In this document: piece by piece, positions 1-64,000 of the stretch | How the letters are laid out: each line of letters begins with the position of its first letter | Numbering within the stretch: the stretch's first letter is position 1 | NCBI RefSeq assembly: GCF_034932065.1 | Contig: NZ_JAYGHP010000001.1 | Coordinates: 62,001-126,000 of the forward strand | DNA length: 64,000 nt | From: Crocosphaera sp. UHCC 0190 | GTDB lineage: Bacteria > Cyanobacteriota > Cyanobacteriia > Cyanobacteriales > Microcystaceae | Reading direction: 5' to 3' | Position numbers and translations under genes: made by a program | Notes under the pieces: generated by a model | Told to the model about the DNA's origin: nothing | What the model saw: only the letters and a program-made list of their open reading frames with translations | The model's database searches: none

Positions 1-389
1 TCAAAATTGGTGGGGTTCGCTTCTTTTTGTAAGACTTTGCGTAACCAAGGAGGAGGATTTCCTTTTAAAGTTTTGACTAATTCTCCAAGAATTTCATCAA
101 TTTTATCTTCTTCAGAACGGGCTTTAATCGGGGTGACATTTTTGCGAATTAAACGGGCGGCAGCAGTACCACCGATGGCAGAAACATAGAGTAATGTGCA
201 ACCATTTAGGGCAGCTAATTTAGGCTCTAATTTATCTTCGTTACCATCTTCTTTTAAGTCTCCACCAAACTCTAAAGTATTGACAAAATTAAAGCCATCT
301 GGTGAAACATCATAGAGATCAATTTTGCTGGCCCAACCAAAGTGGGCATTGATATGAACATTGTCACTGGTCGTAAATGCAACTTTCAT
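1..389 (-). CDS. nifX: NifX, nitrogenase cofactor carrier (C-terminus cut by window edge)
   Basis: Reading from an ATG at 389-387, the frame stays open to base 1 and encodes about 129 residues beginning MKVAFTTSDNVHINAHFGWA. This is the NifX/NafY-type fold: an early HFG motif and a later LYVSAIGGTAAARLI segment. NifX binds the FeMo-cofactor precursor (NifB-co/VK-cluster) during cofactor assembly in the cytoplasm. It follows nifN after 60 bases, the usual nifE-nifN-nifX order, so co-transcription is likely. The family is usually about 130-160 residues, so only a short tail is missing beyond the window. The same domain is fused to the C-terminus of NifB at 11215. Confidence 0.93.
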   Translation of the reverse strand, partial: MKVAFTTSDNVHINAHFGWASKIDLYDVSPDGFNFVNTLEFGGDLKEDGNEDKLEPKLAALNGCTLLYVSAIGGTAAARLIRKNVTPIKARSEEDKIDEILGELVKTLKGNPPPWLRKVLQKEANPTNF

Positions 390-449
390 GGTTTTCCTCT
401 CAGATGAATAAAATGAAACAAGGGGAAACTTGTGTGATTTGAACCCGCT

Positions 450-1814
450 TTAATGAAGAGTAGCGGGACTATGTTTGGCTTCTTCTTCCATCAGAATATT
501 GCCTACATCAAATAAAAATTGCATGGTGCCACGATACCCCACTAAACAGCGTTGTCCTAACCCCAATTGATCAAAAATGGGATAACCCATGCGATATAAA
601 GGGGCTTGAAGACGCTTAGAAAGGGCTGTTCCGTGAGAATTCGTAATAATTAAATCCGAACCTGCGGCCAAATCTTCTAAATCTGCTAAGTCACCAATGG
701 TCACATTATCAATCGGTAAACTCTCCAAAATCGGGGATTTTGTGGTGGTAACAGCCGCTTGAATTTTTGCCCCCATTTCCGTTAGTAACCAAGCCGTTTG
801 ATAGAGTAAATCTGGTTCTAACGCTAAGGAAACTTTTTTCCCCCCAAAATAAAAATGGGTGTCCAGAATTACATCCTGTAACTGACGGCGTTGACGTTGT
901 AAATTGGCGGGAATATTAGGAACTAGGGGAAAATGATGATCGCAACGGGAGGTTAAAATTTGGGATAACCGCCATAGGAAAGCATCCACCGCATCTAAAC
1001 CTGCTAAACGGGGGAATACCTCATATTTTGTGCCAAAACGTCCCTCTAAAATTTGGGCAGATTTCCGCATACTTTCCCCGATCGCCAGGGTTAAGCAAGA
1101 CCGATTTAACTGCTTTAATTGAGTAATGGTGGTTCCCCCCGTCGTCACCGTATGAGGGTTGTCTTCTAAATGACCATCAAGGGAACGGGATAAGTCAGGA
1201 ATCATCACAGGGGTTAACCCAAAAGCTTCTACAATAGACTTAAGTTCCTCTACATCCCCAGGAGACAGGTGAGAACTGCACAACACCGTGACTTGGGGTT
1301 TCATGGACACGGTAGGGGGTTCATCACTGGCAAAGGGGCCATAATCTGTGGCCACAATGCTTTCTATAGCGGCAGTATAACCATCTTGCAATGATCCCTT
1401 ATAATCGGGAGTTGAGACGGAAATAATCGGTAAAGAAGCTAATTCTGGGTGCTTTTCCCGTACAATTTTGAGGATACGACCCATATCATCCCCTCTCGTC
1501 TCCGTTAACCCTGTGGTTAACAAGCCGATGACTTGGGGTTTATATTTGTCAACAATGGTTAAAATTGCTTGTTCAACGTGATCTTCTCCCCCTAAAATGG
1601 TGCTAACTTCTGTCATGGCAGTAGTTGACAGGGGGATAGACTCACGGAAATGGCGCACTAACACCACTTTAGCAAAGGCTGTGCAACCTTGCGCCCCATG
1701 AAACAGAGGCATCATTCCTTTTAACCCTAAAAACGCTAAGGCCGCGCCTAAAGGTTGACTCATTTTTAGGGGGTTAACTGATAGGGACTTTTGGGGATTT
1801 AAAACTGTGGTCAT
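450..1814 (-). CDS. nifN: NifN, FeMo-cofactor scaffold beta-like subunit
   Basis: A 454-residue member of the nitrogenase component 1 superfamily (oxidoreductase/nitrogenase, NifD/K/E/N). It starts MTTVLNPQKSLSVNPLKMSQ and carries the scaffold-like HGAQGCTAFAKV segment near residue 40 that parallels the P-cluster region of NifK. With NifE it forms the NifE2N2 tetramer on which the NifB-derived precursor is converted to FeMo-co (family knowledge). It lies 54 bases after nifE and 60 before nifX, all on the minus strand. Length matches cyanobacterial NifN. Nothing looks truncated. Confidence 0.97.
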   Translation of the reverse strand: MTTVLNPQKSLSVNPLKMSQPLGAALAFLGLKGMMPLFHGAQGCTAFAKVVLVRHFRESIPLSTTAMTEVSTILGGEDHVEQAILTIVDKYKPQVIGLLTTGLTETRGDDMGRILKIVREKHPELASLPIISVSTPDYKGSLQDGYTAAIESIVATDYGPFASDEPPTVSMKPQVTVLCSSHLSPGDVEELKSIVEAFGLTPVMIPDLSRSLDGHLEDNPHTVTTGGTTITQLKQLNRSCLTLAIGESMRKSAQILEGRFGTKYEVFPRLAGLDAVDAFLWRLSQILTSRCDHHFPLVPNIPANLQRQRRQLQDVILDTHFYFGGKKVSLALEPDLLYQTAWLLTEMGAKIQAAVTTTKSPILESLPIDNVTIGDLADLEDLAAGSDLIITNSHGTALSKRLQAPLYRMGYPIFDQLGLGQRCLVGYRGTMQFLFDVGNILMEEEAKHSPATLH

Positions 1815-1868
1815 TTCCGTTACTCCTATTTACCTTTTGCATGAATGCCTTTTGCCTTTTGCCTTCCC

Positions 1869-3281
1869 TTACTCTGCTTCCAAATTCAACAAACTTTCAT
1901 GTTCTTGTTGCCAAATTTCCCAAGGGGCCGCCTTCCGAACTTGTCGCCAAATGGGACTATGTACCGCTTCATCTAATTCCCTGGCCATCTCCACCATACC
2001 CACATATCCAGCATAAGGATGATGACGTTCTTGGTTAATATCTAAGAAAGGAATTCTCGCTTTGAGGGCTGTATATTGATTACGTCCCCCTGCTACTAAT
2101 AAGTCTGCTTTGGTTTTTTCAATGACTCTTAGTAATTCTTCGGGACTACCTTTTTCTAGCATAATCCCATCTTCACCCAATAATTGTTTGATACGGGCTT
2201 TATCTTCTTCGGTGCTTTTTTTAGTGCTAGTCGCAACAACTTCCATGCCTAAATCTTGGGCAGCAGAAACAATTGACCAACTCTTAACACCCCCGGTATA
2301 TAACACCATGCGCTTACCTTTTAAGCGTTCACGATAAGGGGCTAAAGCAACATCTAATTTAGCAGTTTCTTCGGCAATAATTTCTTCCACTCGTACCATT
2401 AAGGCCTCATCTCCAAAGAAGGCAGCAATATTACGAAGGCAACGATTCATATCACCAATACCATAAAAAGATTCCTCAATATAAGGAATGTTGTAGCGTT
2501 CTTTCATGGCAGTGGCCATATTAATTAGGGCCTTGGAGCAAATCATCACATTGAGTTTAGCACGATGGGCTGTACAAACTTCCTCATAACGAGCATCTCC
2601 GGTAATTTTTGCTAATACCCGAATCCCCGCTTTTTTAAATAAAGGAAGTACGCCCCACATTTCACCAGCAACGTTATATTCTCCGATTAAATTGATATCA
2701 TAGGCAGTGATGTAAGGCGGTTCTTTTGTGCCAACAACGTGCTGTAATAAAGCTTCTCCTCCTAAACGGTTGCCGAGATTTTTACTGCCCACAAACCCAG
2801 GAGCATGTACAGGAATGACAGGAGTTTCATATTTATTAGTTGCTGCCTTACAAACTGCATCTAAATCATCCCCAATGAGGGCAGTGACACAGGTAGAATA
2901 GACAAAAATAGCAGCAGGATTATATTTTTTAATAATTTCTGCGATCGCCTTATAAAGCTTTTTTTCACCACCGAAAATAACATCATTTTCTGAGAGATCA
3001 GTCGTAAAACCCATTTTATAAACCATGGGGCCACTAGAAAGACTACCCCGACTATTCCAACTATTACCAGAACAGGCGATGGAACCATGAACCAAATGGG
3101 CCGCATCAGTAATAGGAACTAAGGCAATAGAAGCACCATCAAAGGCACACCCCCCTTGAGCAGAGCCAGGTTGAGCCTGTTGTGTACAAGATTTGTTCTT
3201 AGTCTGTCCCTCTTTATTATGATTATGTTCGCACCCTGGTTGCGTTAGCAATTCGTTGATCTTGCCTTTAGTTAATTTCAT
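1869..3281 (-). CDS. nifE: NifE, FeMo-cofactor scaffold alpha-like subunit
   Basis: A 470-residue NifD-like protein. The N-terminal Cys/Gln-rich stretch leads into a GGCAFDGA motif, then HGSIACSGNSW and STCVTALIGDD, equivalents of NifD cluster-ligand segments. The C-terminus matches NifD/E (HHPYAGYVGMVEMARELD). It partners with NifN to mature FeMo-co. The spacer upstream (3282-3393) holds two heptanucleotide repeat tracts and no obvious strong promoter, so it may be read from further up the nifHDK transcript or from its own weak promoter. Confidence 0.97.
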   Translation of the reverse strand: MKLTKGKINELLTQPGCEHNHNKEGQTKNKSCTQQAQPGSAQGGCAFDGASIALVPITDAAHLVHGSIACSGNSWNSRGSLSSGPMVYKMGFTTDLSENDVIFGGEKKLYKAIAEIIKKYNPAAIFVYSTCVTALIGDDLDAVCKAATNKYETPVIPVHAPGFVGSKNLGNRLGGEALLQHVVGTKEPPYITAYDINLIGEYNVAGEMWGVLPLFKKAGIRVLAKITGDARYEEVCTAHRAKLNVMICSKALINMATAMKERYNIPYIEESFYGIGDMNRCLRNIAAFFGDEALMVRVEEIIAEETAKLDVALAPYRERLKGKRMVLYTGGVKSWSIVSAAQDLGMEVVATSTKKSTEEDKARIKQLLGEDGIMLEKGSPEELLRVIEKTKADLLVAGGRNQYTALKARIPFLDINQERHHPYAGYVGMVEMARELDEAVHSPIWRQVRKAAPWEIWQQEHESLLNLEAE

Positions 3282-3320
3282 GACTGAATTCCCAATATTA
3301 CCAGTGACAAAACAATTAAC

Positions 3321-3352
3321 AATTGATAATTGATAATTGATAATTGATAATT
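3321..3352. repeat. Heptanucleotide tandem repeat (AATTGAT)4
   Basis: Four perfect copies of AATTGAT plus a partial AATT in the nifE upstream spacer. This is the STRR type of short tandem heptamer known from cyanobacteria. Confidence 0.9.
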
Positions 3353-3362
3353 AGATGATTGT

Positions 3363-3390
3363 CTGTTGCCTGTTCCCTGTTCCCTGTTCC
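3363..3390. repeat. Heptanucleotide tandem repeat (CTGTTCC)4
   Basis: One CTGTTGC and three perfect CTGTTCC units immediately upstream of the end of the small Mo-nitrogenase-associated gene. It is a second STRR tract in the same spacer with an unrelated heptamer. Two further CTGTTCC units occur at 13114-13127 in the nifB-nifP spacer. Confidence 0.9.
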
Positions 3391-3393
3391 CTT

Positions 3394-3696
3394 CTAACAA
3401 ATATAATGAGTAACATCCTCATTGCAGATATCCGTTAAATAACTCAAAGCTTTCAGTCGTAGCATGACAAATTCATCATACAAAGGATTTAATTTACAAA
3501 GAGCAGGAACGTGAAATAAAGTCCGTCCCATGATGGTTATATCCCGTTCAAACGGACAACAACAAGGAATAACTTGACAGATGAGATGGGCAGCTTTTCG
3601 ACTTGCAACTTCGAGATTATTGATCCAGTTTCTGAGGGGAAATAAGGGATCAATAAAGACTTTTGGTTTCGTTGAATAAGGAGTAGGATGTATCAT
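3394..3696 (-). CDS. Mo-dependent nitrogenase-associated small protein (Mo-nitro_C family)
   Basis: 100 residues, starting MIHPTPYSTKPKVFIDPLFP. The central LICQVIPCCCPFERDI motif and the C-terminal KLNPLYDEFVMLRLKALSYL are typical of the cyanobacterial family named 'Mo-dependent nitrogenase C-terminus'. Such genes commonly sit between nifK and nifE, as here. The biochemical role is not established to my knowledge. The triple Cys before PFERD suggests metal or redox chemistry, which is inference. It is separated from nifK by 195 bases of repeats and from nifE by 112. Confidence 0.85.
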   Translation of the reverse strand: MIHPTPYSTKPKVFIDPLFPLRNWINNLEVASRKAAHLICQVIPCCCPFERDITIMGRTLFHVPALCKLNPLYDEFVMLRLKALSYLTDICNEDVTHYIC

Positions 3697-3760
3697 AACC
3701 TTTCCTCATCTTTTCAAAAATAATGGCAGAGAGTGAGAGTTAAGAGTGAGGGGGTGAAGC

Positions 3761-3818
3761 AGTTAAAAGTAAGAAGTTAAAAGTAAAAAATATTACTTAT
3801 TACTTGTGACTTATTACT
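3761..3818. repeat. Two opposed heptamer tracts that can form a hairpin
   Basis: Four AGTTAAA/AGTAAGA-type heptamers (3761-3788) are followed by four TATTACT/TGTGACT heptamers (3791-3818). The second group is roughly complementary to the first, so the transcript of the nifK downstream spacer could fold into a long imperfect stem. Confidence 0.75.
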
Positions 3819-3891
3819 TGCCGAAGAGGAGGGGAGAGGAGGGGGAGGAATAATCTCCCTGGTCTCCCTTTTCTTCCTTGTCTACCTTTGA

Positions 3892-5427
3892 TTAACGAAC
3901 TAAGTCAAAGGAAATATCGGTCTCCGAAGGGATATTGGTGTTACGGTCAATTTCTTCAAAGAGACTGTTAACAAGCCAATTGAGCAGGTTAATCGCGCCA
4001 TTGTAACCAATGGTAGAATAACGGTGCATGTGATGGCGATCGAAGATAGGATAACCAATGCGGATTAAGGGGATTCCAGTATCACGCCAGAGGTATTTAC
4101 CGTAGGAGTTGCCCACTAAGAAGTCAACAGGCTCGGTGAATAGTAAGGAACGTAAGTGCCATAAGTCTTTACCACCCCAAACAGTGGCTTTTTGACCATA
4201 AGGACTAGCAGCTAAGAAAGCTTCAGCTTCGGCAATAAATTCCTTAGTAGAGTTGTGAACCAAGACATGGACGGGTTCAACACCCATCTCTAACATGAAT
4301 TGTAACATTCCCATGACTAAGTCAGGATCACCGTAGATAGCTGCGGTTTTACCATGTAACCAAGCATGACTATCAGTCATGGCATCAACAGCACGTCCCC
4401 GTTCTAAGATTAATTCAGGAGGAACAGGATTACCAGTGATTTCAGAAAGTTCGGTTAAGAACGCATCTGTGGCTTGAATACCCCAAGGACGATGGGTAGA
4501 AGTGGGTTGCTTCCATTCTTTCTCGATGTATTCCCGTGTTTTTTCGGTGGGATAGGTTTGAAGAGAGATGGTTTTTACTGCATTGATAGCATCAGCACCT
4601 TCTTCTAAGGTTGTACCACCTTGGTACATTTTGAATTCACCATCATTAGGAGAATCCAAATAGAGTTCATTGTCACCTAAGATGGTAGCATTAACGCCCA
4701 TGGCACTAACTAAGTGCTTCAGTTCGCGTAAGTTACCGATATAGGTTTCAAACCCAGGGATGAAGTTAACTTTACCGTTGGTGGTAGCCGCTTTTTTGCC
4801 TTCGGTTAAGTTACCGAGGACAGCCTTCATCATGTTGTCATATCCAGTGATATGTGAACCAACGAAAGAAGGAGTATGAGCAAAGGGAACGGGGAAATCT
4901 TCGGGAACAGAACCCGCAGCTTTCGCGTTACCAATGAAGGAACCTAAGTCATCCCCAATAACTTCTGCCATACAAGTTGTACAAACAGCAATCATTTTGG
5001 GTTTGTAGAGATTGTAAGAGTTCTCTAAACCTTCGATCATGTTTTTCAGTCCACCGAAGACAGCAGCATCTTCAGTCATGGAAGAAGAAACACCACTAAA
5101 GGGTTCTTTGAAGTGACGGGTAAAGTGGGTACGGAAGTAAGCCACACAACCTTGTGATCCATGAACGAAGGGAAGGGTTCCTTCAAATCCAACGGCAGCT
5201 AAGATAGCACCTAAAGGTTGACAAGCTTTAGCAGGGTTGATGGTTAAAGCTTCACGAGCGAAGTTCTTTTCTCGGTAGTCCCAAGTTTTAGTCCACTCAG
5301 CAATTTCAGCTACTTTCTCGTCAGAAGCCATACCTTGCATGGCTTTCTTGTTTTCAAATAACTCTTGGTACTCTGGTTGGTGGAATAACTCAACGTGGTC
5401 TTGAATCTTATCAATGTTCTGAGACAT
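3892..5427 (-). CDS. nifK: NifK, nitrogenase MoFe protein beta subunit
   Basis: 511 residues from the ATG at 5427 (MSQNIDKIQDHVELFHQ). A longer in-frame TTG start at 5454 exists, but GGAG lies 8 bases before the ATG, and 511 residues matches the family. P-cluster ligand cysteines are visible at C69, C94 and C152 (AKACQPLGA, SQGCVAY, TTCMAEVIGDD). With NifD it forms the alpha2-beta2 MoFe protein carrying P-cluster and FeMo-co. It lies 108 bases downstream of nifD in the nifHDK unit. Confidence 0.97.
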   Translation of the reverse strand: MSQNIDKIQDHVELFHQPEYQELFENKKAMQGMASDEKVAEIAEWTKTWDYREKNFAREALTINPAKACQPLGAILAAVGFEGTLPFVHGSQGCVAYFRTHFTRHFKEPFSGVSSSMTEDAAVFGGLKNMIEGLENSYNLYKPKMIAVCTTCMAEVIGDDLGSFIGNAKAAGSVPEDFPVPFAHTPSFVGSHITGYDNMMKAVLGNLTEGKKAATTNGKVNFIPGFETYIGNLRELKHLVSAMGVNATILGDNELYLDSPNDGEFKMYQGGTTLEEGADAINAVKTISLQTYPTEKTREYIEKEWKQPTSTHRPWGIQATDAFLTELSEITGNPVPPELILERGRAVDAMTDSHAWLHGKTAAIYGDPDLVMGMLQFMLEMGVEPVHVLVHNSTKEFIAEAEAFLAASPYGQKATVWGGKDLWHLRSLLFTEPVDFLVGNSYGKYLWRDTGIPLIRIGYPIFDRHHMHRYSTIGYNGAINLLNWLVNSLFEEIDRNTNIPSETDISFDLVR

Positions 5428-5535
5428 TAGTGATACTCCGTTTTCTTCGGTCAAGGATAGTAATGCAATAGGAAAGAAAGATGGGGGAGGGGGGATAGGA
5501 GGAAACTCGTCACCTCGTCCCCTAATTCCCTTGTC

Positions 5536-6966
5536 TTATTTATTCCAAGGAGATTTGATTAATCCCCAAGTAGGATTATTGAGGGCTAAATCCATATCCC
5601 GTGCAAAGATAGCGAATCCGTCATAACCGTGGTAAGGACCAGAGTAATCCCAAGAGTGCATTTGACGGAAAGGTAGTCCCATTTTTTGGAAGACATACTT
5701 CTCTTTAACACCAGAAGCAACTAAGTCAGGCTTCAGTTCTTGAACGAATTTCTCGAACTCATAAGCGGTTACGTCATCATAGATGAGGGTAGCATCGCCT
5801 ACATACTCGGTGGTACGTTTATAATCGTCACCGTGAGCAAATTCATAGCCAGTTCCGACCATTTCCATGCCTAAGTCTGTGAAAGCAGGAACGACGTGAC
5901 GGGGACGTAATCCACCAACCATCATCATGACGGTTTTGCCTTCTAAACGAGGGCGGTATTTAGCTAAGACATCAGCAGTCTGCTTCTCGTACTTAGCAAT
6001 AACTTGCTCTGCTTTTTCTTGGATGGTTTCATCAAAGAGTGCAGCAATGGCGCGTAAAGATTCAGCAATCTTGGTAGGACCAAAGAAGTTGTACTCAAAC
6101 CAGGGAATACCGTACTTTTCTTCCATGTGACGACTGATGTAGTTCATGGAACGGTAACAGTGAATCAGGTTGAGTTTCACTTTAGGAGTTTGCATCATTT
6201 CGTTGATGGTTCCGTCTCCAGACCATTGAGCAACGACGCGCAAACCAATTTCTTCGAGAAGAATACGGCTAGACCAAGCATCTCCACCGATGTTGTAGTC
6301 ACCAATGATGGCTACATCATAAGGAGTGGTTTCGATTTCTGGGGCATCATCACGGCTGAATACGTAGTCACGAACCGCATCATTAGCGATGTGGTGTCCT
6401 AAAGATTGGGAAACGCCACGGAACCCTTCACAACGGACGGGAACAACGGGTTTGCCAGTGATTTTTGCCGCTTTTTTGGCAACACCTTCGATGTCATCTC
6501 CAATTAATCCCACAGGACATTCAGACTGAATAGACAGTCCATTGTTGAGGGGGAATAAGGTTTCGATTTCTTCGGTGATTTTGAGGAGTTTTTTGTCTCC
6601 ACCAAAAACGATGTCTTTTTCTTGGAAATCAGAGGTAAAGTTCATCGTACCAAAGGTATCAATCCCAGTGGTTCCGATATAGTAGTTACGACGACCAGAC
6701 CAAGAGTAGTAACCGCAACCAACAGGCCCGTGGGAGATGTGGATCATGTCCTTAATAGGACCCCAAACAACCCCTTTAGAACCAGCGTAGGCACAACCAC
6801 GAGCGGTCATGACACCAGCGGGGGATTTAACGTTGGATTTTACGCCACAATCATCTTTGCCTTCTTCGTAAACGTTGAGGTGCTTTTTACGTTTCTTGGC
6901 TAACTTCTCAGGGTAAGTATCCAGAACGTCTTGAATTAGCTGCTTTCTGTCTTCTACTTTCGACAT
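5536..6966 (-). CDS. nifD: NifD, nitrogenase MoFe protein alpha subunit
   Basis: 476 residues, full length and uninterrupted. P-cluster cysteines are at C58, C84 and C150. FeMo-co ligands appear as C270 ([10 protein letters not shown]) and H437 ([11 protein letters not shown]). Substrate N2 is reduced at FeMo-co with electrons passed from NifH via the P-cluster. No nifD excision element is present, unlike many heterocyst formers. The 257-base spacer to nifH contains heptamer repeats. The C-terminus ends GLIKSPWNK, the usual form. Confidence 0.98.
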
Positions 6967-7122
6967 AGTGTTCCTCTGTGATAGATTGGCGATTAGGATG
7001 GAACTTCGCCCTCGTCTGATTGACGAGTGGGGAGTGTGGATGAGGATGCAAGTTGCCTTGCGCTCACAGCATAATCACGAAAGGTAAGGGGTAAGGGGGT
7101 TAGTGAAGAACTCTCAAAGGTC

Positions 7123-7174
7123 GAATTAAGAATTAAGAATATTTAGTTCTGACTTCCGACTTCTGACTTCTTTA
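7123..7174. repeat. Heptamer repeats in the nifH-nifD spacer
   Basis: Two GAATTAA plus GAATATT (7123-7143) are followed by TTCTGAC, TTCCGAC, TTCTGAC and a decayed fourth unit (7147-7174). Two copies of GGTAAGG lie just before them at 7083-7096. The TTCTGAC tract is the complement of the repeat at 10578. Confidence 0.85.
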
Positions 7175-7223
7175 ACTCCCCCATTTCCCAATTACATGGG
7201 CTTAATCAGATTAAGACCCTAGA

Positions 7224-8328
<1,105 letters not shown>

Positions 8329-8414
8329 TGGGGGAGAAACGACGCTTATGGTGGCGACCGCTCTCGACTTTTTTTGGTGATTAACATAGGCTTAGTTTGT
8401 TTGTTAGTATGGAT

Positions 8415-9293
8415 TTACACAGCAATTACAGTAATCTCAGGGGAGATGCGATCGCGTAATCTGGCTTCGATCATCATCTTCAAAGTCGCGGTACTACTTG
8501 AACAGGAACCACAAGCTCCTTTTAGTATCACTTTGACTAAATCTCCTTCGACATCGAACAAGTCCACATCTCCGCCATCTTGTGCTAATGCGGGTCTTAC
8601 TTCTTCTAGAACTTGTTGAATTAGATTGATTTTTTGTAGGTTAGTTAAGGGTTTTGGTGCAGATTTGGCTTTAACAACTTCCGTGGCAACCGCAACCGCA
8701 GTGGCTTTTTCTGTCACAATATCAGCGATCAAATCATCGATATCTGCTAAACAAGAACCACAACCGCCACCTGCTTTCACATAATTAGTAACTTGTTCAG
8801 CAGTGGTTAAATCATTCTCTAGAACAATGCGGCGAATTCTCGCATCACTAACCCCAAAGCAACGGCAGATTAAAGCTCCTTCATCATCTTCATGATTATC
8901 TAAAGGAATGCCTCTGTAATTAAAGATAGCAGCTTCTAAGGCTTCTTGTCCCATCACAGAACAGTGCATTTTTTCTTCGGGTAAACCCCCTAAGAATTCA
9001 GCAATTTGTTTATTAGTCAGACTCAAAGCTTCATCTAATGTTTTGCCTACGAGTAACTCAGTTAAAGCTGAGGAAGAAGCGATCGCAGAAGCACAACCAA
9101 AGGTTTGAAACCGAGCATCAAGAATGATTTGTGTGGCTTCATCAATTTTTAGGTGTAATCTGAGAGCATCACCACAAGCAATGCTGCCGACTTCTCCGGT
9201 TGTAATTGCCTGTCCTTCTCCTTTTTCCGTAATCGTACCTTGATTACGCGGATTATAGAAGAATTCCATTACTTTGTCTGTATATTCCCACAT
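8415..9293 (-). CDS. nifU: NifU, Fe-S cluster scaffold for nitrogenase
   Basis: 292 residues with the three-domain NifU layout. The N-terminal IscU-like domain has C40, C67 and C111. The central permanent [2Fe-2S] domain has C143, C145, C178 and C181 (ICRCFGVSD, GGGCGSC). The C-terminal Nfu domain has C261 and C264 (GACGSCSSS). It assembles clusters from sulfur supplied by NifS and donates them to NifH, NifB and others. It lies 53 bases after nifS. Confidence 0.97.
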   Translation of the reverse strand: MWEYTDKVMEFFYNPRNQGTITEKGEGQAITTGEVGSIACGDALRLHLKIDEATQIILDARFQTFGCASAIASSSALTELLVGKTLDEALSLTNKQIAEFLGGLPEEKMHCSVMGQEALEAAIFNYRGIPLDNHEDDEGALICRCFGVSDARIRRIVLENDLTTAEQVTNYVKAGGGCGSCLADIDDLIADIVTEKATAVAVATEVVKAKSAPKPLTNLQKINLIQQVLEEVRPALAQDGGDVDLFDVEGDLVKVILKGACGSCSSSTATLKMMIEARLRDRISPEITVIAV

Positions 9294-9312
9294 GATCAGT
9301 TACCAGATAGTT

Positions 9313-9346
9313 AGTTGACAGTTGATAGTTGATAGTTGATAGTTAA
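9313..9346. repeat. Heptamer repeat (AGTTGAT)n
   Basis: AGTTGAC, three AGTTGAT and AGTTAAC in the nifS-nifU gap. The tract reaches the nifS stop codon. Confidence 0.85.
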
Positions 9347-10549
9347 CTACTTAGCTAACGCTGCTTTTTCTTGCTCCTGTAACCAACTCGCATCATCGCT
9401 GTTGAAAGGAGACATAGCACGGAGACGGGCAATCGTATCAGGTAAGACTTCAATAACGCGATCAATCTCGTCTTGGGTAGTGAAACGGGACAGACTAAAG
9501 CGAATAGAACCGTGAAGGACACTATAAGGCAGTCCCATTGCCCGCAGTACATGAGAGGGTTCCAAGGAACCAGAGGTACAAGCCGAACCAGAAGATGCAC
9601 AGATGCCATACTGGTTCATGGAGAGTAAGATGGCTTCTCCTTCGATGTACTTAAAGCCAATATTCATCGTATTGGGCAATCTTTCGATAGGATTACCATT
9701 AACTACCGTATCAGGAATTAAGGTAAGGATAGTTTGTTCTAAATAATCCCGTAATTGCCGTTCCTGAGCGATATTAGGAAGATGAGCCTGGGCTAATTCA
9801 GCCGCTTTGCCTAATGCAACGATCCCCGCTACATTTTCCGTTCCTGCTCGACGGCCTCTTTCTTGGTGTCCCCCAACCATGGAAGGACGGAAACGGGTTC
9901 CTTTACGCACATATAACGCACCGATGCCTTTGGGAGCATGAATTTTATGACCAGATAAGGTCAGCATATCAATGCTGCTGTTACTCATATCGAGAGGAAT
10001 TTTCCCGACGGCTTGCACTGCATCTACATGAAAGAGTGCGCCGTATTCCTTGGTCATTTGTCCCACTTGTTCAACGGGAAAGACTACACCTGTTTCATTA
10101 TTAGCATACATGATTGAAACAAGGGCAGTGTTTCCAGTTAAAGAAGCTTGTACTTCATCGAGATCAAGTCTTCCTTGACTATCCACTGAAAGATAGGTAA
10201 CGGTATATCCTTGTTTTTCTAAATTTTTACAGAGATTAAGCACCGCAGGGTGTTCAACTTCAGTCGTAATAATATGACGTTTATTAGGTTGGGCTGAAAG
10301 TGCGGCGCGAATGGCGGCATTATCTCCTTCTGTTCCACAACTGGTAAAGATGATTTCGGAAGCTTCTGCCCCTAATAAGGAGGCGACTTGCTCTCTACCT
10401 GTTTTAACCGCTTTTCCGACTTGTCCTCCAAAGCTGTGCATACTGGAGGGGTTTCCATAATAGAGAGTCAGGTAAGGCATCATTGCGCCTAGCACTTCTT
10501 CATCTATTTTGGTGGTGGCATTGTTATCTAAATATATACAATCTCTCAT
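9347..10549 (-). CDS. nifS: NifS, cysteine desulfurase
   Basis: 400 residues from ATG 10549 (MRDCIYLDNNATTK). A GTG directly before it at 10552 is a less likely start. PLP-dependent class V fold: the lysine is in LSGHKIHAPKG (K202) and the catalytic loop cysteine in SSGSACTSGS (C324). It removes sulfur from L-cysteine as a persulfide for NifU. The chain of nifP (O-acetylserine supply) to nifS places cysteine supply and sulfur mobilisation in one gene cluster. Confidence 0.97.
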   Translation of the reverse strand: MRDCIYLDNNATTKIDEEVLGAMMPYLTLYYGNPSSMHSFGGQVGKAVKTGREQVASLLGAEASEIIFTSCGTEGDNAAIRAALSAQPNKRHIITTEVEHPAVLNLCKNLEKQGYTVTYLSVDSQGRLDLDEVQASLTGNTALVSIMYANNETGVVFPVEQVGQMTKEYGALFHVDAVQAVGKIPLDMSNSSIDMLTLSGHKIHAPKGIGALYVRKGTRFRPSMVGGHQERGRRAGTENVAGIVALGKAAELAQAHLPNIAQERQLRDYLEQTILTLIPDTVVNGNPIERLPNTMNIGFKYIEGEAILLSMNQYGICASSGSACTSGSLEPSHVLRAMGLPYSVLHGSIRFSLSRFTTQDEIDRVIEVLPDTIARLRAMSPFNSDDASWLQEQEKAALAK

Positions 10550-10577
10550 CACTTTGTACCAGGAGTTAGGAGCTTCG

Positions 10578-10609
10578 AGTCAGAAGTCAGAAGTCGGAAG
10601 TCAGAAGTT
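10578..10609. repeat. Heptamer repeat (AGTCAGA)n
   Basis: AGTCAGA, AGTCAGA, AGTCGGA, AGTCAGA and AGTT fill the fdxN-nifS gap. The unit is the complement of the TTCTGAC tract at 7147. Confidence 0.88.
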
Positions 10610-10621
10610 AAATTCGACTTA

Positions 10622-10984
10622 TTAACTACTCACCGTCGTTAAGGTTAAAATTTCTTGGGAGTAAACATCAAACCACTGTTCCCAATAAGGGTTAGTTTGT
10701 TTTCCTTTAAGTCTGGCTACCAAGTTGTTATAGTGGTTAAACCAACTGTCCCAATAATCAGCAACTTGGTTTTTGAGTCCCCCAGTGACTTGATAGGTTG
10801 GTAAACAACCAGAGTTAGTCGGACAAACAGAGGCACACTGGGGGGTTCCATAGTAGCCTTGGCAATCATTACAGAGAGTAGGGTCAATGAGCAACACATT
10901 ATTTTGTATTTTGATAGCACCTGTGGGACAAGCCTTGTGACAACGATGACAGGTGATACATTGATCAGTAATGGTATAACTCAT
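10622..10984 (-). CDS. fdxN: FdxN, 2[4Fe-4S] bacterial-type ferredoxin
   Basis: 120 residues. The first cluster motif is C9-x2-C12-x2-C15-x3-C19 (CITCHRCHKACP). The second set is C38, C41, C50 and C54, with the enlarged spacing between cysteines 2 and 3 that is seen in FdxN. The C-terminal ~60 residues are W/Y-rich and family-specific. In the nifB-fdxN-nifS-nifU order it is thought to supply electrons for FeMo-co assembly, probably to NifB. Uninterrupted, with no fdxN excision element. Confidence 0.93.
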   Translation of the reverse strand: MSYTITDQCITCHRCHKACPTGAIKIQNNVLLIDPTLCNDCQGYYGTPQCASVCPTNSGCLPTYQVTGGLKNQVADYWDSWFNHYNNLVARLKGKQTNPYWEQWFDVYSQEILTLTTVSS

Positions 10985-11001
10985 GACACTACGCTCCGAT
11001 G

Positions 11002-11208
11002 CTATGGGGTGAGATTGCTTAGGTTAGGAAGACAACTGTAGTCTTTGGAAAACCCTGTACAGGGGGGAATAGAATAGTCATCAACACAAGTGTTACAGTT
11101 ACTTTCTGCCTTGGTATTCGATGAAACCGAGGGGTTGATGAGGGCGGTTTGATAACTGCCTTGGGGGGAAACTTGGGAACCTTTGGGACGATCAAGGGTA
11201 TAAGTCAT
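11002..11208 (-). CDS. Small Cys-containing protein between nifB and fdxN
   Basis: 68 residues, MTYTLDRPKGSQVSPQG..., ending LPNLSNLTP. The ATG lies six bases after the nifB stop codon. AGGAG, 11 bases before the ATG and overlapping the end of nifB, is a plausible ribosome site, so it is probably translated by coupling. fdxN starts 17 bases further on. Cysteines occur as CNTC and two later single Cys. I do not recognise the family. It could bind a cluster or be a small nif accessory factor. It could also be a conserved spacer without function. Confidence 0.55.
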   Translation of the reverse strand: MTYTLDRPKGSQVSPQGSYQTALINPSVSSNTKAESNCNTCVDDYSIPPCTGFSKDYSCLPNLSNLTP

Positions 11209-11214
11209 AACTTA

Positions 11215-12690
11215 TTAGGCTCCTGCGTTTTGTTTCTGCATATACTGTTCATAGAAGTCGATAGCCACTTTATCGATGACATCGTAAGCTTCAAAGGGTT
11301 CGATTCCTGCCTTGCGGAGTTCTTCTTGAGGACAGTTGCCGATTTTAGCAGAGAGAACACCTTGACAATCAGCGATGGATTTAATGATGTTGTCTAGGGT
11401 TGCTTCTTCGCCGTAACCGCTTTGGCAATAATGATCGACTTTGCGGTGTGCCACAAATTTAACTTCTGTGCCGTCAACTTCAAAGATTTGGAATTCTTTG
11501 GCATGACCGAAGTGTTGGTTAACTAAGCGGTTGCCTTTGGTTGCGACTGCTACTAAGATTTTAGGAGCGTTTTTAACCTGTTTCTCGGCTGCTTGTTTTG
11601 CCTTAGCTTCTTTCACTTCGGCGGTGAATTTTTCGATGTTGGCATGAACTTCTTGACGTTGGGCCACATCATATTCAGGAGTCATTTCGAGGAATTTATC
11701 TTTGGTGAATTCCTGAGAACGATCTTCTCCTAATAATCCTACCGCATCCGCCCGACATTGGCGACAGTGGCGCATCATTTTCATGTTGCCAGAGCAGCTA
11801 TCCTGAACCGCTTTTAGTTCTTTGGGGGTGGGGCCTCTTTGTCCCGTTAACCCAAAGTGGGTTCCATGTTCAGGGGCTGAGATCAAGGGCATAATGTTGT
11901 GTAGAAATGCACCTTTTGACCGGATGACTTCGTTAACTTCTGCGAGGTGTTCATCATTAACACCAGGAATCATCACAGAGTTAACTTTACATAGCACATC
12001 CGCTTCTCTAAGAGCATCCAGGGCATCCATTTGCTTCTCATGGAGGATTTTAACCCCTTCGATGCCTTTGTAGCGTTTGCGATTATAACGTACCCAAGGA
12101 TAAATCTTCTCCCCAATTTCGGGGTCGATCATATTAATGGTTAAAGTAACGTGATCAATATTCAGTTCTTTGATGCGATCGATATATTCGGTTAACATCA
12201 ATCCATTACTGGATAAGCACAATTTAATATCGGGTGCTTTATCAGCGACTAATTCAAAGGTGCGGAAGGTTTGTTGGGGGTTGGCTAAGGGATCTCCAGG
12301 ACCAGCAATTCCCAAAACAGTCATTTGGGGAATTTTACCACCAATTACCAAAGCTTTATGGGCCGCTTCTTCTGGGGTCAGGACTTCGCTAACTACACCA
12401 GGACGGCTTTCATTGGCACAGTCATACTTGCGGTTGCAATAGTTGCATTGAATGTTACAAGCAGGGGCAACGGCAACGTGCATCCGTGCATAATGATGGT
12501 GAGCATCTTCACTGTAACAAGGGTGTTTAGCAATGCGTTCTTGAATGCTGACATCAATGGTCTGTGAAGTCTCACCCGTTGAAGGGCAAGCACAGTCTCC
12601 ACTTGATTTGGGAGTAAAGGAAGTTCCCATGGGAGTTGCTTTTTTAGCCGTCGATGCGTCAGCGTTGATTAGACCAGTAGATTGTAACAT
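11215..12690 (-). CDS. nifB: NifB, radical SAM FeMo-cofactor precursor synthase
   Basis: 491 residues. The radical SAM motif C78-x3-C82-x2-C85 (CNIQCNYC) is present, followed by the SAM domain (GPGDPLANP). Further Cys in [13 protein letters not shown] (about residue 290) belong to the K-cluster region. The C-terminal NifX-like domain begins near residue 385 ([20 protein letters not shown]). NifB fuses two [4Fe-4S] clusters and inserts carbon to make NifB-co. It is the first gene of the minus-strand operon and faces the repeat array at 12937-12995. Confidence 0.98.
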
Positions 12691-12936
12691 TGAATTCCGT
12701 GGAGTAAGAGGGTGACAAAAGCGTGACTTAAGAGGTTTGGGTCACTTGCTTTAAAGAGCAAAGGGTAAAACAATGAACTGTGTGTCTTCGGCGTTGTAAC
12801 CTTTATACCATCCCCCTGTTTAGGGCTTCTGCTGTGGTGAGTGGGTTCAGATTCATTGGATTACTTAGTATGTACTCAAATTCTCAATCCTTTAATTAGT
12901 GCAGGTTTGAAGTGACTATTTTTTTTATGGGGGGAT

Positions 12937-12995
12937 GGGGTTCAGGTATTTTTGAGGCGGGGTAACAGTATTTTTACTAGGGGAGTCGGGTATTT
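12937..12995 (-). promoter_or_regulatory. nifB promoter: Array of three 22-bp repeats facing nifB (candidate activator site)
   Basis: On the minus strand the hexamer AAATAC starts at 12995, 12973 and 12951, exactly 22 bases apart. Each copy is followed 9-10 bases after its start by CCCC. The copies read AAATACCCGACTCCCC, AAATACTGTTACCCC and AAATACCTGAACCCC. A weak fourth unit may start at 13017. The array ends about 250 bases before the nifB ATG. Confidence 0.65.
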
Positions 12996-13149
12996 GTGTA
13001 CTCAGGGTCTAAGTCTTATCACGTAAGGCTTTGAGTCCATTATTTTCTTGATTTTACTCCCCTCATTTTACACTCAAATTGTCAACGTTGGGCTTAAAAA
13101 TCCCCTCCTCTTCCTGTTCCCTGTTCCTCATCACATCACACTTCCCTCT

Positions 13150-13240
13150 AACAAAAGCACCGAGAAAGCATTCCAAACCTTCTCAGTGCTGTCACGGAAT
13201 TCAATTCTGTATCCAATGTAACATTTTCCTTGAGTGAGAT
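13150..13240 (-). ncRNA. Candidate small RNA in the nifB-nifP spacer
   Basis: On the minus strand AGCACTGAGAA (13190-13180) pairs with TTCTCGGTGCT (13166-13156) as an 11-bp stem with one G-U pair and a 13-base loop, followed by TTTGTT. That is terminator-like, and the pairing is better in the minus than the plus orientation. An NtcA-like box sits about 40 bases before the implied start near 13240. Together these would define a transcript of roughly 90 bases. The -10 element is weak, so this is only a candidate. It could instead be an attenuator in a long nifB leader. Confidence 0.35.
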
Positions 13241-13274
13241 TTGTTATGCCTAATTTTCGTGTTAACTAATGGGG

Positions 13275-13288
13275 GTGAAAATAGTTAC
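13275..13288 (-). promoter_or_regulatory. NtcA-like box GTG-N8-TAC
   Basis: Plus strand GTG AAAATAGT TAC, a one-mismatch form of GTA-N8-TAC. No good TANNNT box lies at the class II distance in either direction. The best candidate on the minus strand is CATAAC at 13248-13243, four bases too far. Confidence 0.4.
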
Positions 13289-13417
13289 AACCCTTATTTC
13301 ATGCAGGTTTTCTCCCTGATGTTTCCCTGGAAATTTGAGTCCTGGCATAATGCCCCGAAAAGGGATAGTTAAATTAGCTCAAGTCCTTATCTAATGAGGG
13401 CAGACACCTGAGTGCAT

Positions 13418-13476
13418 AAATGCCACTCCCTGCACCGATAAATACTGTCCCCCTCCCCAAAAAATAATCGTCCCCC
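13418..13476 (+). promoter_or_regulatory. nifP promoter: Array of three 22-bp repeats facing nifP (candidate activator site)
   Basis: On the plus strand, AAATGC (13418), AAATAC (13440) and AAATAA (13462) start exactly 22 bases apart, each followed by a C run. The central unit begins AAATACTGT, the same nine bases as the central unit of the nifB-facing array. It ends about 170 bases before the nifP ATG. Confidence 0.65.
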
Positions 13477-13648
13477 CACCCAAAAGAAACTTTATTTATC
13501 TATGAAACCCCAAGCTGATCAGGGTTTAGCAAAATCTAATTTTGTCTTAATAAGTTTAATAAACTTGACTCACCTCCCAAATCGACTGGGACAGGAAGGG
13601 ACTTGGTATAAGCATAACAACTAAGTCTATGCGAAAGCACGGAATTTA

Positions 13649-14359
13649 ATGTTTGGATCACTACCTGTCAGAGAGCGTTGTGCAAGTCCAACAGAAACCC
13701 TAATTTCTGACTCTCGGACTTCTCAACCCAACCTATTTCAATCTCTGTGGCAAGACTTTCAAATCATCTTTGAAAGAGATCCCGCAGCCCGTCATTGGTT
13801 AGAGGTGATCTTTTGCTATCCAGGCTTACACGCCTTAGCAGTCCATCGCATCTCCCACGGGCTATGGCACAAACAAATCCCTTTTGTGCCGCGTTTTCTC
13901 TCCCATATCGGACGATTATTCACAGGCATTGAAATTCACCCAGGGGCCACCATTGGCCAAGGGGTGTTTATCGATCATGGTATGGGTGTGGTCATTGGTG
14001 AAACCGCCATTGTTGGTGATTATTGCCTAATTTATCAAAATGTCACCCTCGGTGGCACGGGTAAGGAACTGGGAAAACGTCATCCCACCCTTGGCGATCA
14101 TGTTATTGTCGGGGCCGGGGCCAAAGTTTTGGGCAATCTTGAAATTGGTAATCATGTCCGCATTGGTGCGGGTTCCATTGTTTTACGCAGTGTCCCGAAT
14201 GATTGCACGGTGGTAGGAGTCCCTGGTCGAATTATCTCCCGCAGCGGCCGCGGTTGTCCGTTAGAACATGGAAAACTGCCGGATGTTGAGGGCCAAATCA
14301 TTCGGACGTTATTTGACCGAATTGAAGAATTGGAACAAAAGATACAAAAACTACATTGA
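13649..14359 (+). CDS. nifP: NifP, serine O-acetyltransferase (CysE-type)
   Basis: 236 residues. The N-terminal helical domain (FQSLWQDFQIIFERDPAARHWLEV) is followed by a left-handed beta-helix of hexapeptide repeats from about residue 100 (IGRLFTGIEIHPGATIGQGV, IDHGMGVVIGETAIVGD, GGTGKELGKRHPTLGD). It makes O-acetylserine for cysteine synthesis. In a nif cluster it feeds the extra cysteine demand of NifS. It is divergent from nifB and first in the plus-strand nif operon. The first ~25 residues are variable, so a later start cannot be excluded. Confidence 0.93.
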   Translation: MFGSLPVRERCASPTETLISDSRTSQPNLFQSLWQDFQIIFERDPAARHWLEVIFCYPGLHALAVHRISHGLWHKQIPFVPRFLSHIGRLFTGIEIHPGATIGQGVFIDHGMGVVIGETAIVGDYCLIYQNVTLGGTGKELGKRHPTLGDHVIVGAGAKVLGNLEIGNHVRIGAGSIVLRSVPNDCTVVGVPGRIISRSGRGCPLEHGKLPDVEGQIIRTLFDRIEELEQKIQKLH

Positions 14360-14375
14360 CTCTTACCTTACAATT

Positions 14376-14654
14376 ATGTTGACACCTTCCTATCCTGATG
14401 CTTTAATCAGTCAAGTTGAGAAAGTTTCTCGCAGTGAACGCTGGATGGTTCACCAACGCCTTCAAGAATTAATGATTCCCTGTTGGTGTCCTGAGGATGG
14501 TTCTCTCTGGGTAGAAATTGAACATGGTATTCATGCAATTTTACTCCGCAGTGCCGTCTATGGAGCGATCGCTTCTCGCCAAGAGTTGGTGGATTGGCTA
14601 GAACGATGTTGGGAAACCCTAGATTCTGATTCTATTAAGTCTTACAAATACTGA
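14376..14654 (+). CDS. Small conserved protein of unknown function in the nifP-nifV operon
   Basis: 92 residues from ATG 14376 (MLTPSYPDALISQVEKVSR). The open frame extends upstream into nifP, but the ATG placed 16 bases after the nifP stop is the natural start. The sequence has a PCWCPEDGSLWVEIEHG core and a C-terminal helix rich in W and R (QELVDWLERCWETL). No family is recognised. Its position in the nif operon suggests a nif-associated role, which is inference. Confidence 0.75.
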   Translation: MLTPSYPDALISQVEKVSRSERWMVHQRLQELMIPCWCPEDGSLWVEIEHGIHAILLRSAVYGAIASRQELVDWLERCWETLDSDSIKSYKY

Positions 14655-14831
14655 GAACATTGATGATGACTCACTCTCTGTTGGGTTTTATCTCCCCAAA
14701 CAGAGCTAATTATTATTGATTAAGTTAGACTTTTTCTCTCCCCCAAGCTTCTTTCGCAATTTCTCAGTTACTGCCTCACCCCTAACCAACATTAGCTTTG
14801 GTTTGTTGATAACTGACTTTTCAGTGCTGTC

Positions 14832-15044
14832 ATGGAAAACAATTCAATTTCTACAGAATTCCGTCAATTTTTACAACAAGAACTGGCCCTGTCACGAGAT
14901 GACCTAGCCGTGGTTCTCAACAATCAACGTCAACCTGGCGACCCCATTCCCATGCTTCTTTGGCAATATGGCTTAATTTCCCTCGGTCAACTCCAACGGA
15001 TTTGGGATTGGCTGGATGCTCAAATTCAATTCCAGTTGCCTTAA
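14832..15044 (+). CDS. DUF2949 family protein
   Basis: 70 residues, MENNSISTEFRQFLQQELAL. The PIPMLLWQYGLISLGQLQRI core is the signature of DUF2949, a small cyanobacterial family of unknown function. It is helical and acidic with no membrane segment. It lies 27 bases before nifV and 177 after the preceding small gene, on the same strand. Members occur outside nif clusters too, so a specific nif role is not implied. Confidence 0.85.
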   Translation: MENNSISTEFRQFLQQELALSRDDLAVVLNNQRQPGDPIPMLLWQYGLISLGQLQRIWDWLDAQIQFQLP

Positions 15045-15071
15045 TCGGTGAGTGATCTGAGGAGTTAAATC

Positions 15072-16205
15072 ATGAACCCTATCCATATTAACGATACAAC
15101 CCTACGGGATGGAGAACAAGCCGCCGGAATTGCCTTTAGTGCTGCCGAAAAAATGGCGATCGCGGTTCTTCTGGATGCCATAGGCGTTCCCGAATTAGAA
15201 GTCGGTATCCCCGCCATGGGTGGCAGTGAAGCGGAAGCGATCACGACTATCGCCCGTCTAGGACTAAAAACTGCTCTATTAGGCTGGAACCGGGCGGTAC
15301 GCTCGGATATTGAAGCCTCCATTGCCTGTGGACTAAAACGGGTTCATATCTCGGTTCCCGTTTCTGAAATCCAAATTAAGGCCAAATTTCAAGGTAAAAC
15401 CCGTCTTGTCTTTGAACGGTTACGAGATAGCCTTAATTTTGCCCTCGATCAAGGTTTATTTGTCTCCGTCGGGGCCGAAGACTCTTCCCGTGCGGAGGAA
15501 GGGTTTTTATTAGAAGTGGCGCAATTTGCCCAAGAATTAGGGGCTTCCCGTTTCCGCTTCTGTGATACGGTGGGCATTCTTGATCCCTTGACTACTGGTC
15601 AAAAAGTCGGAAAATTGGTCAAATCCTTGTCTATGCCCATTGAAATGCACACCCACAACGATTTTGGCCTAGCCACTGCTAACGCCTTAGCGGGGTTACA
15701 GGCCGGGGCCATCTCCGTGAATACCACCGTTAACGGGTTGGGGGAACGAGCGGGCAATGCGGCCCTAGAAGAGATGATCATGACCCTTAAACAACTATAC
15801 AAAGTTGATTTAGCCATGGATACATCTCGCTTACGGGAGTTATCCCAATTGGTGATCAAAGCGTCTGGGGTGGCCCTTCCCCCCTGGAAAGCGATCGTCG
15901 GGGACAATATCTTTGCCCATGAATCAGGCATTCATGCTCATGGGGTGTTACAAAACCCCCAAACTTATGAGCCTTTTTCCCCGGATGAAGTGGGTTGGGA
16001 ACGCCGCTTAGTGGTGGGTAAGCATTCGGGACGACATTTATTGGCTAATGTCCTGAATCAACATGGGATTAGTTTAAACCGTGACGAATCCCAGGTTGTG
16101 TTAGATGCAGTGCGTCATCTATCAGTCCAAATGAAACGGAGTTTAACCGTTGAAGAGTTACTCGATTTAGTACCTAATAGGAGAATGTCTCATGGGATTG
16201 TATAA
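15072..16205 (+). CDS. nifV: NifV, homocitrate synthase
   Basis: 377 residues of the DRE-TIM metallolyase family. It shows [17 protein letters not shown] at the N-terminus, the catalytic [10 protein letters not shown] segment, metal-binding HTHNDFGLA and the [13 protein letters not shown] motif. It condenses acetyl-CoA and 2-oxoglutarate to homocitrate, the organic ligand of FeMo-co. At 377 residues it is the short NifV type without a leucine-style regulatory domain, unlike isopropylmalate synthase. Its end overlaps nifZ by 14 bases, implying translational coupling. Confidence 0.96.
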
Positions 16206-16530
16206 TCCAGGCGAAATTGAACTTAATGATCCCCCTGCTTTTGAAATGGAGCAGAAGGTGCGTCTTCGTAAAATGATTCGCAATGATGGCACTTTCCCCG
16301 GCAAAGAAATAGGAGAAACTTTAGCGAAGAAGGGTGATGTCGGTTATGTTGTCGGCATTGGCACCTATCTCCAAAGTTATTACATTTATGCCGTCCATTT
16401 TTTAGACAATGGTTACATTGTCGGCTGTCGTCGCAAAGAATTATTATCGGCTGACGAAACTGATTTCGATGACTTTGATGATGATGAAAATGAAGTCATT
16501 GTCGAGAAGTCGGAAGTGGGAATTATGTAA
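16192..16530 (+). CDS. nifZ: NifZ, MoFe protein maturation factor
   Basis: 112 residues. The core [21 protein letters not shown] is typical of NifZ, as is the acidic tail ([14 protein letters not shown]). NifZ assists P-cluster formation on MoFe protein. It starts inside the end of nifV. Confidence 0.93.
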
Positions 16531-16607
16531 ATTATCAATTCTCAAGGCTTAAGTTGAGAATTCATTGTTTGCCCACAATTAACCATTCACTAATTAGGAG
16601 TTTTGCT

Positions 16608-16811
16608 ATGAAGGTTATGTTACGTAACGACGCTCAAGGGAAATTATCGGTTTATGTTCCGAAAAAAGATTTAGAGGAAGATGTGGTTAAACAAACCGTG
16701 AGTGGCAATGGCAAAATTTTGACCTTAGCGAATGGCTGGGAATTGGAATTTGCTACTTTAACCGATGAGACTCAATTACCCCAAACATTTGAAGCAAAAT
16801 TGCTTTCATAG
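16608..16811 (+). CDS. nifT: NifT/FixU family protein
   Basis: 67 residues from ATG 16608 (MKVMLRNDAQGKLSVYVPKK), preceded by AGGAG. The frame is open upstream to 16554 but that start lacks a ribosome site. NifT is a small beta-rich protein of unclear function that regularly follows nifZ. Confidence 0.93.
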   Translation: MKVMLRNDAQGKLSVYVPKKDLEEDVVKQTVSGNGKILTLANGWELEFATLTDETQLPQTFEAKLLS

Positions 16812-16818
16812 TTAGTAG

Positions 16819-16839
16819 GGGCTTAACAATGTTAAGCCC
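16819..16839. terminator. Hairpin after nifT
   Basis: GGGCTTAACA-A-TGTTAAGCCC, a perfect 10-bp inverted repeat directly after nifT. No T run follows, so it may be a palindromic repeat or mRNA 3'-end stabiliser rather than a full terminator. Confidence 0.55.
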
Positions 16840-16910
16840 ATTACCTAGAGTTTTTGTTTACCAATATCTTTCACTTAATCCTCTAACGATATCTCTTAAG
16901 GGAGTTAGTC

Positions 16911-17513
16911 ATGAGTTCAGTTCATTCTAGTCAAATTTCTCCTTTCCAACTGGAAGGGCAATTTATCGGATTTATTTATAAGTCAAATGGTCAGTCAAAG
17001 TTCTTAAGATTGGCTGTTGGCGAACGAGAATTACGGATCAAATTAGATAAAAGTTTACGCAATTCTCAAGGCTTAGGTTTAATTGCTGGCGATTGGATTT
17101 CTATTGCAGGAGAACAAGCATTTAAAGGCAGTTTTACCAGACTAAAATTAAAAGCTTATGAAGTAAATCGTCTGAGTTGTAAGTTAGAATGTAAAACCCA
17201 AGATTCTACTACTGCAACCCCAATAATTCAGGGATCAAGTTGTCCCAAAAAAGGCAAAATCTTGTTATGTAATAAGTCAGATTGTGCCAAAAATGGTGGC
17301 AGAGAACTCTTTAATACGCTGGAAAAAACCTTGTATAATTTGGGGTTACAAGACCATGTGACTATCGAAAAAACCAGTTGTCAAAATCGCTGCGGTAAAG
17401 CTCCTAATCTAATTTTAATGCCTGGAAGAGCCAGACACAGTAAACCCAATCCTAAAACCATTTCAGAATTACTTGAAGACCATTATCTCAATTCTTTGAA
17501 CAATCATGGCTAA
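16911..17513 (+). CDS. (2Fe-2S) thioredoxin-like ferredoxin domain protein
   Basis: 200 residues. The N-terminal ~95 residues form an OB-like basic domain. The C-terminal ~85 residues match the thioredoxin-like [2Fe-2S] ferredoxin fold, with ligands C-x4-C (LCNKSDCAKNGGRE) and C-x3-C (SCQNRCGKAPN). The gene lies in the nif cluster before the NifO-like gene and overlaps it by 8 bases. It is plausibly an electron carrier or regulator for nitrogenase assembly. I know no assigned gene name. Confidence 0.8.
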   Translation: MSSVHSSQISPFQLEGQFIGFIYKSNGQSKFLRLAVGERELRIKLDKSLRNSQGLGLIAGDWISIAGEQAFKGSFTRLKLKAYEVNRLSCKLECKTQDSTTATPIIQGSSCPKKGKILLCNKSDCAKNGGRELFNTLEKTLYNLGLQDHVTIEKTSCQNRCGKAPNLILMPGRARHSKPNPKTISELLEDHYLNSLNNHG

Positions 17514-17934
17514 GGTTATTTTTTACGAGAAACCAGGGTGTGGAAATAACACCAAACAAAAAAATCTACTCCTCGCCGCAGGACATGATTTAGATGCACG
17601 CAGTCTCTTAACGGAGTCTTGGACACCTGAAACATTACGCCCATTTTTTGGGAAGTTACCTGTTAACTCTTGGTTTAATCCTAGCGCACCTCGTATTAAA
17701 TCAGGTGAGGTAATTCCCGATAATTTGACAGAGGAAACGGCCTTACAATTAATGATAGCTGATCCTCTCTTAATTCGTCGTCCTTTGATTCAAGTAGGAG
17801 ATATTTTTCGGGTGGGTTTTGATCTGGAAACTATTGACACTTGGATTGGTTTAAATCCTCAAAATCCGGTGACGGAAGATTTAGAAACCTGTCCCCGTAG
17901 TCATGAAACAAACCCCTGTGCAACGGTTCAATAA
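17506..17934 (+). CDS. nifO: NifO-like nitrogenase-associated protein (ArsC/Spx fold)
   Basis: 142 residues. The ArsC-like N-terminus MAKVIFYEKPGCGNNTKQK has the single Cys of the arsenate reductase fold but not a CxxC. The LLIRRPLIQVGD motif is the ArsC family signature. The family is known as 'nitrogenase-associated protein' and sits near nifV/nifZ/nifT in many diazotrophs. Its start overlaps the preceding gene, so it closes this plus-strand operon. The exact role is unclear. Confidence 0.83.
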   Translation: MAKVIFYEKPGCGNNTKQKNLLLAAGHDLDARSLLTESWTPETLRPFFGKLPVNSWFNPSAPRIKSGEVIPDNLTEETALQLMIADPLLIRRPLIQVGDIFRVGFDLETIDTWIGLNPQNPVTEDLETCPRSHETNPCATVQ

Positions 17935-17957
17935 TAGCCAAATATAAGTTTATCTAG

Positions 17958-17985
17958 TAGGGGTCAACGGCCGTTGACCCCTACG
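17958..17985. repeat. Palindromic repeat family A, copy 1
   Basis: GTAGGGGTCAACGG followed at once by its reverse complement, a perfect 28-base palindrome downstream of the nifO-like gene. Further copies are at 22122 and 62798. Confidence 0.9.
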
Positions 17986-18090
17986 GTAGCTGATAGCTTC
18001 TGCAAAGAATTAATCACAACTTGGGCAGCTAAACGCCCCGTTTGGGCTGCCCCATTCGTATAACCATAATACTCCTTAATAATTAGAAGC

Positions 18091-18918
18091 TTAAATAACT
18101 TCCAAAACAAAACGATTCCGTCCTTGATTTTTAGCTTGATAAAGTGCTTTGTCAGCAATATTAATTAAAGTCGAAGGAGAACATCCTTTAATGGGAATCA
18201 TCGCCGTTATACCCATACTAATTGTCACATAATCACTCACTTGAGAGCGACTATGGGGAATTTTTAATAAGGCAATTTCTTCTTGAATACGTTCTGCTAC
18301 TTTGATCGCACCCTCTGGGTTAGTATTAGGTAACACAATCACTAATTCTTCCCCTCCAAAACGGGCTAATAAATCGGCAGGTCTTCTTAAGCTTCTTTGA
18401 ATGGTTTTAGAAACGGCAATTAAACAGTGATCTCCGGCTTGATGTTGATATTCATCATTGTATTGTTTAAAGTAATCTAAATCAGCAAAAATTAAAGCTA
18501 AATAACGCCTTTCTCGACATAATCTTTCCCATTCTTTTAGTAAATATTCATTAAAACGACGGCGGTTAGCAATTTGCAATAAGGGGTCTAAAATGGCTAA
18601 CTGTTCTAATTCTTGATTAGCTTTTTTCAGTTTAGCATTAGCTTTTTCTAGTTTAGCAGTTCGTTCTGCAATGATTTTTGCCTGGTCACGGGTTAAGATT
18701 TCTAATTGTTTATTAAGTTCTTCAAGTTGTATCCTTTGTTCTACTAATTTTTGATCTTGAAGATAACTATGTAAGGCTTCAACAACGGTTAATTTTAAAT
18801 CTTCTGATTGCCAAGGTTTAGGAACATATCGATAGAGTCTGGCGTTTTTAATAGCATTACCCACGGCTTCTAAATTGGCATGACCTGTTAATATTATTTT
18901 TAGGGTAGTAGGAGACAT
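18091..18918 (-). pseudogene. REC tail + GGDEF diguanylate cyclase portion of a decayed sensor gene
   Basis: 275 codons. The first ~50 residues (LKIILTGHANLEAVGNAIKN, then YVPKPW) are the C-terminal half of a receiver domain. A coiled coil rich in K/E/L (about residues 60-105) follows. Then comes a complete GGDEF domain with LARFGGEEL and an RxxD inhibitory site (RPAD) five residues before it. The cyclase part looks catalytically intact. The receiver lacks its front half because the upstream frame (18919-19140) belongs to a different receiver and ends in a stop. A shorter active cyclase could be translated, but no clear start is seen. Confidence 0.75.
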
Positions 18919-19140
18919 TTGATGAATGCGTTTTAAGACTTCATCTCCTTTGATATACAGACTGTATAACCATCCATTTCCGGCATCATTAGATCCAATA
19001 AAATCAAATCTGGTGGCAAATTTTGGATCGCAGTTATGGCTAATTTTCCACTAGGAATAGGCCGCACTTGATAACCATTTGCTTTAAACATATCAACTAT
19101 CAATCGTAAGTTAATCGGAGAGTTATCAACGACTAAAATA
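18919..19140 (-). pseudogene. Fragment of a second receiver domain
   Basis: In the minus frame it reads GDILVVDNSPINLRLIVDM and continues to LILLDLMMPEMDGYTV. That is the phospho-acceptor half of a CheY-like domain, with the acceptor Asp in LLDLMMPEMDG. It then runs into a stop and is joined by deletion to the back half of another receiver. It has no start of its own. Confidence 0.7.
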
Positions 19141-19582
19141 TCGCCTTTAATGGTGTTAATAATTTAATCATTAATTCCCGGTTACTCCAACGATCATCAA
19201 CCACTAAAATTCGGTATTTTTGCTGATTTGGTTTTAACCCAATGACTTGTTTTTTTCCCTGCTGTTGTTGCTCAATTTCTGTTCCTTCAACTTCTTCAAC
19301 CTTAATATTAAAGCGGAAAATTGTTCCTCTTCCTACTTCACTATTAACGGTCATTTCTCCCCCCATTAAATGCACAAATTGGCGGCTAATAGGCAACCCT
19401 AACCCTGTCCCTTCATGGCAGTCTTTTCCCGTTTGGGTTTGCACAAATGCTTCAAATAAATTATCTAATTCATTCACAGAAATACCCGGGCCAGTGTCTT
19501 CAATTTCCACAATAATCATTCTCTCTGAAGATAAAGTATTATTGTCTATTTCTTGGGTTTTATCTGTGTCAATAAAGGTCAA
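19133..19582 (-). pseudogene. HATPase + receiver start portion of the decayed sensor kinase
   Basis: The frame carries the N box remnant and G boxes of a histidine kinase ATPase (EIEDTGPGI, GTGLGLPISRQFVHLMGG, GRGTIFRF). A Q/K linker and the first ~25 residues of a receiver (YRILVVDDRWSNRELMIKLL) follow, then the frame stops. It is separated from the kinase dimerisation part by a one-base loss in a run of seven C (plus strand 19608-19614). Adding one base restores a continuous reading frame. Confidence 0.75.
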
Positions 19583-20109
19583 TTTTTCCCCACGAACCCT
19601 GAGAGAACCCCCCCTTCTTCGGTGAATTTTAAGGCATTATTCAGTAAGTTAATTAAGACTTGACGTAACTTAACTTGATCTGTCTTAATATATTGGGGAA
19701 CATCAGGCGATCGCTCAAATAATAATTGTAGTCCTTGTTCTTCTGTTTTAAACTGAAACATATCTTCTAGATCATCTAAGAGACGATAAAAATCGAAGTC
19801 TTTTTTGTTAAATGTAATTCGTCCGGCTTCAATTTTAGATAAGTCTAAAACTTGGTTAATAAGGCTCAGTAAATGTTCTCCACTGCGGGTAATAATGCTC
19901 AAATTTTCTTGATGATCTGTCTGTAATGTTGGGGAACGCCGCATCACTTGAGCAAACCCTAAAATGGCATTTAAAGGAGTGCGTAATTCATGGCTCATAT
20001 TGGCTAAAAATTCACTTTTAGCACGGTTTGCTCTTTCTGCTTTATTGGCCGCTTCTTCCATAGCAGTATGGGAAAATTCTAAGGCTGCTAGTAGTAAAGT
20101 ATCTCGCAA
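19579..20109 (-). pseudogene. HisKA dimerisation domain portion of the decayed sensor kinase
   Basis: It contains the H box SEFLANMSHELRTPLNAILGF and the start of the ATPase domain (QVLINLLNNALKFTEEGG). The phospho-accepting His is present. The frame breaks at the C run at 19608-19614. Upstream it is out of frame with the GAF/PHY portion because of a one-base change near 20165. Confidence 0.75.
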
Positions 20110-20678
20110 TTTTTCGGCGGATTCTTGTTCAAATGGTTGCCAAGGAATTGCTGTTTCTTTGACATTTTCTTTCCAAAGTTTAAAGCATTATTGAGTAAGA
20201 TTGAAATAGCTAAAATGCCACTCGCTTCTGTTTTTATTTGTCGTCCTTGAGGATAAATTGTACTAAGCTTGTGGGTAGCAAATACATTTTGTCTCTGATG
20301 GGTTTCTAACCAAATAATTAAGTCCCTGATCGCTGATTTATGGGGGGTATTTCCTACCAAGATAATGCTATCACCATAACAAAGAACTGCCCCTTGAGCA
20401 TTGACTAAATTAAGTAAGCTTTGATGTTCAGGATGGACTAATCTGCTGAGCAGATTAATTTCATTATTTAGAGTAGTTTTGAGATAAGTTTGTAGCTGTT
20501 TAATTAAATCACCTTGCTGCCAATCTTCGTTTTTTTGAGCCGTTAATAAGTGATCAATGACTGACTCTGCTAAAAATTCACATATCTTCCGAACTTCGTA
20601 ACTAATATATTTAGATGAATAGTGATGGCAAGCAATAATTCCCCAAAGTTTATTATCTTTAATAAGTCCTAAAGACAT
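20088..20678 (-). pseudogene. Phytochrome-like GAF/PHY portion of the decayed sensor kinase
   Basis: It begins MSLGLIKDNKLWGIIACHHY, the GAF C-terminal motif of phytochromes. A PHY-like region with the LLNLVNAQGAVLCYGDSIIL segment follows. Most of the GAF domain, including the chromophore pocket, is missing, so photochemistry is lost. The last ~35 codons are shifted. The alternative frame reads WKENVKETAIPWQPFEQES, the normal linker to HisKA. Confidence 0.75.
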
Positions 20679-20992
20679 TGAGACCGAAAAAGTAATAGTT
20701 TAATTGGATTATACCACTCAAGGTTGTCTCGATGGAGGCGATCGCGGATAATATCTAACTCTGACTGACGAAATAATTGAGCAATATTCTGATTAATTAA
20801 AGATTCCGCAGATACTCCAAAAAATTGTTCCGTATTGTCACTAACTTGAATTATGGTCAACTCTGGTTCTTGTAGAACAAAAAGCACCCCTTGACCCTGA
20901 ATAGAGTTAGGAAACTGTAGACAATCCCGACTAATTTCTGCTATAATGTTCTCATTAATAATATGATGAATTGCCATTGTTTCCTCTCCCAA
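20669..20992 (-). pseudogene. N-terminal PAS portion of the decayed phytochrome-like kinase
   Basis: 107 codons starting MGEETMAIHHIINENIIAEI. The phytochrome N-terminal PAS signature is visible (IQGQGVLFVLQEPELTIIQV, then SDNTEQFFGVS). It ends at NPIKL, where a deletion joins it out of frame to the end of the GAF domain. This was the start of the original multidomain gene. Confidence 0.75.
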
Positions 20993-21188
20993 TTAATCAT
21001 CAAAATTGTCTACCGACAACAATCGAATTAGTAGATCTCAGACTTGTTTCTTCCTACAAATAGAAGTTCTTCAGTCTGAACTCTTCCTATCTCGTCCCTA
21101 ATTATAAAATGGGTGGTTTAAACCATAGATATACTGCAATAATTGTTATTCTGTTTTAATAATTCTTTAGAAACTTACCCAAAAAAGT

Positions 21189-21208
21189 GGACAACCCTAG
21201 GGTTGTCC
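21189..21208 (-). terminator. rpsD terminator
   Basis: GGACAACCCT and its reverse complement form a perfect 20-base palindrome, followed in the minus direction by AC and six T. It lies directly after the rpsD stop. Confidence 0.85.
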
Positions 21209-21216
21209 AATAGCTG

Positions 21217-21825
21217 TTATACTTTGCGAGAATAATACTCAACCACCAGCAATTCATTGATTTGTAGTGCTATCCATTCCCGTTTGATGATATCGTTCAC
21301 TTTCCCTGTGAGGGTATTCTTATCAAATTCCAAATGTTCAGGAAGGTTAGCTAACCCTGGATATTCCATATTCGCTTCCACTAAGCGGCGAGAATTATCT
21401 TTATTTCTCACAGCGATCACATCTCCAGGACGACATTGATAACTGGCAATGTCCACCACTCTACCATTAACGGTAACATGGCCGTGGTTAACTAGCTGAC
21501 GGGCCCCTGGAATGGTTCCTGCCATACCCAAGCGAAACACGGTGTTATCTAGGCGCATTTCCAGCAATTCCAGTAACTTTTGCCCAGTGGAACCAGTAGC
21601 ACGACGGGCTTTCTTAACATAACGAATTAACTGTTTTTCTGTAACCCCATAGTTGAACCGCAATTTTTGCTTTTCTTCCAGTCGAATGGCATATTCTGAG
21701 CGTTTACGACGGTTTTGGCCATGTTGACCAGGGGGATAAGCGCGACGGGGGGTTTTTCTGCTTAAACCTGGTAGTTCTCCTAGTCTTCGTACTATTCTTA
21801 GGCGTGGCCCTCTATAACGAGACAT
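21217..21825 (-). CDS. rpsD: 30S ribosomal protein S4
   Basis: 202 residues, [20 protein letters not shown]. The S4 RNA-binding domain lies at about 90-150 ([20 protein letters not shown], then [13 protein letters not shown]). S4 binds 16S rRNA and nucleates 30S assembly. It is monocistronic here, with a strong terminator and its own upstream region between 21826 and 21906. Confidence 0.98.
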
Positions 21826-21906
21826 ATAAGCGACTTTCTCCTAATAAACAATATATTCCAAAATTACCATTATACCAGTTTATCGAGTAACAGGAAAGAG
21901 AGGGAA

Positions 21907-22105
21907 TTAAACAGCCAAATCTTCTTCCCCTTCGAGGATTGTTTCCGGTAATCGCCGACTAAACAAGGCAATACCAAAGGATAAAGCCCCGATACGACCC
22001 GCAAACATGAGAACTATCACCACTAGCTTAGCTCCTGGGGTAAGATTGGGAGTAATGCCCCGAATTTTCAGTAGCAATGAGGACAAAAGAACCGAGAGTC
22101 ATGTA
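21907..22105 (-). pseudogene. C-terminal remnant of a KtrB/TrkH-type K+ transporter
   Basis: From the stop at 21909-21907 the minus frame reads back as ...LTPGAKLVVIVLMFAGRIGA, then LSFGIALFSRRLPETI and a final EGEEDLAV. This is the last membrane segment and tail of KtrB/TrkH. Upstream the frame is lost after about 55 codons, and a second frame carries LGYMTLGSFVLIATEN. The rest of the ~440-residue protein is absent. A palindromic repeat abuts the broken end. Confidence 0.65.
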
Positions 22106-22121
22106 ACCCAGTAACAAATGG

Positions 22122-22149
22122 GTAGGGGTCAACGGCCGTTGACTCCTAC
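22122..22149. repeat. Palindromic repeat family A, copy 2
   Basis: Same 28-base palindrome as at 17958 with one mismatch (GACTCC for GACCCC). It lies between the transporter remnant and the debranching enzyme gene. Confidence 0.88.
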
Positions 22150-22173
22150 AGAAACCTTCAAGGGAACAGGGAG

Positions 22174-24183
22174 TTAAGATTCATTAATTTTCGTCCAAAC
22201 CCGCAGAACTTCCGCCACACTCCAAGCTTGAGCAAAACACCCTCTCGGAGTCATAGGAGCATCTCCATCAAAAATTTCGCTAATATTACCAATACAAGCA
22301 TCATTAACATGGTTGGCCATCGGTTCTAGGAAACTTTTAGCCAGGTTGCGATCGCCATAAACCCGCCAATGGGCCTGAACAAAATGGCCAATTAACCACC
22401 CCCAGACAACGCCTTGATGATAACTGCCATCCCTTGACACTTGATCCCCTCCATAATGACCCTTATATTGATGATGGGTGGGACAAAGCGATCGCAGTCC
22501 ATAGGAAGTAACCAAAGTTTTCGCCACCGTATCCACCACAGACTTTTGTTGTTCCATTTTTAACAATGGAGGGGCCGCGGGGGAGTCGGGTAAAGAAACC
22601 GCAAAAATTTGATTGGGACGCAAGGACTTATCGTGACCTGTCGGGGTATCTAATACATCATGACAGTATTTTAAGGAAGGATGCCAATAGCGTTGAAACC
22701 CTTTATGAGTATTTTGGGCCATGCGTTGATATTCCTGGGATGGATGCCCTAAAATCTCAGAAAACTCTACCATAATAATCAGGGCATTGTACCAGAGAGC
22801 GTTGACTTCAATGGGTTTGCCTTTACGGGGAGTGACAACCCAGTCCCCAACCTTTGCATCCATCCAAGTTAATTGAGTCTTCTCTTGGCCCGCATAGATA
22901 AGATGATCACTATCTAAATGGATATTATAGCGAGTTCCCTGACGATGCCAGTCGATGACTTCTTGCAGCAGGGGATAGAGATGGGTAAGAAGGGCGATAT
23001 CATTGGTAGAGTCATAATAAGCTCGAATCGCTTCAAAATACCAAAGAATCGCATCTACTGTATTATATTGAGGGGTTTCATTATCATCAGGAAAGACATT
23101 GGGTAACATTCCCCCATCCAGATATTTGGCAAAGGTACTCAAAATATGATGGGCAATATCTGGCCGCCCTGTGGTTAAGGTTAACCCTGGTAAAGCGATC
23201 ATCGTATCTCGTCCCCAGTCAGCAAACCAAGGATATCCCGCAATGATGGTTTTACCTTCAGGGTTATGGCTTAAAGGGCGATCGACAATAAACTGATCGG
23301 CGGCCAAAACTAATTGTTGCATCCAAGGAATGGAAAAAGAAGGACAACGGTTTAATAAGGCCGCTTCATAGTCATATCGCTCCTCTAAGGCCTGATGTCC
23401 TGTTAAGATGCTTTGAGGGTTAGTTGTTGCGACAATGGTTAAGGAGTCTCCAGGTTGCAAAGTTTGATTAAAAGTTGCAGCATTATAGTGATCATCTCGA
23501 TCCCATAATCCTCGATATCTTTCCATGGCCAGATCAAAACCCAAATGCCAGTGATAATTCTGGGAAACTTCTGCCCCTTCCGCTAAGATATAGAAGGGGA
23601 TCGCATCGGGAAAAGCCCTAACACACACCCCTTGGTTGATTTCACTAACAGACATTTTCCATTGGCCAGACTGGGTTGTCCCATGATGATCTCGGTAGTT
23701 AATTAAGGCTTTAATGGAAAGATGAAGACATTTGCTGCCCCGTTTAAAGTGATAACGAATATAGGTGGTATTGCTTCCCTGCTGCATCCAAATGCGCTTT
23801 TCAATCAACGCGTCCCCACAAGCAAAAGTCCAAACCGGAATTTTCCCCTCTAAGCGAAAACTTTCGATCTGTAAATAGCCATGAGGAGAGACGTTACCAT
23901 CAAACCAGCGATTGGTAAAACAGGCATAAGTTTGATAATCATATTGAATGGTTTCGTCGAGTTTGGACAGGAGTAGGGTTCGCTTCAGGGGAGGATTTAA
24001 CGCAGCGACTAACAACCCATGATAACAACGGGTTAATACTCCCGCAACTGTGCCACAACCATAACCCCCAATGCCATTAGTAATCAACCATTCCCGTGAT
24101 TGGGCTATGTTTAAGTTACCGCAAATCTCTCGTCCATAGTTAAAGGTCATTATTTTTAATGGCTTAAATCTCCTCATCATCAA
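22174..24183 (-). CDS. Glycogen debranching enzyme-type amylo-alpha-1,6-glucosidase (GH133-like)
   Basis: 669 residues. The N-terminal beta-sandwich domain (REWLITNGIGGYGCGTVAGV, RCYHGLLVAAL) is followed by the (alpha/alpha)6 catalytic domain (GYPWFADWGRDTMIALPGL, TVDAILWYFEAIRAYYDS, NQIFAVSLP, HQGVVWGWLIGHF). The acidic residues in FADWGRD and DGSYHQG fit this family. It likely cleaves alpha-1,6 links in glycogen, the nightly carbon and energy store of unicellular diazotrophs. Start uncertain: MTFNYGREICG, 11 residues in, is an alternative. Monocistronic. Confidence 0.88.
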   Translation of the reverse strand: MMMRRFKPLKIMTFNYGREICGNLNIAQSREWLITNGIGGYGCGTVAGVLTRCYHGLLVAALNPPLKRTLLLSKLDETIQYDYQTYACFTNRWFDGNVSPHGYLQIESFRLEGKIPVWTFACGDALIEKRIWMQQGSNTTYIRYHFKRGSKCLHLSIKALINYRDHHGTTQSGQWKMSVSEINQGVCVRAFPDAIPFYILAEGAEVSQNYHWHLGFDLAMERYRGLWDRDDHYNAATFNQTLQPGDSLTIVATTNPQSILTGHQALEERYDYEAALLNRCPSFSIPWMQQLVLAADQFIVDRPLSHNPEGKTIIAGYPWFADWGRDTMIALPGLTLTTGRPDIAHHILSTFAKYLDGGMLPNVFPDDNETPQYNTVDAILWYFEAIRAYYDSTNDIALLTHLYPLLQEVIDWHRQGTRYNIHLDSDHLIYAGQEKTQLTWMDAKVGDWVVTPRKGKPIEVNALWYNALIIMVEFSEILGHPSQEYQRMAQNTHKGFQRYWHPSLKYCHDVLDTPTGHDKSLRPNQIFAVSLPDSPAAPPLLKMEQQKSVVDTVAKTLVTSYGLRSLCPTHHQYKGHYGGDQVSRDGSYHQGVVWGWLIGHFVQAHWRVYGDRNLAKSFLEPMANHVNDACIGNISEIFDGDAPMTPRGCFAQAWSVAEVLRVWTKINES

Positions 24184-24374
24184 GATTGTATAAGGGTTTT
24201 ACCCATGGGGTCTGTTATTTAAGTAAGTTTTATTATTGTTAAAAATTAATTAGATGTTTGGGCCAGGGAAAAAGGGGGGAATACAATGATTTTTGGTTAA
24301 TATCCAAATTTATTTTTTCTTTTTTTTTGTGATATAATCACTTTACTAATAAGCTTAATATATGGTTGAGTAAA

Positions 24375-24652
24375 ATGAATCAAACAATTGTTTTTGAATT
24401 CTCTCAAGAAGAAGATGGCGGATTTGTTGCAGAATGTTTAACGGAGGATATTTTTAGTCAAGGTGATAATTGGGAGCAACTGAAAGCTAATGTGAAAGAA
24501 GCAGTTAAAGGGTACTATTTTGATCAAAAAAAAGAATTAGCATTCCGAATCATAATCCTTTGAGGGTAGGAACACTTAATAGTATTTTAAGGGCTATTTA
24601 TCTTCATAAACAGGTAAGTAAACAAGATATTTTAGATACTTTACAATGGTAA
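24375..24652 (+). pseudogene. hicB-hicA deletion chimera (broken toxin-antitoxin module)
   Basis: From ATG 24375 the frame encodes a HicB-like N-terminus (MNQTIVFEFSQEEDGGFVAE...) and ends at 24563 after 62 codons. The +1 frame from 24542 reads IPNHNPLRVGTLNSILRAIY, continuing to ILDTLQW and a stop at 24652, which resembles the C-terminus of a HicA toxin. The end of hicB and the start of hicA, including the toxin's catalytic His region, are missing, so the module is dead. The truncated antitoxin could still be made. Confidence 0.6.
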
Positions 24653-24772
24653 TAAAATCAGCGAATTCTGCTGATTTTAGCGGCTTTAGCCCATGCTGCA
24701 TAGACTCAAGGACAAAGACTAACAATATTTATGATAACTTAAGCCACGTCTCTATAAAATGTGTCTTTTGTC

Positions 24773-24794
24773 GGGGTAATTCATGAATTACCCC
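24773..24794. repeat. Palindromic repeat family B, copy 1
   Basis: GGGGTAATTCA and its reverse complement, a perfect 22-base palindrome upstream of the first M16 peptidase. A second copy is at 28014. Confidence 0.88.
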
Positions 24795-24866
24795 TACTCA
24801 TTTGTCTACTCATTCCGATATCCTAGAAAAGAGTCAATTAACCTTACCCCATTGCTATCCTAATCT

Positions 24867-26441
24867 ATGGTCATTAAATTTTTCAAGCGATCGCCTTCTA
24901 TCCGCTACATTATCGCCCTTTTAACCCTTCTCTTACTCCTATGGGGCAATAGTCCCGTTTTGGCTCAAACGACTGCCCCTGAAACCCCTTCCTCATCTAT
25001 TACCCCCTATTTAAACCGAGCCATTGAACGGGTTACAGAATTTAAGTTAGACAATGGTATGAAGTTCATTGTCATGGAAAATCATGATGCTCCCGTGGTT
25101 TCCTTTGTCACCTATGCCGATGTAGGGGGAACAGATGAACCAGATGGCAAAACAGGGGTCGCCCATTTTTTAGAACATTTAGCCTTTAAAGGAACCACAA
25201 AAATTGGTACGACAAACTATACTCAAGAAAGGCCTTTATTAGACCGTTTAGATCAATTATTTACCCAAAGGAAAGTAGCTAAGGCAGAGGGCAAAGAAGA
25301 ATCAGCCCAAAAATTAGCCGAAACTTTTGAAAAAGTCCAAAATGAAGCTTCAGAATATATTGTACAAAATGCCTTTGGTCGCATTGTGGAAACCGCAGGA
25401 GGCGTTGGTATTAATGCGGCAACTTCAGCCGAGTCAACGGTTTATTTTTATAGCTTTCCGTCTAACAAATTAGAGTTATGGCTGTCCTTAGAATCAGAAC
25501 GTTTCTTAGATCCGGTTTTTCGAGAATTTTATAAAGAACAAAATGTCATCTTAGAAGAACGTCGAATGCGGACAGAAAATAGCCCCATTGGACAGATGGT
25601 AGAAGCATTTTTAGGAACAGCTTTTACCGAACATCCTTATAAACGTCCAACCATTGGTTATAACAAAGATATTAGTAATCTCAACCGTGAAGATGTACAG
25701 CAATTTTTTAATACTTATTACGGCCCTGGTAACATCACAATTGCTATTGTCGGAGACGTAAAACCGGAACAAGTAAAACAGTTAGCAGAGGTTTATTTTG
25801 GTCGTTTTCCTGCTAAACCTGCCCCTCCCAAATTAACGAAAGTAGAACCGAAACAAACAAAAACTCGTGAAGTAACCTTAACTCTACCTTCTCAACCTTG
25901 GTATTTAGAAGGCTATCATCGTCCCGCTTTAAATCATCCCGATAATGCCATTTATGAAGTCATTGCTACTTTGTTAAGTTCCGGTCGGACTTCCCGTTTA
26001 TATCAATCTTTAGTGCAAGATAAACAAGTTGCTTTAGTTGCTCAAGGATTTAATGGATTTCCTGGGGATAAATACCCGAATTTAATCTTATTTTATGCTC
26101 AAACATCTCCCAAAGCAACCGTTGATCAAGTCGCCGATGCCTTAGCTGTAGAAATTGAAAAATTGAAAACCCAACCCGTTTCTGACCAAGAATTAGAAAG
26201 GGTCAAAAATCAATTACGGGCCGGTTTATTGCGGTCACTTGATTCTAATTTAGGCATGGCTCGTGCCTTAACTGAATATGAGGTTAAAACTGGCAGTTGG
26301 CGCAATTTGTTTGACCAATTACAAGCCATTGAAGCAGTCAATGCTGCGGATATTCAACGAGTCGCCAAAGAAACATTTACTCCTGAAAATAAAACCATTG
26401 GTCGTATTTTATCCCAAACAAAACCCCCCACTGATAAGTAA
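24867..26441 (+). CDS. Exported M16 zinc metallopeptidase (catalytic)
   Basis: 524 residues. The N-terminal signal/anchor (residues 12-34, hydrophobic, ending VLAQT) suggests export to the periplasm or thylakoid lumen. The catalytic HxxEH motif is H100-F-L-E103-H104, with the downstream Glu expected near RFLDPVFREFYKEQNVILEE. Two M16 half-domains are present. It is followed after 25 bases by a second M16 gene lacking the motif, a common cyanobacterial pairing like mitochondrial processing peptidase alpha/beta. Confidence 0.92.
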   Translation: MVIKFFKRSPSIRYIIALLTLLLLLWGNSPVLAQTTAPETPSSSITPYLNRAIERVTEFKLDNGMKFIVMENHDAPVVSFVTYADVGGTDEPDGKTGVAHFLEHLAFKGTTKIGTTNYTQERPLLDRLDQLFTQRKVAKAEGKEESAQKLAETFEKVQNEASEYIVQNAFGRIVETAGGVGINAATSAESTVYFYSFPSNKLELWLSLESERFLDPVFREFYKEQNVILEERRMRTENSPIGQMVEAFLGTAFTEHPYKRPTIGYNKDISNLNREDVQQFFNTYYGPGNITIAIVGDVKPEQVKQLAEVYFGRFPAKPAPPKLTKVEPKQTKTREVTLTLPSQPWYLEGYHRPALNHPDNAIYEVIATLLSSGRTSRLYQSLVQDKQVALVAQGFNGFPGDKYPNLILFYAQTSPKATVDQVADALAVEIEKLKTQPVSDQELERVKNQLRAGLLRSLDSNLGMARALTEYEVKTGSWRNLFDQLQAIEAVNAADIQRVAKETFTPENKTIGRILSQTKPPTDK

Positions 26442-26466
26442 TAGTTAAGCCGCTTCTGTTTAAACT

Positions 26467-27999
26467 ATGAAGATGTATCGAAAATTGACGACTAAACCAC
26501 AAAAGACAAAGTTACTTAACCTATCCATGATCCAAAACTCACTGACTAAACGTTTTCGCTGGTTAGGCATCATTTTGATGACAACCTTGTTAATTTTACT
26601 ATTTCGTTCACCAGCCATTGCCCAAACCCCTCGTCATTACAGCGACTTAACCTTTCCTCCTTTAAAGGAAATTTCCATCCCCGAATATGAACGCTATGAA
26701 CTAGATAACGGAATGGTAGTCTATTTAATGCAAGATCATGAACTACCCTTAATTAAAGGAACCGCGATCATCCGCACTGGATCACGCCTGGAAGCAAATG
26801 ATCGCGTCGGGTTAGCAGAAATTACGGGAACGGTGATGAGAAGCGGAGGAACAAAACAACATTCCCCGGCTGAATTAAACGAACTCCTAGAACAAAGGGC
26901 GGCCGAAGTTGAGACTGGTATCGGCACAACCTCCGGTAATGCAGGATTTAATACCCTCAGCGAAGACATTGATCTGGTTTTTAAACTGTTTAGTCAAGTC
27001 CTTCGAGAACCTGCATTTGACCCAACTCAATTACAGTTAGCAAAAAACCAAAAACGGGGAGAAATTGCCCGTCGTAACGATGATCCAGACGATATCGCCG
27101 GTCGAGAGTTACGGCAACTCATCTATGGGAAAAATAGTCCCTATGGCCGCATTGAAGAATACGCCACCCTTGATAATATTACCCGTGAAGATGTGATCGG
27201 CTTTCATCAAGCCTATGTACGTCCTGATAACATGATTTTGGGCATTGTGGGAGACTTTGACCCCAAAACCATGAAAACCCTGATTCAAGAAACCTTGGGA
27301 GACTGGAAACCTGCTACCCCTACCCCTGGGGTAAAGATTCCCTCCGCCACACAAAAATATGATTCAGGGGTCTTTCTCGTCAATCAACCCCAATTAAACC
27401 AAAGTAGCGTTTTGTTGGGTCATTTAGGGGGACAGCTTGATAATCCTGACTACCCTGCCTTAAGTCTGGTTAATGGGGTCTTAAATGGTTTTGGCGGTCG
27501 TTTATTTAATGATCTGCGATCGCGTCAAGGGTTAGCTTATACCGTGTATGGTTCCTGGAATGCGGCCTATGACTATCCAGGATTATTTGTCGCGGGAGGA
27601 CAAACCCGTTCTGAAACGACTGTTCAGTTTATTAACTCTTTAATGAAGGAAATTGAACGGTTAAGAAATAGTCCCATTACCCCAGAAGAATTAAGCTATG
27701 CCAAAGAATCAATTTTGAATTCTTTTGTCTTTAAATTCGAGAACCCCAGTCAAACTTTATCCCGTTTGATGACCTATGAATATTATGGTTATCCCAAGGA
27801 TTTTATTTTTAGTTATCAACAGGGAGTCAAAGCAACCACTATTGAAGATATTCAACGGGTTGCCCAAAAATATCTTCAACCGGAGCAAATTATTACCCTA
27901 GTTGTCGGGAATGAGGAAACGATTAATCCTCCTCTTTCTCAATTGGGAAAAACGGTTAAAATAGTTGATGTTACGATTCCTGAAGGGAATAAAAGTTAA
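26467..27999 (+). CDS. Exported M16 family protein, non-catalytic partner
   Basis: 510 residues, with a hydrophobic segment around residues 35-52 ending AIAQT. It aligns in layout with M16 peptidases (ERYELDNGMVVYLMQDHELP, NGFGGRLFNDLRSRQGLAY). At the position of HxxEH it has GLAEITGTVMRSGG, so zinc binding is lost. It probably pairs with the preceding peptidase. An alternative start is MIQNSLTKRFRW, 20 residues in, which gives a more normal signal peptide. Confidence 0.9.
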   Translation: MKMYRKLTTKPQKTKLLNLSMIQNSLTKRFRWLGIILMTTLLILLFRSPAIAQTPRHYSDLTFPPLKEISIPEYERYELDNGMVVYLMQDHELPLIKGTAIIRTGSRLEANDRVGLAEITGTVMRSGGTKQHSPAELNELLEQRAAEVETGIGTTSGNAGFNTLSEDIDLVFKLFSQVLREPAFDPTQLQLAKNQKRGEIARRNDDPDDIAGRELRQLIYGKNSPYGRIEEYATLDNITREDVIGFHQAYVRPDNMILGIVGDFDPKTMKTLIQETLGDWKPATPTPGVKIPSATQKYDSGVFLVNQPQLNQSSVLLGHLGGQLDNPDYPALSLVNGVLNGFGGRLFNDLRSRQGLAYTVYGSWNAAYDYPGLFVAGGQTRSETTVQFINSLMKEIERLRNSPITPEELSYAKESILNSFVFKFENPSQTLSRLMTYEYYGYPKDFIFSYQQGVKATTIEDIQRVAQKYLQPEQIITLVVGNEETINPPLSQLGKTVKIVDVTIPEGNKS

Positions 28000-28013
28000 C
28001 CTTTTCTGGTTCT

Positions 28014-28039
28014 TAGGGGTAATTCATGAATTATCCCTA
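28014..28039. repeat. Palindromic repeat family B, copy 2
   Basis: TAGGGGTAATTCA followed by its near-perfect complement (one mismatch), between the convergent M16 gene and the DUF3598 gene. It may act as a bidirectional hairpin. Confidence 0.82.
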
Positions 28040-28054
28040 CAGATTCCCCTTTAA

Positions 28055-28891
28055 TTATCCAACTTTCTGTTCAATTATATGAGTTGAACTTACCCAAGCC
28101 CCAGTAGCATCATAACTACGAATTAATCGCTGACGTTCTGTTTCGTTTAATAACCAACCTACTTCGACTAAAAAAGGTTCTCTTAGTTGATATTTTAAGG
28201 GAGCATTACTGGATGTCCCGTCAGGCAAAAATAAAATTTCTCTAGGATTAATACCTTCATTAATTATCAATTTATTTCCTTCTATTTTTGCTTGTGATGT
28301 AATTGTTTGATTGCCAAAAGACAAGACAGTTTCTACATAAGTATCATCATTTTTTTTGATTTCCAAACAAGTCGAATAACTCTCATCAGGTCTTAAGTCT
28401 CGGTAAACAGTACAGGCGGTTCCTTGCCATTTTCCTAATAATTTTTCTAAGGTTAAAGGAGGACGTTCTTGGGCATTCGTACCGCTACGAAATTCCCGAA
28501 TTAAGGTAATATTAGATAAGTCTCCTTGACGGTCATAAAGTTGAACGCAACGCAAGCGACGATCTTCATGAACAAAGCCAAATTCTGCCCCAAATTCAGC
28601 AAAAGGGGCTAATTGTAAGGAACCTTTAGAAAAAGCTCCTGTATCAAAAAAAATTGCCTGTTTACCGAGGTTACGATATTCTTCGGAATAGTCTTGAGTC
28701 GGGGTTTCATCATAACCACCAGGACCAAAACGACGGACTCTAAACTTTACTAATTGGTTATTATCTTGCCCTTCTAAACTAATAATTGAAGGAGTAGAAC
28801 CCAGTAGATCACCATTGCCTGAAAATTTGGTAAATGATCCTTGCCATTCCCCAAGATTTTTAAGAAAGTTTTCCCACTTGCTGCCTATCAT
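28055..28891 (-). CDS. DUF3598 family protein (lipocalin-like)
   Basis: 278 residues without signal peptide or membrane segment. Two similar beta-rich halves are visible: the first has KWENFLKNLGEWQGSFTKFS, the second LEKLLGKWQGTACTVYRDL. Each WxG start is typical of the calycin/lipocalin-like DUF3598 proteins of cyanobacteria. Function unknown. Some related families handle bilins, but that is not shown here. Confidence 0.8.
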   Translation of the reverse strand: MIGSKWENFLKNLGEWQGSFTKFSGNGDLLGSTPSIISLEGQDNNQLVKFRVRRFGPGGYDETPTQDYSEEYRNLGKQAIFFDTGAFSKGSLQLAPFAEFGAEFGFVHEDRRLRCVQLYDRQGDLSNITLIREFRSGTNAQERPPLTLEKLLGKWQGTACTVYRDLRPDESYSTCLEIKKNDDTYVETVLSFGNQTITSQAKIEGNKLIINEGINPREILFLPDGTSSNAPLKYQLREPFLVEVGWLLNETERQRLIRSYDATGAWVSSTHIIEQKVG

Positions 28892-28956
28892 TATCCTATT
28901 GTTAATAATATTATAAATTATAAATATCTTAGCACAGTATGAAAGCTTTTTGCCTT

Positions 28957-28985
28957 GCTAATACGCATTTAAAATGCGTATTAGC
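28957..28985. repeat. 29-base palindrome
   Basis: GCTAATACGCATTT, a central A, then the exact reverse complement. It lies in the spacer between DUF3598 and sufD. The rest of 28892-29299 holds only the next repeat and the sufD operator region. Confidence 0.88.
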
Positions 28986-29025
28986 TTACTATGCCCTCTA
29001 CAGTTAGATTTATGATAAAAGATAA

Positions 29026-29046
29026 GGTGGGCATTGCCCACCCTAC
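29026..29046. repeat. Palindromic repeat family C (GGTGGGC...GCCCACC)
   Basis: GGTGGGCATTGCCCACC core with CTAC tail. The same family is at 31991, 38696, 58511, 60526 and 62595. Confidence 0.85.
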
Positions 29047-29167
29047 TTTTTCGAGCATCATTTTTAATGACAACTGTACTTCTCTTTATATTCCCACACT
29101 TCCCTCACTCATGAAAGTAATAAAGATACCGTGAAAAGTGAGGTTTATCTCCAAATAGCAACTTTAA

Positions 29168-29181
29168 CAACAAAAATGTTG
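29168..29181 (+). promoter_or_regulatory. SufR-type operator upstream of sufD
   Basis: Perfect CAAC-AAAAAT-GTTG, matching the CAAC-N6-GTTG site of the cyanobacterial Fe-S repressor SufR. A wider AGCAAC/GTTGCT inverted repeat surrounds it. It lies 118 bases before the sufD ATG, in the expected promoter zone. Confidence 0.7.
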
Positions 29182-29299
29182 CTAAAGTATTGTAAGATGG
29201 TTATAGACTCAGGTTCAGTCCCCAGATGGCATCAACGTTTGAGATAGATTAAACCTGCTGACCGAGAGAACGTACTTGCGTATTACTTCAATTAACCGC

Positions 29300-30646
29300 A
29301 TGAATAACCCAACCCTCGACAAAACCAGTTCAGAAACTTACCTAAACAACTTATTAAAACAGTGTCAAGCAAAGTCTTCTGTTATTGATGCTGAATATCT
29401 GCAAAACCTACAGAAAAATGCTGTTTCTCAAGTTAAAGAATTAAGTCTTCCTACTAAACGGGATGAAGAATGGCGATTTACTGATCTCTCTGAATTATAT
29501 CAGCTAGAATTTACAGCAGCAAAATCCGCAACAGTTTCTCAAGAAATTGCTGATATCTTTATTTTACCTGAAACCCAAAAAAGCTGCATTGTTTTTGTCA
29601 ATGGGCAATATGTTTCTGAGTTATCAAATGTTTCTGCTTTATCGACAGATATCTATGTCGGAAATTTAAGTAATCTTTCAGAATTACAAAAAAATAAAAT
29701 TGTCAAGTATTTAGGAAAACAAGAAGGAGAAAGAGACGCTTTTACGGCATTAAATACGGCAGGAATTAACGATGCGGCGGTTATTTGGGTCAACCCTAAT
29801 GTTATAGTTGAAAACCCCATTCAATTGTTATTTCTTGCCGTTGCTAATGATACTCCTACCCTCATTCAACCCCGTACCTTAGTAGTAGCAGAAACAGGGT
29901 CTAGTGTGTCCTTTGTTGAATATTATGGCAGACTTGAACAATGTTCTGATGTGCAACAAAATCAGCCCTATTTTACTAATTCTGTGACAGAAATTTGGTT
30001 AGAAGATAACGCCCAAATTAATCATAGTCGCATTCAGAGAGAATTAGCCGATAGCTTCCATATTGGTAAGAGTGCTATTACTCAAAATCAAGATAGTCGT
30101 TATACTTGTAATGAGGTAAATTTAGGCGCGAAATTATCTCGTCATACTCTACAAATTTGGCAAAACGGCAACCAGACAGAAACCCATCTTAACGGGTTAA
30201 CCATGATTGATAATCAGCAAGTTTCAGATACTCATACTGCAGTTTTGCTCAATCATCCTTATGGTACTACTCATCAATTACATAAATGTATTATAGATGG
30301 TAATGGTCACGGTGTTTTTAATGGTAAAATTTTCGTTCCTAAACCTGCCCAAGTCACCAATGCCACCCAATTAAACCGGAACTTATTACTATCATCAAAA
30401 GCCCGTATTAATACCAAGCCAGAACTACAAATTACGGCGGATAATGTTAAATGTTCCCATGGGGCAACCATTAGTCAATTAGAAGCAGATGAACTCTTTT
30501 ACCTACAGAGTCGGGGTTTAAATGAGACTGATGCCCGTCACCTTTTAATTGATGCCTTTGCCGCAGAAATATTAGAAAGAATTCCTCTAAATTCTTTGCG
30601 ACAAAGACTGACTCAATGTGTTGCTTGTCGTACTGTAGATGCTTAA
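29300..30646 (+). CDS. sufD: SufD, Fe-S assembly scaffold subunit
   Basis: 448 residues from ATG 29300 (MNNPTLDKTSSETYLNNL). An upstream TTG at 29276 is unlikely. SUF FeS core beta-helix: LPTKRDEEWRFTDLS near the N-terminus, NGLTMIDNQQVSDTHT, KCSHGATISQLEADELFYLQ and RGLNETDARHLL at the C-terminus. It works with SufB and SufC in cluster assembly. Here it is followed by sufS without sufB/sufC upstream. Confidence 0.95.
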   Translation: MNNPTLDKTSSETYLNNLLKQCQAKSSVIDAEYLQNLQKNAVSQVKELSLPTKRDEEWRFTDLSELYQLEFTAAKSATVSQEIADIFILPETQKSCIVFVNGQYVSELSNVSALSTDIYVGNLSNLSELQKNKIVKYLGKQEGERDAFTALNTAGINDAAVIWVNPNVIVENPIQLLFLAVANDTPTLIQPRTLVVAETGSSVSFVEYYGRLEQCSDVQQNQPYFTNSVTEIWLEDNAQINHSRIQRELADSFHIGKSAITQNQDSRYTCNEVNLGAKLSRHTLQIWQNGNQTETHLNGLTMIDNQQVSDTHTAVLLNHPYGTTHQLHKCIIDGNGHGVFNGKIFVPKPAQVTNATQLNRNLLLSSKARINTKPELQITADNVKCSHGATISQLEADELFYLQSRGLNETDARHLLIDAFAAEILERIPLNSLRQRLTQCVACRTVDA

Positions 30647-30668
30647 TTAAGTATCGAACAAAACGAAA

Positions 30669-30702
30669 ACTTCTGACTTCAAACTTCTGACTTCAAACTT
30701 CA
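30669..30702. repeat. Heptamer repeat in the sufD-sufS gap
   Basis: ACTTCTG and ACTTCAA alternate twice, ending immediately before the sufS ATG. It is the same repeat type as in the nif spacers. Confidence 0.85.
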
Positions 30703-30704
30703 TT

Positions 30705-31967
30705 ATGACTGCTATTAAAGAAAAAACCATCGCCGCCCAAGTTCGTGCAGATTTCCCAATTTTACACCAAGAAATTCACGACAAACCCTTGATTTATTTA
30801 GACAATGCTGCTACTTCTCAAAAACCTGTAGCGGTACTCGATGCGTTGCGGAATTATTACGAAAAAGACAATGCAAATGTTCATCGTGGGGCCCATACTT
30901 TAAGTGTCAGAGCAACAGAATCTTATGAAGGGGCAAGAGATAAGATAGCCAAGTTTATTAATGCGGCTTCTCGACAAGAAATTATCTTTACCAGAAATGC
31001 AACTGAAGCTATCAATTTAGTCGCCTATAGTTGGGGGTTAAATAACTTAAAACCAGGGGATGAAATTATCACCTCTGTTATGGAACATCACAGTAATATT
31101 GTTCCCTGGCAAATTGTGGCTCAAAAGACAGGGGCCGTCATTAAATATGTTCAATTAACCGACAATGAAGACTTTGATTTAGAATGCTTCAAATCTTTGT
31201 TATCTGAGCGAACAAAATTAGTTACAATTGTCCATGTTTCTAACACATTGGGTTGTATTAATCCCGTAGAAGAAGTCATAAACCTATCTCATAAATTTGG
31301 GGCAAAAATCTTAATTGATGCTTGTCAAAGTGTTCCCCATACTGCTATTGATGTACAAGAAATGGACTGTGATTGGTTAGTCGCAAGTGGACATAAAATG
31401 TGTGGCCCGTCAGGGATCGGTTTCTTATATGGAAAGCAAGCAATTTTAGAAGAAATGCCCCCATTTTTAGGCGGGGGAGAAATGATTAATGAGGTCTTTT
31501 TTGATGGGTTTACCTGTGGAGAATTACCCCACAAATTTGAAGCAGGAACCCCCGCCATTGGAGAAGCGATCGCTTTAGGGGCAGCCGTTGATTATTTAAC
31601 AGAAATTGGCATGGATAATATTCATGCTTATGAGGAAGAATTGACCGCTTATTTGTTTAAAAAACTGGAACAAATTCCTAAGATTAGAATCTATGGGCCA
31701 AAACCAACAGAAGAAGGCAAAGGGAGAGCCGCCTTAGCTGCATTTAACATTGAAGGAATACACGGTAGTGACTTATCAACCATCTTAGATCATGAAGGCA
31801 TTGCTATTCGTTCCGGTCACCATTGTACTCAACCCTTACACCGCTTATTTAATGCCTCTGGAAGTTGCCGAGTAAGTTTATATTTCTATAATACTCGTGA
31901 AGAAATTGATGCCTTTATTGTGGCATTACAAGAGACGATTGATTTCTTTATGAATATGATGGAATAA
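30705..31967 (+). CDS. sufS: SufS, group II cysteine desulfurase
   Basis: 420 residues. PLP lysine in [12 protein letters not shown]. The catalytic Cys is in a short loop, [11 protein letters not shown], as in SufS rather than NifS (whose loop here is SSGSACTSGS). It is the sulfur donor of the general SUF system. 58 bases after sufD, in one operon. It ends at a strong T-run hairpin. Confidence 0.96.
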
Positions 31968-31990
31968 CATCAAAATAGTCTAGTTTTTGC

Positions 31991-32014
31991 GGTGGGTATT
32001 ACCCACCTTTTTTA
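31991..32014 (+). terminator. sufDS terminator (family C repeat)
   Basis: GGTGGGTATTACCCACC followed by seven T, 23 bases after the sufS stop. Confidence 0.88.
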
Positions 32015-32063
32015 TTGATATAATAAAAATAAAAAGGAAACATCAACCTGTTCCTAAAACCCT

Positions 32064-32525
32064 ATGCTTTTACTGCTCTTTCACCTTGGGGATGAAAAAT
32101 ACGCCATTGACAGTAAACAGGTGGTAGAAATTATCCCCCAAGTTTTGCTGAGAAAACTATACCAAGCCCCGAAATATGTGGCAGGAGTCTTTAACTATCG
32201 TGGTAAAATTGTGCCGGCCATTGATTTATGTCATCTAATTGGGGGTTATCCCTGTCGTCATTGCCTCAGCACTCGGATTATCATGGTAAATTATCCCATG
32301 CCTGATGCTACAACGCGCTACGTCGGACTGCTGGCAGAGCGAGTGACGGATACCATGTATAAACCCAAAAATGAGTGGATTCCCACAGAAGTCACTTCTG
32401 AGTCCACGACTTATTTAGGTGAAATGATTCCCGAAAAAGACGGGATGATTCAACGACTACGGGTAGAAAAATTACTGTCAGACTCCCAACGGACATGGCT
32501 TTTACCTGAAAACCGGTCACAATAA
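32064..32525 (+). CDS. cheW: CheW-like adaptor protein
   Basis: 153 residues of a single CheW domain (LLFHLGDEKYAIDSKQVVEI, YVAGVFNYRGKIVPAIDL). It couples chemoreceptors to a CheA-type kinase. It lies one base before a CheR gene and in series with a chemoreceptor, but no cheA or cheY follows in the window. A role in pilus-based motility or taxis is likely from family knowledge. Confidence 0.9.
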   Translation: MLLLLFHLGDEKYAIDSKQVVEIIPQVLLRKLYQAPKYVAGVFNYRGKIVPAIDLCHLIGGYPCRHCLSTRIIMVNYPMPDATTRYVGLLAERVTDTMYKPKNEWIPTEVTSESTTYLGEMIPEKDGMIQRLRVEKLLSDSQRTWLLPENRSQ

Positions 32526-32526
32526 C

Positions 32527-33744
32527 ATGAATCAGCACCATCAGATGATCGAAGCGTTACTTAGCCAAAGAATGGGCTGGGAGGTGAGCAAAATTGGGTC
32601 ACGTCAATTGGCCAAAGCTATTGCCACCCGTCAAAAAGCCTGTGGTTTTAGTGATCTTCCTCGTTATCTTGAACGCTTACAAGCTTCCGCCAAAGAATTT
32701 CAGGAATTAATTGAACAACTGGTTGTTAGAGAAAGTTGGTTTTTCCGCCATCGAGAAGCCTTTGTCTTGCTCCGTCACTACATTACCAACCAATGGCTGC
32801 CTCATCATCCTCAAGAAACCTTAAGGGTGTTAAGTATTCCTTGTTCCACAGGAGAAGAACCTTATTCCATTGCCATGACTTTACTGAATTCCCCCTTAGC
32901 ACCTCAACAATTGCAGATTGAAGGGATGGATATCAGTCAAATCGCCCTAAGTTACGCTAAACAAGGGATTTACAGCAAAAATTCCTTTCGTAATCATGAT
33001 TGGGTAGAGCATCAACAATTTTTTGAAAGCAAAGAAGAAAGCTATCAAATCTCTGAGTCCATTCGCCGTCAAGTGAAGTTTAGCAGCAAAAATCTCTTGG
33101 CCCCTTGGTTGCCGAATGATCCTCCCTATCATGTCATTTTTTGTCGTCATTTATTAATTTATTTAGATGAACCGGCCCGCGATCGCGTGATCAAGACCCT
33201 TGATCGCTTACTATGCAATCAAGGTCTGTTATTTGTGGGAGCAGTGGAAACCACCTTGATCAAATCACCGAATTTCCGCTTTATGGCCCATCCTTCAGCC
33301 TTTGCTTACCAAAAAATCCTCGCCCCATCTTCTCCGAAACCTTCTATTACTGATCCGCCTCTTCAAAGATTAACACCAATCAAAAAAACCCAAACATCTC
33401 AGCGCGTCTCCTTACCCCAACCCCCAGTCTCAGAACCTAAACTTTCTTTATTGGAAATGGCACGACAACTCGCTAATCAGGGAAAATTAAAAGAAGCGGC
33501 CCAGTCTTGTCATGACTATCTGAAACGCTCTCCTATTGATGCCTCTGCCTACTTATTATTAGGGGAAATTTATCAAGCGCAAGGGAATAATGAACAAGCG
33601 CAACGATATCTCCAAAAAGCCCTTTATCTCAAACCTAATTATCGTGAGGCTTTAGCGCATTTGGTCTTACTCAGAGAAAGTCAAGGGGATGTTCAAGGGG
33701 CGGCCGTTCTCAAAAATCGTATGCAACGACTAGATAATCTTTAA
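32527..33744 (+). CDS. cheR: CheR-type methyltransferase with C-terminal TPRs
   Basis: 405 residues. The N-terminal helical CheR domain and the SAM-binding fold ([33 protein letters not shown]) span about residues 1-270. A proline-rich linker leads to TPR repeats at about 315-400 ([22 protein letters not shown]...). It methylates receptor glutamates, probably those of the chemoreceptor that starts 10 bases downstream. Confidence 0.92.
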
Positions 33745-33754
33745 GGCTGAAATT

Positions 33755-35452
33755 ATGAAGATCTACAAATCAATGTCTATTGAATCAAAATTGCTCGGAT
33801 TACTGATTTTTTCAGCATTTGTCATGGGCGTGGGAGCCGTTGTCACTTGGGTGGGAATGTCCAAGCTCTATGCAGAAGTCAGGCAAATGGCCGAACAGGA
33901 TCTTTCTTTGATCCAAAATTTGATTCAAATGCAGGAAAATCAACTGGCTCAAGTGGTGGATTTTGAACAGGCCTTAAGAGCAGGAATTAATACCACCAAA
34001 AATCCCAGCGATCAAACGAATTTTAACCAATCAAGGACTAATTTTCTGGATAAACAAAGTCGCGTAGGTAGTGCTATTGAAGCCTCTCAAAGTTTGATTC
34101 AAAAGCAAATTAAAGAAACGGATAATCAGTCAGATAGACAAAACTTTGAATCCATTGCTAAAAACTTAAATGAATATCAACAAAGTTATATTTATTATAA
34201 TAACCAAGCTGAGCAAATGTTTAGTTTAATTATGAGTAATCAAGTGCCATCTGCTAAAATTGCTGCCATTAAAATTCAACCCTTACAAGAAGAACTCAAA
34301 CAAGAAAATACTGAACTTTTACAACAGGTTGTTGGCCTGTCTCAAGAAGCAGCTAATATTGCCAAACGACACCAACAAAATACGGTGACAATTGTTTCTT
34401 TCACTTTCTTGGTTAGTATTATTGCTATTTTAAGTTTAGGTTATTGGATAACTCGTAATATTACCCGTTCATTAGGAACAGCAGTTCAGGTGGCTGAAGC
34501 GGTTTCTCTTGGTAATTTAACGGCGGAAGTCGAAGTAACATCTCAAGATGAAATTGGGCAATTATTAGAAGCTTTAAAAACGATGATTGAAAACCTCAAT
34601 TCTCTCATTTCTAAGGTACAACATTCCGGGATTTCTATTACCAGTTCAACGACGCAAATGGCGGCTTCTCGAAAACAATTAGAAGCAACGTTAACGGAAC
34701 AAATTGCCTCTACTAATGAAGTGACTACTACGGCCCAAGAAATTGCTAATACGTCAGAAGAATTAGTCAAAACCATGGAGCAAATTACGGAAATGTCCCA
34801 AGGTACAGCCCAAGCAGCAAGCCAAGGACAGCATGATTTAGGTAGGATGGAAACGACGATGCGGCAATTAGCCAACGCAACCACATCTATTGCGTCTAAA
34901 TTGGGTGTTATGAGTGAAAAGGCACACAATATTAATAGTGTGGTTTTAACGATTACGAAGGTGGCTGACCAAACTAATTTACTCTCTCTTAATGCTGCTA
35001 TTGAAGCAGAAAAAGCGGGAGAATATGGGGCTGGTTTTGCTGTTGTAGCGAGGGAAATTCGACGTTTAGCGGATCAAACTGCGGTGGCAACTTTGGAAAT
35101 TGAACAGATGGTTAAGGAGATGCAATCTGCGGTTTCTACTGGTGTTATGGAAATGGATAAATTCAATAAGGAAGTGAGTAATAGTGTGGAAGATGTGGGG
35201 AGTATTAGTCATCAAATTGCCCAGGTAATTGAACAGGTACAAAGTATTACCCCTCGCTTTGAATTAGTCAGTAAAAGTATGGAAGAACAATCTCGCAGCG
35301 CACAACATATTCGGGAAGCAATGGAACAACTTAGTGAGGGTTCTGAACAAACCGCTTATTCTTTACATGATACTCATATTGTTCTCGAACAATTAGATGA
35401 TGCTGCCCAAGGTTTACAAGCTGAAATTTCTGTATTTAAAGTAAAAAGTTAA
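33755..35452 (+). CDS. Methyl-accepting chemotaxis protein
   Basis: 565 residues. TM1 is at about 14-34 and TM2 at about 208-230, enclosing a helical periplasmic four-helix-type sensor with a Q/N-rich sequence. A HAMP domain ([20 protein letters not shown]) and the signalling hairpin follow, with the conserved tip [20 protein letters not shown] and [10 protein letters not shown]. The ligand is unknown. Last gene of the cheW-cheR-mcp operon. Confidence 0.94.
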
Positions 35453-35462
35453 GTTATCAAAG

Positions 35463-35485
35463 AGAGGGCGTATGCCATACGCCCC
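35463..35485. repeat. Palindrome between convergent mcp and holin-like gene
   Basis: GGGCGTATG-C-CATACGCCC, a hairpin without a T run. It probably ends transcripts or protects 3' ends. Confidence 0.7.
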
Positions 35486-35553
35486 CGGTCCCAATTTGTC
35501 CGCTTGTAGGGGCGCAATGCTTGCTTCCTCTTGCTTGCACCCTCGTGTCTTCT

Positions 35554-35904
35554 TTAAACTTCTCTAGGTTCTAAAGCTTGACTCAACACACTAGAAACAA
35601 AAGAAAGAATTATTGAGCCAAATAAAGCATCCCAAAAGGAATTAATCTCAAATCCAGGAGTAAAATAAGAGACGAGAGAAAAAGAAATTGCATTGATAAC
35701 AAATAAAAATAAACCCAGAGAAAGAAAGGTTAAAGGAAGGGTAAATAAAATAAGAATAGGGCGAACAACAGCATTAATTAATCCCATGACCAAAGCAGCG
35801 ATCGCGGCTACCATCAGCCCTTTAATGATAATGCCTGGAACTAGATAAGCAGTAATCAATAATGACAGGGCAGTAATGATCCAAGTTAGTAAAAATTGTG
35901 ACAT
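35554..35904 (-). CDS. Phage holin family 4-like membrane protein
   Basis: 116 residues from ATG 35904 (MSQFLLTWIITALSLLITAY). The GTG 30 bases upstream is less likely. Four hydrophobic segments with INAVVRPILILFTLPLTFLS and LFLFVINAISF mark the Phage_holin_4_2 family. These are common chromosomal membrane proteins in cyanobacteria and do not indicate a prophage. Function unknown. Confidence 0.85.
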   Translation of the reverse strand: MSQFLLTWIITALSLLITAYLVPGIIIKGLMVAAIAALVMGLINAVVRPILILFTLPLTFLSLGLFLFVINAISFSLVSYFTPGFEINSFWDALFGSIILSFVSSVLSQALEPREV

Positions 35905-35941
35905 AATCTTCGTCTTCGCAGATGTCGTTGTCACTCATAGT

Positions 35942-36826
35942 TTAACCCACCTCAGAGGGATTACGAGCAAGAGAAGGGGTTTTCTGTAATGTATGGATTT
36001 TCCCACTCAGATTAACCCCTTCTTCCGATTGTTCTAAAACTAAGAGGGGTGTGGGTTTCGCTTTTTGATCCCAATTCATATCAACCACATGGCCTTGAAT
36101 GGCCGGTTGCCAATGCTGATTGTTGGTACTCGGAGACAAAAAAGTCTCAATACATTCGATAATTTGACTAACCGTAGCCGCACTCGCCTGAGTGGGTAAC
36201 TTAGTTAATTTAATTTGAATACGAAACAAAATCCCTTTATTCCATTTGCCCTCTTGGGTTTCCACTTCGTAGGTGACATCAAAACTTTCATCAATTTGTC
36301 TGCCACCGGCCACAACTCCCGCCTGTACTCTGTCTGTATTTGGCCGTAGGGCGGTGCCGATTAACTGAGTGACTTTCATTTTAATTTGATTAACCACTAC
36401 ATAATGAAAAACTTCCTCATCCATTCGCATTCGCAAATAATCGAGATTAAATTCCCTAGCATGGACTAAGTCGGGGTTTTCCTCCATTTTTCTAATGGTA
36501 ACTAGGGCTAATTTGAGCTTTTTCTTGAGATCTTTACTCTTAAATTGCTCAAAGGTGAGGGCTTTAGCTGTTTGATGCAGTTGCCATTTACCATAACTCA
36601 CCAAGGCGATGAGTATGATTAACAGTGTCATTGTGCTAATCACCCAAGGTTGTCCACTGAGATAATTCGACTCAGCAGAAGGAGAGACAGAAAAGGATTG
36701 AGGACTTTCTGTGGTTTGTGCTAAAAGGGGTTGACCGAAAAACCATTGAGAAGACATAGGGATAGGGATGATAAACAAAGATTGTTTTGATATCTTAAGA
36801 ATTCCCAAAAGTAGGGTCAGATCCAT
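35942..36826 (-). CDS. Conserved cyanobacterial membrane-anchored protein, unknown function
   Basis: 294 residues, or about 271 from the alternative ATG at 36757 (MSSQWFFGQP). One clear membrane segment (VISTMTLLIILIALVSYG, about 62-80) is followed by a cytoplasmic K/R-rich helix and a mixed alpha/beta domain (HYVVVNQIKMKVTQLIGTAL). I recognise it only as a conserved hypothetical. It may share a transcript with the downstream holin-like gene, 37 bases away. Confidence 0.7.
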   Translation of the reverse strand: MDLTLLLGILKISKQSLFIIPIPMSSQWFFGQPLLAQTTESPQSFSVSPSAESNYLSGQPWVISTMTLLIILIALVSYGKWQLHQTAKALTFEQFKSKDLKKKLKLALVTIRKMEENPDLVHAREFNLDYLRMRMDEEVFHYVVVNQIKMKVTQLIGTALRPNTDRVQAGVVAGGRQIDESFDVTYEVETQEGKWNKGILFRIQIKLTKLPTQASAATVSQIIECIETFLSPSTNNQHWQPAIQGHVVDMNWDQKAKPTPLLVLEQSEEGVNLSGKIHTLQKTPSLARNPSEVG

Positions 36827-36874
36827 ACATTCTTTAGGAAAATTCTTTTAAGTCTATCTTTTAGGGGAGGTTTG

Positions 36875-37267
36875 ATGAAAAGATTTTTTCTCTGTTGTTG
36901 TTTGTTATTCTGTTTGAGTTTCTGGGGTTGTCAATCGGATTCTACTATTCCCCCTGAGCTTTCTCAATCTTCTCCTGAACCCACTACCAATCCAAAACCC
37001 ATGAATGATCAGACTCAACCCCCCAATACAGTCATTACATCTGTGACTGAACAAATTGCTCAACAAACCGGCCTCAAAACTGATGTTTTACAAATTCAAG
37101 AAACTGAAGCAAAAACTTGGTCTGATGGCTGTTTAGGATTGGCTAAACCCGATGAATTCTGCACTCAGGCCTTAGTAGAAGGATGGCGGATTGTGGTGAC
37201 GGATGGCCAACAAACTTGGGTGTATCGCACCGATCAAACCGGTCGGATTTTACGTCAAGAATCTTAA
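36875..37267 (+). CDS. Small lipoprotein
   Basis: 130 residues from ATG 36875, preceded by GGGGAGG at ideal spacing. Signal peptide with lipobox LSFWGC, then a P/S/T/Q-rich linker to about residue 52. A compact domain follows (EQIAQQTGLKTDVLQIQETE, CLGLAKPDEFCTQALVEGWR). This C-terminal domain with its two Cys resembles protein families of cyanobacterial lipoproteins of unknown role. Confidence 0.8.
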   Translation: MKRFFLCCCLLFCLSFWGCQSDSTIPPELSQSSPEPTTNPKPMNDQTQPPNTVITSVTEQIAQQTGLKTDVLQIQETEAKTWSDGCLGLAKPDEFCTQALVEGWRIVVTDGQQTWVYRTDQTGRILRQES

Positions 37268-37514
37268 GGGTTACAGCTTACGGATTCAGATAAATTGGGG
37301 ATCATCTCTCGTCCCTAAGTATATGTTCAAATTTTGACAATTTTGGCGACAATAACTAGGGGAAAATCTTGTTTCAATGATTAGGAATTCCTGAAATTCT
37401 CCCCCTGAGACAGAGGCAACTGATATCGTTAAGAGCGATAGGATTATTAATCTTTAGTTAGCTACATCACTATCTGAAATTTTTGACTTTGACACTCATC
37501 TGTAAGGAGTAATT

Positions 37515-38687
37515 ATGGCAACATTATTAGAGCAACTGCGGAAATTTACCATTGTGGTTGCTGATACTGGGGATATTCAAGCTATTGAAACGTTTACACC
37601 CCGTGATGCCACCACCAACCCTTCTTTAATCACTGCAGCGGCCCAAATGCCGCAATATCAGTCCATTGTGGATGATACCCTGACAACGGCTAGAGCAGAA
37701 TTGGGCAAAGAGGCCTCGGCCTCTGATGTGGTGACTTTAGCCTTTGATCGCTTGGCGGTGTCTTTTGGCTTAAAAATCCTCAAAATTATTCCTGGGCGTG
37801 TCTCGACAGAAGTCGATGCGAGATTATCCTATGATATGGAAGGAACCCTCGAAAAAGCCCATTATTTGATTTCTGAATATGAAAAAGCTGGGGTATCCCG
37901 CGATCGCATTTTGATCAAAATTGCTTCGACTTGGGAAGGGATTAAAGCGGCTGAAATCCTTGAAAAAGAAGGAATTCACTGTAATTTAACTCTCTTATTT
38001 GGGATGCACCAAGCGATCGCCTGTGCTGAGGCTAAAGTTACTCTTATTTCTCCCTTTGTGGGCCGCATTCTTGACTGGTATAAAAAGGAAACCGGAAAAG
38101 ACTATGCCCCGGCAGAAGATCCCGGAGTGGTTTCAGTGACAAGCATCTACAATTATTACAAAAAATTTGGTTACAAAACCGAAGTGATGGGGGCAAGTTT
38201 CCGTAATATTGGCGAAATTTGTGAACTAGCAGGGTGTGATTTATTAACGATCTCTCCGAAGTTGTTAGAACAATTACAATCAACGGAAGAAGTATTACCT
38301 CGCAAGCTAGATCCAGATAAGGCAGCAACCATGGATCTTGAGAAAATTTCCTTGGATAAGGCCACATTTGATGAGATGCACAAGACAGATCGAATGGCCT
38401 ATGACAAGCTAGATGAAGGAATTACTGGCTTTAGTAAAGCCTTAGAAAGCCTTGAAGAAATGCTCAAAGAAAGATTGGCCCGTCTTGAAGGAGATGTTAC
38501 TGTCAATAATGCAGCTGCAGACATTTTCCGAGTCTATGATTTAGATGGAGATGGGTTTATTACCCGTGAAGAATGGGCCGGAACCGATTTAGTCTTTGAT
38601 GCGATCGATATTAACCACGATGGCAAAATTACTCCCGAAGAAATGGCGGCCGGTTTAGGGGCGGCCATTAGTTTAACGGAAGCTTAA
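37515..38687 (+). CDS. tal: Transaldolase with C-terminal EF-hand pair
   Basis: 390 residues. Residues 1-330 form a class I transaldolase barrel ([14 protein letters not shown], Schiff-base Lys in [31 protein letters not shown]) of the pentose phosphate pathway. Residues 335-385 add two EF-hand calcium loops, [12 protein letters not shown] and [12 protein letters not shown]. Both have all acidic ligand positions and so should bind Ca2+. The extension is known in some cyanobacterial transaldolases. Its effect on activity is not established to my knowledge. Ends in a hairpin. Confidence 0.95.
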
Positions 38688-38695
38688 AAAGATAG

Positions 38696-38713
38696 GGTGG
38701 GCTTTTGCCCACC
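38696..38713 (+). terminator. Hairpin after transaldolase (family C repeat)
   Basis: GGTGGGC-TTTT-GCCCACC followed by a weak TTCCCTT. It lies between convergent tal and sdhB and can serve both directions. Confidence 0.7.
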
Positions 38714-38741
38714 TTCCCTTGTCCGACATTAAGGAATAAGT

Positions 38742-39722
38742 TTACTGTTGCTGTTCAATCGCTTCAATCAGCGATCGCACTTCTGAGGTTCCTTCCGAAG
38801 CTTCAAAGGATGAAGGAAATTTGCCACTGGCGATCATTCGCAAGCCTAAAGGTGCAATACTTAATAACCCTTGTAAGTCTCGAAAATAATTGCCAACCAC
38901 AAACACCCCAAATTTACGTTCATCAATCCATCCCCCTTGTTTCACTAAGTCGATCAAAACTTTGCGGTGACGGATGGCACGACTTGCCTGAGCATCCTTA
39001 CGGTCTAAAATTTGTTGTTTGAGACGACTAATTTGATCCATGGGAGCAACTTCCATGGGACAGACTGCATTACAAAAATAACAACGGGTACAACCCCAAA
39101 CCCCTTGGGTTCCTTGAGTATAATTTTCTAAGCGGGTTTCAATTTCTGTATCACGGGAGTCGGCCACCATCCGTTGTGCTTTGGCTAAGGCGTGGGGCCC
39201 CACAAAATCAGGGTTAACCGTTAGGGCATTACATTCCGAATAACAAGCCCCACACATGATACAGTTCCCTGTCTGATCAAGACGCGATCGCTCTTCGGGG
39301 GTCTGCAAAAATTCTTTTTCAGGAATTTTGCGTCCTTGGGTACTAACATAAGGATCTACCTTTTCTAGATTATCCCAAAAACCTGACATATCCACCACTA
39401 AATCTTTAATTACGGGCATATTGCCCAAAGGAGCGATGGTAATCGTTGGTAAGTCTTGCTGAGGAGAATGGGATAACATTTCTAATTCTTGGCCAACATT
39501 CTGCTTACACGCTAAGGCAGAACGACCATTAATTCTCATGCTACAACTACCACAAATGGTATTGCGACAATTTTTACGAAACGCTAAACCACCGTCTTGC
39601 TCCCATTTAATTCGATTAAGACATTCTAAAATCGTATTGCCAGGCTGAACCTCTAAGAAATAATTCTGGAACTGAGGCGCATTATTAGGCTGTTGTCGAA
39701 GAATTTTAAACAGGACTTGCAT
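38742..39722 (-). CDS. sdhB: Succinate dehydrogenase/fumarate reductase iron-sulfur subunit
   Basis: 326 residues. The N-terminal plant-type [2Fe-2S] domain (CRNTICGSCSMRINGRSALAC) is followed by two C-terminal cluster motifs (CIMCGACYSEC and CTRCYFCNAVCP) for [4Fe-4S] and [3Fe-4S]. It links the flavoprotein subunit to quinone reduction at the thylakoid membrane. The gene stands alone, as usual in cyanobacteria. It is longer than typical SdhB (~240) through a C-terminal extension with GNYFRDLQGLLSIAPLGLR. Confidence 0.92.
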   Translation of the reverse strand: MQVLFKILRQQPNNAPQFQNYFLEVQPGNTILECLNRIKWEQDGGLAFRKNCRNTICGSCSMRINGRSALACKQNVGQELEMLSHSPQQDLPTITIAPLGNMPVIKDLVVDMSGFWDNLEKVDPYVSTQGRKIPEKEFLQTPEERSRLDQTGNCIMCGACYSECNALTVNPDFVGPHALAKAQRMVADSRDTEIETRLENYTQGTQGVWGCTRCYFCNAVCPMEVAPMDQISRLKQQILDRKDAQASRAIRHRKVLIDLVKQGGWIDERKFGVFVVGNYFRDLQGLLSIAPLGLRMIASGKFPSSFEASEGTSEVRSLIEAIEQQQ

Positions 39723-39848
39723 GGAAGCAATGAAGATAATTTTATTAGGAGACTTGCTCTTTTATTTTATTGTCTCAGGGAGTGGGACTGAACAGAATAA
39801 GTCTTAACTTAATACATTTTACAGATTCGAGGAAAGAAGTTTATTGTC

Positions 39849-39902
39849 TTCCCCCTCTTCCCACCCTTCCCACCCTTCCCCCTCTTCCCCCTCTTCCCAC
39901 CC
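39849..39902. repeat. Nonanucleotide tandem repeat
   Basis: Six units of period 9, TTCCCACCC or TTCCCCCTC, form a pure pyrimidine tract on the plus strand. It is a small minisatellite upstream of sdhB and of the regulator gene. Confidence 0.85.
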
Positions 39903-40362
39903 TTCCCTATTCTTGTCAAACAGATTAATGCGTAGTGCTATATTTTTAGACAAGTAGCATCCCCAAAAATCAGCTTTTAGCCTGGTCTGAAAACCATTTG
40001 GCCGATGTTTAGGAAATGCCTTGGCACGGATTGATTGGGCACTCAATCTGACCAGTCTGGCCACACTTATAGTGACTAAAAATCAAGCCTAGTCAAGTTT
40101 TGAGCATCTTTATCTCCGACTTTCTTGAGCTTCTTTTGAGAGTGAGTAACTAAAATCCTGGGGGATATTTCGGGGCAATTTGTCTGGAGAGGGGTCAGAT
40201 GCCGTCAATTTCCCCCCCTTGAAGTCTACTCGAATCCAGTTCATAATTCTTGAAATTTTTTTGCTCAACTTAGGAATTTAACGCTATATTTTTGATATGA
40301 TCAATAAAGATCAAGAAAATAAAGCAACCATCGAGATAAAATCAAGGAACATTGACAAGATC
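39903..40362. other. Long spacer upstream of the cyAbrB gene
   Basis: About 460 bases without a convincing gene. A minus-strand open frame (to 40064) reads SAQSIRAKAFPKHRPNGFQ, but it has no ribosome site and runs into the pyrimidine tract, so I treat it as non-coding and possibly a dispersed repeat. GCTATATTTTT occurs at 39938 and again at 40281. The second copy, followed by GATATGATC, looks like the -10 region of the regulator gene. Confidence 0.5.
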
Positions 40363-40761
40363 ATGACAGACCCAAATCCTACTCCCTTAACAGGAAAGGC
40401 TCTACTTCAAAAAGTAAAAGAGTTGTCCCACTTGCCTCGGCGGGAAACAGCCAAGAAATGTGGTTATTACTCAGTGACAAAAGACGGCCAAACTCGCGTT
40501 AATTTAACCGACTTTTATGATGCTGTTCTCGGTGCTAAAGGCGTTCCTCTTGAGCCTGGCATGGCTAAAGATGGCCGAGGCCGTGAACCTACCTTCCGTG
40601 TCAGCGTTCATAAGAATGGTCAAATTGTCATCGGTTCCACCTATACTGAGCAGATGGGATTGAAACCAGGGGATGAATTTGAAATTAAATTAGGCTACAA
40701 GCACATTCACCTCAAACAACTCGATATTGAGGGTGAAGTCATAGATGAGGATGCGGCCTAA
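40363..40761 (+). CDS. cyAbrB-family transcriptional regulator
   Basis: 132 residues from ATG 40363 (MTDPNPTPLTGKALLQKV). The earlier ATG at 40297 overlaps the apparent promoter. It contains SHLPRRETAKKCGYYSVTKD, RVNLTDFYDAVLGAKGVPL and the C-terminal AbrB-like DNA-binding fold (YRVSVHKNGQIVIGSTY-type, LKPGDEFEIKLGYKHIHLK). cyAbrB proteins tune carbon and nitrogen gene expression in cyanobacteria (Synechocystis sll0359 and sll0822). I cannot say safely which paralogue this is. Confidence 0.92.
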   Translation: MTDPNPTPLTGKALLQKVKELSHLPRRETAKKCGYYSVTKDGQTRVNLTDFYDAVLGAKGVPLEPGMAKDGRGREPTFRVSVHKNGQIVIGSTYTEQMGLKPGDEFEIKLGYKHIHLKQLDIEGEVIDEDAA

Positions 40762-40937
40762 TTCTCATTCATCTAAGGCTGAATATCAACCTGATGCCAT
40801 AAAACTACATCGCAAAAGAAGGGTTAGTCTCTAAGCTTATCTTTACGATTGGCACAGGTTAAAAGTTTCAATTCTAATGACAGTGATACCCAAACATTTT
40901 GGGGCGGACTCTAGCTAAAAAGATATGTTATCGTCAG

Positions 40938-41885
40938 ATGAGAATTCTTAGCTACTCTGCCCCTATGCTCTTCTTAATCCCTGTCAAAAATGTCTTAGCT
41001 CTTACTCCTAATGGGGTCAATTGGGAAGAAATGTTACTTCCCGACTTTGATCATTGGCTTAATAATTTGGAGAGACTTCCTTCTGGGAGTAAAATAGCTC
41101 TTTTCCTATTAGCTTGGGTAATTTTTTGGTTGCCCATTGCTTTGCCATTGGGAAAAAAGCTGCATTGGCAACCCTTCCAACCCCTAAGCGTAGCCCAAAA
41201 ACTCCCTTTGTTAGTTCCTTTGTACCTAATTGTTCCCCTGTTGGCATGGTTTACCGTGATACTTGAAAGAACAACCCTATCTGATTATGGGTTATCCTGG
41301 CAACCTCATCTTTGGGTTTCTCTCGGTTTAGGCATTGTGATGGGGGTTGGGGGGTTAGGAATCATTTTTGGCTTAGAAAGTCGTTTGGGGTGGCTAAAAT
41401 GGCATCCTGAGAACCGAATGAATCTAGGTAAGGTTGCGTTGCCGATTTTGGGTTTAGGATTATGGGTAGGGATCACAGAAGAATTTGTCTTTCGGGGAAT
41501 TTTTCAAACTATCTTAGAACAAGATTATGAAAAATGGGTTGCTGCTATCATTGCCAGTAGTATTTTTGCCCTAGTCCATTTGTTATGGGAACGCAAAGAA
41601 ACTGTACCTCAGTTACCTGGACTGTGGATCATGGGAATGGTTTTAGTGTTAGCTAGAATTGTTGATGGCGGTAGTTTAGGATTAGCCTGGGGACTCCATG
41701 CGGGTTGGGTGTGGGGGTTAGCATCCTTAGATACGGCGCAAATGATATCTTATCAAGATAAAAGTATTGAGTGGATGATTGGCATTAATAAGCAACCTTT
41801 AGCGGGTGTTATGGGAATTTTGTGTTTATTAGGAACAGGTTTAATTTTATGGCAATGGCCAATTATTAGGGACGGTTTAATCTAA
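40938..41885 (+). CDS. CPBP (Abi/CAAX-like) intramembrane protease
   Basis: 315 residues from ATG 40938. A TTG 39 bases upstream is rejected. It has about 8 hydrophobic segments. Motif 1 is EEFVFRG (GITEEFVFRGIF), motif 2 FALVHLLW and motif 3 WGLHAGWVWG, giving the Glu/Glu/Arg/His set of the family. The N-terminal hydrophobic stretch with VLALTP may be a signal. Substrate unknown. The end overlaps the convergent NB-ARC gene by 4 bases. Confidence 0.9.
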   Translation: MRILSYSAPMLFLIPVKNVLALTPNGVNWEEMLLPDFDHWLNNLERLPSGSKIALFLLAWVIFWLPIALPLGKKLHWQPFQPLSVAQKLPLLVPLYLIVPLLAWFTVILERTTLSDYGLSWQPHLWVSLGLGIVMGVGGLGIIFGLESRLGWLKWHPENRMNLGKVALPILGLGLWVGITEEFVFRGIFQTILEQDYEKWVAAIIASSIFALVHLLWERKETVPQLPGLWIMGMVLVLARIVDGGSLGLAWGLHAGWVWGLASLDTAQMISYQDKSIEWMIGINKQPLAGVMGILCLLGTGLILWQWPIIRDGLI

Positions 41886-43228
41886 CAACAATGTCTTACA
41901 TATTCTCTGAAAACAGGAGACAAATTAAAGAAAATATTCTCTTGATTAATTTGTCTGACTAAATAGCGTTGTTGTAGAGATTGTAAACTGTTCATGAAAT
42001 CTGTTAAAGATAAATCTAAATTTTGCCTTAAATCTTCTCTAGATACAGGGTTATCAAATTTACTAAACTCTAAAATAAATTGCTGTTCTACGGGAGATAA
42101 TCGATCAAATAACAGTCGAAAATGATATTGCATATTTTTGGTAATAACTAAACTATTCTCTGACAAAAAGTCAGAAACTTTCCCACTATAAATATCTTTG
42201 ATTAAAATAGCAATATCTTTTAAATAAACTATATTACCTTCGTATAAATTGATTAATTCTAACCATCTATCCTCATCTTTTAAGGTTTTATTGTTAAGAA
42301 TATCAACATTTTCTATTCCAAATAACTCCAAGCATTTAATGGGATATAATTCTTCATCTAAACAGTGCATTTCTGAACATTGTTCTGAACTGATTAATAT
42401 AACATGACTTTGATGTTCAGCTTCTGTGATCATCTTAAATAAGTTTTGATAATTGTAGTATTCAAATTGATATTGTCCAGAAAACTGACTACTTACAAAG
42501 ATATCTTGAACGTCATCTAGAACAATCAAACACTTTTTATCAATAAGTAAATCTAATAACTGTCTAAATTTATCATCTATGCTATCTTTAGGTTCTTGTT
42601 TACAAATATTCAATAAATCATCAAGAAGTAAATCTATATATTTAGGAAACTTTAGGTTTTTCCAGATAATAACTTCAAATTGTTCTAAGTTTAAATCAAT
42701 AAATCTTTTAACTAAAGTTGTTTTACCAATTCCAGATAATCCTAAGACTGAGATTAGAGGAATATTTTGATTTAATATCCAATTAGATAAGTTTTTTAGT
42801 TCAGTTTCTCTATCATAAAAATGAATAATTCTAGGAGCAATGGTTAAATCATGATTAAGTAAGTAAGATTTTGTATCTGTTTTGCTTTTTGGATATTTGA
42901 TATTGGGGAATTCTTGTGAACCAAAATTAAAGTTATGATTATTATTTTGTATAATAATTGGTGATGATGTTAATTGTAATCTTTCAAGAGTAGAACGAAA
43001 ATTGCGCTTATTAATATCTTCCTCCAATTGTTCAGATAAAAGTTGCCATAATTTATAACCCACATCTCCCACATGATTTTTAGTGACATGACACTTATCG
43101 GCAATACTATCATAAGTTTGTCGTTCCCAAGTTCCCTGGACTACAGACTTTTGAACATGATCTAAATGCTTTCCTGTTTGTTCAAAAACCAACTTATCCA
43201 CAAATTGTAACACTTCATTTACACTCAT
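41882..43228 (-). CDS. NB-ARC (STAND) ATPase with N-terminal vMAP-type HTH
   Basis: 448 residues. Residues 1-85 match the N-terminal helical domain found on many cyanobacterial STAND proteins (QFVDKLVFEQTGKHLDHVQK, then QTYDSIADKCHVTKNHVGDV). NB-ARC: the P-loop GLSGIGKTT is at 163-171 and Walker B LIVLDDV at 234-240. A winged-helix segment follows near 385-445 (LSPVEQQFILEFSKFDNPVS). It stops right after this, without the TPR or WD40 sensor usual in such proteins. AT-rich relative to its neighbours. It may be a signalling or defence switch. Partner unknown. Confidence 0.85.
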   Translation of the reverse strand: MSVNEVLQFVDKLVFEQTGKHLDHVQKSVVQGTWERQTYDSIADKCHVTKNHVGDVGYKLWQLLSEQLEEDINKRNFRSTLERLQLTSSPIIIQNNNHNFNFGSQEFPNIKYPKSKTDTKSYLLNHDLTIAPRIIHFYDRETELKNLSNWILNQNIPLISVLGLSGIGKTTLVKRFIDLNLEQFEVIIWKNLKFPKYIDLLLDDLLNICKQEPKDSIDDKFRQLLDLLIDKKCLIVLDDVQDIFVSSQFSGQYQFEYYNYQNLFKMITEAEHQSHVILISSEQCSEMHCLDEELYPIKCLELFGIENVDILNNKTLKDEDRWLELINLYEGNIVYLKDIAILIKDIYSGKVSDFLSENSLVITKNMQYHFRLLFDRLSPVEQQFILEFSKFDNPVSREDLRQNLDLSLTDFMNSLQSLQQRYLVRQINQENIFFNLSPVFREYVRHCC

Positions 43229-43470
43229 AGAAACTATACATCATCAAGATTTCATTCATTATAGCTGAACTTTATCCGATCTTTTCCGTTATTTACTTAA
43301 AATTTTGTAATAAAAACTCCAGGTTAAATCAGGTTCTTTCGGGGTTGTCAACTTCTTAAAATCTTTGTCATGATGGAATGTAATTAAGTAAGACAGCCAA
43401 AACACCTGTCATATCTTATTAAGTGATATCCAATATTATTAGTTGTGAACAAGTTGAACAGAGGTACAAA

Positions 43471-43659
43471 ATGGCTACATTTGTTTTAAGTGGGACGGAA
43501 CTTGATTCTAAAAAGTCACAAGCGAAATCAAGGATAGCTAATGCGCTTGGTTCAGGTGTAAAAATTTCAGGAGATACAATAGAAGTAACATATAGCATTG
43601 ACGCACCCAAAGTTGCCCAAATTTTGAATGAAGAGGGTGTAAGTTATTCGGGGGGATAA
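43471..43659 (+). CDS. Small protein of unknown function in an accessory island
   Basis: 62 residues from ATG 43471 (MATFVLSGTELDSKKSQAKS), with GAGG 6 bases upstream. An alternating beta-helix-beta pattern is suggested (ATFVLSG, KKSQAKSRIANALGSG, DTIEVTYSI, APKVAQILNEEGVSY). No family is recognised. First of four same-strand small genes and divergent from the NB-ARC gene. Confidence 0.6.
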   Translation: MATFVLSGTELDSKKSQAKSRIANALGSGVKISGDTIEVTYSIDAPKVAQILNEEGVSYSGG

Positions 43660-43738
43660 ATTTTCCAAACAGACTCAACATTTTCTTTTTTATTGTACCA
43701 CTGATATTCAAAACTACCATGATTAGGAGTTCTAACTT

Positions 43739-44302
43739 ATGAGCATCTACGGAAAACAAGCAATAGTTTTTCAAAAACAATATAGTGATATTGAGGACAA
43801 AGTCGTTATGCTTCAAGTTAGTGTTAACAGTATAACAGTTGAAGTGAAAACCGTAAGTCCTCTTGGATTTAAAGGAAACGATTTAAACAATAAAATTAAT
43901 TATTTGAAAGTGGATGCGGAAAAGTTAAGGCATGAAGTATCAGTAACTAATAATAATGTTAATAAGATTGTTAATGATGGTAGTGCCAGCATCGATGAAT
44001 CAGAGCGTTCTATGTTTGAAGGATTAAATAAACAAGTTGATGATCTTAACCGGAGTATTTTTAAAATCAGTAATCAATTGGAAGAAACCAAAACTGAATT
44101 GATAAATAAAAATATCTGGGCTGCACTTCTTGACATTATTTCAGATGTGATTAATGTTTTTAACAAAGTTGCTCTTATATCAATAAAATATGTTGTAATT
44201 CCAGTTTTTAAGAAATTACCACAAGAAATCAAAAAACCTGCTATTGGATTTTTCGGGAATATACAAAAATTATTGACTGGTGGAAAACCTCCGAAAAGAT
44301 AA
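43739..44302 (+). CDS. Coiled-coil protein with C-terminal amphipathic/membrane segment, unknown function
   Basis: 187 residues. Helical and heptad-like between 45 and 125 (LNNKINYLKVDAEKLRHEVS, LNKQVDDLNRSIFKISNQLE). A hydrophobic stretch follows at about 128-160 (AALLDIISDVINVFNKVALI, IKYVVIPVF), with a basic tail. The architecture resembles membrane-associated effector or tether proteins, but no family is recognised. 79 bases after the preceding small gene. Confidence 0.7.
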   Translation: MSIYGKQAIVFQKQYSDIEDKVVMLQVSVNSITVEVKTVSPLGFKGNDLNNKINYLKVDAEKLRHEVSVTNNNVNKIVNDGSASIDESERSMFEGLNKQVDDLNRSIFKISNQLEETKTELINKNIWAALLDIISDVINVFNKVALISIKYVVIPVFKKLPQEIKKPAIGFFGNIQKLLTGGKPPKR

Positions 44303-44344
44303 TCAAATCTTTCTGTAAATTATTTATTGTCTGAGGATACAAAT

Positions 44345-44746
44345 ATGTCTATTGAACACACAAATCAAGAAAGGAGAAATCCTTATGACAAAAAACTACG
44401 ACAGTGGGAAGAAGAAGTTATTCAAATAGAAAATTTTATTGGTGAACTCCCTGACGCTAATATTATCAAGGCTACTTGTTCTTTGTTATATCAATTAATT
44501 AATCATAGCTCTGATATTGATCTTGTGGCAGAAAAACAAGAGAAATTGGAAAAGATTAAAGCGGGAGTTCAAAAGATGAAAGACACATTGTCCTATGCTA
44601 TCTTGGATGATCCTTCTAATAATGATTTTGATAGCTACATAGAAAGACTTGTTAAATTACAGATTAAGATTGATCTTTTAAGTGACCAGCTTTCAGAAAA
44701 AGATTTGAAAAAATACATGAGGTATATGTTGAATAACGAATCCTGA
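44345..44746 (+). CDS. Small helical soluble protein, unknown function
   Basis: 133 residues from ATG 44345, with GAGG 8 bases before it. Almost entirely helical and charged (RQWEEEVIQIENFIGELPDA, KQEKLEKIKAGVQKMKDTLS, IERLVKLQIKIDLLSDQLS). No Cys catalytic motif. 42 bases after the coiled-coil gene, so probably the same transcript. Confidence 0.65.
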   Translation: MSIEHTNQERRNPYDKKLRQWEEEVIQIENFIGELPDANIIKATCSLLYQLINHSSDIDLVAEKQEKLEKIKAGVQKMKDTLSYAILDDPSNNDFDSYIERLVKLQIKIDLLSDQLSEKDLKKYMRYMLNNES

Positions 44747-44819
44747 TCTTGTCGGGTGCATTAACGAAGTATAATGCGCCTCGAATACTAATTTAGTTTA
44801 TAGTGCGAAAGTTTTATAT

Positions 44820-45038
44820 ATGGTTCACTTAATTGTTACATTTGTGAGGTTTTTAATCGCTATTGCAGTAACAGCTTTTTTGTTATTTCTTTTCCCCATC
44901 GAGATATTAATTCGCTTAACGTTCACCATCATAACTTCGGTTTTTTCAAGAAGAGGGGCAGAAGAGATTTGGGAAGGTTTTCTAGCATTATTTGCAAGAA
45001 TTCCTGAATTATGGTACTGGGTATTTAACGATGATTAA
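44820..45038 (+). CDS. Small membrane protein, unknown function
   Basis: 72 residues. One long hydrophobic hairpin, LIVTFVRFLIAIAVTAFLLF and IEILIRLTFTIITSVFS, then a W/E-rich tail. No ribosome site stands out. Its position after three genes of the same strand suggests it completes the small operon. Confidence 0.55.
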   Translation: MVHLIVTFVRFLIAIAVTAFLLFLFPIEILIRLTFTIITSVFSRRGAEEIWEGFLALFARIPELWYWVFNDD

Positions 45039-45075
45039 GTTAGCTTTTCACAAGGATAACTCCCTTTTACTTATC

Positions 45076-45190
45076 ACACCAAATCCTGTTTTGAAAAACT
45101 GATTATTTAAAATCCTTCAACCCTTGTAGAGACGTTGCTTGCAACGTCTCTACCTCTACGTTAATAGTCTAACTAAACCGGATTTGGTAT
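45076..45190. mobile_element. MITE-like element with 18-bp imperfect terminal inverted repeats
   Basis: The left end ACACCAAATCCTGTTTTG and right end CTAAACCGGATTTGGTAT match in 15 of 18 positions as inverted repeats, about 115 bases overall. No coding capacity. Its centre carries a GTAGAGACGT-family palindrome (45126-45153: 13 + TT + 13). Flanking target duplications are not clear. Confidence 0.5.
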
Positions 45191-45229
45191 CATACAATCC
45201 TGAAGATATAGTATTCCAAAATAGAAATA

Positions 45230-45916
45230 CTAAACAAGTGAGCTATTAAGCTTCTTTAATACATCTTCGGTTAAAATAGCTAATTGCTCTAATTGTTCTT
45301 TTAATTGATTAGCTTGTTGTTGATAGTTTAACTTTTTTTGTAATGCAGCACGGGCCAAATCATCGCGGTTACGTCTTACTGCTTCTTGTGCAACTTTTTG
45401 CCAGGTTTCTTGTTCTTTTATCGCTTGTTTATATTTAGGTTGAATATCATCCCAAACCGTTTTAAGATCTCCTAATGCACTGTTTAATAAAGCTTGAGCA
45501 GTTTGAGAATCAGTATCTTGTAAGGCATTTTTTAAAGGATCATATAAATTACTAACTTTGATTTTTTTGAGAGCAGGAATAAAACTCTCAATTTGTTTAC
45601 TATAACTCATTCCCGTTTTACACCAGGTTGCAAAATGTTCACAGTTATTAAACAATAAATTATATTTTTTTTCTCCCAAACGACTTTTAGCACGACTAAC
45701 GACAACATCAGCAATAAAACAAAAACTATCAGGATATTGTCGTAAATAAATGGGGTTTCCTCTCGTAAAGGTTGCTAAAGAAGTGCATTCAACTACTTCA
45801 CTCGGTTTTCTATAGTGAATAATTGTCCCATCTCCACAGTCAATGCCATGATGTTCATAAACCCCTTCTAGGTTCATTAATTCTCGATAAACATAGAGTT
45901 GATCGCCCTGTGCCAT
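45230..45916 (-). CDS. LRAT (NlpC/P60-like) domain protein with C-terminal coiled coil
   Basis: 228 residues. The catalytic H box is EHHGIDCGDGTIIHY (H22/H23) and the catalytic Cys lies in FNNCEHFATW (C92), as in lecithin:retinol acyltransferase-like cysteine enzymes. Residues ~150-228 are charged helix, probably coiled coil. LRAT-type bacterial proteins may act as acyltransferases or phospholipid hydrolases. Substrate unknown. 11 bases downstream of the PlmA-like gene on the same strand, so possibly co-transcribed. Confidence 0.85.
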   Translation of the reverse strand: MAQGDQLYVYRELMNLEGVYEHHGIDCGDGTIIHYRKPSEVVECTSLATFTRGNPIYLRQYPDSFCFIADVVVSRAKSRLGEKKYNLLFNNCEHFATWCKTGMSYSKQIESFIPALKKIKVSNLYDPLKNALQDTDSQTAQALLNSALGDLKTVWDDIQPKYKQAIKEQETWQKVAQEAVRRNRDDLARAALQKKLNYQQQANQLKEQLEQLAILTEDVLKKLNSSLV

Positions 45917-45927
45917 AATTAAACCAA

Positions 45928-46911
45928 TTATCCTAATCCTAATTCCCGCTTTAATAAATTAATCGATTTTTCCCCTATATAATTTTCAGAACAGATGACA
46001 TCAGGGGGACGAATTAAATCATCTCTCACTGCTAGAATAGCCTGTTTAACAATCGGATAACTAGCCGGATCAGTTATAATAGTCTGGGCAGATCTAACTA
46101 AAGCCAAAAGTTGATGGCGATCGCTTGCTTGGGCTGCAATTAATAATAAATCATCTCCCCGCAAACTGTGGATCAAAATTTCGGCCACACTAATAATTCC
46201 CACACTTAAACTAACAATACCTAAACGGGTATCTGTGGGTAATTCTTTGATCATAGCCAGTTCTTTAACATAATCATAAATATCCAAGGGAATAACGCGA
46301 GTTGCATAGGGAGAGGCGATAGACTCTGCTTCTGCGATAAAATAACGGCTAGTAACGACTGTTCCCGACTGGGTTTTAGATAGTATCTGGGCCAACTCTT
46401 CCATCGGGACTAATTGTACAGGAATGGCCAATGCCTTCTCTAATTCTTGTAAAATGAGTTCACCAGCCCCTAAATCTCGGTTAGGTACGGTGACTAAAAC
46501 CTTTGCACTACAGCGTAAACGCCAGTCTATAGCAGTGAGAAACAATTCTTTGACCTGAGTTAAGGTTAACCCTTGCCAAAGGAGTTCATCAAGGCTTTTA
46601 TGAATGAGTTGACTAGCATGAGGATATTTGCTAAATAAAGGAGAGTCAGGTAAGGATGGGTCTTCGTGGCGTTGTGCTTTGACATAAATACCAGAGCCAG
46701 CAATAGATTCAACGAGGCCAGATTCTTCTAATTGTTGATAAACTTTACTGATAGTATTGCGATGGAGTCCCGTAATGGTGGCTAATTGTCGGGTACTGGG
46801 TAAACGATGCCCAGGGGGATATTGACGGGAGGCAATGGCAAAGCGAATTTGGTCAAACAGTTGTTTAGAGGCGGGAATATCACTGTCGGACTGTATTTGA
46901 AACTGGAGCAT
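45928..46911 (-). CDS. plmA: GntR-family regulator, PlmA-like
   Basis: 327 residues from ATG 46911 (MLQFQIQSDSDIPASKQLFD). The N-terminal winged helix-turn-helix is GntR type (LPSTRQLATITGLHRNTISK, SGLVESIAGSGIYVKA). The C-terminal ~200 residues lack the aminotransferase domain of MocR proteins and match the conserved cyanobacterial regulator PlmA, which binds the PII-PipX complex and so links to nitrogen status. Symbol given by resemblance. Confidence 0.75.
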   Translation of the reverse strand: MLQFQIQSDSDIPASKQLFDQIRFAIASRQYPPGHRLPSTRQLATITGLHRNTISKVYQQLEESGLVESIAGSGIYVKAQRHEDPSLPDSPLFSKYPHASQLIHKSLDELLWQGLTLTQVKELFLTAIDWRLRCSAKVLVTVPNRDLGAGELILQELEKALAIPVQLVPMEELAQILSKTQSGTVVTSRYFIAEAESIASPYATRVIPLDIYDYVKELAMIKELPTDTRLGIVSLSVGIISVAEILIHSLRGDDLLLIAAQASDRHQLLALVRSAQTIITDPASYPIVKQAILAVRDDLIRPPDVICSENYIGEKSINLLKRELGLG

Positions 46912-46953
46912 AGCAACCACGCCAAGGGAACACTAAAATTATAGGATGCTATT

Positions 46954-47637
46954 TTAGCCTGAATCGTTCCCTGAAGAACTATTCTGGGTTTTTAGGATTT
47001 TAGGGTTTAAATTTTCTAAAGCTAGACGAATACGAGCGCATACCCCTAATTCTGGCTCATTAATTAGCATCTGTTGCAACCGAGGAACTAAAGTATCCAT
47101 TAGTTTAGGTTGAGTCTGTTTAGTCAACATTCCCAAATTCTGTAAACCCACCACCGCAGCATAGCGCACCACCCATTCTGGATCATGGGAAACCTCAATT
47201 AAAGTCTCAAGCACTTGATTTTGAGCCGTATTAACTCTTTCATCGGGTAACTTATGCCAGCAAATATTCCCTAATCCCTTAGCTGCCGAACGACGAACAC
47301 TCATAGAAAAATCACGTTTAGCCGCTTCTTGGAGGTGAGCGAGGGCAGAAGGATGACCAATACCAGCCAAGGCACGAGTCGCCCAAGCCCTTGCCCCATA
47401 ATTGTAGCCATCAATTTGGGCCAACAGATAGGAAACCGTCACATCCCCCATCTGAATCAACCCTTCCACGGCGGCCACTGCCGCCCCTGGATTGTTGTAC
47501 CCTAAAGCTTGAATCAGGGTAGGAATCGCCTTTTCATGGCCGCTGACGGCTAAGGATTGAACCGCTTGGAATAAACCGAAGGAGGAGTCAGCTTGCTCCA
47601 CCTTTTCAATTAAGATTTGAACCTCTTGTTCTGTCAT
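46954..47637 (-). CDS. cpcF: CpcF-like HEAT-repeat phycobilin lyase subunit
   Basis: 227 residues of HEAT-like repeats (LIQALGYNNPGAAVAAVEGL, YNYGARAWATRALAGIGHPS, DPEWVVRYAAVVGLQNLG). This matches CpcF, which with CpcE attaches phycocyanobilin to alpha-phycocyanin. No cpcE lies nearby. ATG at 47637; a GTG just before it overlaps the toxin stop codon. Other E/F-type lyases such as PecF cannot be excluded. Confidence 0.75.
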   Translation of the reverse strand: MTEQEVQILIEKVEQADSSFGLFQAVQSLAVSGHEKAIPTLIQALGYNNPGAAVAAVEGLIQMGDVTVSYLLAQIDGYNYGARAWATRALAGIGHPSALAHLQEAAKRDFSMSVRRSAAKGLGNICWHKLPDERVNTAQNQVLETLIEVSHDPEWVVRYAAVVGLQNLGMLTKQTQPKLMDTLVPRLQQMLINEPELGVCARIRLALENLNPKILKTQNSSSGNDSG

Positions 47638-47639
47638 CA

Positions 47640-47933
47640 CTATTCAGTCAACCCTAATAACCGCTTGGTATGAATAATCGCCAGTACCGTCACCTTCTGT
47701 TCATGCACCTGATAAATCACGCGGTAGGTGTAGGCTAATTGATCGCGGATGGTGAGATTGTCACCTTCCGAGATAATCTCACCCGCCAAAGGAAACTCCT
47801 CCAATTGACTCGTGGTGTCCAGAATTTGCCGCACCACTGCCGCCGCATAAGAAGGCGAGTCACGGGCGATATAAGTTGCGATTGCTTCAACATCTTCAAC
47901 CGCTTTAGAAGACCAAATTACTCGATAAGCCAT
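47640..47933 (-). CDS. parE: RelE/ParE-family toxin
   Basis: 97 residues, MAYRVIWSSKAVEDVEAIAT. ParE fold: IARDSPSYAAAVVRQI, LEEFPLAGEI, YTYRVIYQVHEQKVTVLAII. Likely a gyrase-poisoning or mRNA-cutting toxin depending on subtype. It overlaps its antitoxin by 16 bases and ends 2 bases before the CpcF-like gene. Confidence 0.9.
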   Translation of the reverse strand: MAYRVIWSSKAVEDVEAIATYIARDSPSYAAAVVRQILDTTSQLEEFPLAGEIISEGDNLTIRDQLAYTYRVIYQVHEQKVTVLAIIHTKRLLGLTE

Positions 47934-48106
47934 TTACTTAGTAGCCCCTCGACTTCCTCCTGTTGTAATATCGGTTCGCGTTCAGCGACCTGTAATCCTT
48001 GACGGATTTTTTCGAGAACATACAAATGATACTGGATATCTTCAATTGAACAATCATCTGGTAATTGATTCAAGATCGATTGAATTTTTTCTTTAATCGT
48101 ATTCAT
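47918..48106 (-). CDS. Antitoxin of the ParDE-type module
   Basis: 62 residues, MNTIKEKIQSILNQLPDDCS. IEDIQYHLYVLEKIRQGLQV and the acidic C-terminus (ILQQEEVEGLLSKWLIE) match short antitoxins paired with ParE toxins. The gene precedes and overlaps the toxin, the normal order. Confidence 0.85.
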   Translation of the reverse strand: MNTIKEKIQSILNQLPDDCSIEDIQYHLYVLEKIRQGLQVAEREPILQQEEVEGLLSKWLIE

Positions 48107-48303
48107 AAGGGTTATCAGTTTAATTTTTGCTCTAAAGTTAGGGATAATAAGGAATTATATAGAAAATCTTTGTTTTTAGGTTGACTGATTCCAGAGAACA
48201 GAGACAACAAGATTACCTCTAGCCCAAGAATAGCAATTATGGATAGAATAACCTAGGTAAGATACCCCTTCAGAAAGTTGCTTAATCCTTCTTAACAAGC
48301 CGA

Positions 48304-49185
48304 ATGCAAATCAGAAGACGACCCCCCAACCCTTCCGTAGAAGTCGAAACCCTTCGTTATCAAGTGCCTGATCCCGATGGACAAGCCAGACATATCCTCG
48401 AAGAAATCGTCTGGCATAAGGAAAAAGAAGTTGATCGCCTCAGAGAAAGGCTTTCTTTATTAGAACTACGCAAACAAGTCCTAGATGTTCCCCCACCCCA
48501 AGACTTTTTAGGAGCGATTTCTCAGGGAAAAACCCAACCGGCCCTGATTGCCGAAGTCAAAAAAGCCTCGCCGAGTAAAGGGGTAATCCGGGCTGACTTT
48601 GATCCTGTGGCCATTGCTCAAGCCTATAAAAGAGGGGGCGCGACTTGTCTTTCTGTCCTTACCGATAGTAAATTTTTTCAAGGAAGTTTTGAAAATCTGG
48701 CCTTAGTACGTCAAGCTGTCGATATTCCCCTACTGTGTAAAGAATTCATTCTCTACCCTTACCAAATCTATCTCGCACGCCTTAACGGGGCCGATGCCAT
48801 TTTACTGATTGCGGCCATTCTCCAAGACTCGGATTTGCGTTACCTCATCAAAATTATTCAATCCTTGGGTATGACTCCTCTTGTAGAAGTTCATTCCTTA
48901 ACAGAATTGGATCGGATTTTGGCCATTGAGGGAGTATCCTTGATCGGGATCAATAACCGTAACTTAGAAACCTTTGAGGTCAATTTAGAGACAACAACCC
49001 AACTGTTAGGGGCCCGTCAAAGGCAAATTAAACAATTAGGCATTCAGATTGTCAGTGAATCTGGGTTACATACCCCCCAAGATTTACAAACAGTCAAAGA
49101 AGCGGGGGCCAATGCGGTTCTGATTGGGGAATCTCTAGTTAAACAACCCGATCCCGAAAAGGCAATTTTTGCTTTATTTTCTTGA
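48304..49185 (+). CDS. trpC: Indole-3-glycerol phosphate synthase
   Basis: 293 residues. TIM barrel with [71 protein letters not shown] and VSESGL near the end. Catalyses ring closure of CdRP to indole-3-glycerol phosphate in tryptophan synthesis. The ~30-residue N-terminal extension is normal for cyanobacteria. Stand-alone gene. Confidence 0.97.
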
Positions 49186-49375
49186 ACCGTTAAATCAAGA
49201 AATTAGGAACAATTGGACTGATTAAGGGTTCATTTTGCCATAAAGCATCAAGAATTTTTAGGATTGAATCCCCTTCAGTCGTTTACTGTAGGAGTGATAG
49301 CTAATGTGATCCTCTACCCCTTTGATCACAATGGATTTATGCACTTTATTGCTCACCCAATCACTGATAACTTCG

Positions 49376-49663
49376 ATGAAATCCCTACCCCTTCCTTCCC
49401 TCATTCATTACGAATTACTTTTACAACTGCTAGAGCGTAAAACCTTAGCAATGACCTATGAACAACCAGTTCTACAGGAGCAGGTGGAACGGCTGATAGT
49501 CACCCTCCGCAAAGCCAGGGCCCAACAAAAACAACTCGAAGCCATCTGTGAACAAAGTTATATTTCCCTAGAACATCATTGGTCACTCAACAGTATTGAT
49601 GCCCCTCGTCCCCCCCTAATTGAACCCTTAGCTAATTCAGAAAACCTCAGGGAAACAACCTGA
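49376..49663 (+). CDS. DUF5340 family small protein
   Basis: 95 residues from ATG 49376 (MKSLPLPSLIHYELLLQLLE). The PLPSxxHYELLLQLLERKTL and QVERLIVTLRKARAQQKQLE segments mark this cyanobacterial family of unknown function. Upstream in-frame starts at 49322 are less family-like. Proline/asparagine-rich tail. Confidence 0.78.
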   Translation: MKSLPLPSLIHYELLLQLLERKTLAMTYEQPVLQEQVERLIVTLRKARAQQKQLEAICEQSYISLEHHWSLNSIDAPRPPLIEPLANSENLRETT

Positions 49664-49817
49664 ATTAAAGCTTAAAAATCCCCCAAAAACTCAGAGATTT
49701 TTTTAGGGTTAGTTAAGGACGGGGTAAACTAAATTTTGGACTCCCTGTGAACAAACCATCCTCTGTGTTTTGGCCAGGGGAATTATTATTTTAAGCGCGA
49801 AGCGGGAGAGATTATTC

Positions 49818-50969
49818 ATGCAAGATAAACATATGCTCATGATTCCAGGGCCAACCCCCGTACCCGAAAGTGTACTGTTGGCCATGGCGAAACACCCTAT
49901 TGGCCACCGTAGTGGTGATTTTAGTAATATTATTGGGGAACTGACTGAAAACCTTAAATGGCTTCATCAAACCCAGAATGATGTCCTGATGTTAACTGTC
50001 AGTGGGACAGGGGCCATGGAAGCGGGAATTATTAATTTTCTCAGTCCAGGCGATCGCGTGTTAGTGGGCAACAACGGCAAATTTGGCGAGCGTTGGGCGA
50101 AACTTGGCCAAGCTTTTGGTCTACAGGTAGAAGAAATTACAGCAGAGTGGGGCAAACCTCTCAATCCAGAAGACTTTAAGGCCAAACTCACAGCAGACAC
50201 TGCCAAAACCATCAAAGCGGTCATTATCACCCATTCTGAAACATCCACAGGGGTTCTCAATGATTTAGCCACGATCAACAAATATGTCAAAGATCACGGG
50301 GAAGCTCTGATTATTGTCGATGCTGTCACCAGTTTAGGGGCTGTTAATGTTCCTATTGATGAATGGGGCCTCGATGTGGTGGGTTCTGGGTCGCAAAAAG
50401 GCTATATGATACCCCCAGGGTTAGGCTTTGTTTCTGTGAGTGCCAAAGCCTGGAAAGCTTACGAAACTGCTACCCTGCCTAAGTTTTATTTGGATTTAAA
50501 AGCCTACAAGAAAGCAACGGATAAAAACAGTTCTCCCTTTACTCCTCCTGTTAACCTGATGTACGGGTTACAAGCATCCCTAAAAATGATGAAAGCTGAA
50601 GGGTTGGAGAGTATTTTCGCTCGTCATCTCCGGCTAACCCAAGCCACCCGTGCGGCGGTTAAAGCCTTGGGTTTACCCTTGTTTGCCCCGGATGATGCCG
50701 CAAGTCCTGCCATTACTGCTGTCATGCCGACAGGGGTCGATGCTGAAGCCATTCGTTCGACCATGAAGAAGCAATTTGATATTGCTTTAGCGGGGGGACA
50801 AGACCACCTCAAGGGCAAAATTTTCCGCATTGGCCATCTGGGGTTTGTCAGTGAACGGGATATGTTAACGGCAATCGCTGCTTTGGAAGCAACCTTACAA
50901 ACCTTGGGTTATGAAGGGGCCAACCCTGGTGCGGGTATGGCGGCTGCAGCTAAAGTTTTATCAGTCTAG
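49818..50969 (+). CDS. Class V aminotransferase (alanine--glyoxylate aminotransferase-like)
   Basis: 383 residues from ATG 49818 (MQDKHMLMIPGPTPVPESVL) with GGAGAG upstream. PLP lysine in VVGSGSQKGYMIPPGLGF. Similar cyanobacterial proteins are often labelled 'soluble hydrogenase 42 kDa subunit'. The sequence is plainly a fold-type I PLP enzyme with no metal-binding hydrogenase motif. Likely alanine/serine-glyoxylate transamination in photorespiration. Ends in a strong terminator. Confidence 0.92.
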   Translation: MQDKHMLMIPGPTPVPESVLLAMAKHPIGHRSGDFSNIIGELTENLKWLHQTQNDVLMLTVSGTGAMEAGIINFLSPGDRVLVGNNGKFGERWAKLGQAFGLQVEEITAEWGKPLNPEDFKAKLTADTAKTIKAVIITHSETSTGVLNDLATINKYVKDHGEALIIVDAVTSLGAVNVPIDEWGLDVVGSGSQKGYMIPPGLGFVSVSAKAWKAYETATLPKFYLDLKAYKKATDKNSSPFTPPVNLMYGLQASLKMMKAEGLESIFARHLRLTQATRAAVKALGLPLFAPDDAASPAITAVMPTGVDAEAIRSTMKKQFDIALAGGQDHLKGKIFRIGHLGFVSERDMLTAIAALEATLQTLGYEGANPGAGMAAAAKVLSV

Positions 50970-50991
50970 AGGCTAAAGTAATACAGAGAAG

Positions 50992-51013
50992 GCCTACCCT
51001 TGTAGGCTTTTTT
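50992..51013 (+). terminator. Terminator of the aminotransferase gene
   Basis: GCCTAC-CCTT-GTAGGC followed by six T, 22 bases after the stop. Confidence 0.92.
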
Positions 51014-51494
51014 ATAAAAAATAAAAATCTGAATAAACGGCTGCTTGTCCTTGATAGTTTTGTTGCTCATTAATAACATTCCAAACAATCCCGTTATTAA
51101 TTTTAAAACGTTTTCCTGTGCTAGTAATCCGAATTCCTGAAAAGTAACAAAACCCTTTTTTTGTGGTTTCAGCCAGCAGGTGATCCCGTTCTGCTTGTTC
51201 CACTAATTCTGCTGTTTTTCTGGAGGGAATTTGGGTAAATTCTTCCCAGGTTAATTCCCAAATTTCTAAAGCTTTTTGATTACCATAATTAAAAATAGGG
51301 TCTATTTCTGTTCCATGAGAAGCCACAGCAAAGGGAACTTCAAATAATTGTTGAGCAATGTCTTGGGGTGAAGTTTGTATCTCTGGTAAACCTTTTTCTT
51401 TCCACAAAGAATGACCTAACCAATGTTGAAAGCTACTCAGAATTAATTGAGTTCTTTGGATAACTTTTTCTTGTTGCCAAGGTAAACTATTCAT
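51012..51494 (-). CDS. MEKHLA domain (PAS-like) protein
   Basis: 160 residues. The segment VPFAVASHGTEIDPIFNYGN, then QKALEIWELTWEEFTQIPSR, is the PAS-like MEKHLA domain found alone in cyanobacteria and fused to plant HD-Zip III factors. No output domain. Possibly a light or redox sensing adaptor, not shown. Convergent with the aminotransferase. 15 bases after the glycosidase gene on the same strand. Confidence 0.85.
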   Translation of the reverse strand: MNSLPWQQEKVIQRTQLILSSFQHWLGHSLWKEKGLPEIQTSPQDIAQQLFEVPFAVASHGTEIDPIFNYGNQKALEIWELTWEEFTQIPSRKTAELVEQAERDHLLAETTKKGFCYFSGIRITSTGKRFKINNGIVWNVINEQQNYQGQAAVYSDFYFL

Positions 51495-51509
51495 ATTAAT
51501 TAATGATTT

Positions 51510-53393
51510 TTATGGATTAACAAATACCCCAATACCATTATGAACTCTGGCCGCAGTAACGGGAGAACGATCAATTAATTGACCTCCTAATGCTAAAGAG
51601 GTGGAACTTCCTCCATCTAAATTTAAAGCATCAACTGCCCCTAATTGTTGCATAATTTGAGCCATTTCATCTAAAGTCGCACCACTTCCCCCAACACGGG
51701 TGTGAACTGCTACTAACATGATTGTACCTTTATTTGTTACTCCAATGGCACTACGGGAGGCTTTTTGTTGTTGAAACCCTTTACTAAATTTTTCCGCTTC
51801 CCCATTAACCACAATACGGCGATTACTAATTAATAAAGGCCCTGCACCTACAATCTGGGAAAATTGATTAAACTCATCGGGGATAGTATTACTTTCTATT
51901 TTAACAGTTGCTCCTCTGGATAAACTATTAGGAGAAACCGCATTTTTACGAATAGTTAATAGGTAGCCATTAGCAGGAATAGGAAATGTATTATTACCTG
52001 ATTGTCCTGCTTGTTTTTTCTCAATAATTTGATTATTCTGCACTAAAATAATTGTTTCATTGTCGCTTAAGGTTGTGTAGTTTTGCCCCCATTCAGGGGT
52101 ATAACGAGCAATACCACCTTGAACATAGCCACTATTTAAAAACAGAATCGGTATCGTTTGTCCCGTGGATGTAATTAAATTTTCTCGTAAACTTAAGCGG
52201 TTCATTTTAACCAGTCCCTGTTCATTCCAAGCAACGGCACCACGTCCTAAAATTGGACTCGATAACCACTTATTATCTTGACGAATTGCTCCTAATGGTA
52301 ATTGATTATTTCGGTTAAAAAATCCCCCATTAATAGCGGCTGAAGCTTGCCAATTTTGGGCAGTTACAACTAAAGGGGAAGTTCCCATTTGTTTGTTAGG
52401 ATTACTATTAATTGGTTTCAGGGAAATATGGGGCGATCGCTGAGCTATTTCTAACCAATTTACTGGAAAAATATCCTCACTTAATCCATTTTTTATTCTA
52501 ACAAATTGTTGTCGCCAAATAATGCCTGGAGTCCAAACAATTTCTTTGGGAACTATGACATCAGAACGGACATCAATTACAATACGATTAGGATTGGATA
52601 AACTAAAGACATTTAAGCCAGAAGCTGTGGGCAAATTAATCTTAATTTTAGTTAATTTTTCCGTATTTTCTAAGGAAAATAAAGAAGAATTTAATGGTGT
52701 AGAATTCGGACTCCCTAAGTCATCCTCATCTATATTATTCAAAGGCTCAGAATTGAAAAGAGGACTATTATTATCAGGAATTGAATTGTTAGAAACCTTA
52801 CCAGAGATCATAACAACACCTTGATCTTTTGCTTGACTGACTTGCCAAACCGTTGGTCGATCAACATCCAGAACAATTCGTTTACCCCAAGGTTGATTAC
52901 CTTGACGAATATTGCTAATTTGTGCTAGAGGAAAATTCAATTCTAAGGTATTATTTCTAGCTTGTAATTCTCCCCGTGCTAACTGAATTAATTCCGTTAC
53001 ATCTAAATAGCGATAGGGCGCGATAAATCTTGCTAAAATTGGTAAAGGTTGACCCGAATCTGTACCAAACCAACGAATCGGTTGTAAATTAGGTTCATTC
53101 GTGCTAAGCAATTCTAACCCTAGTAAATTCATGGCCCCAATATCACTAATTCCCGTGCGTATTTTATCCCCTTGTTGCCATTGAGTCCAAGGAATATTAT
53201 ATTTATTTCCATTAAGAATAATTTCCTTTCCCTGTTGGATAGAATCAGAAGCTTCCACAGGTAATATTTGAGGAGAAAGGGTTATAGTTTGTATTTTGCT
53301 TTGAGGTAAATTACTGATGAATAAATAAATGATTAAGGTTGAAATCAGGGAAATCAAAAAAAGCGTTAGGGGATACCAAGGCAGTTTTCTCAC
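51510..53393 (-). CDS. Membrane-anchored phosphodiester glycosidase family protein (NAGPA domain)
   Basis: 627 residues. An N-terminal membrane anchor (residues 7-28) is followed by a long beta-rich region (about 40-330). The C-terminal NAGPA domain carries ASAAINGGFFNRNNQLPLGA, GRGAVAW, SRSAIGVTNKGTIMLVAV and VDALNLDGGSSTSLALGG. The last motif is the family signature. Probably acts on cell-envelope or exopolysaccharide phosphodiesters in the periplasm. Confidence 0.87.
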   Translation of the reverse strand: MRKLPWYPLTLFLISLISTLIIYLFISNLPQSKIQTITLSPQILPVEASDSIQQGKEIILNGNKYNIPWTQWQQGDKIRTGISDIGAMNLLGLELLSTNEPNLQPIRWFGTDSGQPLPILARFIAPYRYLDVTELIQLARGELQARNNTLELNFPLAQISNIRQGNQPWGKRIVLDVDRPTVWQVSQAKDQGVVMISGKVSNNSIPDNNSPLFNSEPLNNIDEDDLGSPNSTPLNSSLFSLENTEKLTKIKINLPTASGLNVFSLSNPNRIVIDVRSDVIVPKEIVWTPGIIWRQQFVRIKNGLSEDIFPVNWLEIAQRSPHISLKPINSNPNKQMGTSPLVVTAQNWQASAAINGGFFNRNNQLPLGAIRQDNKWLSSPILGRGAVAWNEQGLVKMNRLSLRENLITSTGQTIPILFLNSGYVQGGIARYTPEWGQNYTTLSDNETIILVQNNQIIEKKQAGQSGNNTFPIPANGYLLTIRKNAVSPNSLSRGATVKIESNTIPDEFNQFSQIVGAGPLLISNRRIVVNGEAEKFSKGFQQQKASRSAIGVTNKGTIMLVAVHTRVGGSGATLDEMAQIMQQLGAVDALNLDGGSSTSLALGGQLIDRSPVTAARVHNGIGVFVNP

Positions 53394-53800
53394 TCAATTC
53401 TCCTTCTGTGGTTAAGAAAAGTTGATTTAAACCGATACTTAGCAATCATAACAAAAACGAAAAGTTTGAATCATAACGATCATCCACGGAGAAACCTTAA
53501 ACAAACCTTAAAAAAATAGAACTAAATGTAATAACTTTCCGAAAATTCAGCTATCATCGAATATCTATGGGATAAATTGTCTTAATAAGAAAATTAGATC
53601 ATTCACTCTTAGGTTCGATAGCATGGGAAATAAAGGCCCAATGATTCCCCCACAGCATAATACTTATCCTCTTTTCCTAGACTGAGGCTAAACAGATAAG
53701 CTTTGCGGAATCGATCGCTTAATTATCTCTTAACGTTATGGTTTGGGAAACTGACCAAACCAGCTTTAGCCACCCCGTAACCCCTAAAATTTGACTTGCT
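53394..53800. promoter_or_regulatory. Divergent spacer upstream of glutamate synthase
   Basis: 407 bases without a gene. The inverted repeat GGTTTGG (53740-53746)/CCAAACC (53755-53761), with an 8-base loop, sits 40 bases before the glutamate synthase ATG and could be an operator or leader hairpin. No clear GTA-N8-TAC NtcA site was found. Confidence 0.5.
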
Positions 53801-56800
53801 ATGGATGAGCGCAGCATAATGAAAATGACCCCTAATACCAACGCCAGCAACCAACCCCCAACAACCTATATGGGGCCACCCTCCCTAGTAGAAGAAAGAG
53901 ACGCTTGTGGGGTAGGCTTTATTGCAGATGTCAAAGGAAAAGGCAGCCACAAACTGATCGAACAGACCTTAACTGCGTTAAGCTGTATGGAGCATCGGGG
54001 CGGTTGTAGCGCAGATAATGATTCGGGAGATGGATCAGGTATAATGACGGCTATTCCCCGCGAATTATTAGCCCCCTGGTTCGCAGAAAAAGGTATTACT
54101 ATGCCCCCAGTGGAACAATTAGGGGTCGGTATGGTCTTTTTACCCCAAGATAGCAGCAAACGGGCAGCAGAAAGGGATCATGTTGAAGCAGTGGTCAAAG
54201 CTGAAAACTTAACCGTGTTAGGATGGCGGGAAGTCCCGGTTAAACCGGAAGTTTTAGGAAGACAAGCAAGAGGAAACCAACCCCATATAGAACAGGTGAT
54301 GGTGACATCTGCTGATGGGTTGTCAGGGGACGCATTAGATCGGGTTTTGTATATTGCGCGATCGCGTATTGGTAAGCGTTTGGCCGATGATTTTTATATC
54401 TGTTCCTTCAGTTGTCGTACCCTAGTATATAAGGGGATGGTACGCAGTGAAGTATTAGGGGAATTTTATCAAGATTTAAAGAACCCTGCCTTTATTAGCC
54501 AATTTGCGGTGTATCATCGCCGTTTTAGTACCAATACTATGCCTAAATGGCCCCTAGCTCAACCGATGCGTTTATTGGGTCATAATGGGGAAATTAACAC
54601 CCTAATTGGTAATATTAACTCGATGGCGGCCAGGGAAGTTAATTTACAAGTACCAGGGTGGAAAGCAGAAGAATTAGACGCATTAACGCCTGTTGTTAAT
54701 GCTGCCAATAGCGATTCCTATAACTTAGATAGTACCATGGAGTTATTAGTGAGGACTGGTCGCAGTCCCATTGAAGCGGCCATGATCTTAGTGCCGGAAG
54801 CTTACCTAAATCAGCCAGATCTCAAAGATTATCCCGAAATTACAGACTTTTATGAGTATTATAGTGGCATCCAAGAACCTTGGGACGGCCCAGCGTTATT
54901 GGTGTTTAGTGATGGTAAGATGGTCGGGGCTTGTTTAGATCGTAATGGGTTACGACCAGCAAGATATTGTATTACCAAGGATAATTATGTGGTAGTTGGT
55001 TCAGAAACGGGGGTTGTAGATTTACCTGAGTCTGAAATCATTGAAAAAGGAAGATTAGGGCCAGGACAGACTATTTCTGTTGATTTAACCACTCAAGAAA
55101 TCTTAAAAAATTGGGATATCAAACAACGTATTGCCCAAGCACAACCCTACAAACAATGGTTAGAAACCTACCGTCAAGAAATCACCCCTCAACCTTTTTC
55201 TGAAACCCTTTTATTAACCGAAGTACGTCAATTATTGCAGCAACAAACTGCCTTTGGTTATACAGCAGAAGATGTAGAAATGATCGTGGTTCCCATGGCC
55301 AGTCAAGGAAAAGAACCCACTTTCTGCATGGGTGATGATATTCCCTTAGCCGTTCTTTCTAATAAACCTCACCTACTTTACGACTACTTTAAACAACGGT
55401 TTGCCCAAGTAACGAACCCTCCCATTGATCCCTTGCGGGAAAGTTTAGTTATGTCTCTGACCATGTTGTTAGGAGAAAGAGGCAACTTATTAGATCCTAA
55501 AGAAGCCGATGCTAAACGGCTAAAAATAGATACTCCTGTTCTCAATGAAACAGAGTTAAGCCAGATTAAAGCGTCTGATTTCAAGGTGACAGAATTATCT
55601 ACCTTGTTTGATATTACATCAGGGCCAGAAGGACTAAAAACAGCGTTAGATCGTCTTTGTACCGAAGGAACAGAAGCGGTGAAAAATGGGGCAAAAATCC
55701 TCATTTTAAGCGATCGTTTTTCTGTTGTAGAGACGTTTCATGAAACGTCTCTACAAAGTATTAATGAGACAACCAGTTATATTCCCCCCTTATTAGCAGT
55801 GGGGACAGTTCATCATCACCTCATTAAAGAAGGGTTACGTCTGCAAACATCTCTAATCGTTGATACGGCCCAATGTTGGAGTACCCATCATTTTGCTTGC
55901 TTAGTCGGTTATGGGGCCTCTGCCGTATGTCCTTACCTTACCCTAGAAACCATCCGTCAATGGTGGCATGATGAAAAAACCCAAAAATTGATGGCCAATG
56001 GTAAACTCGAAAACGTCAGCCTCGACAAAGCTTTAAACAACTATCGTCATGCAGTAGAAGCAGGACTGTTAAAAATTCTCTCTAAAATGGGAATTTCTTT
56101 GTTAGCTTCTTATCATGGGGCCCAGATTTTTGAAGCGATTGGCCTAGGCATGGACTTAGTAGGGAAAGCCTTTGAAGGGACAACCAGTCGGGTTGGTGGG
56201 TTAAACATTGCCGAACTGGCCCAGGAAATTATTGCCGTCCATTGTCAAGCCTTCCCCAGTTTAACCGATAAGAAATTAAAGAACTTTGGCTTTATTAATT
56301 ACCGTCCAGGGGGAGAATATCACATGAATTCTCCCGAAATGGCTAAATCTCTCCATAAAGCCGTGGACGCTTATAAAATCGGGGGAAATGGGGCCAATAA
56401 AGAGGCATACAATCATTATGAAATGTATCAAAAATACCTCGAAGAACGACCCATTACGGCCCTACGGGACTTATTAGAATTTAAAGGCGATCGCCCTTCT
56501 ATTCCCGTTACAGATGTGGAACCTGTAGAAGCTATTGTTAAACGCTTCTGTACTGGGGGAATGTCCTTGGGGGCCCTCTCACGGGAGGCCCACGAAACCC
56601 TGGCGATCGCCATGAACCGTTTAGGAGGAAAGTCCAACTCAGGAGAAGGAGGAGAAGACCCCACCCGGTTTATTACCCTCTCAGATGTAGACGAAAATGG
56701 CAACTCTGCTACTTTCCCCCATCTGAAAGGACTGCGTAACGGTGACACGGTGAGTTCTGCCATTAAACAGATAGCCTCCGGCCGGTTTGGGGTAACACCT

Positions 56801-58504
56801 GAATACTTGATGAATGGGAAACAATTAGAAATTAAGATGGCCCAAGGGGCCAAACCAGGAGAAGGGGGCCAGTTACCAGGGCCCAAAGTTAGCCCCTATA
56901 TTGCCATGTTACGGAAGTCTAAACCGGGTGTAACTTTAATTTCTCCCCCTCCTCATCATGACATCTATTCCATCGAAGACTTGGCCCAGTTAATCTTTGA
57001 CTTACATCAAATTAACCCAGAAGCCAAGGTTTCCGTGAAATTAGTGGCAGAAATCGGTATCGGAACCATTGCGGCCGGAGTTGCTAAAGCTAACGCTGAT
57101 ATTATTCAAATTTCTGGTCATGATGGTGGTACAGGTGCGTCGCCTCTGAGTTCCATTAAACACGCGGGTTGTCCTTGGGAACTAGGAGTGACGGAAGTAC
57201 ATCGGATGTTGATGGAAAATAAACTGCGTGGCCGGGTTATTTTACGCGCTGATGGTGGCTTAAAAACGGGTTGGGATGTAATGATGGCTGCGTTAATGGG
57301 GGCCGAAGAATACGGGTTCGGTTCCATTGCAATGATCGCTGAAGGTTGCATTATGGCCCGCATTTGTCATACTAATAACTGTCCTGTTGGGGTTGCTACT
57401 CAACAAGAACGGTTGCGTCAACGGTTTACAGGTGTCCCGGAAAATGTGGTCAACTTCTTCTACTTTATTGCGGAGGAAGTCCGGTCAATTTTAGCCAAAT
57501 TAGGCTATCGTTCCTTAGATGAGGTCATTGGACGGTCTGATCTGCTGAAAATGCGCTCCCAAGCGAATTTAACCAAGACTCAATCGATCAATTTAGACTG
57601 CCTCCTCAACCTTCCTGATGTCAAAACAGACCGTAACTGGTTAAACCATGAGGAAGTTCACAGCAATGGGCCGGTTTTGGATGATGAATTATTGGCTGAT
57701 ACTGCTATTAGTTCTGCGATCGCCACTCATGGAACCGTTAGCAAAGACGTTAAAATCATCAACACCGATCGCACAGTAGGGGCGCGTATTGCGGGAAAGT
57801 TAGCCAAAAAATACGGCAATACGGGTTTTTCAGGGGAAATTACCTTTAACTTTACTGGGGCCGCGGGTCAAAGTTTTGCCGCGTTCAACCTCCCTGGAAT
57901 GATTATGCACCTAGAAGGGGAAGCCAATGATTATGTAGGGAAAGGGATGCACGGTGGCGAAATAGTGATAGTTCCTTACAAAACAGCGACATTTGAGGCA
58001 GCAGATAACGTAATTGTCGGGAATACCTGCCTTTATGGGGCAACAGGCGGCGTTTTATATGCCAATGGCCGGGCCGGTGAACGGTTTGGGGTACGGAACT
58101 CTATGGGCCAAGCGGTAATAGAAGGGGCCGGGGATCACTGTTGTGAATATATGACTGGCGGTGTGATCGTCGTTCTCGGTTCCGTTGGCCGTAATGTGGG
58201 CGCAGGAATGACGGGAGGTTTAGCTTATTTCTTAGATGAAGATAACAGCTTCCCCGAAAAAGTTAACCCTGAAATTGTGGAAATTCAGCGAATTTGTACA
58301 GAAGCAGGAGAAGCACAATTAAAAGAATTAATTGAGACTCATGTTACTCGTACAGGCAGTAAAAAAGGACAATTAATATTAGATAATTGGGGTGATTATG
58401 TCGGCAAATTCTGGCAAGCAGTCCCCCCATCAGAAGCAAATAGTCCTGAAACAAATCCTAACCCCGTCATGGTAGCGGAGAAAACCTTAACTCCTGCTAA
58501 ATAG
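53801..58504 (+). CDS. glsF: Glutamate synthase large subunit, probably ferredoxin-dependent
   Basis: 1567 residues. A propeptide of ~35 residues precedes the N-terminal nucleophile C36 ([16 protein letters not shown]). Glutaminase domain, central domain, FMN-binding domain ([39 protein letters not shown]), [3Fe-4S] ligands in [16 protein letters not shown], and the C-terminal beta-helix ([27 protein letters not shown]). Converts glutamine + 2-oxoglutarate to glutamate. No small subunit (gltD) is adjacent, favouring the ferredoxin type, but I did not verify the ferredoxin loop. An in-frame palindrome insert lies at codons 642-652. Confidence 0.95.
55726..55755. repeat. 30-bp perfect palindrome inside the glutamate synthase gene (family D)
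   Basis: TGTAGAGACGTTTCA directly followed by its reverse complement, encoding [11 protein letters not shown] in the gene. The same GTAGAGACGT...ACGTCTCTAC family is intergenic at 45126-45153. 30 bases keep the frame. Confidence 0.9.
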
Positions 58505-58510
58505 CTGTAG

Positions 58511-58533
58511 GGTGGGCAATGCCCACCTTTTTT
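58511..58533 (+). terminator. Glutamate synthase terminator (family C repeat)
   Basis: GGTGGGCA-A-TGCCCACC followed by six T, 7 bases after the stop codon. Confidence 0.92.
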
Positions 58534-58614
58534 CTTGTTATGAAATAACTTAATATTTGACGAGAAGATTATACAATATTTATCTTAAATATCAGAAATA
58601 AACAATAAAATAAT

Positions 58615-58863
58615 TTAGTTTTTATTATTGTTTTGTAAGAGATTGAGTAAAGGTGCATTTTCATAAGAATAAGTAGATATATATTTTGTTGTTCTTTTAG
58701 CAGATGTTTTCTTTACCTTACCTATTTCAATAGCTCTTTCTAACCAATCTTGAATTTGAGTAGGACGAATGTTAAAAATTGTAGCAAGTTCTTTTTTACT
58801 TTTTTCTGTAATTAATTGTTGTTCAAGACGAGGAAGGACAGTATAGAATAAATCATGCCTGTC
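58615..58863 (-). pseudogene. C-terminal gene remnant, helix-turn-helix-like
   Basis: 82 sense codons without any Met, with an in-frame stop at its 5' side (58866-58864). It reads DLFYTVLPRLEQQLITEKSK, then ELATIFNIRPTQIQDWLERA and IEIGKVKKTSAKRTTKYIST, ending at 58615. The pattern (short helix, turn, DWLERA helix, basic tail) resembles a winged-helix end. The parent gene is not identified. It is cut where the next gene begins. Confidence 0.5.
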
Positions 58864-58907
58864 TCAACATGAGACGCTCTTTAACCAATTTTTCGGGCTT
58901 CCCTATT

Positions 58908-59750
58908 ATGAAAAGCTTAATGTTTGTTTTTGGTCTTACATTATTACAATCATTTTTTGTTTTTCCCATCAACCCATCGCTATCAGAGGAGACGGAGATG
59001 GCGATAGAACAGGCGGCGGCGACTCACAAAAATACGAAATACGTTGCGGCTGTTCACTATTGCGAGAAAGAACTAAGAGATGATTTTGGTGATATTCGCT
59101 TTAAAAGAAATTGTGGAAAATTTACTTTTATGGCTCGCGAAACTAAAGAGGATGCGCTTGAGCAAGCAATTTATTGGGCAAAAGTACATAGTATGGTAGG
59201 AGGTACAGAAAGGGCAGAAATAACCGTACAGTTGGCAATTTCAAGTGACTGTATTCTTTCAAGTTGGAGGTATATTGATCACGAAAGAAAGTGGACGGAG
59301 GGAAAACTATTGGCTTTAAAGGCTGGAAAGAGAGAAGATTTAATAAAAGAACTTGATTCTTACAGAAGTAAATATTCTGATTCATGGGGTAATGTTTCTT
59401 GCATGGCTCAAGATGTGTTGTCGCGCCCCAATGCCGGTGGAGTAAGTTATTCGCAAATTGGTACTTTTGTCGTCGCTAAGATACTTCGCAAAAAAGAGAA
59501 AAGCGTCATCAAACAATATAAACTTCGATCGGGTAGTTTTATAACTAATCAATCACAGAAACAAACTAATCAACAAAATGTTCCAACACCTGGCTCTGGG
59601 AATCCTATCAATACTAACAATCAAGGCGAAAACAACTCTACAAATCCACTTAATATATTTGGAAATACGAACAATAGAATTAACCAGACTACGAATGAAA
59701 TCGATAGAACTCGCCGAACCGTAGAAGGTCTTATCAATATATTCCGTTAA
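58908..59750 (+). CDS. Exported protein of unknown function
   Basis: 280 residues from ATG 58908 (MKSLMFVFGLTLLQSFFVFP), or 293 from 58869. Signal peptide to about residue 27. The mature part contains four or five Cys (HYCEKELRDDFG, KRNCGKFTFM, SSDCILSSW, NVSCMAQDV), suggesting disulfides in the periplasm. The tail is N/Q/T-rich (PTPGSGNPINTNNQGENNST). No family recognised. Sits among gene fragments. Confidence 0.65.
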   Translation: MKSLMFVFGLTLLQSFFVFPINPSLSEETEMAIEQAAATHKNTKYVAAVHYCEKELRDDFGDIRFKRNCGKFTFMARETKEDALEQAIYWAKVHSMVGGTERAEITVQLAISSDCILSSWRYIDHERKWTEGKLLALKAGKREDLIKELDSYRSKYSDSWGNVSCMAQDVLSRPNAGGVSYSQIGTFVVAKILRKKEKSVIKQYKLRSGSFITNQSQKQTNQQNVPTPGSGNPINTNNQGENNSTNPLNIFGNTNNRINQTTNEIDRTRRTVEGLINIFR

Positions 59751-59893
59751 TTGTAAGCTCCAAAATAGTTTTCTGCCTTTGTAGAAACTATTACTCGAAC
59801 GCATCCCCTTCAAAAAAGCAAAAAAGATATCAGGGCAAGAGGAATGGACGTAGAAAAGCCACCATAGTAAATTAAAGCTATGGTTCGATGAGT

Positions 59894-59924
59894 AAGCCTA
59901 ACCCTCATACTGGTTAGGCTTTTC
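59894..59924 (+). terminator. Strong hairpin after the exported protein gene
   Basis: AAGCCTAACC (59894-59903) pairs with GGTTAGGCTT (59912-59921) around an 8-base loop and is followed by TTC. Terminator for the upstream gene, about 145 bases after its stop. Confidence 0.8.
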
Positions 59925-59964
59925 TCTACCTTTGCAAACAGATAGTTAGTACGGGAGAAAATCA

Positions 59965-60402
59965 ATGAAATTTGAAAATTTAAAAACAATGAATCCAATG
60001 AAATCTTTATCTTATATCCTCATAGGAACTGTATTTAATGTTTTCTCTTTGAGTGTATTGGCACAAAACAATCCGGGTAATTGCAAAACTTTAATAGACA
60101 AAGGAACAGTAGTCCCAGAAAATGTTAGCTGTTCTTTTGTCAACCGTGACAAGGTAGCAACAATCACTCAAAGCCAGTCTATTCTAGTCCTTAAAAAAAT
60201 TGAAGATTTGGCTAATCCTATAAGAGATAGCTTGAAACAAGAAAATCAAATGGGTTTGGTTGAGCCCGGTACTAAAATTAAAATAGTTGGAGAAACTATA
60301 ACGCCTAATTTTATGTTGAACTATACCAAAATTGATATTTTGCAAGGTAGATTAAAAGGTAAAACTGGATGGGTATCTTCAAACGCAATTATCCTGAGAT
60401 AA
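59965..60402 (+). CDS. Secreted SH3-like protein of unknown function
   Basis: 145 residues. N-terminal signal (SLSYILIGTVFNVFSLSVLAQ, cleavage likely near residue 33). The C-terminal segment GTKIKIVGETITPNFM...LKGKTGWVSSNAII looks like a bacterial SH3 domain. Two Cys probably pair. Start at MKFENLKTMNPM, or 12 residues in. Not in an operon. Confidence 0.65.
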   Translation: MKFENLKTMNPMKSLSYILIGTVFNVFSLSVLAQNNPGNCKTLIDKGTVVPENVSCSFVNRDKVATITQSQSILVLKKIEDLANPIRDSLKQENQMGLVEPGTKIKIVGETITPNFMLNYTKIDILQGRLKGKTGWVSSNAIILR

Positions 60403-60525
60403 CGACGAAGTTGGCGTTGCATCCCTGCGGGATGATTTATAATTAAAGAGGAAATTTTATAACAGCGATCGCTATAAAACAAACGTGCTATCTTATTTCT
60501 AGAATTATTGCGATTGCTAATCTTG

Positions 60526-60546
60526 TAGGGTGAGCATTGCCCACCT
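60526..60546. repeat. Family C palindromic repeat
   Basis: AGGGTGAGCATTGCCCACCTT with one mismatch, in the spacer 60403-60663, which otherwise holds only short HIP1-type GCGATCGC sites. Confidence 0.75.
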
Positions 60547-60663
60547 TATTTTTTTAGTTTATTTTGGTCTATGGAAATACCATCAGTGCGATCGCTGATC
60601 TTGTAGGTTGGGTTGACAACTCCGAAACCCAACACAACAATTATAATTAAAGAAGTCTCTAGA

Positions 60664-60855
60664 ATGCCAACAGCCTTACAATCATCAAAATGTATTATTC
60701 TCTGTCAAATACTCTCTAATTGTTACCGACCGATTCAATTACTTCGGTATGATAGTAAAAGAAAAGAGATATTTGTTATAGCTGGAGAACAAGGAACAAT
60801 TGAAATAACTATTTTTGAAGGAGGAAACTGGAGATATGATGTCACCAAAACCTAA
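60664..60855 (+). CDS. DUF6888 family small protein
   Basis: 63 residues from ATG 60664 (MPTALQSSKCIILCQILSNC). The pattern CxxxCQxLSNxYxPI-LxRYDS followed by IEITIFEGGNWRYD matches DUF6888, a small cyanobacterial family regularly encoded next to DUF6887, as here. Function unknown. A toxin-antitoxin-like role is conceivable but unproven. The end overlaps the next gene. Confidence 0.72.
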   Translation: MPTALQSSKCIILCQILSNCYRPIQLLRYDSKRKEIFVIAGEQGTIEITIFEGGNWRYDVTKT

Positions 60856-61039
60856 TTTTAAAACTATGAGTCTTCAGGAACTAAGAAGTTATGTTTTAAC
60901 TCATAGAGACGATGAGGAAGCTTGGCAAGAATTCGCTAACCGTCGTCGTCCCAATGCTATCTATTTTGAGGTAGATATGTCTTTATTAGAACAGGAAACT
61001 AAACTTAATGAACTCCTTGAGAAAAAACTCAATGACTAA
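60839..61039 (+). CDS. DUF6887 family small protein
   Basis: 66 residues from ATG 60839 (MSPKPNFKTMSLQELRSYVL). PNFxxMxxxELRxYVLxHRDDEEA is the family signature. An ATG three bases earlier is also possible. GGAG lies 5 bases before the chosen start. Overlaps the DUF6888 gene by 17 bases, implying translational coupling. Confidence 0.75.
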   Translation: MSPKPNFKTMSLQELRSYVLTHRDDEEAWQEFANRRRPNAIYFEVDMSLLEQETKLNELLEKKLND

Positions 61040-61153
61040 CTTAGTAAAATACTAATTTCTGAATTTCTTCTATTTGGAAATAAGCAAGGTTGGAAGAAGA
61101 AAAATGAAACAAAATGCCCACCTTACTTCTCTCAGATTAGTTATTGTTTTTTT

Positions 61154-61303
61154 ATGCACATCATTTCTCGTAAAGCATTGCATCAATTCTGGGAGAAATA
61201 TCCTGATAGTAAAAATGCTTTAACTCGTTGGTTTAAACTCATCAAATCTGCCAATTTTCAAAACTTTGAAGAATTACGTTCTGTTTTTCCGAGTGCTGCC
61301 TAA
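61154..61303 (+). pseudogene. Truncated HigB-type toxin
   Basis: 49 residues, MHIISRKALHQFWEKYPDSK, ending NFQNFEELRSVFPSAA. This matches the N-terminal half of HigB family mRNA interferases (about 100 residues), and the frame stops at the conserved SA(D) position. The C-terminal catalytic half and a HigA partner are missing. A minus-strand frame starting at ATG 61378 (MKILPEKAQKTITEIKQEFD) is cut at the same junction, suggesting a deletion that joined two genes. Confidence 0.6.
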
Positions 61304-61480
61304 GGCAATTGAGATTTCATCAAACTCTTGTTTGATTTCTGTAATTGTTTTTTGAGCTTTTTCCGGTAAGATTTTCATAGTACCAATATACCCTACATCG
61401 ATTTATTTGTAAAGTTTATTTATTCTTACTGCCTAATCTGTCACCGATGACAAATAATCTGTCACTGTACAGGTACAAAT

Positions 61481-61553
61481 CGGGATGACAGGATTTGAAC
61501 CTGCGGCCCCTTCGTCCCGAACGAAGTGCGCTACCAAGCTGCGCTACATCCCG
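61481..61553 (-). tRNA. trnP-CGG: tRNA-Pro (anticodon CGG)
   Basis: 73 bases. Acceptor stem CGGGATG/CATCCCG. The anticodon loop TTCGGGA gives CGG. T arm GCAGG-TTCAAAT-CCTGT. Typical cloverleaf with D-loop AGCTTGGTAG. CCA not encoded. Confidence 0.96.
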
Positions 61554-61627
61554 TAAGCGATCGCTCCTTATCTATATTACCACGCTCTTTGAGATACACT
61601 AAGTAAAGATAATTCCAGCACAGGAGT

Positions 61628-62509
61628 ATGTACGGCGTGGCGGTTAAACCAGAATGGTTAAGGGTAAAGGCACCACAATGGGAACGGGTGGGCAGTGTTA
61701 AAGAGATATTACGGGATTTAGGCTTAAATACGGTCTGTGAGGAGGCATCCTGTCCTAATATTGGGGAATGCTTCAATGCGGGAACGGCCACCTTTTTAAT
61801 TATGGGGCCTGCTTGTACCCGTGCTTGTCCCTATTGTGACATTGATTTTGAGAAAAAACCCCAAGCTTTAGACCCCCAAGAACCCCTAAACCTCGCTGAA
61901 GCAGTCCGCAGACTTAAACTAAATCATGTGGTCATTACCTCGGTTAACCGTGATGATTTGCCAGATGGGGGTGCATCTCAATTTGTGCGCTGTATTGAAG
62001 AAATTCGCAAACTTTCGCCAAAAACTACGATTGAGGTCTTAATACCTGATTTATGTGGCAATTGGGAGGCTTTACGCATCATTATAGAAGCAAATCCCGA
62101 AGTGTTAAACCATAATACGGAAACCGTTCCCCGTTTATATCGTCGGGTACGTCCCCAAGGAGATTATCAGCGATCGCTTTTATTATTACAAAGATCTAAG
62201 GAATTATCTTCTCAAGTTTATACGAAATCTGGCATCATGGTGGGGTTAGGAGAAACGGATGAAGAAGTGCGCCAAGTAATGGAAGATTTACGCCAAGTTG
62301 ATTGTGATATTTTGACTTTGGGGCAGTATTTACAACCATCTTCTAAACATTTAGCAGTACAAGAATTCGTCACCCCGGCTCAATTTGAAGCTTGGCAAAC
62401 CTTTGGGGAATCTATCGGTTTTTTACAGGTGGTTTCTTCCCCCTTAACCCGCAGTTCTTATCATGCAGAACAAGTACAGAAACTGATGAAAAAATATCCT
62501 CGTAAATAG
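61628..62509 (+). CDS. lipA: Lipoyl synthase
   Basis: 293 residues from ATG 61628 with AGGAG upstream. Auxiliary cluster cysteines C37, C42, C48 ([12 protein letters not shown]). Radical SAM C63, C67, C70 (CTRACPYC). Conserved C-terminal RSSYHA serine. Inserts two sulfurs into octanoyl groups of 2-oxoacid dehydrogenases and GcvH. Monocistronic. Confidence 0.97.
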
Positions 62510-62594
62510 TTTTAATGTTCACTAGAAAGTTTTAGAACTAGGAGATTTAATTAATTCTTCCAACAAAGATAAATAACAATAAATACTTACTTAA

Positions 62595-62615
62595 GGTGGG
62601 CATTGCCCACCCTAC
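62595..62615. repeat. Family C palindromic repeat
   Basis: GGTGGGCATTGCCCACC core with CCTAC tail, downstream of lipA. Confidence 0.85.
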
Positions 62616-62619
62616 AAAT

Positions 62620-62796
62620 ATGATACTAGAGAATTTAATTAATTTAAGAAATATAAAAAATTTAAGAGATTTAGAATATTGGTTATTTAATTGGGAAATT
62701 CCTGCTTATATTCATTGGTATGGTGCAAGTCAGTATAATAGTGAATTAGTGATTGCTTTATTAAAATATTGGCATGAAAAATATGGTAGTTTTTGA
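62620..62796 (+). CDS. Short ORF of unknown function between two palindromic repeats
   Basis: 58 residues from ATG 62620 (MILENLINLRNIKNLRDLEY). W/Y-rich, with DLEYWLFNWEIPAYIHWYGA. No ribosome site is evident. It may be the end of a lost gene or a real small protein. Bounded on both sides by palindromic repeats. Confidence 0.35.
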   Translation: MILENLINLRNIKNLRDLEYWLFNWEIPAYIHWYGASQYNSELVIALLKYWHEKYGSF

Positions 62797-62797
62797 T

Positions 62798-62825
62798 GTA
62801 GGGGTCAACGGCCGTTGACCCCTAC
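62798..62825. repeat. Palindromic repeat family A, copy 3
   Basis: Identical 28-base palindrome to 17958, between the short ORF and the glycosyltransferase. Confidence 0.9.
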
Positions 62826-62835
62826 TATTTTTCAA

Positions 62836-63825
62836 TCATAAAGAATAATTCCCCTGTTTCATCTGTGTTGGATCAATATTAAACCCATAACGTTCTCGAA
62901 TTAAATAAAGAGGACGCTGTTTAACTTCTTCATAAATTCGGCCTAAATATTCCCCAAGAATACCCAGCGTAATTAATTGTATTCCTCCAATAAATAACAT
63001 TGTCACCATTAATGAAGCATATCCAGGTACATCAATACCTAAAATCAAGGTACGCATAATCAGAAAACTACCATAGAAAAAGGCTAATAAAGAAATAATT
63101 CCCCCCAGATATGTCCAAACTTTCAAAGGAATTAAACTAAAAGACGTAATCCCATCTAAGGCAAAATTCCACAATTTCCAGTAATTCCATTTGGTAGTTC
63201 CTTGATGGCGGTTTGGTCGATCAAATGTAATATAAGTCTGTTTAAACCCAACCCAAGCAAACAAACCCTTCATAAAACGGGTTCTTTCCGGCATTCTTTT
63301 TAGCGCGTCCACTACCCGTCTATCTAATAAACGAAAATCCCCCGTATCACGAGGAATGGGAACACTACTAATACGACTAATAATGCGATAAAAGGCATTA
63401 GCAGTCAATTGTTTAATAAAACTTTCCCCTTGTCTTGAACGACGTTTCGCATAAACTACATCATAACCCTCACGCCATTTAGCGATCATTTGTTCAATTA
63501 GTTCAGGAGGATCTTGTAAATCAGCATCAAGGGGAATCATCGCTTGTCCTTGGGCATTTTCTAACCCTGCTGTTAAAGCAATATCTTTACCAAAATTGCG
63601 AGATAAACTAACAACTTTAATGGCCGGATAACGATGATGATAATCAATTAAACGCTGTAATGTCTGATCTTTACTGCCATCATCCACACAAACTACTTCA
63701 TAGGTGACGTTAAGAGTATCTAAAACCCCTAGCAGTCTCTCAAACAGTAGATCAATACCTTCCTCTTCATTGTAACAAGGGAGAATAATAGAGATTTCAA
63801 CTTGGTTTAGGTTAAATGACATCAT
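62836..63825 (-). CDS. GT2 family glycosyltransferase, polyprenyl-phosphate sugar synthase type
   Basis: 329 residues. GT-A domain with SIILPCYNEEEGIDLLFERL, VVCVDDGSKDQT and metal-binding DADLQDPPELIEQM, then FRLLDRRVVDALKRMPERTR. Two C-terminal membrane helices at about 233-258 and 268-292 match the DPM1/GtrB type. It makes polyprenyl-phosphate-glucose or -mannose for envelope glycosylation. Sugar not predictable from sequence alone. Confidence 0.92.
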   Translation of the reverse strand: MMSFNLNQVEISIILPCYNEEEGIDLLFERLLGVLDTLNVTYEVVCVDDGSKDQTLQRLIDYHHRYPAIKVVSLSRNFGKDIALTAGLENAQGQAMIPLDADLQDPPELIEQMIAKWREGYDVVYAKRRSRQGESFIKQLTANAFYRIISRISSVPIPRDTGDFRLLDRRVVDALKRMPERTRFMKGLFAWVGFKQTYITFDRPNRHQGTTKWNYWKLWNFALDGITSFSLIPLKVWTYLGGIISLLAFFYGSFLIMRTLILGIDVPGYASLMVTMLFIGGIQLITLGILGEYLGRIYEEVKQRPLYLIRERYGFNIDPTQMKQGNYSL

Positions 63826-63925
63826 AATGAGTAACTTTCTTGAGAGATTTTTATATTTTTTTATGAGATAAAAAGACTATATCGGTTACTATGACTGAGG
63901 GCAAGTCATCAAGGTTTCTGTATTT

Positions 63926-64000
63926 ATGGATTATCAAGACGCAGGGGTTAATATTGAAGCAGGTCGGTCTTTTGTGGAAAAAATCCGCAGGGGGGTTGAA
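63926..64000 (+). CDS. purM: Phosphoribosylformylglycinamidine cyclo-ligase (start only)
   Basis: The first 25 codons, MDYQDAGVNIEAGRSFVEKI..., match the PurM N-terminus (MDYxxAGVDxExG). Purine synthesis step five. The rest lies beyond the window. Confidence 0.85.
   Translation, partial: MDYQDAGVNIEAGRSFVEKIRRGVE

Follow-up and report, generated by a model that had tools for sequence, protein, structure and literature searches.

The spacer between nifB and nifP in Crocosphaera sp. UHCC 0190 carries two mirrored arrays, each of three directly repeated 22-bp units, which belong to the known CnfR promoters and which are almost certainly targets of this regulator. Very probably, the two arrays are the switch for the nifB and nifP operons. 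In the accessible parts of earlier work, elements located before nifB are already known as CnfR targets (PMC8510180, PMC5943405, PMC4284476); the present analysis adds a rule of two distances between array and promoter, the arrays of plasmid relatives and a predicted Rep-like core in CnfR. We consider it probable that the arrays are operators of CnfR-activated promoters, and that CnfR is a modular protein whose Rep-like core sits on the 22-bp units. With less assurance, we lean towards the view that CnfR is a domesticated plasmid replication initiator, which would have kept the Rep core and the three iterons, gained a ferredoxin-like oxygen-sensing domain, and come to fire promoters instead of replication. 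The likeness to Rep and iterons is meant in the sense of "works like", and the nif arrays themselves are not claimed as replication origins.

The window (the whole 64-kb stretch of DNA that was analysed) contains a nif cluster in which a 958-bp spacer separates nifB (11215-12690, minus strand; radical SAM and Nitro_FeMo-Co domains), of the first target operon, from the divergent nifP (13649-14359, plus strand; hexapeptide repeats and the N-terminal domain of serine acetyltransferases), of the second. The nifB-facing array lies on the minus strand and consists of unit 1 (12974-12995, AAATACCCGACTCCCCTAGTAA), unit 2 (12952-12973, AAATACTGTTACCCCGCCTCAA) and the promoter-proximal unit 3 (12930-12951, AAATACCTGAACCCCATCCCCC). 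On the plus strand, the nifP-facing array consists of unit 1 (13418-13439, AAATGCCACTCCCTGCACCGAT), unit 2 (13440-13461, AAATACTGTCCCCCTCCCCAAA) and unit 3 (13462-13483, AAATAATCGTCCCCCCACCCAA), all read directly from the sequence. Direct reading also bears out, to the base, the hexamers of the original prediction: AAATAC at 12995, 12973 and 12951 (minus strand) on the nifB side, and AAATGC at 13418, AAATAC at 13440 and AAATAA at 13462 (plus strand) on the nifP side. As first described, the spacing is exactly 22 throughout both mirrored arrays, and the middle units of the two arrays have AAATACTGT in common. Every unit includes a run of 3-6 C. The equation of this spacing with two helical turns was slightly off, as 22 bp corresponds to about 2.1 turns of B-DNA, which has 10.5 bp per turn.

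Several features extend the arrays beyond that first description, which mentioned neither the GAGTRCA half-sites, the second GAGTACA and the extended -10 boxes, nor the likeness to Rep and iterons; its interval (12937-13476) omits the nifB-side half-sites and the -10 boxes. A half-site precedes unit 1 on each side: GAGTACA at 12997-13003 (minus strand) before the nifB-facing array and GAGTGCA at 13410-13416 (plus strand) before the nifP-facing one. Counted over 148 nifB-facing sites, GAGTR stands at -9 to -7 relative to unit 1 in 138 cases. On the nifB side, GAGTACA and unit 1 may together make up a dyad; it reads GAGTA N6 TACTC in many relatives and is imperfect here. A second GAGTACA follows the nifB-facing array (12871-12877, minus strand), 74 bp from unit 3; a downstream GAGTA was looked for on the nifP side and is absent. 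Finally, the extended -10 box TGGTATAA is present on both sides of the spacer, as part of the predicted nifB promoter (12803-12810, minus strand; TATA 144 bp from unit 3) and of the predicted nifP promoter (13604-13611, plus strand; TATA 145 bp from unit 3).

The hexamer AAAT[AG][AC] occurs 137 + 138 times in the window. When spacings of 8 to 60 were searched, the two nif arrays, both at 22, were the only equally spaced triples. The spacer was also shuffled 20,000 times with a first-order Markov model: two triples at 22 never arose, a single one arose once, and 16 shuffles held a triple somewhere in the 8-60 range of spacings. Genome-wide, a mismatch-free AAATR triple is found in three places, two of which are the nif arrays. 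Gaps between the nif genes of the window also contain tandem repeats, for the most part of heptamers (3314-3392, 3757-3819, 7123-7171, 9312-9344 and 10578-10608). Since the pattern had been chosen after being seen, conservation is a stronger test than shuffling.

Conservation was assessed in nifB upstream regions from named loci (64 cyanobacterial of 80) and from the genomes of the class, in which NifB was matched at E up to 1e-150 in 124 of 388. The 186 regions obtained, less 3 under 300 bp and 17 near-duplicates, left 166 non-redundant ones. Searching relatives for the 22-bp periodic motif was a check proposed with the original prediction. Model-free counting found 57 AAAT[AG] triples at spacing 22, distributed over 42 loci; no other spacing between 10 and 59 yielded more than 5. 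With a 92-bp weight matrix, trained on the same related and non-independent sequences as were then counted, a scored element that includes the array is oriented towards nifB in 156 of the 166 regions. A second copy in the opposite orientation occurs in about half (81/166, 80 of them over 5 bits), and the opposite copy was never found alone. The two window sites score 63.7 and 69.1 bits, against a mean of the shuffles' maxima near -30. Information climbs towards the promoter among relatives, from 11.3 bits in unit 1 to 17.6 in unit 2 and 26.2 in unit 3, the most informative. Ten regions lack the element, and two of these genomes have a canonical CnfR (G378 and G043); no clear alternative 22-bp triple was seen in these ten regions or in two others with weak sites.

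A class-wide scan for the strict AAATRC triple matched 39 of 388 genomes and a reversed control pattern 5, the forward matches including minisatellites and places without CnfR nearby. Four arrays away from nifB precede nifP-like genes, and further matches fall in G064 and G012. The AAATAC arrays of G247, G254, G152 and G163 might be taken for unrelated minisatellites, but those of G247, G152 and G163 are located downstream of a CnfR paralog. In G336 (G336:C8; L277:4387-4500) a 22-bp minisatellite of AAATACAAGTTCGATACAAGTC was found, and neither there nor at the G308 match was a CnfR gene present in the stretch examined.

The array sits at just two distances from the extended -10 box, about one helical turn apart. 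When TGnTATAr was searched from +90 to +230 from unit 3, its first occurrence lay 130-136 or 142-147 bp away in 219 of 224 sites, and none lay at 137-141; the rows being related, these counts are not independent events. A scan for TATAAT-style -10 boxes gave no consistent position. The second GAGTACA beyond unit 3 is located at 63-65 bp in 61 and at 72-76 bp in 71 of the 148 nifB-facing sites (132 have one, 16 have none, and it is never at 66-71), and at 62-64 in 52 and 75-77 in 9 of 76 opposite-facing sites, 15 of which have none. The distance from GAGTACA to the -10 stays near 69 in both classes, so that the entire array is displaced by 11-12 bp, roughly one turn of the helix. Of the 74 loci that have both copies, 15 combine promoters of different distance classes; the two window promoters both belong to the longer class.

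The cnfR gene of this genome is located outside the window (G000:C6:195283-196881) and encodes 532 aa; no other gene of this genome is matched at E up to 1e-30. The protein has a ferredoxin-like N-terminus, with eight cysteines in the first 90 residues and Fer4 models matching at weak E-values, and a C-terminal XRE helix-turn-helix, for which HTH_3 scores over the cut-off. A search with Fer4_7 missed the gene, which the Fer4 model found; two of the Fer4_7 matches are, we take it, glcF-like and queG-like. Presence of the element follows the type of CnfR: over 25 bits, it was found in 105 of 112 genomes with a canonical CnfR and in none of 8 with a divergent one (Fisher p 7.7e-9, an overstatement, since one genus accounts for six of the eight divergent cases). 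Of the seven canonical exceptions, five have weak sites scoring 10-21 bits and two, G378 and G043, have none; weak sites, scoring 11.5 and 17.8 bits, are also left in two of the eight divergent-CnfR genomes. The 120 genomes scored are the 124 with NifB less G003 and G009 (not included), G281 (short) and G383, which has no CnfR and yet carries an element of 44 bits; G336 and G371 were counted as canonical though their cnfR is a fragment or split.

The proposal that the arrays are a CnfR target with constrained helical phase is thus supported by their conservation, by the two array-promoter distances, by this co-occurrence and by published work. In the parts of these papers available to us, conserved elements upstream of nifB have been addressed by reporter and deletion experiments (PMC8510180, PMC5943405), and three of them are thought to bind CnfR, loss of the sites lowering nifB1 transcription (PMC8510180).

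The CnfR family shows some further variety. The divergent proteins are encoded a few kb from nifB (L314, L316-L319 and L322-L324, in G232, G278, G016, G106, G085, G063, G096 and G049); their N-terminus has about four cysteines, as against the eight-cysteine ferredoxin-like one, and their nifB upstream regions are without a full element. They are possibly a second type of nif regulator. Two CnfR-like proteins of 426 aa in the frame read (L320 and L321, in G184 and G022) are without the C-terminal helix-turn-helix, in genomes without a NifB match. At L278:1552-6719, two cnfR genes flank a ParB-like gene, itself preceded by a 22-bp AAATGC/AAATAC triple. Finally, plasmid ABRG53d of Pseudanabaena sp. 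ABRG5-3 (L293) encodes a true CnfR (58% identity) near psbA and the anaerobic bchE.

Sequence profiles of CnfR recognise its helix-turn-helix and Fe-S parts only: no Rep family was found among 13 Pfam matches up to E 1, nor among the PDB sequence matches listed (60 of 75). In an AlphaFold2 model of the full protein (pLDDT 82, pTM 0.71), the single Foldseek match in the PDB at E <= 0.001 is RctB domains 2-3, and VIA-align superposes 229 residues on R6K Pi bound to iteron DNA (Z 10.3, rmsd 4.0), its remaining rows matching the C-terminal helix-turn-helix. With the core alone (residues 76-455; pLDDT 88, pTM 0.87), the three Foldseek matches at E <= 0.001 are all RctB, and the first 28 VIA-align rows are replication initiators: RctB at Z 10.8, Pi at 10.7, many RepE-type entries at 8.2 to 7.5, and dimeric RepE at 5.0, followed by a CRP-type regulator at 4.3. 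These 28 entries represent few distinct proteins, mostly RepE54 co-crystals. Identity with the Rep matches is 6-13% and the Foldseek TM-score of significant matches at most 0.48, so that the packing of the domains differs. The core of CnfR is thus predicted to adopt the tandem winged-helix fold of iteron-binding replication initiators.

On these grounds we propose the following mechanism. Each array would be an operator, one for nifB and one for nifP, made of three directly repeated, iteron-like 22-bp units and a preceding GAGTRCA, at one of two fixed distances from an extended -10. CnfR would comprise three modules: an N-terminal ferredoxin-like Fe-S domain (the presumed oxygen sensor), a central Rep-like core and the C-terminal XRE helix-turn-helix. 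At low oxygen, we infer, CnfR would fill the three units adjacently and cooperatively on one face of the DNA, with one core per unit, and the array-bound protein would aid RNA polymerase at the -10; the XRE domain may read the GAGTRCA half-sites.

The rival that survives best accepts the arrays as CnfR sites but holds that only the XRE helix-turn-helix touches the units, the core linking CnfR molecules to one another or contacting RNA polymerase. XRE is the sole DNA-binding part that Pfam recognises, and the GAGTA/TACTC dyad present in many relatives could be read by an XRE dimer. But 22-bp direct repeats are a known type of target of R6K Pi, according to the part of the source available (PMC4980987), and the modeled core aligns with Pi bound to iteron DNA. 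We regard this division of labor as possible, though distinctly less likely than binding of the units by the core.

Relatives of CnfR were found in 41 plasmid records with a paralog as query and in 53 with CnfR itself, 10 of these 53 through the Fe-S part only. We examined 24 of the 41 records in a non-random choice, one of which, with a true CnfR (H1), was excluded from the array test, as were L270, L272, L276 and L282 (cut or near copies). In plasmid loci, the CnfR-family gene usually precedes a large gene. This next gene is annotated as CyRepA1 in L286 and L305 and matched as such in L298 and L300; it is annotated as PriCT-2 in L287 and L288, and is PrimPol-DnaB-like in genome loci L271, L272 and L276. 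In many of the searched loci, the downstream gene gave no family match.

Between the two genes, a significant periodic array was found in 22 of 26 loci (p <= 0.01, the minimum for 100 shuffles), with a spacing of 22 in 16 loci, 21 in 3, and 23, 33 and 39 in one locus each. Only 1600 bp of any longer stretch was used, and the stretches of L295, L303 and L307 include small annotated genes. Strong arrays (z of 6 or more) are present in 19 of the 26 gaps, against 3 of 252 control windows from the same loci; the array is not significant in L295, L297, L302 (p 0.06, spacing 22) and L303. As a rule the array has exactly three units, with adjoining positions at background level; only two units are good in L286 and L296, and the L294 array is weak. 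Some units resemble those of nif, many of which read AAATACTAGTACCCC: AAATACCCC was found in L271-L274, and CTAGAACCCC or CTAGTATCCCC in others. Units of L290-L292, L299 and L307 are quite different. In 7 of 20 loci, the flanking half-sites are separated by 114-115 bp (p <= 0.05, uncorrected; three of these loci, L287-L289, are close relatives); the separation is 97, 139 and 145 bp in 3 others at p <= 0.05, the remaining 10 loci being non-significant; the corresponding nif distances are 113-118 (106 cases) or 124-129 (81). Most plasmid arrays tested have no -10 at the nif distance, and their role may therefore be in replication rather than in transcription. By eye, several loci of L284-L307 show a palindrome, TGATCA..TGATCA or TTAATTAGATTAATTAG, past the second half-site, and no -10 box. 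A search of viral contigs gave 43 pattern matches and no relatives by tblastn.

In a tree of 44 proteins, the canonical and divergent CnfRs and two others, together the CnfR-type group, form one clade (100/99); one of its canonical members, L293, is itself encoded on a plasmid. The plasmid proteins nearest to it are those of the AAATAC-array group (91/85, at an unstarred fork), then the CTAGAACCCC group. An N-terminal CxxC is found in none of 27 proteins of the plasmid group, and 8 of 8 canonical CnfRs have 8-9 cysteines in their first 90 residues.

Could the likeness between nif and plasmid arrays be mere convergence, cooperative binders selecting repeats of whole turns? A spacing near 21-22 is expected of such binders generally, and the more distant plasmid units have other core sequences. 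Against this, the proteins themselves are homologous, with 37-39% identity over about 465 residues, the nearest plasmid group has the same AAATAC core in three units of 22, and both the three-unit copy number and the 115-bp half-site distance recur. Convergence is therefore unlikely in our judgment. No more probable is that plasmids captured a nif regulator, instead of the reverse. The tree is unrooted, with a long-branch warning from the program, and a single branch splits the plasmid proteins from the CnfR-type group, a topology that would accommodate such a capture. But diversity is far greater on the plasmid side, most known replication initiators of this fold come from plasmids, and the midpoint root falls among the plasmid proteins, which suggests a passage from plasmid to nif. 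As for functionless short tandem repeats of the ordinary cyanobacterial kind, the heptamer arrays between nif genes in the window might invite that reading, which is hardly credible given that place, orientation and phase are conserved across the class.

How CnfR recognises nif genes bears on attempts to move nitrogenase into other phototrophs. Reading the arrays as iterons bound by a Rep-like core would provide a structural model and a rule of phase to follow when synthetic nif promoters are built, and would suggest that the regulator may have come from plasmids. If this is true, its living plasmid cousins still adjoin three-iteron arrays of their own, beside replication genes.

Among known systems, the closest are the cis-elements of CnfR (PatB), namely motifs I-IX before nifB and nifP in Leptolyngbya boryana and CS1-CS3 of nifB1 and nifB2 in Anabaena variabilis (PMC8510180, PMC5943405, PMC4284476). 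As far as the available parts of these papers describe them, they share with the present arrays a position upstream of nifB, divergent control of nifB and nifP, and several conserved elements; their promoters have an extended -10, as here, without a -35, and a conserved TGAGTATA motif. The same parts yielded no two-distance rule and no link to plasmids or Rep. Among the papers searched, none has both CnfR and "replication initiator", and the main text of the CyRepA literature searched does not mention CnfR, a helix-turn-helix or iterons.

The second comparison is with theta-plasmid origins, whose iterons are direct repeats of about 17-22 bp in helical phase, as are the units of the nif arrays. 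In the accessible part of one source (PMC4980987), the iterons of R6K and pPS10 are 22 bp long, as here, those of pSC101 number three, again as here, and separating iterons by a half turn abolishes cooperativity. On the protein side, the modeled CnfR core matches the winged-helix fold of RctB (Vibrio cholerae chromosome 2) and of the theta-plasmid Reps. The differences are that the arrays serve nif promoters here, that CnfR adds Fe-S and XRE domains, and that it has no sequence-level match to Rep. The third comparison is with the cyanobacterial CyRepA1 plasmid modules, in which a CnfR-family gene, an intergenic array and a replication gene follow one another, and which differ from nif by having no N-terminal Fe-S cysteines and mostly no -10 at the nif distance.
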